Shown here: positions 1 through 48,056 of the stretch, piece after piece | How the letters are laid out: each line of letters starts with the position of its first letter | Position numbering within the stretch: the stretch's first letter is position 1 | Origin: Flavobacteriia bacterium | Lineage (GTDB): Bacteria; Bacteroidota; Bacteroidia; Flavobacteriales_D; Crocinitomicaceae | Length of the DNA stretch: 48,056 nucleotides | NCBI GenBank assembly: GCA_947458955.1 | Contig: CANGZT010000005.1 | Coordinates: 1 to 48,056, forward strand | Direction of reading: 5' to 3' | Translations under genes and position numbers: made by a program | Notes under the pieces: model-generated | What the model saw: the letters and a program-made list of their open reading frames with translations, nothing else | Told to the model about the DNA's origin: nothing | The model's database searches: none

Positions 1-3000
1 GATTTAGTTGATAGTACCTGTAATGCTACACATAGCTCAAATGTTACTATTCAGACTAGTCCTGTTATAACTCTAAAGTCTACGACAGATACGATCTGTG
101 ATTTTGAGGAAATTATTTTTAATGCTGAGCCTAAGTCTTTAGTTGACTATAAATTTTATAAAAACGGACAAGTAGTACAAGAGGGAGATAAGTTTGAATA
201 TAGTTCTGATCAAATATTTGATAAAGATGTATTTTATGTCGTTGGTTTAGATGCTAAGGGTTGTAGCTCATCAAGGAGTAATTATAAACCTATTAAAGTA
301 AAAGCTAAACCAATAGTTTCGTTAAATTCTTCTGATTTTGACAATATTATTTGTGATAGTGATGAGGTTCGTTTTTCTGGAGTACCAAATTCATATAAAG
401 GATATACTTTTTTTAATTTTAGTAATCCTTTACAGAGTGGTATTGCAAGTGAATTCAAAACAAATAGTATTCGAACAAATGATTCGATTTTCGTTGAAGC
501 AACAAATTTAAATGGTTGTAAAAAGACGTCAAGTAATGCTTTTATTTTTAAAGTAGTTGAACGAATTTCCAAACCAGTAGTTAATTGTGGCAAATCAACC
601 AATACGCAGGTGAATTTTATTTGGGATCCTCTGCCAGAAGCAGTCGGTTATGAAATAAGTGTCAATGGGGGGGCATTTCAGTCTCCGAGTTTGGGAGCTA
701 CCTCTTTATCTCATTTAGTTACTGGATTGAGTGATGGAGAATCTGTTAAAATGGTGGTAAAAGCTTTAGGTTCTTTTTCCTGTGGTACTAGTATTGCTTC
801 AGATACACTCACTTGTTATGCTAAAACTTGTGATCCTCTTCCTATCAAATACACTCCTTATGATACTATTTGTGCAGGTGAATCGGTAAGTTTGAAAATA
901 AATGGTTTAAATCAAGGCAATTTTAGTATAGCGTGGAATGGAGAAACTCCAGGGTATGATAGTGTTTACACGAAAAGTTTGAACAAAGATGCTGTTATTT
1001 CAGCCTTAATTGTTGATTCAAGTAATTTAACAAACTGTTCTTATTTCAAAGCTACATTTAAAATTAAGGTTTACGAAATACCAAAAGTTTCAATTTCTTC
1101 AGATATCCCTGCTACAAATTGTAGTGGTAGTACGGCTATAATTACAGCATCACCACCTAGTTACAAAAGATATACTTTCTATAATGGTAATCAAATAATA
1201 CAAGATAATTGGAGAAATAGTGTTAAGATAAAAAACATCAAAGATGGTGTTCCGATAAAAGTGATTGCTACAAATTATGGTTGTACAGCAACTTCAAATT
1301 CAATCGTTAATACGGTAATTAAGCCTTTAGCTCAACCGGTGGTTAACTGTGGTACTTCTACTACATCATCGATTGAATTTAAATGGGATGCAGTACAAGA
1401 TGCTATTGGATATGAAGTAAGTGTGGATGGTGCTAATTGGGTAACGCCAACATCTGGTAATACTGGATTGAATCATATATTAAATGGTTTAACACCGGGT
1501 TCTGCTTCCTATATTTCAGTTAGAGCTAAAGGTGCAACCATATGTGGTAATTCCCCTATTTCATTACAAGCTAGTTGTTTTACATTACCTTGTTCCTCTA
1601 TATCTTTTACTTCAGAAAATAGTAAAACACTTTGTGAAGGTCAATCTGTTGGTATTAGCATTTCAAATATCAATATTCCTAATTATGCAGTTTCTTGGAA
1701 TACCAAAAATTACAGTAAAAATTTAAGTTTAACAGTTAAACCAAAAAAAGATACCATTATTTCTATTTCGGTTAAAAACCTAAATGAGCAAAACTGTCCT
1801 GCTACGATAAAATATACCAGATTAGAAGTAATTAAACAGCCCGATGTTAAACTCACTGTAGATCCAATGTTGTTGTGTAACACTGATTCTTTAACTCTCT
1901 CCGCATCACCTGTTGATTACGATAATTATCGTTTTTTTAATGGTTCTGCCACTTTGTATTCAGGTGCTTCAAGTAGCTACAAATTATCCATGTTTAAGTC
2001 AACAGTATATTTAAAAGTTGTTGCTCGAAATGGTATTTGTATAGACACCTCTGATGTTTTAAAATTAGTGATTGATAAACCATTAGAACGTCCGATAATC
2101 AATTCTGGGACAATAACGGATACTAGTATTGAATTTGTATGGGATTCAGTGCCGCAAGCAACTGGTTATATGATCAGTGTAAATGGTAAACCTTACATTA
2201 CTCCGACGAGTGGTATTTTAGGTAAAAGTCATGTTATTTCTGGATTGGGGATGAATCAATCTAGGTATGCGAAAGTAATTGCGCTAGGTGCAGGGGCATG
2301 TGGAAATAGTTTGGAATCAGACACCATCATTAGAAAAACAACCAATCATAAAGATTCTGTTTGTACAGCAATAACTTATAAATTGACCTATCATGATTCA
2401 ATTTGTGATGGAGACGATTTTGTCGCTAGAGTAACTAATATAAATAATAATACTAGTTTATTGAGTTGGAATGCAAGTTTTGAGGATACTATAACAGTTT
2501 ATCAAATAGCTCCTTTTAAAACAGACACATTAAGTGTCGTTATACGAAGGACTGATGAACCGTTGTGTCCAGGTGTGAAAAAATTAGTTAGAATTACAGT
2601 AAACCCTAAACCAAATGTAACACTTTCTACAAGTATTTCTAATGATAGTATATGTGAACAAAAAGAAGTCACCTTTTTTGCAAGTCCGGCTGGTTATGAG
2701 AACTATACATTTAAATCGAATGGCTCAGAAATACAAAGTTCAAACAATAATGAATATTATTTTTCGACAATTAAAATAAGTAATGACTCTATTATAAGTA
2801 TGGCCGTAACGGTAACTGATGATATCGGATGTACAGGAAATAGTAGCCCTTTAGCAGTAACGGTAATTAATAATCCAGTAATTTCATTAGCAGCTGACTT
2901 AAAAAATGGAGGAGTTTGTATAGGTAATGATATTGAAATCAAGATACCCGAAACTAATTTCAACAGTTATAATTTTTATAGTAATGGTAATTTAATCCAG

Positions 3001-5607
3001 TCAAGTAATTCTCCAAATTATAAAATAACCAACATAGCTTCTTCTAATTCAATTACTGCTAATGCAATACACAAATTTGGTTGTATAGGTGCATTGACTA
3101 CACCTTTAAATATTGCCCTTTTTCAATTACCAGAAGTAAGTTTAACAAGTAATAAATTGAATAATACCATTTGTGATGGTGAAAATGTTATTATTACCAC
3201 ACTACCAAGTAAATTAAATAGTTACGATTTTTATGATGCAACTACAATTAACTTATTACAATCATCGAGAGTAGATAATTATACATATACGACATTAAAA
3301 TCGTCTAAGTTAATTTACGTTATAGCTAAAGATTCAAACGATTGTGTTAGTAAAAAATCATCAACGCTGAAAATTACAGTTAATCCAAATCCGGTAATGG
3401 CGAACCCAAGTAATTTAACGATTTGTAGTAATAATATAATCGAAATACCGTTAACATCTGATATCAGTTCTACTTATACTTGGCAAGCCATTGATAATCC
3501 AAATGTAACTGGAGAATCGGTGATTTTACAAAGCTCAAATAGTTTAAAAGATACTTTAAAAAGCACTTCAATAATTCAAGAAACGGTTAATTATTCGGTT
3601 GTTCCTACTTCATTGTTAGGTTGTAAGGGATCAACTCAAACAGTTGCTATTAAGGTTAATCCTACTCCAGTTATTCAGCCCGTATTTGATACAATATGTA
3701 GTGGTTTAAGTTTTAATTTAATACCAAAAAACCAACTACCAATTGGTAATATTGTACCATCAAACACCACCTATACTTGGCCTTTACCAATATTTAGTGC
3801 AGGAACAATTTCCGGTGTATCAGCACAGACATCTAATTCATCTACGATTTCTCAACTTCTTTCAAATAAAACTAATTTACCTATAGTGTTGACCTATCAA
3901 ATTACACCTAGATCTGGTGCTACAGGGAATTGTACAGGTAAACCATTTGATTATAAAATTCTAATTAACCCAACTCCAGAGATTCCAAGTTATGTAGTAG
4001 ATTCCATATGCTCTGGTGAATCAATTTCAAAATCTCCTAAAAATGGAAACCCAATAGCTTCTATCATTGTTCCTGAAAACACTAAATATACTTGGATAAA
4101 ACCAATTGCGATTCCAAATGGATCTGTTGTGGGAATGACTGAAGAGGTCACTGGTTTAGACCAGATTTCAAATCAATTAGTAAATTCAACTACACAATTT
4201 GGAAAAGTAGTTTATACAATCGTGCCTACTTCAGGAAAGTGCGCAGGAAAAACATTTGATATACCAGTGGTTGTAAAACCTTTACCAGAAATCACAAATC
4301 AATTATCAAATGCTTTTTGTAGTCAAAATAAGGTAGACATAAAATTAAGTACTTCTGTTCCTTCTCAAATTTCTTGGAGTGCACAGGATAACTTAGCTAT
4401 AGAAGGTGAAACATTAACACTAACTACCAAAGATTCTATAAATGATTTATTAATAAACACAAGTTCTGTACTACAAACAGTAAAGTATAATTTAGCACCG
4501 ACTTCATTGTTTGGTTGTAAAGGGTCAGAAAAAGAATTAATCATTGATGTATTTGCTAAGCCGTTGGTTAAAAACACTTCCTTATCACTATGTAACGGAG
4601 ATACCTTGAATTTTATACCAAAAGATACTGAAAATGGAAACGTAGTACCTTTAAACACACTTTTTACATGGAATGTAATTGATAAATCTCCCGCGGATAG
4701 TATACAAGGCGAATCAAATCAAACAACTAATACATCTAACATATACCAAATATTAAAGACCAAAACAATTTCGGGAAATATTAAGTATCAAGTTACTCCA
4801 ACATCAACTATTCTTGGTAACTGTGTAGGAAGTCCTTTTACATTAAATGTAAACATACACCCTGTTCCCGATCCCAAGGTTAGTATTTCAGATACAGGTA
4901 TTTGTAAAGGAACTGAAGTTTCAATCAATACTTTTTTTGATGAAACACATTATCCATCAATAATTTACAGTTGGAATACAGGTCAGAATATAAAATCTTT
5001 TTCTATAAAACCCCAACAAAGCACCATATATAAGCTCATAGCAACTAGTAATGGTTGTTCAAGCCTTCCTGATTCAGTATCGGTATTTGTTGATCAAGTT
5101 GTTCCTAACGTGAATGCGGGTTCTGATGAAACGATTTGTCGTGGAGATAGCATACAATTAAATGCATCGGGAGGAAAAACATATGTTTGGCAATTTGATA
5201 TGAGTTTATCAGATACCTTGGTAGGAAGTCCTAAAGCTGCACCATACGTTACAACAATGTATAAAGTGAAAGCTACCAATGATTTTTGTAGTGCTGAAGA
5301 TGAGGTACTAATTACGATTGATAGATGTTTGAAAGAATTACCATTTAAAATTCCTCAAATTTATACTCCTAATGCTGATGGAGCGAATGATGTTTGGGAA
5401 TTAATTGATATTGATTACTTCCCGAAAAGTAGTATCACCATTTTCAATCGTTGGGGAGATATAGTGTACGAAAAAACGCCCTATTTAAATGAGTGGGATG
5501 GCAAAAATATAGCAGGAGATGAATTACCGGATGGTACCTATTATTATGTGATTGATTTAGGTAATGGACATGAATTATATAAAGGATTTGTTGTAATTAC
5601 TCGATGA
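1..5607 (+). CDS. Giant surface protein with T9SS type B (gliding-motility) C-terminal domain, 5' partial
   Basis: The frame is open from base 1 to the TGA at 5605-5607 (1868 residues visible), so the gene starts upstream of the window; the Met at 610 is internal. The first part is built from long composite repeats (about 252-254 residues), each with a fibronectin-III-like block (motifs such as AVGYEIS, AIGYEVS) and two Ig-like blocks (ICxGxxV...; YxxYxFYNG). The middle, about codons 1120-1650, has PKD-like blocks with the recurring pattern 'NPTPxI...SICSGES...YTW'. The last ~90 residues (IPQIYTPNADGANDVWE ... FNRWGDIVYE ... DGTYYYVIDLG) match the CHU_C/type B sorting domain that directs export by T9SS. 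Expected at the cell surface or released; an adhesin role is inference. The stop overlaps the next start by 4 bp (ATGA), so the gene is coupled to its PorP/SprF partner. Confidence 0.93.
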   Translation, partial: DLVDSTCNATHSSNVTIQTSPVITLKSTTDTICDFEEIIFNAEPKSLVDYKFYKNGQVVQEGDKFEYSSDQIFDKDVFYVVGLDAKGCSSSRSNYKPIKVKAKPIVSLNSSDFDNIICDSDEVRFSGVPNSYKGYTFFNFSNPLQSGIASEFKTNSIRTNDSIFVEATNLNGCKKTSSNAFIFKVVERISKPVVNCGKSTNTQVNFIWDPLPEAVGYEISVNGGAFQSPSLGATSLSHLVTGLSDGESVKMVVKALGSFSCGTSIASDTLTCYAKTCDPLPIKYTPYDTICAGESVSLKINGLNQGNFSIAWNGETPGYDSVYTKSLNKDAVISALIVDSSNLTNCSYFKATFKIKVYEIPKVSISSDIPATNCSGSTAIITASPPSYKRYTFYNGNQIIQDNWRNSVKIKNIKDGVPIKVIATNYGCTATSNSIVNTVIKPLAQPVVNCGTSTTSSIEFKWDAVQDAIGYEVSVDGANWVTPTSGNTGLNHILNGLTPGSASYISVRAKGATICGNSPISLQASCFTLPCSSISFTSENSKTLCEGQSVGISISNINIPNYAVSWNTKNYSKNLSLTVKPKKDTIISISVKNLNEQNCPATIKYTRLEVIKQPDVKLTVDPMLLCNTDSLTLSASPVDYDNYRFFNGSATLYSGASSSYKLSMFKSTVYLKVVARNGICIDTSDVLKLVIDKPLERPIINSGTITDTSIEFVWDSVPQATGYMISVNGKPYITPTSGILGKSHVISGLGMNQSRYAKVIALGAGACGNSLESDTIIRKTTNHKDSVCTAITYKLTYHDSICDGDDFVARVTNINNNTSLLSWNASFEDTITVYQIAPFKTDTLSVVIRRTDEPLCPGVKKLVRITVNPKPNVTLSTSISNDSICEQKEVTFFASPAGYENYTFKSNGSEIQSSNNNEYYFSTIKISNDSIISMAVTVTDDIGCTGNSSPLAVTVINNPVISLAADLKNGGVCIGNDIEIKIPETNFNSYNFYSNGNLIQSSNSPNYKITNIASSNSITANAIHKFGCIGALTTPLNIALFQLPEVSLTSNKLNNTICDGENVIITTLPSKLNSYDFYDATTINLLQSSRVDNYTYTTLKSSKLIYVIAKDSNDCVSKKSSTLKITVNPNPVMANPSNLTICSNNIIEIPLTSDISSTYTWQAIDNPNVTGESVILQSSNSLKDTLKSTSIIQETVNYSVVPTSLLGCKGSTQTVAIKVNPTPVIQPVFDTICSGLSFNLIPKNQLPIGNIVPSNTTYTWPLPIFSAGTISGVSAQTSNSSTISQLLSNKTNLPIVLTYQITPRSGATGNCTGKPFDYKILINPTPEIPSYVVDSICSGESISKSPKNGNPIASIIVPENTKYTWIKPIAIPNGSVVGMTEEVTGLDQISNQLVNSTTQFGKVVYTIVPTSGKCAGKTFDIPVVVKPLPEITNQLSNAFCSQNKVDIKLSTSVPSQISWSAQDNLAIEGETLTLTTKDSINDLLINTSSVLQTVKYNLAPTSLFGCKGSEKELIIDVFAKPLVKNTSLSLCNGDTLNFIPKDTENGNVVPLNTLFTWNVIDKSPADSIQGESNQTTNTSNIYQILKTKTISGNIKYQVTPTSTILGNCVGSPFTLNVNIHPVPDPKVSISDTGICKGTEVSINTFFDETHYPSIIYSWNTGQNIKSFSIKPQQSTIYKLIATSNGCSSLPDSVSVFVDQVVPNVNAGSDETICRGDSIQLNASGGKTYVWQFDMSLSDTLVGSPKAAPYVTTMYKVKATNDFCSAEDEVLITIDRCLKELPFKIPQIYTPNADGANDVWELIDIDYFPKSSITIFNRWGDIVYEKTPYLNEWDGKNIAGDELPDGTYYYVIDLGNGHELYKGFVVITR
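571..2850 (+). repeat. Three composite protein repeats of about 252-254 codons
   Basis: Aligned anchors are KPVVNCGKS (571), QPVVNCGTS (1333) and RPIINSGTI (2089), giving periods of 762 and 756 bp. Each unit has the same internal order: Fn3-like, then Ig-like with an ICxG motif, then Ig-like with a YxFYNG-type motif. Bases 1-570 contain the tail of an earlier unit of the same kind. The copies are diverged at DNA level, so this is an old duplication. The end of the third unit is approximate. Confidence 0.75.
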
Positions 5608-6572
5608 TTATTAGAAAGTATACATATCTAACAATATTAATTTTTACTTCAATATTTGTATTGAAACAAACTTGTTGGTCGCAACAAGAGCCTATGTATA
5701 CACAGAATAATTTCGATCGATTAGTATTTAATCCAGCATATGCTGGAAGTTCAGGTTGGATAGTGAATACATTCAAACATAGAACTCAATTTACAGGAAT
5801 AGAAGGTGCTCCACAGACTCAGATGTTTACAATTCATGCTCCTTGGCAGATTAAATCAATGGGATTTGGAGGTAAAATCGTTAACGATAAATTAGGCGCT
5901 ACAAATCAGTTGAATGTAAATTTAATTTCCGCTTATCACCTAGGGATTGGTGACGGAAAATTGTCTGTTGGGTTAGAGTTGGGGTTATTTTCTCAATCAA
6001 TAGATTTTACTCAATTACATAAAGTAAATCCTAATGATCAAGCAATTCCAAATGAAAAACAATCGGTAATGAGACCTGATGGTGCTTTTGGAATACAATA
6101 TCAGTCAGTGAATAGAAAAAAAAGAAGGGAATATTTTGTAGGTTTCTCTATTCAACATTTATTTAAAAGTGATTTAAATTTCACCGGAAATGATAGGCCT
6201 TTAGTCGCTGAATTGTCACGTCATTATTTTTTATCAGGTGGATATGCATTTGATTATAAGAGTGGTTTAACATTACAACCTTGTTTTTTATTAAAAAAAG
6301 TGGCCGGTGCTCCTTCTCAGATCGATTTATATGTGAATGCGATTTACAAAGAAAAATATACAGTTGGTATTGGTTATCGAACTAGTGATGCTATGACATT
6401 TGTAATAAAATATCACATTACCGATGCGATTCGAGTGGCTTATTCATATGATATGCGCATTTCTCCGATAGCAAAATATTCTTCTGCTGCACATGAAATA
6501 ATGTTGAGGTATGGAATTAAGTTATTACCACCACAACAAATTAAGGAAATAGATCCAAGATTTTATTTTTAA
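5604..6572 (+). CDS. PorP/SprF family type IX secretion system membrane protein
   Basis: 322 residues. It has an N-terminal signal peptide (hydrophobic LTILIFTSIFVL, then a likely cleavage before QQEPMYTQ) and the family hallmark YTQNNFDRLVFNPAYAGSSG near residues 33-52. The rest alternates short amphipathic strands typical of a beta-barrel outer-membrane protein. PorP/SprF proteins are partners of T9SS cargo: SprF is needed for SprB export in Flavobacterium, and type B cargo genes are commonly followed by such a gene. The start codon overlaps the stop of the giant cargo gene, strongly suggesting a dedicated pair. The following PorE-like gene begins within a few bases, completing a three-gene cassette. 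Confidence 0.93.
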   Translation: MIIRKYTYLTILIFTSIFVLKQTCWSQQEPMYTQNNFDRLVFNPAYAGSSGWIVNTFKHRTQFTGIEGAPQTQMFTIHAPWQIKSMGFGGKIVNDKLGATNQLNVNLISAYHLGIGDGKLSVGLELGLFSQSIDFTQLHKVNPNDQAIPNEKQSVMRPDGAFGIQYQSVNRKKRREYFVGFSIQHLFKSDLNFTGNDRPLVAELSRHYFLSGGYAFDYKSGLTLQPCFLLKKVAGAPSQIDLYVNAIYKEKYTVGIGYRTSDAMTFVIKYHITDAIRVAYSYDMRISPIAKYSSAAHEIMLRYGIKLLPPQQIKEIDPRFYF

Positions 6573-6579
6573 ACAAAGA

Positions 6580-9411
6580 ATTATAGGAAAGGTTAAACAT
6601 AGTATCATCATTTTCATTTTTTTATCATTAGCATTGGTAAAAGGCAATTTCTATGCCCAAAAAAATGATATGCAAAAAGCAGATAGATACTTTGATTTAA
6701 ACATGTTTAAAGATGCGGTTCCTTTATATTTAGAAGCTTCGAAACAAGGAAAGCCTGCAGACAAAGAAAAGGCATTACTTCAATTAGCGAACTGTTACAG
6801 AATCATTGGAGAATTTGAAGAAGCAGAAAAAACATACCAGAAAATTTTAAAAAACAAAAAAGCTCCCGCTTCTAGTTATTTTGACTACGGTTTAGCCTTA
6901 AAGGCATCTTCAAAGTACTTGGAAGCTATAACCATTTTTGAGAAATATCGATCGAAAGCACCAGCTGATAGTGCCAATGCTAATCGGATGATAAAATCCT
7001 GTTTGATGGCGCAACAATGGCTGGATGAACCGGTTGAATATGATGTTAAACTCGTTGATAAATTTAGTACTGAATCTCCTGATTTTGCTGCTGGTTATTA
7101 CATGGATGGGGTTTATTTATGTTCTTCTCGTGAAGGCAGCAAAAAACCCTTGTTAAATTTTAATGGTGGAAGTCCAAATCCAGCCTTGGATTATTATTTT
7201 ACCTACATGAATGTTCCTACTGATTCTATTAAAACACCAGATCAATTTCCAGGGAATTTAAACTCAGTGGAACACGAAGGACCAGGTACTTTTACAAATA
7301 ATTTTAGCAAATTGTATTTTACTAAAAGTGTAATTGGTAATAAATCCAAAGACACAAAAAGACTTAAAACCTTACAAGTTTATGTTACTGAAAAAGATAG
7401 TGCCAATAATTGGAAAATAGCAAAGAGTGCTTTTGATTTTAATAGTTCATTGTATTCCGTTGGTCATCCTTCTATTACCAAAGATGGAAAACGTATTTAT
7501 TTCATGTCTGATATGCCTGGTGGCGTTGGGGGGACAGATTTATATTATAGTGAATTACAAAAAAACGGAAGATGGGGGAAACCAAAAAATTTGGGAAAAC
7601 CTATCAATACAATTGGTAATGAATTATTTCCGTTTATTACTGAGGATTCTACGCTATATTTTTCTTCCAACATACACCCAGGAATGGGGAAACTAGATAT
7701 TTTTTATGCGAAGCCCAAAAATGATACCGCTTGGTCTGATCCTATGAACATGCGTGCACCAATAAATACGATTGGAGATGATTTTGCATTCATAAAAGAT
7801 TCAAAATTGAATCGTGGGTTTTTATCTTCAGATAGATTCAATGGAAAAGGAGCGGATGATGTTTATACATTTAGTCATATTGAACCTTTTTCAATTAGTG
7901 TGGAAGGGACAGATATTTCAATTCTTGATCAAAGTTTTTATGATGGGGTTACTTATAAATTAGTAAACGATTCTACGAAAGAGGAAATACTTTTTACATG
8001 GGAAAACGGGAGGTTTAAAGCGAATGTGCAACCTGAAGTAAGTTATACTTTGGCAGCTAGAAAAGATGGTTTTCGCTATGCTAAATTGGGTATTACTAGA
8101 AAAATTCCAGAACCGAATCAACACATCGCTTTTGAAATAAGACCTGTAGACAAATCTGTTAAGGTGGAAGGGGTTTTGTATCAATTAGACTCAACGCAGA
8201 AAATAAATCAGTCAAAGTACTCGAAGGGTTTTGTGTCTTTAGCAGAAAACGAAAATGTTCTGGCCTATCAACAAATGGATTCCACAGCAAAGTTTAAGTT
8301 TGATTACGACTTAACTGCTGGTAATATCTATTTGCTTTCAGATGCTTCAGAGGTAAAAAAGTTTAATGCTAATATACAGGATACAAGTAAAATAATCTCT
8401 GATTCGTTGGATACGATTCCAACGCTTGCAGGTTTAGATACATTGTCAACCTCTGATTCCTTGGTTAAATCTGTAGAAATTAAAGAGGAAATTGTAAATA
8501 CTTCCCCAGATACAAGTAAAGTAGTTATACCAGAAAAAGTAGTCTTCAGAGCAATGTGTACTTCAGAGTCATATAAATTATCAAACGTTCAAATCAAGTT
8601 GTATCAAAAAGATTCCATACAAGCATCTACCAAAAGCAATGGAGCGGGTATGTTTTTATTTGTGCTTGATCCATTAAAGCCTGTGTATACTGTTTTTGCT
8701 TCCAAACCTGGGTATGAAAGTCGGGAAATTGAAATTAAAACCAAAGACTTTTATGCTGCGGATGCGCCTTATTTCAATATTGAGATGATAGAAAAAGATC
8801 GAATCGATGTAAAAGGAAAAGTGAAAGATAAAGACTCTGTAGTTTCAAATGCTCAACTTGATATTTATTCAAACATTGAGGCTACTAAAACTCAAATAAC
8901 AGATAATAACGGAGAATTTCAATTTACGGTCAATCCAGATGGCGAGTATAAAATGATGGTTAATAAAAAAGGGTATTTACCCTCTATGGTCGATATCAAT
9001 CTTCAAAATATAAATGAAAATGGAGATTTAGATTTAAGTATTGAGATGGATACGTTAAAAGTAGACAAGGTTTTCAGAATGAATATATATTATGAGTTTG
9101 ATAAATCTGATATTAAACCAGCTTCTGAAATAGAGCTTGATAGATTCATTTCTTTTATGCGAATTAATCCAACGGTATCTATTGAAATTAGTGCCCATAC
9201 GGACGAACAGGGTACCGATGCTTATAATTTAGGGTTATCAAAAGAAAGAGCAAGAAGGGTAATGAATTATTTAATTACAGAGGGAAGAATTGATAAAAAA
9301 CTGATTATTAGTAATGGATACGGTGAATCAAAACCGATTGTGAAAAATGCAAAAAACGAAACAGATCATCAATTAAATCGTAGAACTGAAGTAAGAATTT
9401 TAGGATTTTAG
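6580..9411 (+). CDS. PorE-like TPR/PD40/OmpA family protein of the T9SS cassette (non-ATG start)
   Basis: About 943 residues if started at the ATT at 6580. Order of modules: signal peptide; TPR repeats (about residues 30-150); PD40/WD40-like beta-propeller segments (about 180-440, e.g. GHPSITKDGKRIYFMSDMPG); carboxypeptidase-regulatory-like beta domains (about 650-820); and a C-terminal OmpA-like peptidoglycan-binding domain (YEFDKSDIKP ... SAHTDEQGTDAYN ... LSKERA). This is the layout of PorE, which ties T9SS to peptidoglycan. The start needs care: the first conventional codon is TTG at 6634, but that removes the signal peptide. The in-frame stretch from 6580 reads IIGKVKHSIIIFIFLSLALV then KGNFYAQ, a complete signal peptide, with no ATG anywhere after the stop at 6550. 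It lies 7 nt behind the SprF-like gene and is probably co-transcribed. Confidence 0.85.
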   Translation: MIGKVKHSIIIFIFLSLALVKGNFYAQKNDMQKADRYFDLNMFKDAVPLYLEASKQGKPADKEKALLQLANCYRIIGEFEEAEKTYQKILKNKKAPASSYFDYGLALKASSKYLEAITIFEKYRSKAPADSANANRMIKSCLMAQQWLDEPVEYDVKLVDKFSTESPDFAAGYYMDGVYLCSSREGSKKPLLNFNGGSPNPALDYYFTYMNVPTDSIKTPDQFPGNLNSVEHEGPGTFTNNFSKLYFTKSVIGNKSKDTKRLKTLQVYVTEKDSANNWKIAKSAFDFNSSLYSVGHPSITKDGKRIYFMSDMPGGVGGTDLYYSELQKNGRWGKPKNLGKPINTIGNELFPFITEDSTLYFSSNIHPGMGKLDIFYAKPKNDTAWSDPMNMRAPINTIGDDFAFIKDSKLNRGFLSSDRFNGKGADDVYTFSHIEPFSISVEGTDISILDQSFYDGVTYKLVNDSTKEEILFTWENGRFKANVQPEVSYTLAARKDGFRYAKLGITRKIPEPNQHIAFEIRPVDKSVKVEGVLYQLDSTQKINQSKYSKGFVSLAENENVLAYQQMDSTAKFKFDYDLTAGNIYLLSDASEVKKFNANIQDTSKIISDSLDTIPTLAGLDTLSTSDSLVKSVEIKEEIVNTSPDTSKVVIPEKVVFRAMCTSESYKLSNVQIKLYQKDSIQASTKSNGAGMFLFVLDPLKPVYTVFASKPGYESREIEIKTKDFYAADAPYFNIEMIEKDRIDVKGKVKDKDSVVSNAQLDIYSNIEATKTQITDNNGEFQFTVNPDGEYKMMVNKKGYLPSMVDINLQNINENGDLDLSIEMDTLKVDKVFRMNIYYEFDKSDIKPASEIELDRFISFMRINPTVSIEISAHTDEQGTDAYNLGLSKERARRVMNYLITEGRIDKKLIISNGYGESKPIVKNAKNETDHQLNRRTEVRILGF

Positions 9412-9494
9412 TTTTTTTACTTATTTTTTAATCTTTGTATTTGAAAAATTAACTTATAAAAACTAATTTAGAACTTAATTTATAATTATTTGAT

Positions 9495-9944
9495 ATGATA
9501 AAAACGATTCAAAACATAATCTTGAAAAAAGCTTATTTACTGATGTTTTTTTTAGGAATGTCTGGCATAACTAATGCACAATGTAGTTCGGATGCGTTTA
9601 TGGATAATTGTTCAAGTGCATTGGAAGATTTTAATTTCATTAAATCTTTTGAATACTCGAATGCTAAAGGTGGAGCAAAAGGAGAATATAGTTATGTTTT
9701 TTCAAAAGGGACAAACTACCGAATTGTTGTTTGTGATGAAAATATTGCTGGGAATAAAATGATTATTTCATTGTATGATCGAAATCACAAATTAATAGCT
9801 TCTAACTTTGATAAGGCATCAAAAAAAGTATTTCCAGTATTAACCTACCCATGTTCTGCGACAGGGGTATATTACATTGAATATTCTTTCCAAGGCGACA
9901 AAGCAAAATGTGGTATAAACATTCTTGGATTCTCTAAAAACTAA
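9495..9944 (+). CDS. Small secreted protein of unknown function
   Basis: 149 residues with a clear signal peptide: basic start, hydrophobic KAYLLMFFLGMSGI, likely cleavage after TNA before QCSSDAF. The mature part has five or so cysteines (CSSDAFMDNC, VVCDEN, YPCSATG, KCGIN), consistent with disulfides outside the cytoplasm, and alternating hydrophobic strands ending in a VYYIEYSF strand, suggesting a compact beta-sandwich. I do not recognise a family. It is followed 23 nt later by a lipoprotein gene with no terminator in between, so the two are probably co-transcribed. An AT-rich leader with a near-match promoter element (TAATCTTTG at about 9427) precedes it. Confidence 0.7.
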   Translation: MIKTIQNIILKKAYLLMFFLGMSGITNAQCSSDAFMDNCSSALEDFNFIKSFEYSNAKGGAKGEYSYVFSKGTNYRIVVCDENIAGNKMIISLYDRNHKLIASNFDKASKKVFPVLTYPCSATGVYYIEYSFQGDKAKCGINILGFSKN

Positions 9945-9967
9945 CATAAAAAATTAATTAAATAAAC

Positions 9968-10870
9968 ATGAAATCAATTTTTAAATATTATTTACCGATA
10001 ACAGTTCTTTCTGTTGCTCTTTTTTCTTGTGGTGGAAGCGATAGCACATCTTTAGACAGTGAATTAGGAGACCCATCATTAATGGTGAATTCTAAAAAAC
10101 AAGCTAAAATGCTTGATGATTTAATTCAGTCTATTCCATCGCCTGTGGAAATGAATACAGTTATTAAAGAGTCTGGTGCTCCGTTCAATGCAAATATTAT
10201 GCATAAAACATCTGAGGTAAATAAGTATACTACCAATTATCAGCAAGCCTTCAACGTTGGGGTTTATACTGCAGATATGGGGTATATTAATGTGTATGAT
10301 AAGACAATGTATTCTTTGGCTTGTATCAGTGCAGTAAAAAAATTATCAGATGCTATTCAAGTTGGTCAGTTTTTTGATTTCGAGGCTTTACAACGATTAT
10401 CAAAAAATAATAACAACGTTGATTCATTACAATACATTAGTATCAATAGTTTCAATAAAATGGATGCGTATTTGCGTTCTCAAAATAGAGGTGAATTATC
10501 TGTGTTAATTGTTGCTGGAGCATGGTTAGAAGGATTGCATATTGCTACTCAAACAATGAAGGCTAACGCAAATACAGAATTGAGAGAAAAAATTGGTGAA
10601 CAAAAAATTGTTTTAGAAAGTTTATTGAAAATTCTTGAAATGTGTAAACAAATTCCAGAATTTAAAAAAATCATCGATAACTATTCTAAGTTAAATGATT
10701 TGTATAAAAATGTAAAGATTGAATATATTCAAGGTGAACCTACTACAAAAGTGGTAAATGGTCAATTGGTTATTGAAGACACATCTTCAAGTAAAATAGT
10801 TATGACAGACGCACAGCTTACTGAAATTACTAATCTAATTGAAGAAGTTCGAAAAGATTTACTTAAGTAA
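9968..10870 (+). CDS. Predicted lipoprotein of unknown function
   Basis: 300 residues. The N-terminus (LPITVLSVALFSCGGSD) has a lipobox with Cys21, so it should be lipid-anchored in the envelope. The mature chain is mostly helical, with QKIVLESLLKILEMCKQI and a C-terminal helix ITNLIEEVRKDLLK, and contains no catalytic motif that I can recognise. It is the last gene of the rightward run begun by the T9SS cassette and is followed by a strong hairpin terminator at 10888-10917. Function not assigned. Confidence 0.72.
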   Translation: MKSIFKYYLPITVLSVALFSCGGSDSTSLDSELGDPSLMVNSKKQAKMLDDLIQSIPSPVEMNTVIKESGAPFNANIMHKTSEVNKYTTNYQQAFNVGVYTADMGYINVYDKTMYSLACISAVKKLSDAIQVGQFFDFEALQRLSKNNNNVDSLQYISINSFNKMDAYLRSQNRGELSVLIVAGAWLEGLHIATQTMKANANTELREKIGEQKIVLESLLKILEMCKQIPEFKKIIDNYSKLNDLYKNVKIEYIQGEPTTKVVNGQLVIEDTSSSKIVMTDAQLTEITNLIEEVRKDLLK

Positions 10871-10887
10871 TACAATTTATTTTTTTT

Positions 10888-10917
10888 AAAGGCGTATCAA
10901 TTTTGATGCGCCTTTTT
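10888..10917 (+). terminator. Rho-independent terminator after the lipoprotein gene
   Basis: Stem aaaggcgtatcaa / ttgatgcgccttt with one G:U pair, followed by a T-run, 17 nt after the stop at 10870. It closes the rightward transcription unit. Confidence 0.85.
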
Positions 10918-10991
10918 TATTTTCAAAAATCAGGGAAGTAATATTTCTAAAAAGGCAACGTTAATAAGATTAAGATCGTCTATAAATAAAA

Positions 10992-11021
10992 ACAAGTAAG
11001 TATTAATCCTTAATCACTTGT
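10992..11021. promoter_or_regulatory. Inverted repeat just before a start codon
   Basis: ACAAGT (10992-10997) and ATTAA (11002-11006) are mirrored by TTAAT (11010-11014) and ACTTGT (11016-11021). The dyad ends 3 nt before the ATG at 11025. It could be an RNA hairpin at the ribosome-binding region or a DNA operator; nothing in the sequence decides which. Confidence 0.4.
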
Positions 11022-11024
11022 ATT

Positions 11025-11384
11025 ATGAAACCGTATTATTATTCAGACTTTTTATCAAATTATGTAAAAGTATTTTTTACTGATAAAAACTTTCCTCTCG
11101 ATAAAACTTTTTTAGAAGAATTGTTCTTTTATATTCAGAATAATCAAGATAGTTGCGTAAATCATTTTGGTGAATTTCTTGAGTCGACGATTCACATGAA
11201 TGTTGTAGTGCAATATTTAAAAGCGTATTTTTCAGAGGAGAAAAATGATTTGGATAAGTATCTTTTTTTAAATGAATTTGCTAATACCAAAAACTTAAAA
11301 AAACTAAGTGCAAATCTATTAAGTGAGAAACAATACGCTTTCAGATTGATGAAGCATTTTTATGAAACCTACACATTAAATTAA
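11025..11384 (+). CDS. Small helical protein of unknown function
   Basis: 119 residues, no signal peptide and no membrane segment, rich in aromatic residues (YYYSDF, YVKVFF, ELFFYI, HFYETY) and predicted mainly alpha-helical. I do not recognise a family. It stands alone on this strand: a terminator precedes it, and its stop codon overlaps by 4 bp the stop of the convergent prenyltransferase gene. The upstream 30 nt form an inverted repeat that ends right at the start codon, which may control its translation or transcription. Existence as a gene is supported by the clean start and neighbour spacing, not by homology. Confidence 0.6.
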   Translation: MKPYYYSDFLSNYVKVFFTDKNFPLDKTFLEELFFYIQNNQDSCVNHFGEFLESTIHMNVVVQYLKAYFSEEKNDLDKYLFLNEFANTKNLKKLSANLLSEKQYAFRLMKHFYETYTLN

Positions 11385-12364
11385 AACCACCACCAATAGA
11401 AAGGAGTTAAAATTCCTGCAATCATAGCTATTTTTAAAAGTCGATCAGCAATTTTAAAATCTCGCATAGATTTCGCTTTTAACAAGCTTAATAATGAGAA
11501 TATAGTTGCTAAAACAGCTAGTGCAACAGGAATTGTAGCATAAACTTCAGTAAGAGAAACACTTCTTTTAAAGTATATTAGTAGAGAAAAATAAGAAATT
11601 GGGATCAAAATTAAAGTGAATGAAGCACTTATTTTTGCGTAATTTATACCATATTTCAAAGGAAGTGTTTTTGCTGATAAAATACGATCTCCATCGATAT
11701 CTTCAATGTCTTTGATGATTTCTCTACCAAAGTTCAAAATGAAAGAGAAAAAGGCGAAAATCCAGATAAACTTACCATTTTCTAAAAATATTTTTTTCCA
11801 TTCAAAAATGGCATAACTCACATTTTTAGAACTTTGAAAAATAGAGTTTGGAATATCGGTACTAAATGAACCATTTATGGCAAAATGGATACCCGTTAAA
11901 ATTACCACTAAAGAAGTTAAAAAGGCAACAATGAAATTACCCAACAATGTAGTCTTTTTAAAATAAACAGAATACAACCAAAGTATATTTATAGAAAACA
12001 GATGAATAAAAACATACCAAAATGTATGATAATAAATACTTAAAAGTATGGCAATACCAAAAGCGATAGCACTCAGTAACCAATGGTATAAAATCGCTTT
12101 TCTTTTAGGAACTATGTTTCCAATAATCCAATTTTCTGGTTTATTTATTTTATCACTCTTAATATCAAAATAATCGTTTATAATGTTCCCCGCTGCCGCA
12201 ATTAACAAGGTAGAAAAAACGAGTAATCCGAATAAAACTTGTTCAATTGTTTCATTTACGGTTATTTTCCCACCAATAGAAAAGAAACAAAAACGAACGG
12301 CATACATTGTCAATCCAATGATGATCAGGTTTGAAAAACGTATTAACTTTAAAAAAGTACTCAT
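11381..12364 (-). CDS. UbiA family prenyltransferase (geranylgeranylglycerol-phosphate geranylgeranyltransferase-like)
   Basis: 327 residues with about eight or nine hydrophobic membrane spans. Both aspartate-rich motifs of the UbiA family are visible: NIINDYFDIKSDKINKPENW (about residues 61-80) and DIEDIDGDRILSAKTLP (about 219-235). These bind the Mg-diphosphate of the prenyl donor. Flavobacterial members with this sequence style are usually named geranylgeranylglycerol-phosphate geranylgeranyltransferase; the true acceptor here is not determined by sequence. The gene follows the OmpA-like gene by 1 nt and is the last of the leftward run. Its 3' end overlaps the convergent small gene. Confidence 0.88.
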   Translation of the reverse strand: MSTFLKLIRFSNLIIIGLTMYAVRFCFFSIGGKITVNETIEQVLFGLLVFSTLLIAAAGNIINDYFDIKSDKINKPENWIIGNIVPKRKAILYHWLLSAIAFGIAILLSIYYHTFWYVFIHLFSINILWLYSVYFKKTTLLGNFIVAFLTSLVVILTGIHFAINGSFSTDIPNSIFQSSKNVSYAIFEWKKIFLENGKFIWIFAFFSFILNFGREIIKDIEDIDGDRILSAKTLPLKYGINYAKISASFTLILIPISYFSLLIYFKRSVSLTEVYATIPVALAVLATIFSLLSLLKAKSMRDFKIADRLLKIAMIAGILTPFYWWWF

Positions 12365-12365
12365 T

Positions 12366-14375
12366 TTATTTTACAAATTTATATTCGGTACGTCTATTTT
12401 GTTGGTGTGCTTTTTCTTGTGCCACAGATGATTTTAACGCAGCAATTTCATCGTCTGAAATTTTTGGTTGACTTTCACCATACCCTTTAGCGCTTAATCG
12501 AGTTGCATCTATCCCTTGTTCGATTAGGTAATTTTTAACAGCATTAGCACGTCCTTCTGATAACTGTTGATTTTCAGTAGCATCACCACGTGTGTCTGTA
12601 TGACCACCAATTTCAATGGTCAAGGTAGGGTTTTTAATCAACAAATCTCTTAATTTATTTAATTCGATGAAAGACTCCGGCCTTAAGTTTGATTTATTTA
12701 AATCAAAAAATACATTAGCTAATACAACTGGTAAATCACTACCAATAGGCACCATATTAATATCCAAATGCACTGCCTCTTGATTTTCTTTCACTTCCAT
12801 ATTAAAGTTTTGTGAAAAGAAATTATATCCCGGATAAGAAACATTTACTGCATATTCTTTCCCTACGGGCAGAGAAACCGTAAACTCACCATTTACTGCA
12901 TCTGCTTCAGATCGAATCACTTCTTTACCAGTTTTTAAATCAATTAGTTGGAATTTACCAGGGATAGGTTTTTTGGTTATAGCATCCGATACTAAACCTT
13001 CAAAATAAAGTGTTTTTATAGGCTTTAAGGAAGGAGGCATGTCAAAATAATAGATATCTAAATCTCCAAATCCGCCTTCTCGATTAGATGCAAAAAAACC
13101 AATTTCTCCATCAGGACTCACCATTAAGGAATTTTCGTCATCTTTTGTATTGATTGGATAACCCAAATTGATAGGGTCTGACCAAGTACCATTTTCTTGT
13201 AACCGAGTCATATATAAATCAAAACCTCCCATTCCTATATGGCCGCGAGAAGCAAAGTAGAGTGTTTTTCCATCAGGGTGAATTAAAACGGATTCTTCTT
13301 CACTTGTTGTATTTACGTTGTTTGGTAATCTAATTGGTTGTCCCCATGTTCCGTTTTCGTTTAAAGTTGCTGTATAGATATCTGAGTTTTTTTGACCATT
13401 TTGACCACGTATACTTCTTATAAAATAGATCGTTTTTCCATCAGCAGAAAGTGAAGGTTGTGTCTCCCATAAATTACTATTGATACTTCCAGCTAGATTC
13501 GATACTGTTCCCCATCTATTTCCCAGTTTTTTAGTAATGAATAAATCACAACTTCCTTTTCCTTGTCTTCCCTCACCGTAGTCGGAACCACTAGCATCTG
13601 GACAAGCTACAAATATTAACGATCGACCATCAGCAGCAATGGTCGGTGCTCCTTCATTATTGACAGTATTGATGTGTGTAGGCATGGGTTCTGCTTTCAC
13701 CCATGCATTGTTTACTAAGTGAGAAATATAAAAGTCTTCTTGTTTTTTATATGGACCTTGTACTCGATTATCTTCTACTAATCTTGTAAATAATATTGTT
13801 TTTCCATCTACGGTTATAGTCGGAAAATATTCTGGGTCTTTTGTATTGATTGCCGGACCCATATTTTGAGGTTTAAAATTAGACGGATGACTAATCGCTT
13901 GTATGGCGAAATTAGAAGATTCAATTAATTTTCTAGCGGTTGAAATATTTGCTGGATTTGCGGATTTAAATAACAAAAATTCTTGTGCAGTTTTAATACA
14001 AGAGGCATAATCACCTATGGCAAATTGTAAATTGCTTAAGAAGAAATAGGTATTTCCTGTTGGGGAGTGATTAGGATTAATTTGAATAGCTTTTTTGTAA
14101 TAGTCTATGGCAAGTGGTAATTGATTAGACATCTCTGCAAATTCACCGGCTAGTAAATACGCTTCCCAAAAATTAGGATCTTTTTCAAGTGATTTTTGAA
14201 CAATTTCTAAACCTAGTGTATAATTTTCTCTTCCATAAACGTCTTTGTTTTGGCGAGGAGCGTCCATTGCTTCTTCTAATAATTTGATTGCTTTTTTGCT
14301 ACTCGAAGAATACTGTTGTCCAGAGGAGTAAAAAAAAGATCCTAAGAAGAAAGACAGAAGAATGATTTTATTCAT
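12366..14375 (-). CDS. PorE-like OmpA family protein (TPR, PD40 propeller, OmpA C-terminus)
   Basis: 669 residues. Signal peptide at the start (MNKIILLSFFLGSFFYSSGQ), TPR-type helices to about residue 150, then PD40 beta-propeller strands (e.g. EYFPTITVDGKTILFTR, TQPSLSADGKTIYFIRS, ENSLMVSPDGEIGFFASN), a carboxypeptidase-regulatory-like domain (about 455-535), and a C-terminal OmpA-like domain (FFDLNKSNLRPES ... GGHTDTRGDATENQ ... LSEGRA). This is the same order as PorE, the T9SS component that binds peptidoglycan. It is shorter than the paralogue at 6580-9411, lacking one of its beta regions. It sits 2 nt after queE and 1 nt before the prenyltransferase gene, away from any cargo gene, so it may be the general PorE, while the other copy serves one cargo. 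That division is inference. Confidence 0.88.
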   Translation of the reverse strand: MNKIILLSFFLGSFFYSSGQQYSSSSKKAIKLLEEAMDAPRQNKDVYGRENYTLGLEIVQKSLEKDPNFWEAYLLAGEFAEMSNQLPLAIDYYKKAIQINPNHSPTGNTYFFLSNLQFAIGDYASCIKTAQEFLLFKSANPANISTARKLIESSNFAIQAISHPSNFKPQNMGPAINTKDPEYFPTITVDGKTILFTRLVEDNRVQGPYKKQEDFYISHLVNNAWVKAEPMPTHINTVNNEGAPTIAADGRSLIFVACPDASGSDYGEGRQGKGSCDLFITKKLGNRWGTVSNLAGSINSNLWETQPSLSADGKTIYFIRSIRGQNGQKNSDIYTATLNENGTWGQPIRLPNNVNTTSEEESVLIHPDGKTLYFASRGHIGMGGFDLYMTRLQENGTWSDPINLGYPINTKDDENSLMVSPDGEIGFFASNREGGFGDLDIYYFDMPPSLKPIKTLYFEGLVSDAITKKPIPGKFQLIDLKTGKEVIRSEADAVNGEFTVSLPVGKEYAVNVSYPGYNFFSQNFNMEVKENQEAVHLDINMVPIGSDLPVVLANVFFDLNKSNLRPESFIELNKLRDLLIKNPTLTIEIGGHTDTRGDATENQQLSEGRANAVKNYLIEQGIDATRLSAKGYGESQPKISDDEIAALKSSVAQEKAHQQNRRTEYKFVK

Positions 14376-14377
14376 TT

Positions 14378-15001
14378 TTAAGGAATATTTAGGTATTTAT
14401 GGGTTTGTAAAGAAAGTTTCCATTTTGGGTTTTGCTTTACATATTCAATAATTAGTGGTAATAACGTTTCGCTTTTTGACCATTCAGGTTGTAAGTATAA
14501 TTTGCAGTTTGTATTCACCTTGAGACTATGTTCTTCGGCCCATTGTAAATCTGAAGGATGGAATATCACCACTTTCAGTTCATTTGCTTTTTGGTAGGCC
14601 TCATCTACTGGTTTTTTGAACTTTTTAGGTGAAAAACAATACCAATCAATTGCTCCTTGTAAAGAGTAACAACCGGAAGTCTCTATAGCAACTTCAAAAT
14701 TATTTTCATGTAGAATATCAACTAGTGATGTCAAGTTATACATGGCTGGTTCTCCTCCAGTAATAACAACAAAATCGGTTTTTGATTTTTTGATTTCGTT
14801 CACGATTTTATCTACAGACATCGAATTGTGTTGTGTTGCGTCCCAACTTTCTTTCACGTCACACCAAACACAGCCCACATCACATCCTCCCAATCGAACA
14901 AAATAAGCAGATCTTCCTGCGTGAAAGCCTTCCCCTTGAAGGGTGTAAAAATGTTCCATTATCGGAAATTCTGAAGGTATTTCTATAGATAACTCATTCA
15001 T
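14378..15001 (-). CDS. queE: 7-carboxy-7-deazaguanine synthase
   Basis: 207 residues. Radical-SAM enzyme of queuosine/7-deazaguanine synthesis, converting 6-carboxytetrahydropterin to 7-carboxy-7-deazaguanine. The QueE start EHFYTLQGEGFHAGRSAYFV is present, followed by the [4Fe-4S] cysteines in GGCDVGCVWCDVKESWD (C40, C44, C47; the CX3CX2C spacing usual for QueE), and the SAM-contact motif VVITGGEPAMYN (about 79-90). Near-full family length. No other queuosine genes are in the window. It is followed by the OmpA-like gene with a 2-nt gap, so they are likely co-transcribed. Confidence 0.94.
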   Translation of the reverse strand: MNELSIEIPSEFPIMEHFYTLQGEGFHAGRSAYFVRLGGCDVGCVWCDVKESWDATQHNSMSVDKIVNEIKKSKTDFVVITGGEPAMYNLTSLVDILHENNFEVAIETSGCYSLQGAIDWYCFSPKKFKKPVDEAYQKANELKVVIFHPSDLQWAEEHSLKVNTNCKLYLQPEWSKSETLLPLIIEYVKQNPKWKLSLQTHKYLNIP

Positions 15002-15046
15002 AATTCAAATGTACTAAATTATCTAAACGAATATTGATGAATCTTA

Positions 15047-15691
15047 TTATTCTATTCCGTATTTCATTGCAAATTTCACTAAACCTACAGCCGATTTAAC
15101 TCCTATTTTCTCCATGATTTTATTCCTATGACCTTCAACCGTTCTTTTACTTATAAATAATTGATCACCAATCTCTTTGGAAGTCATTTCTTTAACGAGC
15201 ATGGAAATAATTTGAATTTCACGAAGTGTCAGGTTAAATTCATTTTGAATTAAAGTAGGTTGATTTTCACTTTTTTGTTTAAATAAAATATCTGCTACTT
15301 CATTTGATAAGTATCGATCTCTTTTGAGAGTAGTTATTATTGCTCTAGTTATTTCTTCTAGATTTGAATTTTTTAAAATATAACCTGCTGCACCTTTTGA
15401 TAATGCGTTTCTGATTAAGTCTTCTTCTTTATGCATTGTGAGCATGAGAACAGGAGTTTCAATTTCTTGCTCTTTGATTTTTTTTAAAGTTGAAATACCA
15501 TCTAAAACAGGCATATTTATATCTAGCATAATTAAATCAAAAGCTTGTTTTTCTAGTAATTTAAGTGCTTCTTTTCCATTTTTAGCAGGAGTTATTTTAA
15601 GATCAATGTTTTTTTGAGTCTCTAACATGAGTGTCAAGCCTTTTATTACCAATTCATGGTCATCAACCAACAGTAAATTAATTATTTTCAT
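15047..15691 (-). CDS. NarL/LuxR-type response regulator
   Basis: 214 residues. Receiver domain at 1-120 with acidic pocket D10/D11, phosphoacceptor D57 (LIMLDINMP), and conserved T85/K88 (LTMHKEED). A LuxR-type helix-turn-helix follows at about 150-212 (LTLREIQIISMLVKEMTSKE ... RTVEGHRNKIMEKIGV). It overlaps the 3' end of the histidine kinase gene by 14 bp, so it is almost certainly its cognate regulator. Targets are unknown; the 24-bp palindrome at 17777-17800 upstream of the operon is a candidate binding site. Confidence 0.93.
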   Translation of the reverse strand: MKIINLLLVDDHELVIKGLTLMLETQKNIDLKITPAKNGKEALKLLEKQAFDLIMLDINMPVLDGISTLKKIKEQEIETPVLMLTMHKEEDLIRNALSKGAAGYILKNSNLEEITRAIITTLKRDRYLSNEVADILFKQKSENQPTLIQNEFNLTLREIQIISMLVKEMTSKEIGDQLFISKRTVEGHRNKIMEKIGVKSAVGLVKFAMKYGIE

Positions 15692-16955
15692 AAAGCGTAA
15701 AAATTAAACAGGTACCATGATTTTTATTACTTAACCATTCATATTCAGCTTCAAGAATATCTAATCTGTGGTTTATATTTCTAAGGCCATTATTTTTTTG
15801 AACAGTATCCAAATCAAATCCAATTCCATCATCTTTAAGGTTAAAAATAATTTGACTTTTTTTCTTTGAAATATTGATATCTAAATGTTTTGCTTGAGAA
15901 TGTTTTACAGAGTTAGTAATAAATTCTTGTACAATTCGATAAATAATACTTTCTTCTTTTTTGTCTTTTCTGGTTAAATTAGATACCGAGGAATTAAAAG
16001 ATATTATCGCTGTATACACTGAATTTGATTGTTTACAAAGTTGATCTATTGCAATATCTAAAGTGTTGTTTTCTAAAATAAAAGGCATTAAATCAAATGA
16101 AATTGCACGAACAGATGAAATAGTATCATTCATCATTTTATCGATTTCTTGCAAACATTCTTTAAATTCGACTGTGTTTTTTTCCATCAATGAAAGGGAT
16201 CCTAAGTAAAATTTAATCGCGCCAAGCTCTTGACCTAGTGTATCATGTAGATCAGATGCTAATCGTTTTCTTTCTTGATCTTGTCCTTGAATGATTCCCT
16301 TTAGTGTGTTTAGTTCAGCATTTTTTTGTTGAGTGATATCTTTACAGATTAATAAAATTTGATCTTTTTGTTCAAATTCTATATTAATCAAATTTATTTC
16401 GAAATAATCAGTAGTAAGGTCTTTGTTTTTAAGTGATAAGAAAAATACTTCTTGTTGTTTCTGAGTTTGTTTGAAAAACTCAATTCTATTCCCAAGTCGT
16501 TTTGGAATATATTCATCAATCAAAAAATATTTCTTGACGATTTTATCATTTAAGAATTTTTCACCCTCACTATTACTGTAATAGATGTTGTTGTTAAAAT
16601 CAAAAACAAAGATTTGCTCTGGTAAAGTTTTGAGAATTAAATTGAAGTTTTCTTTATTTATTGTATTAATTTCTAATTCATCGATGTACGCATTAATACC
16701 TTCTCCTAGTATTTGAAAATCGTATTTGAATTCATCTACTGGGAATTTTTTATAAAGGTTATCCGCCATATTATTATGGAGATGTTCAACAATTGCATTC
16801 CTAAGATTTCTTTCTTCAGTACTTTTCGATTTTAATAGTTCTAATTCTTTGTATAAATTTTCAATGTTATTTTCGATAGTCAGTTTTGGTACAAATTCAT
16901 CAAAATTGATTTCACGAAGTGTATTTATGATTTTATCAATTTCTTTTTGATTCAT
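15678..16955 (-). CDS. Soluble PAS-domain sensor histidine kinase (HisKA_3 type)
   Basis: 425 residues with no membrane span, so it senses inside the cell. The N-terminal 100 residues are helical and unassigned; a PAS-like domain follows at about 104-215 (LPEQIFVFDFNNNIYYSNSE ... LLICKDITQQKNAEL); HisKA_3 dimerisation/phosphoacceptor region has the motif ERKRLASDLHDTLGQE with H237; the ATPase domain shows N348 (EFITNSVKHS) and the G box DDGIGFD (about 375-381) with a later NNGLRNINHR. NarL-type partner gene overlaps its end. Its start overlaps by 20 bp the end of a small STAS-like gene, making translational coupling likely. The two STAS-like proteins are obvious candidates for supplying or modulating the signal. 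Confidence 0.93.
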   Translation of the reverse strand: MNQKEIDKIINTLREINFDEFVPKLTIENNIENLYKELELLKSKSTEERNLRNAIVEHLHNNMADNLYKKFPVDEFKYDFQILGEGINAYIDELEINTINKENFNLILKTLPEQIFVFDFNNNIYYSNSEGEKFLNDKIVKKYFLIDEYIPKRLGNRIEFFKQTQKQQEVFFLSLKNKDLTTDYFEINLINIEFEQKDQILLICKDITQQKNAELNTLKGIIQGQDQERKRLASDLHDTLGQELGAIKFYLGSLSLMEKNTVEFKECLQEIDKMMNDTISSVRAISFDLMPFILENNTLDIAIDQLCKQSNSVYTAIISFNSSVSNLTRKDKKEESIIYRIVQEFITNSVKHSQAKHLDINISKKKSQIIFNLKDDGIGFDLDTVQKNNGLRNINHRLDILEAEYEWLSNKNHGTCLIFTLYENN

Positions 16956-17343
16956 TTAGTTTTCTTTGTTTTAATAACCAGTTAATTGCCTCTGTTCTGT
17001 CTGTAAATGCACGAAACGGTATTTTAGGTTTTTTAATTGCTATAAAAATATTCACTATATATTTTTGAAGATGATTATGCACGAGCGCAGCTGAAGCATG
17101 TAAAAAATCTTGTCCGTATTTATCTGCAAATTCTTTGCCTTCAGCAGGCATTCCTTTGATATTTTTAAAGTCGTATAACCAATATTGTTTCTCACCTGCT
17201 GAAATTTTATGTCTCATCTCAATTAACTTTTGGCAAGTAGAAAGATCTAGTAGTATTTCTTTTTTTATATAGCTATTAAGTATACCATTTTCATCAAACC
17301 AATATTTTTGAATGTCATCTTCTAACTCTACTATCGGATTCAT
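16936..17343 (-). CDS. STAS/SpoIIAA-like small protein, copy 2 of a tandem pair
   Basis: 135 residues, soluble. It resembles the STAS-like proteins common in Bacteroidota (DUF7793-type, my recollection): a beta strand with an aromatic DENGILNSYI segment, helix CQKLIEMRHKI, strand QYWLYDFKNIKGM, then helix AEGKEFADKYGQDFLHASA, strand/helix ALVHNHLQKYIVNIF, and the closing KKPKIPFRAFTDRTEAINWL. The usual STAS phospho-acceptor serine/threonine loop is not evident. It is clearly homologous to its upstream neighbour, overlapping it by 29 bp and overlapping the kinase gene by 20 bp. A role as a protein-interaction input to the kinase is inference from gene order. Confidence 0.75.
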   Translation of the reverse strand: MNPIVELEDDIQKYWFDENGILNSYIKKEILLDLSTCQKLIEMRHKISAGEKQYWLYDFKNIKGMPAEGKEFADKYGQDFLHASAALVHNHLQKYIVNIFIAIKKPKIPFRAFTDRTEAINWLLKQRKLNESKRN

Positions 17344-17722
17344 TTTTTGAATTTTTTATAGTTAATAACCAATCTATTGCTTTTTGTTTACTCGTAAAAA
17401 TATGAGTAGGTATTTTAGGCTTTTTTACTTTCAAAAAAGTAGAAATTAAAAATTTTTGAAAATGGGAATTTACTAAAATGGCTGAAGCATAAAGATAATC
17501 TTGTCCATGTCTTGATAAATATTCTTTAGCATTCCTATCTAGAGATCTAATTCGGTTTAAATCGTACAACCAATATTGTTTTTTTCCTTCTGATATTTCA
17601 TGTCTTAAATGAATACATTCAATACAATTTTCAAGGTTTAAGTCAATATCTTGTATAAAGATGGAGTACAAAATATCATCTTCAAACCAAAACTTCATGT
17701 ATTTGTTAGTTGCTTCTTTCAT
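17315..17722 (-). CDS. STAS/SpoIIAA-like small protein, copy 1 of a tandem pair
   Basis: 135 residues, soluble, same length as the following copy. Shared blocks: LRHEISEGKKQYWLYDLNRI versus MRHKISAGEKQYWLYDFKNI, AKEYLSRHGQDYLYASAILV versus GKEFADKYGQDFLHASAALV, and KKPKIPTHIFTSKQKAIDWL versus KKPKIPFRAFTDRTEAINWL. The N-terminal ~35 residues differ most. First gene of the four-gene signalling operon, preceded by TATCTTTG (17740-17747, read leftward) and by a perfect palindrome at 17777-17800. Family assignment rests on fold-like pattern and recollection, so the functional name is tentative. Confidence 0.75.
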   Translation of the reverse strand: MKEATNKYMKFWFEDDILYSIFIQDIDLNLENCIECIHLRHEISEGKKQYWLYDLNRIRSLDRNAKEYLSRHGQDYLYASAILVNSHFQKFLISTFLKVKKPKIPTHIFTSKQKAIDWLLTIKNSKNESDSRVRR

Positions 17723-17739
17723 TCAATTTGTTTCAATTA

Positions 17740-17747
17740 CAAAGATA
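17740..17747 (-). promoter_or_regulatory. Putative -7 promoter element of the signalling operon
   Basis: Leftward TATCTTTG fits TAnnTTTG and is 18 nt upstream of the ATG at 17722. A TTG lies 24 nt further upstream (17774-17772), longer than the 19-nt spacing seen elsewhere in the window, so the -33 element is poor and the promoter may need an activator. Confidence 0.45.
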
Positions 17748-17776
17748 TCAAGTGATAAATAATTTTCGGTTCAAAA

Positions 17777-17800
17777 AAAACAGGTATTTATACCTGTTTT
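17777..17800. promoter_or_regulatory. Perfect 24-bp inverted repeat upstream of the signalling operon
   Basis: AAAACAGGTA-TTTA-TACCTGTTTT: 10-bp arms with a 4-nt centre, 30 nt upstream of the putative -7 element, in the divergent region between the STAS/kinase operon and the dksA-like gene. On the minus strand it is followed by T8, so it could also be read as a terminator, but no leftward gene precedes it. Candidate operator for the NarL-type regulator. Confidence 0.5.
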
Positions 17801-18002
17801 CAATCGTATTTGTACTAGTGTTAAACTATGTTTTGAATTTCATGTTTAGTTGAGTCTATTTATTTTTAAAATGAGATTTCATTAAAATTTGAGCTGTAAG
17901 AGTCTAATTTAAAATAAATAAATACAACACGTTAGTTGAATTTTTAATTAATAGTTTTGAAATAAAAAATTCAGTTATATTTGTTTCTCAAAAAAATGAG
18001 CT
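17801..18002. other. AT-rich divergent intergenic region
   Basis: No open frame of note. It carries the putative promoter of the dksA-like gene, TATATTTG at 17976-17983, 20 nt before the ATG at 18003, with a TTG 16 nt upstream (17957-17959), plus a short imperfect AATGA/TCATT dyad near 17870. Nothing else seen. Confidence 0.4.
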
Positions 18003-18383
18003 ATGTCTACTGAAAAAACAAGATATTCAGACGCTGAATTGCAAGAGTTTAAAGCGTTAATTCATAAAAAAATAGATGAAGCAGAAAAAGATTATGCTTT
18101 GTTAAGAAATTCCCTTTCATTATCTGATGATCATGGGACTGATGATACAGGTAGAACATTTAATATGATGGAAGATGGTTCTGAAACTTTATCACGCGAG
18201 GAAGTGGCTCAATTATGCTCTCGTCAAGAAACTTTTATCAAAAACCTACAGCAAGCTTTAGTTAGAATTGAAAACAAAACATACGGAGTTTGTCGTGAAA
18301 CAGGAAAATTAATTCAAAAAGAAAGATTGTTATTGGTACCTCATGCTACATTGAGTATTGAAGCTAAAAATGCTAAAAAATAA
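18003..18383 (+). CDS. TraR/DksA family protein with degenerate zinc finger
   Basis: 126 residues. An N-terminal coiled-coil (about 10-90) is followed by the DksA-like end YGVCRETGKLIQKERLLLVP (about 94-113) and HATLSIEAK. In classical DksA four cysteines hold zinc; here only C97 remains in that motif (T100 in the second place, H114 later), which is usual for this Bacteroidota subfamily as I recall it. Likely acts on RNA polymerase through the secondary channel; the acidic tip DDHGTDDTG (about 42-50) fits that idea. The gene is followed 1 nt later by lspA, the arrangement common in this phylum. Confidence 0.87.
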   Translation: MSTEKTRYSDAELQEFKALIHKKIDEAEKDYALLRNSLSLSDDHGTDDTGRTFNMMEDGSETLSREEVAQLCSRQETFIKNLQQALVRIENKTYGVCRETGKLIQKERLLLVPHATLSIEAKNAKK

Positions 18384-18384
18384 T

Positions 18385-19044
18385 ATGTTGCGTAAAAATA
18401 TCATACTTGTAGGGGCTTTAATAGCCCTTATTTTGTTTTTAGACCAATGGTTAAAAATTTGGGTGAAAACGAGTTTTGCTCAGTCAGGTGAAGATTACAT
18501 TGATTTAGCGGGAACTTGGTTGCGTTTAACCTATGTTGAAAACCAAGGAATGGCATTTGGAACGACATTCGGTAGTTCAATCTGGGCCAAATTATCTTTG
18601 AGCATTTTCAGAGTTTTTGCTATTGGTGGAATTGCTTGGTATTGGTACAAAGAAGCAAAATCAGGTAAAAGCATTGAATTTTTGATTGCCGTAGGATTTG
18701 TTTTTGCAGGTGCAGTAGGAAATTTAATCGATTCCATGTTTTATGATTTTATATTCAAATTTGATCCTTGTCTCATTTATAATCAATTACAAGGTTCAGG
18801 TATTAAAGCAGTTTGTCACACTAAGTTTTTAGATTACCCTGTTGAGGTCAGAAAACAAGGTTTTTTGTTTGGAAATGTAGTTGATATGTTTCAATTTAAT
18901 TTTACTTGGCCTTCTTGGTTACCTATTTTAGGAGGTAAAGAAGGTTTCCCAGCTATTTGGAACTTGGCAGATGGATCCATAACGGTGGGTGTAGTTATGA
19001 TTTTAATCAGACAAAAAACGTATTTCCCAAAAGAAAAAAAATAA
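18385..19044 (+). CDS. lspA: Lipoprotein signal peptidase (signal peptidase II)
   Basis: 219 residues from the ATG at 18385; an earlier in-frame ATG at 18370 and TTG at 18358 lie inside the preceding gene and are less likely. Inner-membrane aspartyl protease that cleaves prolipoproteins before the lipidated cysteine. Four hydrophobic spans are visible, with the conserved YVENQGMAFG (about 50-59) and the catalytic aspartates D116 (GAVGNLIDSM) and D167 (GNVVDMFQF). It has the extended loop between the two aspartates seen in Bacteroidota homologues. It serves the several lipoproteins in this window. Confidence 0.95.
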   Translation: MLRKNIILVGALIALILFLDQWLKIWVKTSFAQSGEDYIDLAGTWLRLTYVENQGMAFGTTFGSSIWAKLSLSIFRVFAIGGIAWYWYKEAKSGKSIEFLIAVGFVFAGAVGNLIDSMFYDFIFKFDPCLIYNQLQGSGIKAVCHTKFLDYPVEVRKQGFLFGNVVDMFQFNFTWPSWLPILGGKEGFPAIWNLADGSITVGVVMILIRQKTYFPKEKK

Positions 19045-19047
19045 ATT

Positions 19048-20313
19048 ATGGGTTTTTCTCCTGGTTCAAAAGGTTGGATAAATAAATATGCGGATTACAT
19101 CAACAGAGGTAAAATCATTGTTGATGTTGAAAAACCGAAAGAGTTAAGTCTAGAACATTTTGCTCATCTTCAACTTTCACAATCTGGTATTGTATTTGGT
19201 TTTCCAACTGAACTTATCTTTTTGAATCAACTGAAACTTAAAGAGGAGGCAAATTGGACAACAGAAGAAAAATTAAAATTATTACTTTTTGAATCTCAGC
19301 TTTTTATTTTTGTACTTAATGGAGGAGATGTTCTAAACGAATTTGATTCTTTTATTGATTCATTGAATGAATATTACGGAAAGTATTCATTCCCAGCTAT
19401 TCATAAATTGACTTCTTTTTTCTTGAAAGAAACGCAAGAGGAAAGATTAGAATATATATTAGATAAAAGAATTGACATCAAACAAAATTTTATTGATAAT
19501 GCATTGTGGGTGAATTACTTAAATAATGCATTTGTTTATTTGGATGTTATACTTTATCACGAATTTATCAAAACAAAGAAATCCATCGTTGACTCAAACT
19601 TTGAAGAATTAGCTTTGGATGTGTTGAAAACGATTGTGATTTCTGCTTTTTCAGACGGTGAGATGCAACAACCTGAAAGAGTCATGTTTGATGTGTTTTT
19701 GGCTTCTGCAAATCTTTCTGATTCACGAAAAAAAATAGCCTTACACTATTTTAAAAATGGTGCAACGTTCACTGATTTATCAGCTTTGTTTTCGCATATT
19801 TGGTTGTTTAAACGATTTTTAATTGATATTTCCGTACTTACGATGTATTCTAATCATGATACTATTTCGCAAGAAAAGGAATTTTTGTATCGTTTTTGTG
19901 ATTTTTTACATATTCCAAGAGAAGAATTGAATGAAACTATTGTTTCAATAGAGCAATTTGTTGTTTCACATGCAGATAAGATTTCTTTTTTGAAAAATCG
20001 TAGTGCAGTTGAACATATTTATGATAATATTTCAATGCGTTGGATAAAGATTTTAGGTAGAAATAAAGATAAATTAATTGCTGAGATCAAACAGAGTAAA
20101 GAGTTAATGCAATTGATAAAAAAATCAACTACCGAGGATTTAACTAAAGAAGAAAAAGAAAAGGTAAAAACACAATTCATGGACATTGTGAAAACCATGC
20201 CTGCAATAACTATTTTTATGTTACCTGGAGGTGCAATTTTGATGCCAATAGTATTGAAAATAATCCCAGCTCTAATTCCCTCTGCATTTAGGGATAACGA
20301 AATCGAAGTTTAA
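19048..20313 (+). CDS. LETM1-related protein
   Basis: 421 residues, 3 nt behind lspA. Mostly helical and soluble, with a C-terminal segment VKTMPAITIFMLPGGAILMP (about 390-409) followed by IVLKIIPALIPSAF, the LETM1-like signature found in the family annotated in Bacteroidota as LETM1-related biofilm-associated protein. The middle (about 180-300) resembles a TerB-like helical domain (SAFSDGEMQQPERVMFDVFL). The molecular function is unknown. Co-directional and tightly spaced with dksA-like and lspA, so probably in the same transcript. Confidence 0.75.
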   Translation: MGFSPGSKGWINKYADYINRGKIIVDVEKPKELSLEHFAHLQLSQSGIVFGFPTELIFLNQLKLKEEANWTTEEKLKLLLFESQLFIFVLNGGDVLNEFDSFIDSLNEYYGKYSFPAIHKLTSFFLKETQEERLEYILDKRIDIKQNFIDNALWVNYLNNAFVYLDVILYHEFIKTKKSIVDSNFEELALDVLKTIVISAFSDGEMQQPERVMFDVFLASANLSDSRKKIALHYFKNGATFTDLSALFSHIWLFKRFLIDISVLTMYSNHDTISQEKEFLYRFCDFLHIPREELNETIVSIEQFVVSHADKISFLKNRSAVEHIYDNISMRWIKILGRNKDKLIAEIKQSKELMQLIKKSTTEDLTKEEKEKVKTQFMDIVKTMPAITIFMLPGGAILMPIVLKIIPALIPSAFRDNEIEV

Positions 20314-20325
20314 AAAGGTACAGGT

Positions 20326-21186
20326 ATGAAAAAGGTCCTTTTTATTTTGTGTTTTGTAATTTTTTCTATTTCAACGTTTGCTCAAAAAAATCATAAAATC
20401 GCTCGACTTCCTGAAATAATTACGGAGTCTTCAGGTTTAATATTTTATAATGATACACTTTTAATTACCCACAACGATAGTGGCGATAAACCCATACTTT
20501 ACTTCATTAATTTAAAAGGAAAACTTATCCATAAAGTAATTGTAAATAATGCAAAGAATGTGGATTGGGAAGATATTACAAAAGATGATCAAGGAAATGT
20601 TTACATCGCAGATATCGGAAATAATTCAAACCAACGAAAAGATTTAAGAATCTATAAGATTAAGTCTCTTAATTTACTTTCAAGTTCATCAGTTAACCCA
20701 GAAATCATAGAAATTTCGTATAAGGAACAAATGGATTTTCCACCGAATGATGACGGATTAAATTTTGATGCAGAGGGACTTGCTTATCACAACGACTCCT
20801 TGTGGATTATAACCAAGTGTAGAAACATACCATTTGAGGGTAATGCTTATGTGTATAAACTACCAACAAAGGCAGGGAAATATCATTTGAAACGCAAAAC
20901 ACATTTATTTATTGGAAAAGATGGGTTTACTAAAGATGCAGTTACCAGTTTAGATATTTATAATGACAAATTCTATGTTTTGACTTACAATAGAATATTA
21001 ATTTATAAGTTGATTGATAATAAATTGGAATTTGAAAATCAGTATTATTTAAAGCCTTACTCTCAGAAAGAATCCATTACAGTAAAGAATAAAAATGAAA
21101 TTTACCTGACCGATGAAGCAACCAAACTACTAGGAGGAGGGTACTTATATAAATTAACAATCGATGCAACCAAAATTAATTATTGA
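20326..21186 (+). CDS. Secreted propeller-like protein of unknown function
   Basis: 286 residues with a signal peptide (KKVLFILCFVIFSISTFAQ; cleavage before KNHKI). The mature chain has repeated strand patterns such as SSGLIFYNDTLLITHNDSGD, NVDWEDITKDDQGNVYIADI and EGLAYHNDSLWIITKCRN, which look like blades of a beta-propeller (NHL/SdiA-regulated-like), with acidic motifs that could bind calcium. No catalytic assignment is possible. Its 3' end overlaps the HAD phosphatase gene by 23 bp, and it follows the LETM1-related gene by 12 nt. Confidence 0.7.
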   Translation: MKKVLFILCFVIFSISTFAQKNHKIARLPEIITESSGLIFYNDTLLITHNDSGDKPILYFINLKGKLIHKVIVNNAKNVDWEDITKDDQGNVYIADIGNNSNQRKDLRIYKIKSLNLLSSSSVNPEIIEISYKEQMDFPPNDDGLNFDAEGLAYHNDSLWIITKCRNIPFEGNAYVYKLPTKAGKYHLKRKTHLFIGKDGFTKDAVTSLDIYNDKFYVLTYNRILIYKLIDNKLEFENQYYLKPYSQKESITVKNKNEIYLTDEATKLLGGGYLYKLTIDATKINY

Positions 21187-21844
21187 TAAGTTCGAAGCGG
21201 TAATCTTCGACATGGATGGTGTTTTGATAGATTCAGAACCTATCTGGAAAGTCGCTATGGAACAAGCATTTCACAGTGTGGGTTGCAAATTGACCCGTGA
21301 AGATTTTCAAAAAACAGTTGGTCTCAGAATCGATGAGGTGATCAGTTATTGGTATAAAATAGCCCCTTGGGAAATTGAAACTGAAAAAGAAGTAGAGCAG
21401 TTAATTATTCAAAAGATGGTTGCTTTACTTTCAGAGTCGGCAAAACCTTTGATTGGTGTGGTAGAAACACTAAAATACTTAAAAGAGAAAGGAATTAAGA
21501 TAGGATTAGCAACTTCTTCCTATCGGATTTTAGTTGATACCATAATAAATACATGTTCTCTAAAAGATTATTTCGATGTGTTACATACAGCCGAGGAAGA
21601 AGAGTACGGAAAACCCCACCCTGCAGTATATTTATCTGCGGCTAAAATGTTAGAAGTAAACCCATTACAATGTCTTGTGATTGAGGATAGTATCAATGGG
21701 GTAATTTCAGGAAAAGCAGCTAGAATGGAGGTGGTATGTATTCCAGAAAAAACACACCATCCAAATCCAAAATTAAGCCTCGCTGACTATACATTTGAAA
21801 CGATGGAGCAGATGTTAGAGGAGGTAAAGTTGACGAATCAATAA
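21164..21844 (+). CDS. HAD-superfamily phosphatase (hexitol phosphatase HxpB/YniC-like)
   Basis: 226 residues, soluble. HAD motifs: I, FDMDGVLIDSE (about 15-25) with the nucleophile and acid aspartates; II, LATSSY (about 112-117); III, YGKPHPAVYL (about 147-156); IV, VIEDSINGV (about 170-178). The alpha-helical cap after motif I makes it a subfamily I enzyme of the beta-phosphoglucomutase/sugar-phosphatase type. The overall pattern is closest to E. coli YniC (HxpB), which removes phosphate from 2-deoxyglucose- and hexitol-phosphates, but the substrate here is not established. Start overlaps the previous gene by 23 bp. Confidence 0.85.
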   Translation: MQPKLIIDKFEAVIFDMDGVLIDSEPIWKVAMEQAFHSVGCKLTREDFQKTVGLRIDEVISYWYKIAPWEIETEKEVEQLIIQKMVALLSESAKPLIGVVETLKYLKEKGIKIGLATSSYRILVDTIINTCSLKDYFDVLHTAEEEEYGKPHPAVYLSAAKMLEVNPLQCLVIEDSINGVISGKAARMEVVCIPEKTHHPNPKLSLADYTFETMEQMLEEVKLTNQ

Positions 21845-21853
21845 TTTTAAATT

Positions 21854-22453
21854 ATGTTATTAGAAATTCAAGATAAAGTTGTTTCCATAGATTTATTCGA
21901 GAAGAAGTTTGTTTGTGATTTAACAGCGTGTAAAGGTGCGTGTTGTATTGAGGGAGATTCAGGGGCTCCATTGACCTTTGAAGAAGTTTCCATAATGGAG
22001 GATGATTTGGAAAAAATCAAACCATTTATGCGTCCTGAAGGAATTGAAGCAGTGGAAGAAACTGGTGTTTTTTATATGGATTGGGACAACGAACCCGTTT
22101 CTACTTTAGTAAATGATAAAGAATGTGCTTTTGTAACCTTTGACGATAAAGGAACTGCTTTGTGTGCCATTGAACAAGCTCACAAGGCTGGAGTAACAGA
22201 ATTTAAAAAGCCAATCTCTTGTCATTTGTATCCAATCAGAGTGAAAAAATACAACGACTTTACAGCCTTGAATTACAATGAGTGGAATATTTGCAAACCT
22301 GCTTGTGCATGTGGAGAGCAATTGGATGTGAAGGTCTATAAATTTTTAAAAGAACCGATTGTTAGAGCGTTTGGAGAAGAATTTTTTACAGAATTAGAAA
22401 CTGTAGATAAAGAAATAGAAAAACAAAAAGAAACAGGAGAATTTCCGCAATAG
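21854..22453 (+). CDS. DUF3109 family cysteine-rich protein
   Basis: 199 residues, cytoplasmic. Cysteine motifs: CDLTACKGACC (about 16-26), NDKECAFV, TALCAIEQ, SCHLYPIR and ICKPACACG (about 149-157). The arrangement is that of DUF3109, whose cysteines suggest a metal or iron-sulfur cluster related to YkgJ-type proteins; no reaction is known to me. It is the last gene of the dksA-like operon, and its stop codon lies within an 8-bp inverted repeat shared with the convergent toxin gene. Confidence 0.85.
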   Translation: MLLEIQDKVVSIDLFEKKFVCDLTACKGACCIEGDSGAPLTFEEVSIMEDDLEKIKPFMRPEGIEAVEETGVFYMDWDNEPVSTLVNDKECAFVTFDDKGTALCAIEQAHKAGVTEFKKPISCHLYPIRVKKYNDFTALNYNEWNICKPACACGEQLDVKVYKFLKEPIVRAFGEEFFTELETVDKEIEKQKETGEFPQ

Positions 22454-22466
22454 AAATTTTTCTATT
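22449..22466. terminator. AT-rich inverted repeat spanning two convergent stop codons
   Basis: AATAGAAA-tt-TTTCTATT. The left arm contains the TAG of the DUF3109 gene (22451-22453), the right arm the mirrored TAG of the toxin gene (22464-22462). It could be a weak bidirectional terminator; with few G/C pairs this is uncertain. Confidence 0.35.
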
Positions 22467-22764
22467 TATTTTCTAAAATATTAGGGTTTCTTCTTGTATC
22501 AAAAACGTGTGTAATTACAACGTATTCATCTTTAATGAGATAAATTATTTTATTGTGATTACTTAAAAGATATCTATGCCCTTCTTCATAAAAGGACAAT
22601 AACGGCTCAATTTGACCTAAATATAATCCGAGTTTTAAAGTGTTTGTAGTAAATAAAATTTCTTCAATAATTTGTTTTGCAACTTTTTTGGAGGCAGTTT
22701 TTACATAAAATTGAAAAATATTTTCCAAATCTTTTTCAGCAGAAACAGACCATTTTATGACCAT
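22462..22764 (-). CDS. RelE/ParE family toxin
   Basis: 100 residues. The ParE/RelE fold is indicated by the start IKWSVSAEKDLENIFQFY, the helix KKVAKQIIEEI, the strand HRYLLSNHNKIIYLIKDE and the closing VITHVFDTRRNP motif typical of ParE-type toxins. Members either cut mRNA on the ribosome (RelE) or inhibit gyrase (ParE); sequence alone does not separate these. It lies 1 nt downstream of a 75-residue partner with its own promoter, the standard antitoxin-first order. Confidence 0.87.
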   Translation of the reverse strand: MVIKWSVSAEKDLENIFQFYVKTASKKVAKQIIEEILFTTNTLKLGLYLGQIEPLLSFYEEGHRYLLSNHNKIIYLIKDEYVVITHVFDTRRNPNILENK

Positions 22765-22765
22765 A

Positions 22766-22993
22766 TTACCACTTTTTGATTTTTTCTACTAGTTCATTTT
22801 GAGATATAAGTTGACCTTCTTGAATTTCTTTACGGGTAATTAATACACGTTCAATGATTTGTTCATCAGTTAAAGAAGGGAAGACTGTAGAATCATCTTC
22901 AATTACTTTTACAAAATCCAATGATTTAACATACTCCATAAAAGCTTGAACTTTTGGATTGGTAGAGTCATTTATATGAAAAGTAAAAGCCAT
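22766..22993 (-). CDS. Antitoxin of the RelE/ParE module
   Basis: 75 residues. N-terminal part TFHINDSTNPKVQAFMEYVK is a strand-helix that could form the DNA-binding end; the C-terminal part (DEQIIERVLITRKEI ... NELVEKIKKW) is a charged helix suited to wrapping the toxin. Assigned by size and position in front of the toxin gene. A perfect promoter (TTG-N19-TATATTTG) lies 15 nt upstream, giving a very short leader. Confidence 0.82.
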   Translation of the reverse strand: MAFTFHINDSTNPKVQAFMEYVKSLDFVKVIEDDSTVFPSLTDEQIIERVLITRKEIQEGQLISQNELVEKIKKW

Positions 22994-23007
22994 TATTTCT
23001 TTTTTAC

Positions 23008-23037
23008 CAAATATAAAGAATTGTATTTTTTTTTCAA
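23008..23037 (-). promoter_or_regulatory. Promoter of the toxin-antitoxin operon
   Basis: Leftward TTG (23037-23035), 19-nt spacer, TATATTTG (23015-23008). This fits the Bacteroidota primary sigma consensus and is the same spacing found at both tRNA genes here. Confidence 0.7.
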
Positions 23038-23059
23038 AATATTTTAAGTCTTTACTTTA

Positions 23060-23090
23060 TTGATATTCTAAACCAAAAGGCATAACTTTG
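23060..23090 (+). promoter_or_regulatory. Promoter of the aldehyde dehydrogenase gene
   Basis: TTG (23060-23062), 20-nt spacer, TAACTTTG (23083-23090), then a short leader to the ATG at 23113. It lies back to back with the toxin-antitoxin promoter. Confidence 0.65.
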
Positions 23091-23112
23091 TTAAACAACT
23101 AAAAAATAAATT

Positions 23113-24669
23113 ATGTCAGAAGTTTTGGCTGGAGTTGAAATCCAAGAAATATTAGAACAATTAGGAATTGAAACTACAAATAGTGGTGCGTCAACAGGTA
23201 GTTTTTGGTACCAAACAAAAGGAGAAACGATTCACTCGTATTCTCCAGTTGATGGTAAATTAATCGCTTCTGTTACTGCTGCTACAGAAGAAGAATATGA
23301 AAAAGTAATTGTTAAAGCACAAGAAGCTTTCAAACAATGGAGACAAATTCCTGCCCCTAAAAGAGGAGAAGTAGTTCGTCAACTGGCAGTGAAATTAAGA
23401 GAATACAAAGAGCCTCTAGGTAAATTGGTTTCTTATGAAATGGGGAAATCATTACAAGAAGGTTTAGGTGAAGTACAAGAGATGATTGATATCTGTGATT
23501 TCGCAGTAGGTCTTTCTCGTCAGTTATATGGTTTAACAATGCACTCTGAGCGTCCTGAACACAGAATGTATGAACAATACCATCCACTTGGATTAGTAGG
23601 AATTATTTCTGCTTTCAACTTCCCAGTAGCTGTATGGAATTGGAATACGGCTTTAGCTTGGGTGTGTGGTGATGTATGTGTGTGGAAGCCATCTGAAAAA
23701 ACACCGTTGACTGCGATTGCTTGTCAAAAAATTACAGAAGAAGTATTTACAGATAATGATGTTCCGGAAGGAGTATCTTGTTTAGTAATTGGTGGTGCTG
23801 AAATCGGAAAAAAATTAACTGCTGATACACGTGTACCTTTAATTTCTGCAACTGGTTCTACTCGTATGGGTAAATCAGTAGGTGAGGTTGTTGGTGCTCG
23901 TTTAGGCAAATCGTTGTTAGAATTAGGAGGTAACAATGCAATCATCATTACGCCAACTGCTGATTTAAAAGTGGTTGTTCCAGGTGCCGTTTTTGGTGCT
24001 GTAGGTACTGCAGGTCAGAGATGTACTTCTACAAGAAGATTAATTATACACGAAGATGTATATGATACAGTGCGTGACGCTATCGTAAAAGCTTATGGAC
24101 AATTAAAAATTGGAAATCCATTAGATACAGCGAACCACGTTGGTCCATTAATTGATAAAGATGCTGTGGCTGCTTACGAAAATGCATTGAAGCAAGTGGT
24201 TGCTGAAGGTGGAAAATTATTAGTTGAAGGAGGAGTACTTTCTGGAGAAGGTTATGAATCTGGATGTTATGTGAAACCTGCAATAGCTGAGGCGAAAAAC
24301 GATTTCAAAATTGTTCAACACGAAACATTTGCACCGATTTTATATTTAATGAAATATTCAGGAAGTGTAGAAAACGCAATTGATATTCAAAATGGAGTTC
24401 CTCAAGGATTATCGTCTGCGATTATGACAAATAACTTGAAAGAAGCTGAAGCGTTTTTATCTGCAGCTGGTTCTGATTGTGGTATCGCAAATGTGAACAT
24501 TGGTACTTCAGGTGCTGAAATCGGTGGTGCATTCGGTGGTGAGAAAGAAACAGGTGGTGGTCGTGAGTCTGGATCAGATGCTTGGAAAGTATATATGAGA
24601 AGACAAACAAACACAATCAACTATTCTGATACTGTTCCGTTAGCGCAAGGAATCAAATTTGATTTATAA
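23113..24669 (+). CDS. Aldehyde dehydrogenase, ALDH7 (alpha-aminoadipic semialdehyde / piperideine-6-carboxylate dehydrogenase) type
   Basis: 518 residues, soluble NAD(P)-dependent enzyme. Family motifs: FNFPVAVWNWNTALAWVCGD (about 172-191), KPSEKTPLTA, the nucleotide-binding ATGSTRMGKSVGE, the general base Glu in LLELGGNNAI (about 271) and the catalytic Cys in GTAGQRCTSTRR (about 303). The length and the sequence around ETFAPILYLMKYS are those of the antiquitin-like group, which oxidises alpha-aminoadipic semialdehyde in lysine catabolism; other lysine genes are not nearby. Monocistronic, with its own promoter and a strong terminator at 24694-24720. Confidence 0.9.
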   Translation: MSEVLAGVEIQEILEQLGIETTNSGASTGSFWYQTKGETIHSYSPVDGKLIASVTAATEEEYEKVIVKAQEAFKQWRQIPAPKRGEVVRQLAVKLREYKEPLGKLVSYEMGKSLQEGLGEVQEMIDICDFAVGLSRQLYGLTMHSERPEHRMYEQYHPLGLVGIISAFNFPVAVWNWNTALAWVCGDVCVWKPSEKTPLTAIACQKITEEVFTDNDVPEGVSCLVIGGAEIGKKLTADTRVPLISATGSTRMGKSVGEVVGARLGKSLLELGGNNAIIITPTADLKVVVPGAVFGAVGTAGQRCTSTRRLIIHEDVYDTVRDAIVKAYGQLKIGNPLDTANHVGPLIDKDAVAAYENALKQVVAEGGKLLVEGGVLSGEGYESGCYVKPAIAEAKNDFKIVQHETFAPILYLMKYSGSVENAIDIQNGVPQGLSSAIMTNNLKEAEAFLSAAGSDCGIANVNIGTSGAEIGGAFGGEKETGGGRESGSDAWKVYMRRQTNTINYSDTVPLAQGIKFDL

Positions 24670-24693
24670 GATTGATTTTTAAATAGATGTTTG

Positions 24694-24720
24694 AAAGGTG
24701 GCTTTATGCCACCTTTTTTT
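24694..24720 (+). terminator. Rho-independent terminator after aldehyde dehydrogenase
   Basis: Stem aaaggtggc / gccaccttt with loop tttat, followed by T-run, 24 nt beyond the stop. Confidence 0.88.
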
Positions 24721-24763
24721 GTGCTTTAAATTTATATTTTACCATTAAACATTTTTAAATCTT

Positions 24764-24780
24764 AATGGTTTAGCACCATT
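24764..24780. promoter_or_regulatory. Second inverted repeat upstream of the TetR gene
   Basis: AATGGT-ttagc-ACCATT, perfect 6-bp arms, in the 228-nt gap before the TetR gene. May be an additional regulatory site; short enough that chance is possible. Confidence 0.25.
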
Positions 24781-24844
24781 GTTTTAATTTTAATAGATTG
24801 TTTTTAAGTTATTTAAAAAAAAATTGTTAAAATTTCAAAAAGAA

Positions 24845-24862
24845 TTTAAACAAGCGTTTAAA
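24845..24862. promoter_or_regulatory. Candidate TetR operator (18-bp palindrome)
   Basis: TTTAAAC-AAGC-GTTTAAA has perfect 7-bp arms and sits directly in front of the likely -7 element TATATTTT (24868-24875), 35 nt before the ATG at 24898. The size and position are those of a TetR self-operator. Confidence 0.5.
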
Positions 24863-24897
24863 AAATCTATATTTTTACACGCACAACTAGAAGAATT

Positions 24898-25509
24898 ATG
24901 GAAAAAGACCATTCTGCTGAAGTAAAAATATTAGATGCAGCCCGACATATTTTTGTTGAGAAAGGCTTTAATGGTTGTTCTTCAAGAGAGATTGCGAAAG
25001 AGGCAGGAATGAATGTTGCTCTTGTGAATTATTATTTCAAAAGCAAAGAGAACTTATTCCATTTGGTCGTTTCTTCTATTATGAAAGAATTTGCGCATTC
25101 AATTTTTGAGGTGTTTAAAAGTGATTTATCGTTAGAACAAAAAACAAGAATTTTAATTGAGAATGAATTCGATTTGTTAGCTCGTCATCCTGAAATACCA
25201 AGTTTTATCATTGGAGAATTAAGTAAAAAAGATCAAAATTTCTTTCAATGCCTCGATTTTGAAAATGAAATTGAAAAAGCAAGTATTCACAAACAAGTTT
25301 CTGAAGCGCAAGCAAATGGTGGAATGCGAAAAATTGATTTCGTAAATATTATGTTATTGATTATGTCCAATTGTCATTTTCCATTTTTAGCAAAACCAAT
25401 GATCCAAACGGTTCATTCAGTAACAGATACACAATATCAAGATTACCTTAAAATACATAAACAGTATGTAACGGAAATGGTAATAAATTACTTATTTCCA
25501 ACTAAATAA
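24898..25509 (+). CDS. TetR/AcrR family transcriptional regulator
   Basis: 203 residues. The N-terminal helix-turn-helix is clear (about 10-57): ILDAARHIFVEKGFNGCSSR, EIAKEAGMNVALVNYYFKSK, ENLFHLV. The C-terminal ligand-binding half is helical and diverged. First gene of the four-gene efflux operon (7 to 14 nt gaps), so it probably represses its own transcript and the pump until an inducer binds. An 18-bp palindrome lies in its promoter. Confidence 0.92.
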   Translation: MEKDHSAEVKILDAARHIFVEKGFNGCSSREIAKEAGMNVALVNYYFKSKENLFHLVVSSIMKEFAHSIFEVFKSDLSLEQKTRILIENEFDLLARHPEIPSFIIGELSKKDQNFFQCLDFENEIEKASIHKQVSEAQANGGMRKIDFVNIMLLIMSNCHFPFLAKPMIQTVHSVTDTQYQDYLKIHKQYVTEMVINYLFPTK

Positions 25510-25522
25510 ATAAAATGTGATT

Positions 25523-26824
25523 ATGAGAAAAAAAATAGTCATCGTAAGTATGTTGTTTTTGAGTTCTATTATTGGAAGAACTCAAACATTTGATTTGGAA
25601 AAATGCTTAAAAATGGCAGATACAGCCAATCCAGTCATTAGAAATGCAAAACTAGACGTTGCAATTACGACGAAACAAGTGTTAGCTTATGAAACGGCTT
25701 TGCTTCCAAAGTTGTTTTTTGCAGCTGATTATAAATACAATGCAATTATTCCAGGGCAGTTAATCCCCGGAGAAATTGCCGGAATGCCTCAAGGAACCTT
25801 TGTGGCGGTTCAATTCGGAGTTCCATATAACCTGAGTAACGCACTTCAACTTAATCAAATTCTGTACAATCCCCAAGTAAATGCGGGAATTAAAGCATTG
25901 AAAGTGAGTAAGGAAGTGTCAGAATTACAATCAGAGGCTACAACTCAAAATGTGAAATATCAGTTAATTCAGACCTATTATAACTTGCAAGCATTGAACA
26001 AACAATTAGCGTTTGTGAAAGAAAATATTATCAATATTGATAAGATGTATGCCAACATGCAAGCGATGTATGAGCAAAAAATGATTTTAGCGACTGAATT
26101 AGATAAAATGAACATCACTCGTTTATCGCTTAAGAATCAAGAACAAACGTTAATTTCAAATAAGGAAAAGACTGAAAATTATCTGAAACTCATGATAGGA
26201 AAAAACATTCAGGATAAAATTGATTTTCAACGCGAAGAAGATGTTCAAAAACCTTTAATTATTGATCAAAAAACAATTAACCCTATTGATGTAAAATTGA
26301 TTCAGACACAACAAAAATTAAATCAAGCAGAACGTCAAGGTATTAATATGGCATATTTGCCTGTATTATCAATGTATGGTACTGCATTATATAGTTATAA
26401 CTACCGTCCAGAAAGTGATTTTGGAAAAGGGATAAACGGAGCAATCGTGGGATTAAAGCTAGATTGGACTTTATTTGATGGTCTAGAAAAAATGTATAAG
26501 TCGAAACAAAATAAGTTAACACGACAAAAATTAGATTCTCAATTGGATTTTGCTAAAAAACAATTAGAGGTAAATATTGAAAATGCTAAAAAACAAGTAG
26601 AAAATCAATTGCAATCTTTGGTTACAAGTCAAGAGCAATTAGTATTAGCTGAGAAAGTACAAAATCAAGCAAAATACTCTTACGAACAAGGAGTGATTAG
26701 TTCAAACGATTTATTGAAGAGTGAAAATGACTTGTATCAAGCACAAACGAATGTCGTGGTTGCTTACGTACAATTAAGAATGGCTGAATTAGAATTATTA
26801 AAAATTACAGGTAATATTAAATAA
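25523..26824 (+). CDS. TolC family outer-membrane efflux protein
   Basis: 433 residues from the ATG at 25523 (a GTG at 25517 is also in frame but gives a worse leader). Signal peptide RKKIVIVSMLFLSSIIGRTQ, then two similar halves of long helices plus barrel strands, as in TolC: start TFDLEKCLKMADTANPVIRN, inner repeats LKLDWTLFDG and AKKQLEVNIENAKKQVENQL, and end YVQLRMAELELLKITG. It forms the exit duct for the adaptor and RND pump encoded directly downstream. Substrates are unknown. Confidence 0.92.
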   Translation: MRKKIVIVSMLFLSSIIGRTQTFDLEKCLKMADTANPVIRNAKLDVAITTKQVLAYETALLPKLFFAADYKYNAIIPGQLIPGEIAGMPQGTFVAVQFGVPYNLSNALQLNQILYNPQVNAGIKALKVSKEVSELQSEATTQNVKYQLIQTYYNLQALNKQLAFVKENIINIDKMYANMQAMYEQKMILATELDKMNITRLSLKNQEQTLISNKEKTENYLKLMIGKNIQDKIDFQREEDVQKPLIIDQKTINPIDVKLIQTQQKLNQAERQGINMAYLPVLSMYGTALYSYNYRPESDFGKGINGAIVGLKLDWTLFDGLEKMYKSKQNKLTRQKLDSQLDFAKKQLEVNIENAKKQVENQLQSLVTSQEQLVLAEKVQNQAKYSYEQGVISSNDLLKSENDLYQAQTNVVVAYVQLRMAELELLKITGNIK

Positions 26825-26832
26825 AAATAGTT

Positions 26833-27888
26833 ATGAATAAGAAAGGAATAATAATCATCGTTTTAGTTTTCGGTTTGGTGACTTTAGGAGTGTTAAAATT
26901 GAAGAAAAACAAAGAGGACGTTAAAGGTAAATTATACATACATGACACAACAGCTCCCATTTTGGTAGAATCTCAAAAACCAAAAATGCATGCTTTTGAT
27001 AAAGCATTTGCATTCTTAGGTACATTCGAAGCTATTCGCCAAAATACCATAGGTTCTGATGTAGCAGGTAAAATAATCAAAATGAATGTGCAAGAAGGAG
27101 ATAAAGTTTCTAAAGGGCAAGTGATTGCAAAATTAGATGATGAGATGTTAGCTCTGCAGTTAGAAAGTGCTTCGGTAAATGTTGAAATGAACAAAAATGA
27201 CGATGCAAGAAATAATAATCTAATCAAACAAAATGCCATTTCTGGTGTGCAAAGCGAAAAAACAAAATTAGCATTAAAAGCAGCAGAAGCTCAATACAAG
27301 TTAATTAAAAAACAATTGAAAAACACATCAATCACTGCTCCATTCTCTGGGGTTGTAACCAAGAAAATGATTGATTTAGGAAGCGTTATTGGAGCTGGGA
27401 CTCCATTGATCGAACTAACAGATATCTCTTCATTGAAATTAACGATATCTGTTCCAGAAAGAGATATCTTAAAGTTTAAAGTCGGACAAAAAGTGATTTT
27501 AAATGCAGATGTTTATGGAAGCAAAGAGTTTAAAGGAACAGTTTCCAGCGTATCATACAAGGCTGATGCGAGTCATAATTTCAAAATTGAAATCACTACT
27601 CCTAATTCAAAAGAGCATCCTTTAATGGCGGGTATGTATGGTTCTGTTGCCTTGAATAATAGTAAAGCAAAAACAGCATTAGCAATACCTAGAAAAGCAT
27701 TGATTGGTTCAACTAAAAAATCTAAAGTATTTGTTATCAGAGGAGGTAAAGCGAAATTAGTTTCTTTTACTGCTGGAATTGGAGATAGTGAATTTATAGA
27801 AGTAGTTGATGGTCTATCTGAAAATGATTTAGTTGTAGTGAAAGGACAAATCAACTTGCAAAATAATACAAACGTAATTACTGAATAA
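26833..27888 (+). CDS. HlyD-family periplasmic adaptor subunit of an RND efflux pump
   Basis: 351 residues. N-terminal membrane anchor (KKGIIIIVLVFGLVTLGVLK, then basic LKKNKED), lipoyl/barrel-sandwich halves (VAGKIIKMNVQEGDKVSKGQ about 78-97; ITAPFSGVVTKKMIDLGSVI about 173-192), a short helical hairpin between them, a beta-barrel region (LKLTISVPERDILKFKVGQK) and a membrane-proximal domain (AIPRKALIGSTKKSKVFVIR). It bridges the RND permease and the TolC protein. Gaps of 8 and 10 nt to its neighbours show one operon. Confidence 0.93.
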   Translation: MNKKGIIIIVLVFGLVTLGVLKLKKNKEDVKGKLYIHDTTAPILVESQKPKMHAFDKAFAFLGTFEAIRQNTIGSDVAGKIIKMNVQEGDKVSKGQVIAKLDDEMLALQLESASVNVEMNKNDDARNNNLIKQNAISGVQSEKTKLALKAAEAQYKLIKKQLKNTSITAPFSGVVTKKMIDLGSVIGAGTPLIELTDISSLKLTISVPERDILKFKVGQKVILNADVYGSKEFKGTVSSVSYKADASHNFKIEITTPNSKEHPLMAGMYGSVALNNSKAKTALAIPRKALIGSTKKSKVFVIRGGKAKLVSFTAGIGDSEFIEVVDGLSENDLVVVKGQINLQNNTNVITE

Positions 27889-27898
27889 TAAGAAAGTT

Positions 27899-30800
27899 AT
27901 GACACTTACCGAAATTTCAATAAAACGTCCATCCTTAATTATCGTAATTTTTACGGTACTTATAGGTGGTGGTTGGTTGAGTTACAAACAATTAAGCTAT
28001 CAATTGTTGCCTGATTTTGCTCCGCCAATTTTAACGATTACCACTACTTATCCTGGCGCTTCTCCTTCTATCGTTGAAAACCAGGTTTCTGAACCATTGG
28101 AAGATGCTTTAAGTGGATTAGAAAACATAAAAGAAGTAACTTCTTTTTCATTGGAAAACGCTTCGATTGTAATGCTTGAGTTTGATAACTCAGTAGATCT
28201 AGAATCTGTGATGCAAGATGGTCAACGAAAAATTGAAGCAATAAAGAAAAATCTTCCAGAAGATTGTGATAATCCTGTTATTGCAAAAATTGATCCCAAT
28301 GCTTCTCCTGTATTACAACTTTCAGTAACCGCTAAAAATCTTTCAGATAGAGCGTTTTTCGAATTGATGGATAATGAAATTTTACCCTTACTAAAACAAA
28401 CAAAAGGGGTTTCTGAAATTAATGTGCTTGGTGGTGAAAGAAGAGAAGTTAGGGTTGATATTGATAAGGAAAAAGCGAAATTGGCTAATATTTCCTTAGC
28501 ATCAATTAATCAGGCAATTGCAACTGCAAATATTGAATTTCCTACAGGAAAAGTGAAGAGTATAGATGAACAAATGACAGTTCGTTTAGCAGGGAAATAT
28601 AAAACAGTTGATGAATTACAAAATTTGATCATTGGTGGTAATGGGTCCTCGATAATTCGTCTCAAAGATATTGCTGATGTATTTGATGGATCTGCTGATC
28701 AATTAACGATTAGTAGATACAACGGTATCAATGGAATTGGTTTAAGAATTAAAAAACAATCGGATGCAAATGCGGTTGAAATGTCAAAACTTTCTAAGCT
28801 GAAGTTTAAAGAATTAGAAGAAAAATATAAAAAAGAAGGGTTAAAATTTGTAGTGGCGACAGATACTTCTTTACCAACTATTCAAGCGGTTGATGCAGTA
28901 TTCCACGACTTAGAATTGGCTATTATTTTGGTAGCTGCTGTAATGTTATTGTTTTTACATAGTTTGAGAAATGCGATTATCGTTTTGGTTTCTATACCTG
29001 CATCGTTGATTTCAACATTTATTGCAATGTATTTATTAGGCTATACCTTAAACTTAATGACACTATTAGCAATGTCTTTGGTGATTGGTATTCTTGTGGA
29101 TGACTCGATTGTGGTACTAGAAAATATCTACAGACACCTTTCTATGGGGAAGGATAGTCGCAAAGCAGCTTTAGATGGAAGAAATGAAATCGGTTTTACT
29201 GCATTGGCAATTACATTCGTTGATGTCGTTGTATTTACTCCAGTAGTATTCGTACAAGGTACAATTTCTGATATTTTACAACAATTCTCCATTGTCGTTG
29301 TGATTTCTACCTTGATGTCATTGTTTGTTTGTTTCACTTTGACTCCTTGGTTAGCTTCTCGTTTTGCTAAAGAAACACATTTATCTAAAGGTAAAATTTG
29401 GCAATGGCCATTGATTTGGTTCGAAAAAAGAGTATCAATTTTTACTGAATCCTATGTTAAAGTGGTGGCTTGGGCTTTACGTCATAAGTTGATTACTGGT
29501 TTAGGAATTTTAGCCTTGTTTATTGGCTCTGGAGCGGTTATGGGCTTGGGGATTGTAGGTCAAGAGTTCGTTGCACAAGGGGATCAAGGTAAATTTATGA
29601 TTAAATTAAAGTATGATAAAAGTACACCGTTCAATGAAAACAATGCGACAACTTACGCTATAGAACAATTCATTTTGCAACAGCCTGATGTGAAAATGGT
29701 GTTTTCTAATGTGGGAGGGCCAAGCGCTGGTATGGGCGCAGCATCTTTTGGGAATGAATCTCGTTCAGAATTGACAGTTAAATTAAAAGATGGTGTTCAA
29801 GATCGTATTCCTACCGCAAATTATATGAATGAAATTCGTAAACGTATCGAAACTAAATTTGCTGGTATTGAAGTGAAAGCGATCAATATTGGAATGGTAG
29901 AATCGGAAGAAGCACCAATCGAGATTTTCTTAGCAAGTAGTGATTCAGAATTATTAATGGACGAAGCTAGAAGATTAAAAGAGGCGATTTTAGTTATGCC
30001 GGGCGCTAAAGATCCAACAATCTCTACGGATGATATTTCACCTGAAATTCGTATCGAATTAGATAGAGAAAAAATGGGACAACTAGGTTTACCGATTGCT
30101 GTGGTAGGTATGCAACTTCAAAATGCTTTGTCGGGAAATAATTCTTCTAATTTTTCAGAAAAAGAAAATGAATATGATATCCGCGTGATGTTGAATCAAG
30201 GAGACAGACAAAATGTGGATGATATCAGAAATATGAGCTTTACTACAACAAGAGGAAATGTTGTAGAATTGGAAGAGTTTGCCGAAATTACAGTTGAAAA
30301 TGGTTTTGGCTCATTGGAACGTAAGAATCGTTTGAGTTCAACTACCATTCGTGCGTATGTATTAGGTACACCTGCTGGTACTCTTGCTCAAAAAATTCAA
30401 GAGTATTTAGATAAGCAACCGCTAAACGAAAATGTTCGAATGATTTGGGGTGGTGAAGTGAAAAGACAAAAAGAGGGTTTTGGAGCAATGGGTACGGCAA
30501 TGTTAATCGGTTTGATTTTGGTATATCTGATTATGGTTGCATTGTATGATAATTTTGTATACCCATTTGTTGTATTGTTCTCAATTCCAGTTGCTCTAAT
30601 TGGTGCTTTATTAGCTTTGAACTTATCTGGTTCTAACATAGGAATTTTTACGATGCTAGGGATGATCATGTTATTAGGTCTAGTTGCCAAAAACGCCATT
30701 TTAATAGTCGATTTTACAAATCATTTAAAAGCAGCAGGCAAAAACGTAACAGAGGCTTTACTTGAAGCTGTTCGTGAGCGTATGCGTCCTATTTTAATGA

Positions 30801-31000
30801 CTACAATTGCCATGGTTATTGGTATGATTCCAATTGCAATCGCTAAAGGTTCAGGTGCAGAATGGAAAAATGGACTTGCGTGGGTGTTAATTGGTGGTTT
30901 ATTAAGTTCCATGTTTTTAACTATCATTTTGGTGCCAGTAATGTATTACACCGTAGATGCGATTAAGTTTAGAATTTCAAAACGTCGAAATTCTTTGTAG
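27899..31000 (+). CDS. RND-family efflux permease (HAE-1 type)
   Basis: 1033 residues, full length for the family, twelve membrane spans with two large periplasmic loops. Visible features: N-terminal SIKRPSLIIVIFTVLIGGGW, the PGASPSIVENQVSEPLEDAL pore-domain motif, proton-relay aspartates D401/D402 in GILVDDSIVVLENIYRHL, and the lysine near 931 in GLVAKNAILIVDF. This pattern is that of drug/lipid exporters rather than the CzcA heavy-metal group. Inner-membrane engine of the tripartite pump with the preceding two products. A terminator follows at 31061. Confidence 0.94.
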   Translation: MTLTEISIKRPSLIIVIFTVLIGGGWLSYKQLSYQLLPDFAPPILTITTTYPGASPSIVENQVSEPLEDALSGLENIKEVTSFSLENASIVMLEFDNSVDLESVMQDGQRKIEAIKKNLPEDCDNPVIAKIDPNASPVLQLSVTAKNLSDRAFFELMDNEILPLLKQTKGVSEINVLGGERREVRVDIDKEKAKLANISLASINQAIATANIEFPTGKVKSIDEQMTVRLAGKYKTVDELQNLIIGGNGSSIIRLKDIADVFDGSADQLTISRYNGINGIGLRIKKQSDANAVEMSKLSKLKFKELEEKYKKEGLKFVVATDTSLPTIQAVDAVFHDLELAIILVAAVMLLFLHSLRNAIIVLVSIPASLISTFIAMYLLGYTLNLMTLLAMSLVIGILVDDSIVVLENIYRHLSMGKDSRKAALDGRNEIGFTALAITFVDVVVFTPVVFVQGTISDILQQFSIVVVISTLMSLFVCFTLTPWLASRFAKETHLSKGKIWQWPLIWFEKRVSIFTESYVKVVAWALRHKLITGLGILALFIGSGAVMGLGIVGQEFVAQGDQGKFMIKLKYDKSTPFNENNATTYAIEQFILQQPDVKMVFSNVGGPSAGMGAASFGNESRSELTVKLKDGVQDRIPTANYMNEIRKRIETKFAGIEVKAINIGMVESEEAPIEIFLASSDSELLMDEARRLKEAILVMPGAKDPTISTDDISPEIRIELDREKMGQLGLPIAVVGMQLQNALSGNNSSNFSEKENEYDIRVMLNQGDRQNVDDIRNMSFTTTRGNVVELEEFAEITVENGFGSLERKNRLSSTTIRAYVLGTPAGTLAQKIQEYLDKQPLNENVRMIWGGEVKRQKEGFGAMGTAMLIGLILVYLIMVALYDNFVYPFVVLFSIPVALIGALLALNLSGSNIGIFTMLGMIMLLGLVAKNAILIVDFTNHLKAAGKNVTEALLEAVRERMRPILMTTIAMVIGMIPIAIAKGSGAEWKNGLAWVLIGGLLSSMFLTIILVPVMYYTVDAIKFRISKRRNSL

Positions 31001-31060
31001 TGAAAAAATATATGTTGTTACAATAAGCGATGTATAAAATTCAGAAGTTTTGATAATAAG

Positions 31061-31090
31061 TCCCAACCATATTCGGTTGGGATTTTTTTT
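31061..31090 (+). terminator. Rho-independent terminator of the efflux operon
   Basis: Stem tcccaacc / ggttggga with a 6-nt loop, followed by T8, 60 nt after the stop of the RND gene. Confidence 0.9.
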
Positions 31091-31138
31091 GGTACATATT
31101 TTGATTTAATTTAAATTGTAATATTAATTCTTAGAATC

Positions 31139-31948
31139 ATGAAGACTTTATTTTGTATATCACTAGCAACATTCGGTTTATCATCTTTTGTGTTGACTGA
31201 TTATAAAGAACCTGTTGATTATGCTTCATCAATTTTCAGAAAAGTGGAGCAAACTTCATTTAAAGAAGGGGAACAATTAGATTATACAATTCATTATGGA
31301 TTAATCGATGCTGGATTTGCCCGTTTGGAATTAAAAAAAGAAGATACTAAGATCAATGGAAGGGAAGTATTTCATAGTGTAGGAACAGGAAAAAGTTTGG
31401 GTGCTTTTGATTGGTTTTTTAAAGTCAGAGATAAATATGAGACCTATATTGATGCGGAGGGTATTTTTCCACATGTATTTAGAAGAGATGTAGATGAAGG
31501 AGGGTATACCATCAACCAAGAGTATCGATTTTATCAACACAAAAATATGATTGATAATGGAAAGGAAAAAGTTTCCGATGCTCCTAGTTATGTACAGGAT
31601 ATGCTTTCATCCTTTTATTATGCTAGAACCTTAGATTTCTCTAATGCAAAAAAAGGGGATGTATTCACCATTTACTCTTATGTTGATGAAAAAGTATTCC
31701 CGATCAAAATAAAATATAAAGGGATTAAAAATGTAGAGATTCGAGCTGGAAAATTTAAATGTTATTTATTTAATCCTGTTGTTCAAACAGGTCGTGTTTT
31801 TAAACATGAAGAAGATTGTAATTTTTATATTACCTGCGATAAAAATAAAATTCCTTTATTGATTGAGACAAAATTAATGGTAGGCTCTATAAAAATGGAA
31901 CTCACGGGTTATAAAGGTTTGATGGAGAGATTAACCAAACTAGATTAA
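31139..31948 (+). CDS. DUF3108 domain-containing secreted protein
   Basis: 269 residues with a signal peptide (MKTLFCISLATFGLSSFVLT). The DUF3108 beta-rich body covers most of the chain, with GEQLDYTIHYGLIDAGFARL near the start, then FDWFFKVRDKYETYIDAEGI and RRDVDEGGYTINQEYRFYQ in the middle. Likely periplasmic; no enzyme function is known to me. Monocistronic: a terminator lies on each side. The gene is single-copy and full length. Confidence 0.85.
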   Translation: MKTLFCISLATFGLSSFVLTDYKEPVDYASSIFRKVEQTSFKEGEQLDYTIHYGLIDAGFARLELKKEDTKINGREVFHSVGTGKSLGAFDWFFKVRDKYETYIDAEGIFPHVFRRDVDEGGYTINQEYRFYQHKNMIDNGKEKVSDAPSYVQDMLSSFYYARTLDFSNAKKGDVFTIYSYVDEKVFPIKIKYKGIKNVEIRAGKFKCYLFNPVVQTGRVFKHEEDCNFYITCDKNKIPLLIETKLMVGSIKMELTGYKGLMERLTKLD

Positions 31949-31951
31949 AAC

Positions 31952-31980
31952 AAAAAAGGCTGATAAAATCAGCCTTTTTT
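31952..31980 (+). terminator. Rho-independent terminator after the DUF3108 gene
   Basis: Stem aaaaaaggctga / tcagcctttttt, short loop taaaa, T-run. It directly abuts the 3' end of tRNA-Phe on the other strand; being nearly symmetric (A-run/T-run) it can also stop leftward tRNA transcription. Confidence 0.88.
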
Positions 31981-31982
31981 TG

Positions 31983-32055
31983 TGGGAGCGGAGGGAATCG
32001 AACCCCCGACACAAGGATTTTCAGTCCTTTGCTCTACCGACTGAGCTACGCTCCC
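31983..32055 (-). tRNA. tRNA-Phe (GAA)
   Basis: 73 nt cloverleaf on the minus strand: acceptor GGGAGCG/CGCTCCC, D-arm GCTCAGTCGGTAGAGC, anticodon arm AAGGA-CTGAAAA-TCCTT with anticodon GAA, T-arm with GGTTCGATTCC, discriminator A. CCA is not encoded. Promoter at 32072-32101. Confidence 0.97.
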
Positions 32056-32071
32056 ATCCTTTTCGTGAGTG

Positions 32072-32101
32072 CAAATATACAAATAAAATTATTACTTACA
32101 A
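32072..32101 (-). promoter_or_regulatory. Promoter of tRNA-Phe
   Basis: Leftward TTG (32101-32099), 19-nt spacer, TATATTTG (32079-32072), 16 nt upstream of the tRNA 5' end. Confidence 0.75.
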
Positions 32102-32156
32102 CTATTATCGTTTTTTTTTGATTTTTTAGGGTACATTTGTATAAAATCAAGGAAAA

Positions 32157-32864
32157 ATGGATACAACTATTGTTGTTGACGCAGGTAATACAAGAATTAA
32201 AACAGGTGTTTTTAAGGGAGATAGGTTACAAGAAGTTCTTTACTTTGGTAGTGAGGATTGGAATGCTTTAAAGTCTTTTTTACTCGAACATCGTTTTGAA
32301 AATACAATTGTCTCTTCTGTTCGATCTGAAAAGGAAACACGTTGGATACTACAGTTGTTACACAATCCAATTCGTTTTCATTCGGGTATGGATTTACCTC
32401 TAAAAAACAAATATACTACTCCTGATACTTTGGGGGCTGACAGATTAGCAAATGTTGTAGCAGCTGGTACATTAGCAAAAGGAGCTGCACTAGTATTAGA
32501 TATCGGGACCTGTATCAAATTTGATATCATCGATGATCAAAAAACATACTTAGGTGGTTCTATTTCACCAGGTATCAATTTAAGGTATAAATCATTAAAT
32601 GATTACACAGGAGCATTGCCTTTGATCGAAGATAATTCAAAAGCAGAATGGTTTGGTGATTCAACGAGTGCTTGTATTCATGCTGGTGTTATGCAAGGAA
32701 TTCAAGGAGAAATTAACTACTTTTTAGATTTTTACTCTAGTAAGTTTCCAGATTTAACAATTTTTGTCACAGGTGGAGATGCACATTGCTTTGATTTTCA
32801 AATTAAAAACAACATTTTTGTTGAACAGAATCTGACCCTATATGGCTTATTCTATTCTTTGTAA
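32157..32864 (+). CDS. coaX: Type III pantothenate kinase
   Basis: 235 residues, cytoplasmic; phosphorylates pantothenate as the first step of CoA synthesis. CoaX motifs: phosphate-1 TIVVDAGNTRIKTGVF (about 4-19), pantothenate-site DTLGADRLANVVAAG (about 85-99), phosphate-2 LVLDIGTCIKFDII, and GGSISPGINLRYKSL. Near the usual length (about 240-260). Next gene starts 4 nt later. A TACATTTG element lies at 32132-32139. Confidence 0.95.
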   Translation: MDTTIVVDAGNTRIKTGVFKGDRLQEVLYFGSEDWNALKSFLLEHRFENTIVSSVRSEKETRWILQLLHNPIRFHSGMDLPLKNKYTTPDTLGADRLANVVAAGTLAKGAALVLDIGTCIKFDIIDDQKTYLGGSISPGINLRYKSLNDYTGALPLIEDNSKAEWFGDSTSACIHAGVMQGIQGEINYFLDFYSSKFPDLTIFVTGGDAHCFDFQIKNNIFVEQNLTLYGLFYSL

Positions 32865-32868
32865 TAAT

Positions 32869-34200
32869 ATGAAACGTGTTCTATTTTTATTGAGTTTGGT
32901 TTTGGGTAACATATCTTTTGCTCAACAATTTACAAAAAGTCCCTATAGTATAAATGGTTTAGGTGAGGAAGATTATGTAGGAAATGCCACTTTCACAGCA
33001 CTTGGAAATACAAGATCGGTATACATCGACTCTACCGTGTTAAATATTTATAATCCTGCTTCTTATGCTTTCTTATCTCATGGACAACCTATTTTTTCAA
33101 CAAGTGCCTATATTCAAAATTATCAATTTGTTGAAAATAAATCTATTGCAAAAAATAATGCTTTAGCACTAAGTCATATGGCTTTTGGATTTTCATTTAA
33201 AAATAGATTTGGTTTAGTTTTTGGATTTAGACCGCTAACAAACACTGGTTATGATGTATTAAATACTTCAATAAATCTATTGACAAATGATACTATAAGT
33301 ACGCAATTTTATGGTTCTGGAAATATAACTTATGCATTTACAGGATTGGCATTTAAAATCTTAGAACTTGAAAAACATAAACTTTCATTCGGTGCTAATT
33401 TAGGGAACGTTTTTGGTACAAATACACATAGACAAACGGTTAATATTCAAAATGAATTGATTGGAAGTGTGAAACAAAATACGTTGAAAATAAATGGCTT
33501 TAATCCAGAATTTGGTTTTAATTACCAGATATTATTTTCTAAGTCTTCCAATCTATCAGTAGCTGCAATTTATAAATCGAAAGTAACCCTAACATCTGAA
33601 AGTAAAACAGCTTTAATTAGCGCTTCTGACTTTAAAAATGAAAATTCATTTGATACACTTGACTATGAAATATCTAAAGGTAATGTCTTTAATCCTTCCT
33701 CCGTTGAAATTGGTTTAAAGTATGATTTTACAAAGTATTTGAACAGAGCATCCTTGAGAATCCCGCAATTGATATTACTTGCCTCTTATAAAAATACACG
33801 TTGGAGCGAACTTAATTCAACAACAAATCTTTCTACTTCGTTCAATGATGCAACCCATTTTAATTTTGGTTTACAATTTGCCCCTCATGTGGATTTTTAT
33901 GACCGATCAAAGTCGATTTCTTTTTTATCGCGTATTAGATATCGTATGGGGTATGAATATGCATTACTTCCTTGGTCATTAAATTCAAAACAACTTACTT
34001 CATCTATTTATTCGATTGGCTTTGGATTTCCGATTACATCACAAAGAACACTTTCTTCTATAAATTTCGCTGTGAATTATGGAGAAAGAGGAAATGGAAA
34101 TTCACAAGATTTCATAGAAAAACAACTTGGTTATAGTTTGGGTATTACCATTTCTCCTGCTTTTTATGATCGTTGGTTTAAAAAGAATAAAATTGACTAA
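32869..34200 (+). CDS. Outer-membrane beta-barrel protein of unknown function
   Basis: 443 residues from the ATG at 32869, which gives a clean signal peptide (MKRVLFLLSLVLGNISFAQ, cleavage before QFTKSPYS); an earlier in-frame ATG at 32842 lies inside coaX. The body has many amphipathic strands separated by polar turns, with YSINGLGEE and NPASYAFLSHG near the start, resembling FadL/OmpP1-like barrels of Bacteroidota. It lies between coaX and lptC, an order I recall in other Bacteroidota, which hints at an envelope role; no ligand can be assigned. Confidence 0.8.
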   Translation: MKRVLFLLSLVLGNISFAQQFTKSPYSINGLGEEDYVGNATFTALGNTRSVYIDSTVLNIYNPASYAFLSHGQPIFSTSAYIQNYQFVENKSIAKNNALALSHMAFGFSFKNRFGLVFGFRPLTNTGYDVLNTSINLLTNDTISTQFYGSGNITYAFTGLAFKILELEKHKLSFGANLGNVFGTNTHRQTVNIQNELIGSVKQNTLKINGFNPEFGFNYQILFSKSSNLSVAAIYKSKVTLTSESKTALISASDFKNENSFDTLDYEISKGNVFNPSSVEIGLKYDFTKYLNRASLRIPQLILLASYKNTRWSELNSTTNLSTSFNDATHFNFGLQFAPHVDFYDRSKSISFLSRIRYRMGYEYALLPWSLNSKQLTSSIYSIGFGFPITSQRTLSSINFAVNYGERGNGNSQDFIEKQLGYSLGITISPAFYDRWFKKNKID

Positions 34201-34735
34201 TCCAGCGTTTATATTCTTACTGTTATTTTCGTTGGTATTTATTTCTTGTGAAAATGATTTAGAGGAAATAAAAAAAGTTTCTGAAATACCAGGAGCTCCG
34301 GAAGAACGTACGAGGGATTTAGAATTGATTTATTCAGATAGTGGACAAGTAAAGGTTTTATTAAATGCAACTCTAGCAGAATCATATTATAAGCCAACAC
34401 ACGTCATAAAGTTTTCTGAGGGAGTTAAGGTTCGTTTTTTTAATCCTGATGGGTCAATTAAAACCGTTCTTACTGCTAATTATGGAGAAATAATTCAAAA
34501 TGAAGGTAAAATGATCGCTCGTGACTCCGTAGTGATGAAAAATTTGAATAAAGCTCAACAAATGGAAACGGAGGAATTGATCTGGAACCAAACTACGCAA
34601 GAAATAAAATCCTCTCGATCTGTGGTTGTTAAGACCAAAGATGGTCGTTTTTATGGAGATGGAATTATCACCACTTCTGATTTTAGTGAATATCAATTCA
34701 TAAAACCGAGGGGAACATTAAATCTTAAAAATTAA
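34166..34735 (+). CDS. lptC: LPS export system periplasmic protein LptC
   Basis: 189 residues from the ATG at 34166, overlapping the previous gene by 35 bp. N-terminus basic then AFIFLLLFSLVFISCEND, a lipobox-like end, so it may be lipid-anchored instead of held by a transmembrane helix as in E. coli. The LptC/OstA-like beta-jellyroll is seen in LIYSDSGQVKVLLNATLAES, VRFFNPDGSIKTVLTANYGE and WNQTTQEIKSSRSVVVKTKD. It passes LPS from LptFG to LptA; the other lpt genes are not in the window. A TTG at 34193 is a possible alternative start. Confidence 0.87.
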   Translation: MIVGLKRIKLTNPAFIFLLLFSLVFISCENDLEEIKKVSEIPGAPEERTRDLELIYSDSGQVKVLLNATLAESYYKPTHVIKFSEGVKVRFFNPDGSIKTVLTANYGEIIQNEGKMIARDSVVMKNLNKAQQMETEELIWNQTTQEIKSSRSVVVKTKDGRFYGDGIITTSDFSEYQFIKPRGTLNLKN

Positions 34736-34738
34736 ATT

Positions 34739-34954
34739 ATGAATACATACAATAAAGTAATGCTTTATTTTTGGTTGCTTGCATCCATCATAACTTTTGG
34801 AGTAGTAACATTTAAAGGATTTCAAGAAGGATTTGATCGTTGGTCAATTTATTATTTATTTAGTGGATTATCACTATTAATGTATTTTGTACGAAAATGG
34901 ATGATAAAACGCATGCAGAAACATATTGAATTTCTTCAAAATCAACAAAAATAA
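34739..34954 (+). CDS. Small two-span membrane protein
   Basis: 71 residues with two hydrophobic segments (VMLYFWLLASIITFGVVTF and WSIYYLFSGLSLLMYFV) and a basic C-terminal tail (RKWMIKRMQKHIEFL). It sits 3 nt after lptC and 2 nt before rnhA. No family recognised, but tight spacing on both sides supports it as a real gene. It may act with the LPS-export neighbours; that is conjecture. Confidence 0.7.
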   Translation: MNTYNKVMLYFWLLASIITFGVVTFKGFQEGFDRWSIYYLFSGLSLLMYFVRKWMIKRMQKHIEFLQNQQK

Positions 34955-34956
34955 AA

Positions 34957-35436
34957 ATGTCTCCCAACATTGAAATTTTTACTGATGGGGCGGCTAAAGG
35001 AAATCCCGGAAATGGGGGATATGGTGCTATATTGCGCTTTCAAGGAAAGGTAAAAGAGTTAGCTCAGGGTTATCGCTTGACTACCAATAATAGAATGGAA
35101 TTGATGGCGATAATAGTAGCATTAGAATCGTTAAAAACAAATAAATTTCCTGTTGTAATTACTTCTGATTCAAAATACGTGATAGATGCAGTTCAGAAAA
35201 AATGGGTTTTCGAATGGCAGAAAAAAGGATTTAAAGGCAAAAAAAATTCGGATCTATGGAACCGTTATCTAAAAGTAGCTGTAAATTTTCAAATATCTTT
35301 TCGTTGGGTGAGAGGCCATAATGGTCACCCTGAAAATGAACGATGTGATTATTTAGCCGTACAAGCAGCTGAAAGTAATAATTTACTGATAGATGTAGGT
35401 TATGAAAATTCCTTAGAGAGTAATACCCTTTTGTAG
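34957..35436 (+). CDS. rnhA: Ribonuclease HI
   Basis: 159 residues, close to E. coli RNase HI. Removes RNA from RNA-DNA hybrids. All four acidic active-site residues are present: D10 (IFTDGAAKGNPG), E48 (NNRMELMA), D71 (ITSDSKYVIDA), D131 (NERCDYLA), plus the conserved His in VRGHNGHPEN. The basic handle region KKWVFEWQKKGFKGKK is also there. The last 24 bp overlap the 3' end of the convergent gene. Confidence 0.96.
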   Translation: MSPNIEIFTDGAAKGNPGNGGYGAILRFQGKVKELAQGYRLTTNNRMELMAIIVALESLKTNKFPVVITSDSKYVIDAVQKKWVFEWQKKGFKGKKNSDLWNRYLKVAVNFQISFRWVRGHNGHPENERCDYLAVQAAESNNLLIDVGYENSLESNTLL

Positions 35437-36099
35437 CATACAAGCTTTAATAAAGGTATAAATTAGAGGGTGAGGTATTTCTCTTGTTGATGAAATTTGT
35501 GGTGAAAAACCACAAGCAAGGTAAAAGTTTCTATTTGTTAAACTTATCACTTCAACCTCTTCGAATTCATTGTAAGCTTCAATATTGATAAATTCATCTA
35601 CAAGATAAGTCAGTACCTTTGGATAAAGACTGTAACGAGATGAAGTAAGTTCTTGTGTGTTGTGATTGGTATATAGTTGAATAAGTTCTTTGGAATGGGG
35701 TACAATGTTAATCTCTTCAAACTGTTGCCCTTCCACTAAATTATCAGAAATAAGTTTTTCTCCTTTCAGATTTAGATTATTTCTTGCAATCAATACATCA
35801 ATCAACGTTTTATAACCGTCTCCTGTGATGAAAATGGGTTGTGGTTGTTGTATGAGAAAATCGATGATACCACCAAGAAAAAAATCGTTTTTATAGGGCC
35901 CTGGAGCAACCCAAATACCATCATAAATTTTTAATTGATTAGTAGATAGTTGGCTTGCTTCTTGGAGTTTAATCCAGTAATAACTTATTTCTACTTCTAA
36001 AAAATAACTAGCATGATCTATTGCTAAATTCGTAGCATGGTGTGAATTATACGTAAAGTTGTAATCACCAATAATTGCTATTTTGATGCTACGGCTCAT
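35413..36099 (-). CDS. CTP synthase C-terminal (class I amidotransferase)-like protein lacking the catalytic cysteine
   Basis: 228 residues from the ATG at 36099 (a TTG codon precedes it). It resembles the stand-alone proteins named CTP synthase C-terminal region-related: IKIAIIGDYNFTYNSHHATN at the start, YDGIWVAPGPYKN (about 59-71) and PHPLIYTFIKAC near the end. In the normal family a GTCxGFQ nucleophile elbow follows; here the aligned stretch reads ITGDGYKTLID (about 90-101), with Gly in place of Cys. It therefore cannot hydrolyse glutamine by the usual mechanism. It directly follows a lipoprotein gene (3-nt gap) and overlaps rnhA tail to tail by 24 bp. Family identity is from recollection. 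Confidence 0.75.
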   Translation of the reverse strand: MSRSIKIAIIGDYNFTYNSHHATNLAIDHASYFLEVEISYYWIKLQEASQLSTNQLKIYDGIWVAPGPYKNDFFLGGIIDFLIQQPQPIFITGDGYKTLIDVLIARNNLNLKGEKLISDNLVEGQQFEEINIVPHSKELIQLYTNHNTQELTSSRYSLYPKVLTYLVDEFINIEAYNEFEEVEVISLTNRNFYLACGFSPQISSTREIPHPLIYTFIKACMLQKGITL

Positions 36100-36102
36100 C
36101 AA

Positions 36103-36735
36103 TTATCTTGTAAACCAACCTTTAAATTCAGCGTTTTTTATTTCAATAGAATCTTTTATTGTGTCTAAGTTTTCAATATAAGTTCTATAAACTTTACAAT
36201 TAAATCTGCAAATAAATTTTGAGTAATCGTTATTCACATCTGACTCTTGCTTTACTCCAATAAACTGAACACTATTTCCTCTTGTTAACGAATCACTCAA
36301 CCAAATTCTACCTAATTTATCTTTGTATTGAACTTCGAAACCATAAGAACCGCTTTTAGAATATCTTGGTTTCGTATTTTGATTCATAAATTCACTGAAC
36401 AATTTCATTGTTGGATTTTCAGTTAAGTTGTAGTCCCAAAGAACACTTCCTAGACCAATTCGTACTGAACCCTTAATAGATTCAGATTTCATTTCTGCAT
36501 AATACACAGCTTTAGATGCTTGTCCTGTCCCCTGAACTGTAGTTTTAGTAATCGTTGGAAAACAATCATAATCATCCACGTTTTGAACCCATTTGATATT
36601 CGTTCCGTTTATGTCTCCTTTGAAATATGCAGTTAAATCTACTTTTTGTGTTGGTGCTGGTATAATTTCTGGTTTAATACAACCAACAATTAATAAAGCA
36701 AAAGGCAAGAACCATAAATAACCAAGTTTACGCAT
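36103..36735 (-). CDS. Predicted lipoprotein of unknown function
   Basis: 210 residues with a lipoprotein leader (RKLGYLWFLPFALLIVGCIK; lipidated Cys19). The mature part is beta-rich (LTAYFKGDINGTNIKWVQNV, YGFEVQYKDKLGRIWLSDSL) with two cysteines near CRFNC that may pair. No family recognised. It is followed after 3 nt by the amidotransferase-like gene, so the two share a transcript. A TATCTTTG element lies upstream at 36777-36770 (leftward), about 35 nt before the ATG. Confidence 0.75.
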   Translation of the reverse strand: MRKLGYLWFLPFALLIVGCIKPEIIPAPTQKVDLTAYFKGDINGTNIKWVQNVDDYDCFPTITKTTVQGTGQASKAVYYAEMKSESIKGSVRIGLGSVLWDYNLTENPTMKLFSEFMNQNTKPRYSKSGSYGFEVQYKDKLGRIWLSDSLTRGNSVQFIGVKQESDVNNDYSKFICRFNCKVYRTYIENLDTIKDSIEIKNAEFKGWFTR

Positions 36736-36829
36736 AGGATGAACTTATTTGTTAGTACGTTTATTCTTTCAAAGATATAAAAAACACTTTAATTTTTAGT
36801 ATAATACGGAAATATTCACAAATAGTTGT

Positions 36830-37150
36830 CTATGCGCTAATTTTTTTTGCTTGATTAATTTCGATCACTTCCTCAAACTCGAAAGTATCTAATTCGATCG
36901 AGGTTCCTTCCATCGTATATAAAGTTGCACTATCATTGATTTTAGTTTCTCTAAAATAGGAGTAAACATCAATAAACTGAGTAAGTTGTTGAATTTTCCC
37001 AACCAGTTTATTTAGTTGTGAGAAATTAATTACCAATTCATTCTGGTAGCTTAATTCGTTTACCTTTATTGTACATTTGATTGTAACTTCATTTACATTT
37101 GATTGAAATTCTATTTTTTCAATCATAATTTTTTTGAGTAGTGTTTTCAT
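36830..37150 (-). CDS. Small cytoplasmic protein of unknown function
   Basis: 106 residues, no signal peptide. Two beta-rich stretches (VNEVTIKCTIKVNELSYQNE) flank a helix FSQLNKLVGKIQQLTQFI, and the C-terminal part is acidic (SIELDTFEFEEVIEINQ). No family recognised. A second start (Met9) at 37126 is possible. It is separated from the lipoprotein gene by about 95 nt and divergent from the aminopeptidase gene; a perfect inverted repeat lies between the two starts. Confidence 0.6.
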   Translation of the reverse strand: MKTLLKKIMIEKIEFQSNVNEVTIKCTIKVNELSYQNELVINFSQLNKLVGKIQQLTQFIDVYSYFRETKINDSATLYTMEGTSIELDTFEFEEVIEINQAKKISA

Positions 37151-37188
37151 GGTTTCTAAAATTTACACTACAAAGTTCATGTAAGATC

Positions 37189-37207
37189 AACGTAATCTAG
37201 TTACGTT
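37189..37207. promoter_or_regulatory. Inverted repeat in divergent intergenic region
   Basis: AACGTAA-TCTAG-TTACGTT: perfect 7-bp arms, 5-nt centre, between the small gene (start 37150) and the aminopeptidase gene (promoter at 37263). Possible operator controlling one or both genes. Confidence 0.4.
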
Positions 37208-37262
37208 CTAAAAATAGTCCTCTAATTTTTTTGAAAATTAGTATTAAATCGCAAGACAAAAC

Positions 37263-37270
37263 TATTTTTG
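37263..37270 (+). promoter_or_regulatory. Putative -7 element of the Xaa-Pro aminopeptidase gene
   Basis: TATTTTTG fits TAnnTTTG. It overlaps the in-frame TTG at 37268, so that codon cannot be the start; the ATG at 37289 is. Confidence 0.5.
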
Positions 37271-37288
37271 CAATTCAAACGAATTATT

Positions 37289-38581
37289 ATGAAATACGAA
37301 TCACTTCCTAAACAATTATTTATAAAAAATAGAGCCAAATTTACAGCTAAAATGAGACCTAATACCTTAGCTGTGTTCAATTCTAATGACATTTTCCCGA
37401 TAAGTGCAGATAGTACGATGCCTTTCCAACAGCACAGAGATATCTTTTATCTATCCGGTGTAGATCAAGAGGAGTCGATTTTGGTAATTTTTCCAGATGC
37501 TAAAAATGAAGCTCATAGAGAAATTTTATTTTTGAAAGAAACAAATGAAACTATTGCAATTTGGGAGGGTGAAAAATTAAATAAAATACAAGCTTTCGAA
37601 TTATCTGGGATAAAGACAGTTTACTGGCTACAACAATTTCAAGTGATTTTTAATCAATTGATGTCTGAAGCCGAAGGAATTTATTTTAATACAAACGAAC
37701 ATTTGCGCGCAGTAACAGAGGTAGAAACGCGTGAAGATCGTTTCATCAAAAAATGTAAATCTGATTACCCTGCTCACACCGTTTATAAAAGTGCGCCAAT
37801 TTTGCACGCGATTCGATCCATAAAAGAAGAGGAAGAATTGAAATTGATGCAAAAAGCGTGTGATATCACTAAAAAAGGGATTGAACGATTATTGAAATTT
37901 ATTAAGCCAGGAGTATGGGAATACGAAATTGAAGCTGAATTGGCACATGAATTTTTGATAAATCGTTCGAAAGGGTTTGCTTACACTCCTATCATTGCTT
38001 CTGGTAAAAATGCTTGTGTACTTCATTATATTGAAAACAACAAACAGTGTAAAGATGGAGATTTAATCTTGCTTGATGTAGGTGCTGAATATGCTAATTA
38101 TGCTTCTGATTTAACCCGTTGTTTACCTGTAAATGGACGTTTTACAGAGCGTCAGAAAGAAGTTTATAATGCAGTACTTCATGTTAAAAATGAGGCGCAA
38201 AAATTATTAGTACCTGGAACGATTATTCCTGAATACCATAAGGAAGTTGGTAGAATTATGGAAAGTGAATTGATTAAATTGAAATTGATTGACTCTAAAG
38301 ATATTAAAAATCAAAATCCGGATTGGCCTGCGTATAAAAAGTATTTTATGCATGGTACATCTCACTTCCTAGGCTTGGATACACATGATGTTGGATTATT
38401 CAATGAACCGATTCAAGCTGGGATGGTATTTACTTGTGAACCTGGAATCTATATTCCTGAGGAAGGAATTGGAATTCGAATCGAGGATGATTTAGTGGTT
38501 ACAAATGATGGAAAACCTTTCAACCTAATGGCGAATATTCCAATCGAAGTGGATCATATCGAAGCATTAATGAACGTCTAA
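37289..38581 (+). CDS. Xaa-Pro aminopeptidase (M24B family)
   Basis: 430 residues from the ATG at 37289. Two-domain aminopeptidase P: N-terminal creatinase-like domain (about 1-165) and a C-terminal pita-bread metallopeptidase domain. Dinuclear metal ligands are visible: both aspartates in LLDVGAEYANYASDLTRC, His in MHGTSHFLGLDTHDVG, and glutamates in FTCEPGIYIPEEG and GIRIEDDLVV. It removes the N-terminal residue preceding proline and is expected in the cytoplasm. The alpha/beta hydrolase gene follows after 4 nt. Confidence 0.93.
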   Translation: MKYESLPKQLFIKNRAKFTAKMRPNTLAVFNSNDIFPISADSTMPFQQHRDIFYLSGVDQEESILVIFPDAKNEAHREILFLKETNETIAIWEGEKLNKIQAFELSGIKTVYWLQQFQVIFNQLMSEAEGIYFNTNEHLRAVTEVETREDRFIKKCKSDYPAHTVYKSAPILHAIRSIKEEEELKLMQKACDITKKGIERLLKFIKPGVWEYEIEAELAHEFLINRSKGFAYTPIIASGKNACVLHYIENNKQCKDGDLILLDVGAEYANYASDLTRCLPVNGRFTERQKEVYNAVLHVKNEAQKLLVPGTIIPEYHKEVGRIMESELIKLKLIDSKDIKNQNPDWPAYKKYFMHGTSHFLGLDTHDVGLFNEPIQAGMVFTCEPGIYIPEEGIGIRIEDDLVVTNDGKPFNLMANIPIEVDHIEALMNV

Positions 38582-38585
38582 TAAA

Positions 38586-39323
38586 ATGCTATATCATAAA
38601 ATAGAAGGAGAAGGAAAAACCTTCGTTTTTTTACATGGATTCCTGGAGTCGTCTACAATGTGGAAGTATTTAAATTTAAGTGCTTTAAATGCTAAAAAAA
38701 TTATGATTGATTTACCAGGACATGGAAAAAGTAATGACGTATTACCTACTTCTCCTTCTATTCTTTACATGGCTGAAAAAGTGAATCAAATTTTACTATT
38801 AAACCCTGAGGAAGAGTTCATTGTAGTTGGCCATTCGATGGGGGGATATGTAGCTTTAGAATTAGCTAAAATAAATACCTCCGTTTCTAATGTGATTTTA
38901 CTGAATTCTAATTTTTGGCAAGACAGTATTGAAAAACAAAAGGATAGAAATCGTGTTGCCGAAATTATAAAAAGTGCAAAGGATAAGTTTATACAGGAGG
39001 CTATTCCGAATTTATTCTCATATCCTGAAAATTACCAAGAACAAATTAACGAAATCATTCAAGAAGCGAAATCGTTTACAGTAGAAGGTATATCTTTTGC
39101 AACCAAGGCTATGCGTGATCGTGAGAATAACACATCATGGGTAAATATGTATTCAAATAAAGTGCACGTTATTCAAGGAGAATTAGATAAAACAGCACCT
39201 TTAGCGGTGATGCTTGAAAAACTTCCAAAAAAAGTTGAGTTTTCTTTAATACAAAATGTAGGTCATATGACCCACATTGAAGCGTCTAATAAGATTCTTG
39301 AAATTCTAAATTCCTTTAGTTAA
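38586..39323 (+). CDS. Alpha/beta-fold hydrolase
   Basis: 245 residues, cytoplasmic. Catalytic triad recognisable: nucleophile S84 in VGHSMGGYVALE, D201 in QGELDKTAP, H227 in NVGHMTHIE; oxyanion HGFLESSTMW (about 17-26). The general pattern resembles MenH/lactonase-type hydrolases, but no specific substrate can be inferred. Probably in the same transcript as the aminopeptidase; ends 8 bp inside the convergent gene. Confidence 0.88.
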   Translation: MLYHKIEGEGKTFVFLHGFLESSTMWKYLNLSALNAKKIMIDLPGHGKSNDVLPTSPSILYMAEKVNQILLLNPEEEFIVVGHSMGGYVALELAKINTSVSNVILLNSNFWQDSIEKQKDRNRVAEIIKSAKDKFIQEAIPNLFSYPENYQEQINEIIQEAKSFTVEGISFATKAMRDRENNTSWVNMYSNKVHVIQGELDKTAPLAVMLEKLPKKVEFSLIQNVGHMTHIEASNKILEILNSFS

Positions 39324-39894
39324 AATCTTCCATTTCATCAATATTGGCACGTTGTATAAAACTTTTAACAAGTAGTGCAATTTCACTGATCATTGTAGAT
39401 TTTTGATGATCAAAGGATTTGTCTTTCATACCCGATAATATCACTTGAGCTTCCATCAATTGTTCTTCTTCGAAAGGACCTTCAAGGTTTTCAAGAATAG
39501 TTAAACATTCAACCGATTCCATAAAAGTTCCCTCGACAGCAATTCGAACAAAGTAATCAAGATATTCACTGAAGTCTAAGGGTGAATTCCAAATAACAGA
39601 TAAAATTTTACTTCGAATAGGCATAAATTCTTGCTCATCCAAAGCACTAATGAATGTTTCTTTACTGTCTGTATCTTTGATTGTACACAAAAACTCTACT
39701 AGTAGTTGATTTTTTTCATTATGCTCTTCAGTTGGGGTCAAAAGTCTTAAAATTGGGTAAATAACAGTTTCGTTTCCAATTAATTCTAATGCATCTAGAG
39801 CGGTTTGTACTTTTGTTATTGTTGATGATGTTAACTCTTTCAATAACGTATCTATTTTATCTTGTTTCTTTTGATTTCCCTTAACCATGGTCAT
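39316..39894 (-). CDS. HEAT-repeat-like helical protein
   Basis: 192 residues, soluble, built of helical pairs that look like degenerate HEAT/armadillo repeats (TKVQTALDALELIGNETVIY, PILRLLTPTEEHNEKNQLLV, EFLCTIKDTDSKETFISALD, SEYLDYFVRIAVEGTFMESV). Such proteins act as interaction scaffolds; no partner is known. Its start has two candidate ATGs (39894, 39888). Its end overlaps the alpha/beta hydrolase by 8 bp. Confidence 0.7.
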   Translation of the reverse strand: MTMVKGNQKKQDKIDTLLKELTSSTITKVQTALDALELIGNETVIYPILRLLTPTEEHNEKNQLLVEFLCTIKDTDSKETFISALDEQEFMPIRSKILSVIWNSPLDFSEYLDYFVRIAVEGTFMESVECLTILENLEGPFEEEQLMEAQVILSGMKDKSFDHQKSTMISEIALLVKSFIQRANIDEMEDFN

Positions 39895-40010
39895 TTTTTT
39901 TACAAAGGTAATAGAAATTTAACTTTTGTGCTTGTAAAGATTTTGTTTTTCATATATTTGATTTTCAAATATTTGTTTTAACTAATAAAATTTTAATAAG
40001 TTTTAGTACT

Positions 40011-40018
40011 TATTTTTG
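40011..40018 (+). promoter_or_regulatory. Putative -7 element before the small membrane gene
   Basis: TATTTTTG, about 57 nt before the ATG at 40076. It overlaps an in-frame TTG at 40016, which argues against that codon as start. Confidence 0.45.
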
Positions 40019-40075
40019 GCTTTGAAAAGCAACTTTTTTACACTTTTGCAGTATTATGTAAAAAAACGTATTATT

Positions 40076-40522
40076 ATGGTTAGTTCAAAGTTTACAAATC
40101 AGGTTCATATTTCTTCGGAGATAACTGAAAAAATAAGAACAATCTATTTCAATTATTTTGTTTTTGTAGCGGTTATGGGCTTGGGTTTTTTATTTTTTTA
40201 TTTTGGCTTAACTTTAGAACTTATACTTCTATCCATTTTAACTTTTTTAGTTTTTGTATTTATTAGATATGTATATAGTGATTTCGTAGATTTATCTTTA
40301 GTCGGAGAATACATGATTATTAAAAAGTCAGATAAAACTAGCTTGGTAGCTCCCATTAATATGATTAAAAAATGTAAATCTACTCGATTTCTAAATCTTA
40401 TAATAACCACTGTTGAATTTAATTTAGACGGTATTAAACGAAAAGTTTTTTTTGTAAGCACGGATGAGAAAATATCTATGTTTAATACGCATAGAATAGA
40501 GCAATCGTTGAAAGTAGCATAA
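40076..40522 (+). CDS. Small PH-like membrane protein of unknown function
   Basis: 148 residues from the ATG at 40076. Two hydrophobic segments form a hairpin (about 25-65: NYFVFVAVMGLGFLFFYFGL, LILLSILTFLVFVFIRYV), followed by a soluble beta-rich part (EYMIIKKSDKTSLVAPINMI, EFNLDGIKRKVFFVSTDEK) that looks like a small PH-like domain. No family recognised. Its stop codon TAA starts an A-run that is also the T-run at the 3' end of the RNase P RNA on the opposite strand. Confidence 0.6.
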   Translation: MVSSKFTNQVHISSEITEKIRTIYFNYFVFVAVMGLGFLFFYFGLTLELILLSILTFLVFVFIRYVYSDFVDLSLVGEYMIIKKSDKTSLVAPINMIKKCKSTRFLNLIITTVEFNLDGIKRKVFFVSTDEKISMFNTHRIEQSLKVA

Positions 40523-40526
40523 AAAA

Positions 40527-40887
40527 GCAAGCCATAAGCCGGGTTCTGTAACATCCGAAGATGTGCTATCATTTATCTAGTTCTACAATCGCTCATAGAA
40601 TCCATCGACCTACCCTCCGTGTTTGGCGAGCAACCATTCATCAACTTGCATTGAATCCACGGTTTACATGGTCTTTCAGTCCGTAAGGTTTACCTTGCGA
40701 CTTTTGTCACCAAAAGCCCGGTGGGCTCTTACTCCACCTTTTCACCTTTTCCGAAATTACTCTCGGTAGTTTTCCTTTCTGTGGCACTTTCTGTCTCGAC
40801 GAATCGATCCTTCCTGTTAGGAAGTACGGCGCTCTGTACTGCCCGGACTTTCCTCCAATATTTCAGGCGATAGCTTGGCTTGCTTGG
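40527..40887 (-). ncRNA. rnpB: RNase P RNA (bacterial class A)
   Basis: About 360 nt on the minus strand. The 5' part contains the conserved GAGGAAAGTCCGGGC block, and the 3' end carries ACAGAACCCGGCTTATGGC. The ends pair as P1 (GCAAGCC.../...GGCTTGC). It is the catalytic RNA that matures tRNA 5' ends. A -7 element TACTTTTG lies just upstream (40898-40891). The protein-like open frame at 40729-40956 on this strand is a shadow of it. Confidence 0.95.
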
Positions 40888-40890
40888 TAA

Positions 40891-40898
40891 CAAAAGTA
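40891..40898 (-). promoter_or_regulatory. -7 element of the RNase P RNA promoter
   Basis: Leftward TACTTTTG fits TAnnTTTG and lies immediately upstream of the RNA 5' end. A TTG at the expected 19-nt distance is missing. Confidence 0.5.
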
Positions 40899-40999
40899 TA
40901 AAACAAAATGAATTTATGATAAGTTTCTTTGTAATCAAACATTTTAGACTGAGCAAACGTCAAAGAAAAAAGAGATGAATAGAATGATTAGTTATTTTT

Positions 41000-42445
41000 T
41001 TAGTTTAAATATTCATCTATATCTTTTGTAGAATAAGATTTCTTAAGTTTTGAGAATGCAGTAAAAGTAAATTCTTTCGTTTTAAGATTGATTTTTTTAA
41101 ATGCAGTTGATCCAACTGTATATATATGTTTCTTATTTATAATAATTAAAATATTGTTTTCTAAAGGATTAAATCCAAGATTATCTCCCGAATAGTAGGT
41201 AAAAATTTTATTTTTTCCTTTTTCAATAAGAAATATTTTCTGAGGTAGAATACTTGTTCCTTGATTATCAACAAAATTAGCTTTAACGATCAAATCATAA
41301 GGTAGATTGTTGGGACTATCTGAGTTATAAAAACCAAAATTTTTGACCTGAAATGTTCGATATACAACTTCCTCTCCCGTATCTTGTAATCCAAAATTGG
41401 TAAAAGAATCAGATGTAAAACTTCTATAACCTGCAAAAAAATTACGTGATCGTTCTGTTGATTGTTGATAAAGAGCTAACTGTTTAATGATTTTAAAATT
41501 ACGATTGATAATTTCCATTTTTTTTGAATTGTATTTGTTGTGGATTTCATTGAATTTTTCGAGTGTTTGTTCATAGTTTATCGAATCTAAAACTGGATAG
41601 GCAAGTACTTCGTATCTTTTATTCAAACCAATAAAAGCGAATTTATATTCATTCTTATATTTTGTTTTCGTTATATCAACGTCATACCAATCTTCATTTG
41701 TTTTAGTGGAATCGAAATTTATATTTCGTGGAGAAACTTCAAATTGTAAATTCTTATATTCTTGTAATTCAGGGAAACTTCCTTTTGGAATTTCGATATC
41801 AAATTGAGCTCTTTTGGGATTGAGTATCTTGGGAATGATCTTATCTATTTCTTTACTTTTTCCATTTGCTAAATCTATGGGAGGTTTTATTTGAGTAGGT
41901 ATATCTTTTCCTTTAGAAATCCATTTTCCTGCATTGTCCTTTAGATAATATTGATTGAATTTTGTCTTACGTGAATCTGAAGAAGCTAATTTCACTTGGA
42001 TAGGGGAATCGCCATTAATCAGTAAAGAAGTTTTTTCTGCTTCAGCCTCAATCTCAAACATACCAGCAGATTCAAAATGGTATTTAGTACCTGCAGAGTC
42101 AAAGTCCATCGGAATACCAGCCAATATTGTTTCGCTTACTTTATGAAATTCTCGATATTTTAACGTTATAGGTCCGTGAACACTATTTTTCTTTTCATCC
42201 AAAAAGGTTCCTTTTTTGATTTCTATCAAGGAACCTGAGTCAAAAACAAGTGTAGTATCTCTATCATTGTTAATGACAAATGATTTTAAAGGATTTTCCT
42301 TAGTTGTTAGTTTGTCGTTTTTATTAGGTGTTTTTTTTGTTGATTTATCAATCAACGCATTATAACCAAGAAAACCAACGGTTCCTAATACAATAGTTGA
42401 AACTATTTTTAGGATTATTTTTTTTGATGCAGGGACTACTTTCAT
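41000..42445 (-). CDS. Membrane-anchored beta-rich envelope protein of unknown function
   Basis: 481 residues. One N-terminal hydrophobic anchor (KKIILKIVSTIVLGTVGFLG) is followed by a low-complexity linker rich in K, T and N, then a beta-rich extracytoplasmic body. Early part resembles ZU5-like domains seen in Bacteroidota (TLVFDSGSLIEIKKGTFLDE, VHGPITLKYREFHKVSETIL, HFESAGMFEIEAEAE). A helical stretch EKFNEIHNKYNSKKMEIINR lies near 310. I do not recognise a specific function. Monocistronic, with 88 nt to the MFS gene and about 110 nt to rnpB. Confidence 0.7.
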   Translation of the reverse strand: MKVVPASKKIILKIVSTIVLGTVGFLGYNALIDKSTKKTPNKNDKLTTKENPLKSFVINNDRDTTLVFDSGSLIEIKKGTFLDEKKNSVHGPITLKYREFHKVSETILAGIPMDFDSAGTKYHFESAGMFEIEAEAEKTSLLINGDSPIQVKLASSDSRKTKFNQYYLKDNAGKWISKGKDIPTQIKPPIDLANGKSKEIDKIIPKILNPKRAQFDIEIPKGSFPELQEYKNLQFEVSPRNINFDSTKTNEDWYDVDITKTKYKNEYKFAFIGLNKRYEVLAYPVLDSINYEQTLEKFNEIHNKYNSKKMEIINRNFKIIKQLALYQQSTERSRNFFAGYRSFTSDSFTNFGLQDTGEEVVYRTFQVKNFGFYNSDSPNNLPYDLIVKANFVDNQGTSILPQKIFLIEKGKNKIFTYYSGDNLGFNPLENNILIIINKKHIYTVGSTAFKKINLKTKEFTFTAFSKLKKSYSTKDIDEYLN

Positions 42446-42533
42446 AATGATCGAATGAATTTATAAAATAAGAATTATTTCAATAACGCTAACAAACAAT
42501 GGTTTATTACTTGAATTAATGATAAAACCTATT

Positions 42534-43715
42534 TTATTTCAATCTCACAAACAACCACAAACCAAAAATCATCAATAAGGAAGCTAGTGCAAAAACGGCA
42601 CCAGGGTGAAAAGAGTAGATAATAGCAGCACCTAAAGGAACGATGACACGATAAAGTGCTTGCAGACTGTGGTTAGTACCTTGTAATACTCCTTGTTTAC
42701 TTTCATCTACTGAAACCGAAAGGCGCGCATTATACGAAGGATCAAATAAACCCTCTCCAAGAACAATAAATGCAACTGCAGCAGCAATGTATAGTATCGA
42801 TTGGTGAAAGGAACTTAGAAATAACAAACCTAAACCAATACTGAGTCCTATGAGTCCAATACTTCCAACCGTTTGTTCGGTCCACCTTTTTAGCATGATT
42901 GGGAGTAGAATAACGCGTGAAAGTATATCACACATACCCACTAACATAAATACTCCTCCAATGAAATGCGGACCCCAATGAAAAATTTCTTTCAAGAAAA
43001 TACTTGTATTGAATTGCCAAATACCTAATCCTAAATAAAAGAAGGCTCCCATAAAGATTAAATTTTTCGCTTTTTTGAAAACAAAAACTTCCTTGAAATG
43101 AGAAAAAGTATTCATACTTTTTAATGAAATATGATGACTCCTTTTTTCTTTTGAAAGTGATTCTGGTAGAAAAAAGAAGGTGAAAAGCATAGACAAAACT
43201 GTAACTGCCGCTGTGGCATAAAAAGGAAGTGTAATAGAATACGTACCTAAAAATCCTCCAATGGCTGGACCTATCATAAAACCAATACCAATTGCTCCTC
43301 CTAAAATTCCAAACCATTTTCCGCGTTCTTCAGGCGCTGTGCTATCCGATACATAAGCAAATAAAGTACTTTGATTTCCAGCAGTTAATCCATCAATGAT
43401 TCTTCCTAGAAATAAAATCCATAAAGCACCCCCCATACCCAATAACAAATATCCAACTGCGGACCCAAGTAAACTCAAGATTAAAATTGGTTTTCGTCCA
43501 AAACGATCGCTTAGCGCTCCAAAAATAGGCGCAGCAAAAAATTGACATAAAGCAAACACCGAAACCAAGGCGCTCATTGTACCTGCTAACTCTTTGTTTG
43601 TAACATATTCATTCAATAAAAACGGAAACAAGGGTAAAACGATTGTCATTCCCAATGCATTTAGTATGGTAATACAAACAATTAGCCAGAGGTGTTTTTT
43701 GGGGTGTGATTTCAT
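42534..43715 (-). CDS. MFS drug transporter of the TetA type
   Basis: 393 residues from the ATG at 43715 (an upstream in-frame codon would add a stretch that overlaps the leader). Twelve hydrophobic spans with the MFS motif A between TM2 and TM3: GALSDRFGRKPILILSLLGS. The central loop and motifs GRIIDGLTAGNQSTLFAYVS and GILGGAIGIGFMIGPAIGGF place it with the tetracycline/multidrug antiporter group; it probably exports small hydrophobic compounds with proton antiport. Actual resistance cannot be inferred. No regulator gene is adjacent. Confidence 0.9.
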   Translation of the reverse strand: MKSHPKKHLWLIVCITILNALGMTIVLPLFPFLLNEYVTNKELAGTMSALVSVFALCQFFAAPIFGALSDRFGRKPILILSLLGSAVGYLLLGMGGALWILFLGRIIDGLTAGNQSTLFAYVSDSTAPEERGKWFGILGGAIGIGFMIGPAIGGFLGTYSITLPFYATAAVTVLSMLFTFFFLPESLSKEKRSHHISLKSMNTFSHFKEVFVFKKAKNLIFMGAFFYLGLGIWQFNTSIFLKEIFHWGPHFIGGVFMLVGMCDILSRVILLPIMLKRWTEQTVGSIGLIGLSIGLGLLFLSSFHQSILYIAAAVAFIVLGEGLFDPSYNARLSVSVDESKQGVLQGTNHSLQALYRVIVPLGAAIIYSFHPGAVFALASLLMIFGLWLFVRLK

Positions 43716-43756
43716 AATGAACTGAAATTTAAATATTAAAAACCAATTAAAACAAA

Positions 43757-43782
43757 AAAGCCTCACATTTCTGTAAGGCTTT
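43757..43782 (-). terminator. Terminator after the CAU tRNA
   Basis: Minus-strand hairpin aaagcct / aggcttt with 12-nt loop that can pair further, followed by T-run, between the tRNA and the MFS gene. Confidence 0.7.
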
Positions 43783-43806
43783 ATATCAACAGCTATCGGA
43801 CTTATG

Positions 43807-43880
43807 TGGTCCCACCTGGGCTCGAACCAGGGACCACCTGATTATGAGTCAGGTGCTCTAACCAACTGAGCTATAGGACC
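43807..43880 (-). tRNA. tRNA with CAU anticodon, probably tRNA-Met
   Basis: 74 nt cloverleaf: acceptor GGTCCTA/TGGGACC, D-arm GCTCAGTTGGTTAGAGC, anticodon arm CCTGA-CTCATAA-TCAGG, T-arm with GGTTCGAGCC, discriminator A, CCA not encoded. CAU could be elongator Met or, if C34 is lysidine-modified, Ile2; it lacks the initiator features. Met is the default call. Confidence 0.9.
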
Positions 43881-43881
43881 T

Positions 43882-43899
43882 TTTACATTTTTATGTAAA
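43882..43899 (-). other. Hairpin in the leader of the CAU tRNA
   Basis: tttacat-tttt-atgtaaa, immediately upstream of the tRNA 5' end in a leader of about 65-70 nt. May guide 5' maturation by RNase P, or be incidental. Confidence 0.3.
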
Positions 43900-43954
43900 A
43901 TAATTTTCTATAGTTGTTGATTCCTAGTATTCCTTTATGGTGAATTTCGGTGTG

Positions 43955-43984
43955 CAAATATACTAATCAATCCTAAATTTACAA
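43955..43984 (-). promoter_or_regulatory. Promoter of the CAU tRNA
   Basis: Leftward TTG (43984-43982), 19-nt spacer, TATATTTG (43962-43955): same spacing and sequence as the tRNA-Phe promoter. Confidence 0.7.
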
Positions 43985-44049
43985 GCGTACAATTACTATT
44001 TTTATAAAAATCAAAAATCATAATGCATAACCCTTAACCTATAATTATT

Positions 44050-44259
44050 ATGAATCCTCCCAAAAAATGGAAATTAATGTTGATTACTTGGTTGTTTGTT
44101 TATCCTGTTATCAATATTTTATTTATAACCATCTTTCCTTTGATAAAAGATTTTCATCAATTAATTAAAACCTTGATTTTAACAGTTATTTTAGTACCTT
44201 TAATAGGAATATTTGTGCCAAAATTGCACAAAAAGTTTGATGGATGGATACGAAAATAG
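44050..44259 (+). CDS. Small two-span membrane protein
   Basis: 69 residues. Two hydrophobic segments (LMLITWLFVYPVINILFITI, LILTVILVPLIGIFV) with basic ends. No family recognised. Its last 16 bp overlap the start of the following lipoprotein gene, so the two are coupled. The C10 protease gene follows directly; whether these small genes serve it is unknown. Confidence 0.65.
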   Translation: MNPPKKWKLMLITWLFVYPVINILFITIFPLIKDFHQLIKTLILTVILVPLIGIFVPKLHKKFDGWIRK

Positions 44260-44777
44260 GTGCTTTACTTATAATTTTAATGACTTTTCTAACAGCTTGT
44301 TCGACGACAAAAAGCGCTGTTAATACAGATGTTGTCCGTAAGCCCGATTGTGGATTGCCTTTATATGTTTCGGAAAATGATACTGATGTTCGTGATGTTC
44401 ACAAATGGGTAGTTTATAAATCGAAAAAAGATTATTCAACCTTAGTTCCTATCCAATTATCTCAAGACAAACAAACAATCCTATCATACCCAGCAAAAGA
44501 AGATTTAGTGCGAACAGGTAATAAAAATGCTTTACCGCTCGAAGGGGGATTTTTATTAGATCTGATTGGTGTTAATCAAAATACAGTTTTCACTAATTAC
44601 AGCATAGAACAATTTCAACGTGTTTCTGCACCTTCGATCGAAGAACTAAAAAAAAATATCATTGAACTAGATCCTTTCGTTGAAATGTATTCATGTGATC
44701 GTAACTATGATAAAAATGAATTAAATAAATTTATTATTGATAATACAATCAGTAATAAATGCTTGAAAATAAAATAA
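44244..44777 (+). CDS. Predicted lipoprotein of unknown function
   Basis: 177 residues with a lipobox leader (IGALLIILMTFLTACSTTKS; lipidated Cys at about 19). The mature part is mixed alpha/beta with CGLPLYVSENDTDVRD and a C-terminal CLKIK; no family recognised. Overlaps the preceding membrane gene by 16 bp and ends 12 nt before the C10 protease gene, so all three are likely co-transcribed. A role as chaperone or inhibitor of the protease is speculation. Confidence 0.68.
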   Translation: MDTKIGALLIILMTFLTACSTTKSAVNTDVVRKPDCGLPLYVSENDTDVRDVHKWVVYKSKKDYSTLVPIQLSQDKQTILSYPAKEDLVRTGNKNALPLEGGFLLDLIGVNQNTVFTNYSIEQFQRVSAPSIEELKKNIIELDPFVEMYSCDRNYDKNELNKFIIDNTISNKCLKIK

Positions 44778-44789
44778 ACTAAAGCTTAT

Positions 44790-47700
44790 ATGAATAAAAT
44801 AATCAAAACAATAAAGAGCAATTTTTTAATGTTTTTTGCTTTTTTAATTCCTTTTTTAAATGCTTTTGCTGGAGAAGTACCTCTAGATAGAGCGAAGTTA
44901 GTAGCTACGAATTATTTGTTGCATTTGACTAAACAAACGGTTAAAAGATCAGCTTCAGAGTTGTTGACCTTAGGACATACTTATAAATCAAGTAGCTTGA
45001 AACGTTCAGGTTCAACGAATTTAATTTTTGTTTTTAACAGAACAGATGGTCTTGGTTTTATTATCGTTTCCGCTGAAGATAATGTAAAACCAATTCTAGG
45101 GTATTCCTTAGAATCAAATTTTGATGAGTTAAATATTTCCCCACAAGTTGCTTATTGGTTGGGCGAGTATCAAAAACAAATTACAGAAGTAATCAATTCG
45201 AATTTGATAAATACACTTGAAAAACAACAATGGGATTTATTAGAAGCAAATCAATTTTCTCCGAAACGAGGAGCTACCGTAGTAAAGCCAATGCTCAAAA
45301 CATCCTGGGATCAAAGTACATATTACAATGATTCATGTCCGTATGATAATACAGCTAAAAAAAGAACTTATACAGGTTGTGTTGCAACTGCGATGGCTCA
45401 GACCATGAAATATTGGGCTTATCCTACGAAGGGTACTTCTTCAAAAACATATACCCATAAAACATATGGAAATCTGAAAGCAAATTTTGGAGCTACAACC
45501 TATAATTGGCAAAACATGCCTAATTCTGTAACATCTAAAAATACTGAAGTGGCTCGTTTAATGTTTCATGTGGGAGTTGCATTAAGTATGAATTATGGCG
45601 CAGATGGAAGTAGTGCATATAATTCATACGATCCTAACTACGCTAAAGTACCTTGTACACACTTTGCTCTTCAAGATTATTTTGGATATGACGGCACTAA
45701 AATAGCGAGTGTGTTTAAGAGAAATTTTACCGATCAAGGTTGGTTAGATAAAATGAAGACTGAATTAAATCAAGGTCGTGTGGTAGTTTATGAAGGTAAT
45801 GATGGATCTACAACGGGCCATTGCTTTATTTTAGATGGATATGATGCAAATAATTATGTGCACATCGATTGGGGTTGGTCAGGCTATTATAATGGTTATT
45901 ATACGTTTGCTAACCTTGTGCCGAGTGGTACTGGTAGTGGTGGTGGTACAGGAAACTATTCTTCGAACCAAGGAGCGGTTATAGGTATTACACCAAAAGT
46001 TTCTGCGGTCCCTGTTGCTGATTTTAGTGCTAACGTAACTTCAACTTCTGTTGGTGGTGTAGTTTCGTTTACTGATTTATCTACGAATTATCCGTCAGCA
46101 TGGTCTTGGTCAGTTTCACCTAATAATGCAAGTTTTGTTAATGGAACAGCGAATACATCTAAATATCCTGAACTCACTTTTTCTGCTCCAGGTAGGTATA
46201 CTGTTACTCTAACGTCCACGAATTCGAAAGGGGGAAATACAATTTCGAAAACGGCTTATATAACCGTTAATCCTGCGCTTAACAAACAAGTGTGTGATAC
46301 ATTAACCAATTTTCTTAGTACAGAGAAAAAAGCATATGTACCTATTAAAGGAGGAGGATCACTTGCTGGACATCTTAGTGATTTAAATGGATTTGCTGAG
46401 TCTTATACAATGAGCAGTCCTTATACTCATATAAGTGGTGTATTTTTAGATTTTGCTAGAGCAGAGACAAATAACAATACTAGTACTATAAAAGTAAATC
46501 TTTACCAAAACAGTAGCGGTAAACCAGGTGCGATTTTAAGTTCCAAAACCGTTAAAATTTCAGATATAAAAGCAGATGTCGCTAATAAATTGGAAACTAA
46601 AGTGATTTTTGATGCACCGGTAGCTGTTACGGGTCAGTATTTTGTCGGTTTTGAAACAACAAATGCACCGGGTGATACAGTAGGAATTTACACCTCTTCA
46701 ACCTCTGGAGTTACAACTAATACCGCTTTTATGAGATTTAGTTCCGATGGTTATTGGTGTTCATATACTGCTTGTTGGAGTTCATTGAAAATTCACTTAA
46801 AAGCTTCTCCAATGGTAGCGATTTTACCATCTGCTAATTTTACCATTTCGAATTCTCCGACTGTTATCAATACCAATGTTGATTTAGATGCTTCATTATC
46901 CACAAATGCTTATGCTTACAATTGGACAATAACTGGATCAACAATTCCGACCTCTAATTTTTATAAAGAAACAGTAAGTTATTCCAATGCTGGTACTTAT
47001 GACATTAAATTAGATGCGATTGGAGGTTGTGGTAATACAACTACCATTACAAAACAGATTGTGGTTAATGCTAATTGTACCACTGCACCAAGTACACCTG
47101 GTCAAATATCAGGAGTAAGTACCATGTGCGTTGGTCAATCAAATGTAAGTTATACCATAGTTTCAGTAAGTGGAGCATCAAGCTATGTTTGGACTTTACC
47201 ATCAGGATTAACAGGTACAAGTACGTCAAATACGATTAACGTTACAGCATCAAATACTCCATTATCTGGAAATATTCTTGTGCAAGCAAAAAATGCATGT
47301 GGAACGAGTCAAGCTAGTTCGTTTGCTGTTACATCTATTCTAAATACAACTCCAACATTTACCTCAGTAAGTCCAATTTGTACAGGTGCAACTTTAGGAG
47401 CATTACCAACAACATCGAACAATAGTATCACTGGAGCTTGGACACCAGCCTTGGATAATACGAAAACAACTACGTATACATTCACACCAACTTCCGGTCA
47501 ATGTGCAAATACTACAACTTTGTCAATCACAGTTAATCCAAAAGTAACCCCAACGTTTACCTCTGTAAGTCCAATCTGTTCAGGTGCAACTTTAGGTGCA
47601 TTACCAACAACATCGAACAATAGTATCATTGGAGCTTGGACACCAGCCTTGGATAATACGAAAACAACTACGTATACATTCACACCAACTTCCGGTCAAT

Positions 47701-48056
47701 GTGCAAATACTACCTCTTTGTCAATCAAAGTTAATCCAAAAGTAACCCCAACGTTTGCTTCTGTAAATCCAATCTGTTCAGGAGCATCTTTAGTTGCATT
47801 ACCAACAACATCAATCAATAGTATCACTGGAGCTTGGTCACCAGCCTTGGATAATACGAAAACAACCACGTATACATTTACTCCAACTTCCGATCAATGT
47901 GCAAATACAACTACTTTGTCGATTACTGTGAATCCATTAATAACACCAACGTTTGCTTCTGTGAGTCCAATTTGCTCTGGAGAAACTTTAGGTGAATTAC
48001 CAACAACATCAATTAATAGTATCACAGGAACTTGGTCACCAGCGTTGGATAATACA
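44790..48056 (+). CDS. Secreted C10 family (streptopain-like) cysteine protease with PKD and tandem-repeat modules, 3' partial
   Basis: 1089 codons to the window edge, without a stop. Signal peptide FLMFFAFLIPFLNAFAGEV; Spi-like pro-domain to about residue 160; C10 peptidase at about 168-400 with catalytic C197 (TGCVATAMAQTMKYWAY) and H344 (GHCFILDGYD), then HIDWGWSGYYNGYY. Next, PKD domain (about 408-495), an unassigned beta-rich domain (about 500-670), a second PKD-like block (about 683-762), a further Ig-like block (about 769-851) and 66-residue repeats from 854. Secretion, probably through T9SS, is inference because the C-terminus is not visible. Streptopain-type enzymes cleave peptides broadly and are made as inactive zymogens. 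Confidence 0.93.
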   Translation, partial: MNKIIKTIKSNFLMFFAFLIPFLNAFAGEVPLDRAKLVATNYLLHLTKQTVKRSASELLTLGHTYKSSSLKRSGSTNLIFVFNRTDGLGFIIVSAEDNVKPILGYSLESNFDELNISPQVAYWLGEYQKQITEVINSNLINTLEKQQWDLLEANQFSPKRGATVVKPMLKTSWDQSTYYNDSCPYDNTAKKRTYTGCVATAMAQTMKYWAYPTKGTSSKTYTHKTYGNLKANFGATTYNWQNMPNSVTSKNTEVARLMFHVGVALSMNYGADGSSAYNSYDPNYAKVPCTHFALQDYFGYDGTKIASVFKRNFTDQGWLDKMKTELNQGRVVVYEGNDGSTTGHCFILDGYDANNYVHIDWGWSGYYNGYYTFANLVPSGTGSGGGTGNYSSNQGAVIGITPKVSAVPVADFSANVTSTSVGGVVSFTDLSTNYPSAWSWSVSPNNASFVNGTANTSKYPELTFSAPGRYTVTLTSTNSKGGNTISKTAYITVNPALNKQVCDTLTNFLSTEKKAYVPIKGGGSLAGHLSDLNGFAESYTMSSPYTHISGVFLDFARAETNNNTSTIKVNLYQNSSGKPGAILSSKTVKISDIKADVANKLETKVIFDAPVAVTGQYFVGFETTNAPGDTVGIYTSSTSGVTTNTAFMRFSSDGYWCSYTACWSSLKIHLKASPMVAILPSANFTISNSPTVINTNVDLDASLSTNAYAYNWTITGSTIPTSNFYKETVSYSNAGTYDIKLDAIGGCGNTTTITKQIVVNANCTTAPSTPGQISGVSTMCVGQSNVSYTIVSVSGASSYVWTLPSGLTGTSTSNTINVTASNTPLSGNILVQAKNACGTSQASSFAVTSILNTTPTFTSVSPICTGATLGALPTTSNNSITGAWTPALDNTKTTTYTFTPTSGQCANTTTLSITVNPKVTPTFTSVSPICSGATLGALPTTSNNSIIGAWTPALDNTKTTTYTFTPTSGQCANTTSLSIKVNPKVTPTFASVNPICSGASLVALPTTSINSITGAWSPALDNTKTTTYTFTPTSDQCANTTTLSITVNPLITPTFASVSPICSGETLGELPTTSINSITGTWSPALDNT
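47349..48056 (+). repeat. 198-bp tandem repeats in the C10 protease gene
   Basis: Units start at 47349, 47547, 47745 and 47943 (last one cut by the window). Each codes 66 residues of the type TPTFxSVSPICxGxTLGALP ... GAWxPALDNTKTTTYTFTPT ... QCANTTTLSITVNP. Copies 1 and 2 are nearly identical at DNA level, copy 3 slightly less so, indicating recent duplication or gene conversion. In-frame length keeps the reading frame intact when copy number changes. Confidence 0.93.

Follow-up and report, generated by a model that had tools for sequence, protein, structure and literature searches.

ORF calling of the window, i.e., the whole 48,056-nt stretch analyzed here, placed four genes in a minus-strand operon transcribed in the order A, B, kinase, and regulator. 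A (17315..17722, minus strand) and B (16936..17343, minus) encode proteins of 135 aa each, followed by the genes for a soluble histidine kinase of 425 aa (15678..16955, minus) and a NarL-type response regulator of 214 aa (15047..15691, minus). The overlaps of 29, 20, and 14 bp between successive genes, described in an earlier note on this DNA, were re-derived from the ORF coordinates. The same operon was recovered in sister genomes, and the neighborhood is thus conserved. Five of six orthologous operons carry identical 20- and 14-bp overlaps, the remaining one (L065) having overlaps of 46 and 8 bp instead; because these exact overlaps recur, the arrangement is more than chance. The genes neighboring the operon presumably encode QueE and DksA/TraR.

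Both small proteins are members of DUF7793 (PF25056), with Pfam scores of 113.1 (A) and 100.5 bits (B) over a curated cutoff of 26 bits (E values of 9e-33 and 7e-29, respectively). A SpoIIAA-like match in A/B lies under the cutoff of that family, and Chromo_PTM matched B at an E value of 0.056 in the search at E ≤ 1. The SiaC family, the Pfam identity of which we assumed for this comparison, was absent from the A/B Pfam matches at E ≤ 1. The two proteins are tandem paralogues with 43% identity, and their alignment revealed the blocks KQYWLYD, GQD(Y/F)L, KKPKIP, and (D/N)WLL in A as in B, as the earlier note had read them. Its assignment of a STAS-like fold is supported by a model of A (pLDDT 88.4, pTM 0.80), for which the leading Foldseek matches were the SpoIIAA-like structure 2q3l (E = 2.6e-5) and SpoIIAA 1tid (E = 7.8e-4), along with 4xs5. 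The model has the strand-helix order of the STAS/SpoIIAA fold. The small proteins do not belong to an unrelated family. DUF7793 is a large family, with up to 25 copies per genome.

The kinase combines HisKA_3 and HATPase_c domains and retains His237, whereas the regulator combines Response_reg and GerE domains and retains Asp57, Thr85, and Lys107 (Pfam and residue check); the acceptor His, ATPase domain, receiver Asp, and GerE domain of a HisKA_3/NarL pair are therefore all present. The kinase has no stretch with the hydrophobicity expected of a membrane helix (maximum KD19, 0.95). Of the "soluble PAS kinase" proposed previously, the soluble HisKA_3 enzyme with its NarL-type partner holds, but the PAS domain (residues ∼102 to 214) is only weakly matched in the window kinase (TIGR00229, E = 0.006, under the cutoff), although some relatives exceed the Pfam cutoffs for it (L095, L097, and L099). 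Ahead of this region, residues 44 to 129 (16569..16826, minus) match the profile of a segment of ∼89 residues, the candidate DUF7793 docking site, which we call HAMP-like after the HAMP signature. Pfam HAMP matched weakly 4 of 15 segment members (best E = 0.0042), the window member not being among them. The N termini of kinases and AraC regulators are homologous, as evidenced by an hhalign probability of 98.6 and by segment matches in 8/8 AraC proteins, with E values of 1e-22 to 2e-12 that come from searching those 8 sequences alone. The kinases of the class to which the window operon belongs (type 1) form one clade (support 100/99), adjacent to five of the seven type-2 kinases in the genus. 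The kinase fold model was dropped as evidence since its pLDDT of 62.1 is too low.

A search of 99 relatives with the segment profile returned 56 places. DUF7793 lies directly upstream or fused in 47 of them, 46 of which derive from a locus check (DUF7793 ≤428 bp upstream or fused) and one (G031:C19) from coordinates, and ten of which are rows of the segment profile itself. At E ≤ 1e-6, the proportion is 46/51; four of the other places have no adjacent DUF7793 (G019:C178, G020:C95, G009:C14, and G004:C118), and one, G046:C178, sits at a contig edge. The reciprocal view was tallied by eye from match lists of 30 genomes: 15 of 81 HisKA_3 places are directly downstream of DUF7793 and all 15 carry the segment, whereas none of the remaining 66 carries it at E ≤ 1e-3 or lies directly behind DUF7793. 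This association extends over different outputs, i.e., HisKA_3, HisKA_2, HisKA, hybrid kinase, AraC, and PAS-only proteins, and includes two natural fusions with the order DUF7793-segment-PAS-kinase-like (L167 and L170), which perhaps represent one event because both are from one genus. In the same 30 genomes, 84 of 114 DUF7793 places have no adjacent segment-bearing gene, which implies that DUF7793 must also act in trans or otherwise. Judged from these patterns of co-occurrence, the HAMP-like N-terminal segment is the likely partner of DUF7793.

Comparison of promoters unveiled a perfect palindrome upstream of A (17777..17800, minus; core GTATNNATAC), a candidate operator of the regulator. 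GTACAAATAC (17806..17815, minus), located 22 bp from the palindrome core, forms the upstream half of an operator-like tandem, and the box TATCTTTG (17740..17747, minus), which we take to be a Bacteroidota-type −7 promoter box, is identical in L070, L072, and L077. The core occurs in 7/7 type-1 promoters and in 12/43 promoters overall, against a background of 0.0106 expected per 350-bp promoter; it is missing from 31 of the 36 non-type-1 promoters. The upstream half is invariant in six aligned type-1 promoters and was not found in the seventh, L065, with one mismatch permitted. The 22-bp tandem spacing is seen in 6/7 type-1 promoters, plus L084 from another genus. Perfect AGGTATWWATACCT matches were confined to the operon in four of six genomes (G000, G007, G008, and G010) and occurred at additional places in G001 and G004. 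A wider regulon, tested through AGGTATWWATACCT counts in these six genomes, was not retained: with one mismatch, G000, G001, G004, G007, G008, and G010 had 2, 17, 16, 7, 11, and 12 sites versus 4, 5, 6, 6, 5, and 7 for the reversed-pattern control, the counts not being above the control in G000 (2 versus 4) and G007 (7 versus 6). Between 17600 and 18100, a sigma-70 scan yielded one plus-strand site versus 3.2 in shuffled sequences, and a terminator search found none.

We regard it as somewhat more probable than its negation that the operon encodes a cytoplasmic two-component system that is autoregulated and receives a detachable STAS-fold input. A and B would dock on the HAMP-like segment at the kinase N terminus and alter the activity of the enzyme, in the manner of the STAS-like SiaC, which acts on the SiaD helical stalk; the kinase would then phosphorylate the NarL-type regulator, which would bind the tandem GTATNNATAC sites preceding the operon. 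This reading builds on the observed gene order, protein families, fold model of A, conservation, and conserved palindrome, together with the pairing of DUF7793 and segment across different outputs and in fusions. Docking of A/B, its effect on the kinase, the role of the palindrome as operator, the targets, and the nature of the signal are predictions from sequence.

PMC8457831 describes SiaC bound to a helical stalk before the dimeric SiaD output domain, with the N-terminal part of SiaC helix 2 (T68) between the stalk helices. The likeness, a small protein on a helical stalk, is one of putative docking mode; SiaC-SiaD (7e6g) ranks low for A in Foldseek (best E = 0.3), the SiaD output is a diguanylate cyclase rather than a kinase or an AraC regulator, and SiaC is controlled through phosphorylation by SiaB, whereas A and B lack Ser/Thr at the corresponding position. 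Related loci resemble CqsA/CqsS and LqsA/LqsS in that a sensor kinase and a regulator occur together with an enzyme of the alpha-oxoamine-synthase type; however, CqsS and LqsS are membrane kinases with six helices (PMC3376566) while the window kinase is soluble, the synthase of the related loci is joined to a GNAT-like half, and the window locus has no synthase. LiaS, NarX/NarL, and UhpB share the HisKA_3/NarL kinase and regulator domains, but the window kinase differs from them in its solubility, its separate STAS-fold proteins, and its HAMP-like front segment.

SpoIIAA, RsbV, RsbS, and the stressosomes share the fold of A, and the earlier note had entertained a stress or partner-switching device. 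In its classical form, an anti-sigma-type kinase would phosphorylate A/B on Ser/Thr, a PP2C phosphatase would reverse this, and the two-component pair would feed in. The relevant position, alignment column 62 at the start of helix 2, was picked from secondary-structure order without superposition and falls within what we take to be the SpoIIAA/SiaC phosphosite region. Ser or Thr occupies it in ∼61% of 74 distinct DUF7793 copies outside HisKA_3/AraC modules, as partner switching would predict, but in only ∼27% of 44 module copies; the residue is Asp in A and, in B, Pro. Moreover, none of the four operon products matched a Ser/Thr kinase, phosphatase, or sigma factor in Pfam; they include instead a HisKA_3 kinase with its His237 and a regulator with its Asp57. 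Since both A and B lack Ser/Thr at this site and the operon has no Ser/Thr kinase or phosphatase, classical partner switching is not supported, and we consider it improbable.

Two other readings arise from loci encoding an alpha-oxoamine-synthase-GNAT fusion, 31 of 33 of which adjoin DUF7793 in 149 relatives (38/39 among the full-length copies compared). Relatives of the synthase half include BioF, serine palmitoyltransferase, and alpha-hydroxyketone synthase, and His138, Asp215, His218, and Lys249 are conserved in 39/39 full-length copies. The GNAT half of L095 had no PDB match at E ≤ 1, and the idea that 76- to 92-aa ORFs beside five synthase genes encode carrier proteins was abandoned, the five scanned having no convincing Pfam match. 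DUF7793 could be mainly a small-molecule receptor for the synthase-GNAT product (an aminoketone or acylated amine), relaying ligand state to the kinase as a cytoplasmic analogue of CqsA/CqsS. Adjacency and residue conservation fit this view, but many DUF7793-segment pairs have no synthase, pocket and ligand are putative, the enzyme is encoded in 0/7 type-1 loci, and G008 (90% complete) has the module with no synthase-GNAT match; we hold this view to be rather unlikely. The window genome (59.8% complete) gave no match either. Alternatively, DUF7793 might regulate the enzyme directly, the kinase being merely coregulated, as could be argued from the near-constant adjacency and from 9 of the 38 DUF7793-adjacent full-length loci in which no ORF carries the segment at E ≤ 1e-6 (L103 and L150, two of these nine, are near contig ends). 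However, both fusions join DUF7793 to a segment-PAS-kinase-like chain and the DUF7793-segment pairing persists without the synthase, so the enzyme is the less likely direct partner, and this alternative appears very improbable. The window copy is a synthase-free paralogue with a doubled DUF7793 gene, which may descend from a synthase-GNAT-adjoining module by moving away from this neighbor and duplicating DUF7793.

Within the favored reading of a detachable STAS-fold input, a wider and frankly doubtful generalization is that DUF7793 and the HAMP-like docking segment make up a general plug-in input for Bacteroidota kinases and AraC regulators. The STAS-fold receptor would be controlled by an aminoketone/amino-lipid-type product of the linked synthase-GNAT enzyme in an as yet undescribed intracellular quorum- or lipid-sensing circuit, the window operon being a synthase-free daughter with two receptors.

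Searches of open-licence PMC papers found no literature on DUF7793, on SpoIIAA-like proteins of Bacteroidetes, on STAS/SpoIIAA-like proteins with histidine kinases, on the oxoamine synthase-GNAT fusion, or on Bacteroidetes alpha-oxoamine synthases with histidine kinases, in keeping with the earlier impression that the combination is undescribed. Features beyond that note are the N-terminal segment common to the partners, the natural fusions, the association of related loci with synthase-GNAT genes, and the palindrome resembling an operator. We propose a new variant in which STAS-fold adaptors are coupled to two-component outputs and govern ordinary two-component kinases via a portable N-terminal segment. 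The large uncharacterized DUF7793 family thereby gains a testable partner and role, and the synthase-linked loci hint at a possible new signal molecule. If true, the proposal would account for the input route of some soluble Bacteroidota kinases, and docking on the common front of many kinases would represent a new signal entry into bacterial two-component systems.

The four-gene order reported in the earlier note, with overlaps of 29, 20, and 14 bp between A and B, B and the kinase, and the kinase and the regulator, is borne out by the ORF coordinates on the minus strand. The DUF7793 proteins A (17722-17315; 113.1 bits) and B (17343-16936; 100.5 bits) score well above the Pfam cut-off of 26, and both match SpoIIAA-like below threshold. 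They are followed by the kinase (16955-15678; HisKA_3 and HATPase_c, His237, Asp375) and the regulator (15691-15047; Asp57, Thr85, Lys107, GerE domain). The kinase, described as a soluble PAS kinase, is indeed a soluble HisKA_3 protein without a membrane helix (maximum KD19 of 0.95), whereas its PAS match is weak. The proposed STAS-like nature of these proteins is borne out for A by an AlphaFold2 model (pLDDT 88.4, pTM 0.80; alignment of 12 sequences from the window and loci L056-L060) with the strand and helix order of STAS. Its closest solved structure was the SpoIIAA-like protein 2q3l (E 2.6e-5), followed by the SpoIIAB-SpoIIAA complex 1tid (7.8e-4) and the STAS protein 4xs5 (1e-3), with SiaC-SiaD 7e6g far weaker (E 0.3). 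B is 43% identical to A. Column 62, where helix 2 begins, holds Ser or Thr in ∼61% of 74 distinct DUF7793 copies outside HisKA_3/AraC modules, versus Asp 38, Pro 18, Thr 18, and Ser 9% in 44 module copies (Asp in A, Pro in B), a phosphosite comparison that is suggestive only because the column was picked by secondary-structure order.

The N-terminal part of the kinase holds a stretch of ∼89 residues, matched at 16569..16826, the putative DUF7793 docking site. "HAMP-like segment" is a working name: Pfam HAMP matched 4 of 15 profile rows weakly (best E 0.0042) and the window's row not at all, and the kinase structure model was poor across this stretch. Family f17, from the same class, has an AraC-type gene instead of the kinase and regulator, and the N-termini of the AraC proteins and the kinases are homologous (8/8 in a search of those eight sequences, E 1e-22 to 2e-12; hhalign probability 98.6, E 9.6e-16). 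The segment profile, all 15 rows of which come from genes beside DUF7793, matched 56 places in 99 genomes. DUF7793 lay directly upstream on the same strand (domain-to-segment distance ≤428 bp) or was fused at 46 of these, a count that becomes 47 with G031:C19, added from the DUF7793 search coordinates; 10 of the linked places are rows of the profile itself. At E ≤1e-6, the association held at 46 of 51 places, the exceptions being G019:C178 (DUF7793 7.5 kb away), G020:C95, G009:C14, G004:C118, and the contig-edge case G046:C178; four weaker exceptions were G005:C14, G005:C262, G123:C6, and G002:C15. Among 67 segment ORFs at E ≤1e-6 in fetched loci, many of them fetched on account of DUF7793, 62 had it upstream or fused. 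By a rough motif-based sorting of outputs, it was upstream of 30/31 HisKA_3 genes, 8/8 AraC genes, and 22/26 other kinases and PAS proteins, and fused in 2.

A control in 30 genomes, tallied by reading through match lists, yielded 81 HisKA_3, 114 DUF7793, and 26 segment places. All 15 HisKA_3 kinases directly behind DUF7793 carried the segment; none of the remaining 66 HisKA_3 places did (E ≤1e-3) or lay directly behind DUF7793, the nearest being divergent and ∼1.5 kb off. DUF7793 preceded 21 of the 26 segment places. Conversely, only ∼30 of the 114 DUF7793 places belonged to such pairs, and the 84 outside them count against the DUF7793-segment reading. In two loci, L167 (545 aa) and L170 (522 aa), one polypeptide runs from DUF7793 through segment and PAS to a kinase-like end, matching the arrangement of the separate genes. 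At E ≤0.001, Pfam recognized a kinase domain in neither, and L167 alone matched the kinase profile built here; both genomes belong to one genus, so the fusions may reflect a single event.

DUF7793 was present in 99 of 149 relatives, single genomes holding as many as 25 copies. Of 296 genomes sampled across the phylum, 17 had it, and none of 14 named control genomes did. Neighbourhoods came from an initial 80 loci, mostly high-scoring among the matches listed and hence not a random sample, and then 40 more. The window's genus holds two related locus types. Type 1, found in the window and six sister genomes as the conserved neighbourhood that the earlier note called for, comprises a kinase and regulator preceded by two or three DUF7793 ORFs and followed, 44-46 bp on, by a 207-aa gene, with no synthase; type 2 (seven genomes) comprises an ∼800-aa gene, DUF7793, kinase, and regulator. 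DUF7793 genes also occur as five tandem copies at G015:C1:474282-476888, where the match lists place neither a HisKA_3 nor a segment-bearing gene alongside (G015 totals 25 places); in L083, where a CoA-ligase-type gene (ATP-grasp_2/Ligase_CoA) is followed by a 262-aa protein with two DUF7793 domains (L083:5718-6506) and a one-domain protein (6532-6933); and as four tandem ORFs plus a 61-aa fragment ahead of a PKD/CHU_C protein (L096:3909-6192).

By its sequence, the ∼800-aa synthase-GNAT product is an alpha-oxoamine-synthase-type PLP enzyme (Aminotran_1_2). Its NCBIfam matches, all below cut-off, were PRK07505, BioF, and serine palmitoyltransferase, with alpha-hydroxyketone autoinducer synthase lower; the second half matches Acetyltransf_6 weakly in some members. 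His138, Asp215, His218, and the PLP Lys249 are conserved in 39/39 full-length copies. In a search made independently of DUF7793, counting places where the match extends into the second half, DUF7793 lay within 260 bp of 31 of 33 synthase-GNAT places among the matches listed, best first, in the 149 relatives. The exceptions were G141:C41, whose 9.9-kb contig bears no DUF7793, and G063:C145, a fragment lying on a contig of 4.7 kb. Of the full-length copies, 38/39 adjoin DUF7793, and a segment-bearing gene at E ≤1e-6 is likewise present at 29 of the 38. The other nine (L082, L103, L141, L143-L147, and L150) held none at this threshold; among L082, L141, and L143-L147, weak segment matches were limited to L144 and L147. 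The window genome, 59.8% complete, gave no synthase-GNAT match; neither did G008, 90% complete, which has a type-1 module. Apparently broken synthase-GNAT genes (a 169-aa piece in L112, G214:C15; two overlapping frames in L114, G203:C1) adjoin DUF7793 and AraC genes, and the full-length copy of G214 is at another locus, L149. A MauE-family protein is encoded downstream of the synthase/DUF7793/AraC locus at L113:7716-9248, and ORFs of comparable length occupy this position in L112, L114, L115, and L117.

In the kinase tree, the type-1 sequences form a single clade (100/99). Of the seven type-2 kinases of the genus, five are placed next to it, and L073 and L076 fall outside this grouping. The DUF7793 tree separates A-like and B-like clades (100/97 and 100/99); both L070 copies group with A, and the placement of L065's two copies is not settled. 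We infer that the window module derives from a synthase-linked lineage in which DUF7793 was doubled afterwards.

The core GTATNNATAC occurs in 7/7 type-1 promoters, which are orthologous, so these are not seven independent events. In the window it lies in a perfect 24-bp palindrome (17777-17800), ∼29 bp upstream of the putative promoter box TATCTTTG (17740..17747). The 18-bp form, allowing ≤3 mismatches, matched the window once, at the operon itself with 0 mismatches; 12 of 100 shuffles gave at least one match. The core was found in 12 of 43 module promoters, against an expectation of 0.0106 per 350 bp (from 42 occurrences in 1,387,688 bases, promoter matches included), namely in 12/35 kinase promoters and 0/8 AraC promoters; the 35 include L080 and L161, where no DUF7793 adjoins the kinase. 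The five core-bearing promoters outside type 1 (L061, L084, L095, L110, L160) belong to different genomes. A second site 22 bp upstream, one mismatch off, is present in 6/7 type-1 promoters; two perfect sites in L084 are spaced likewise. Across six genomes of the genus, four had one perfect copy, at the operon, and G001 and G004 had more; at one mismatch, counts in G000 and G007 did not exceed the reversed-pattern control. The palindrome thus fits a candidate NarL-type operator for autoregulation. A conserved intergenic block, AAAACAGGTATTTATACGT, near-identical to the type-1 operator, occurs in four genomes (L194:3172, L195:3091, L196:3193, L198:3117), in L194 between divergent DUF6624 and AAA_14/DUF4143 genes (Pfam scan of L194 only), and is possibly a second target of the regulator.

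Searches of open-licence PMC papers returned none on a DUF7793/STAS-fold adaptor arrangement. The proposed action resembles that of SiaC on SiaD (PMC8457831), but DUF7793 is not of the SiaC family. Our confidence in the adaptor reading fell slightly on account of the nine synthase loci in which no segment-bearing gene was found. It is still the reading that we favour, by a modest measure: DUF7793 would be a STAS-fold adaptor that docks on a portable segment at the N-terminus of two-component and AraC outputs.
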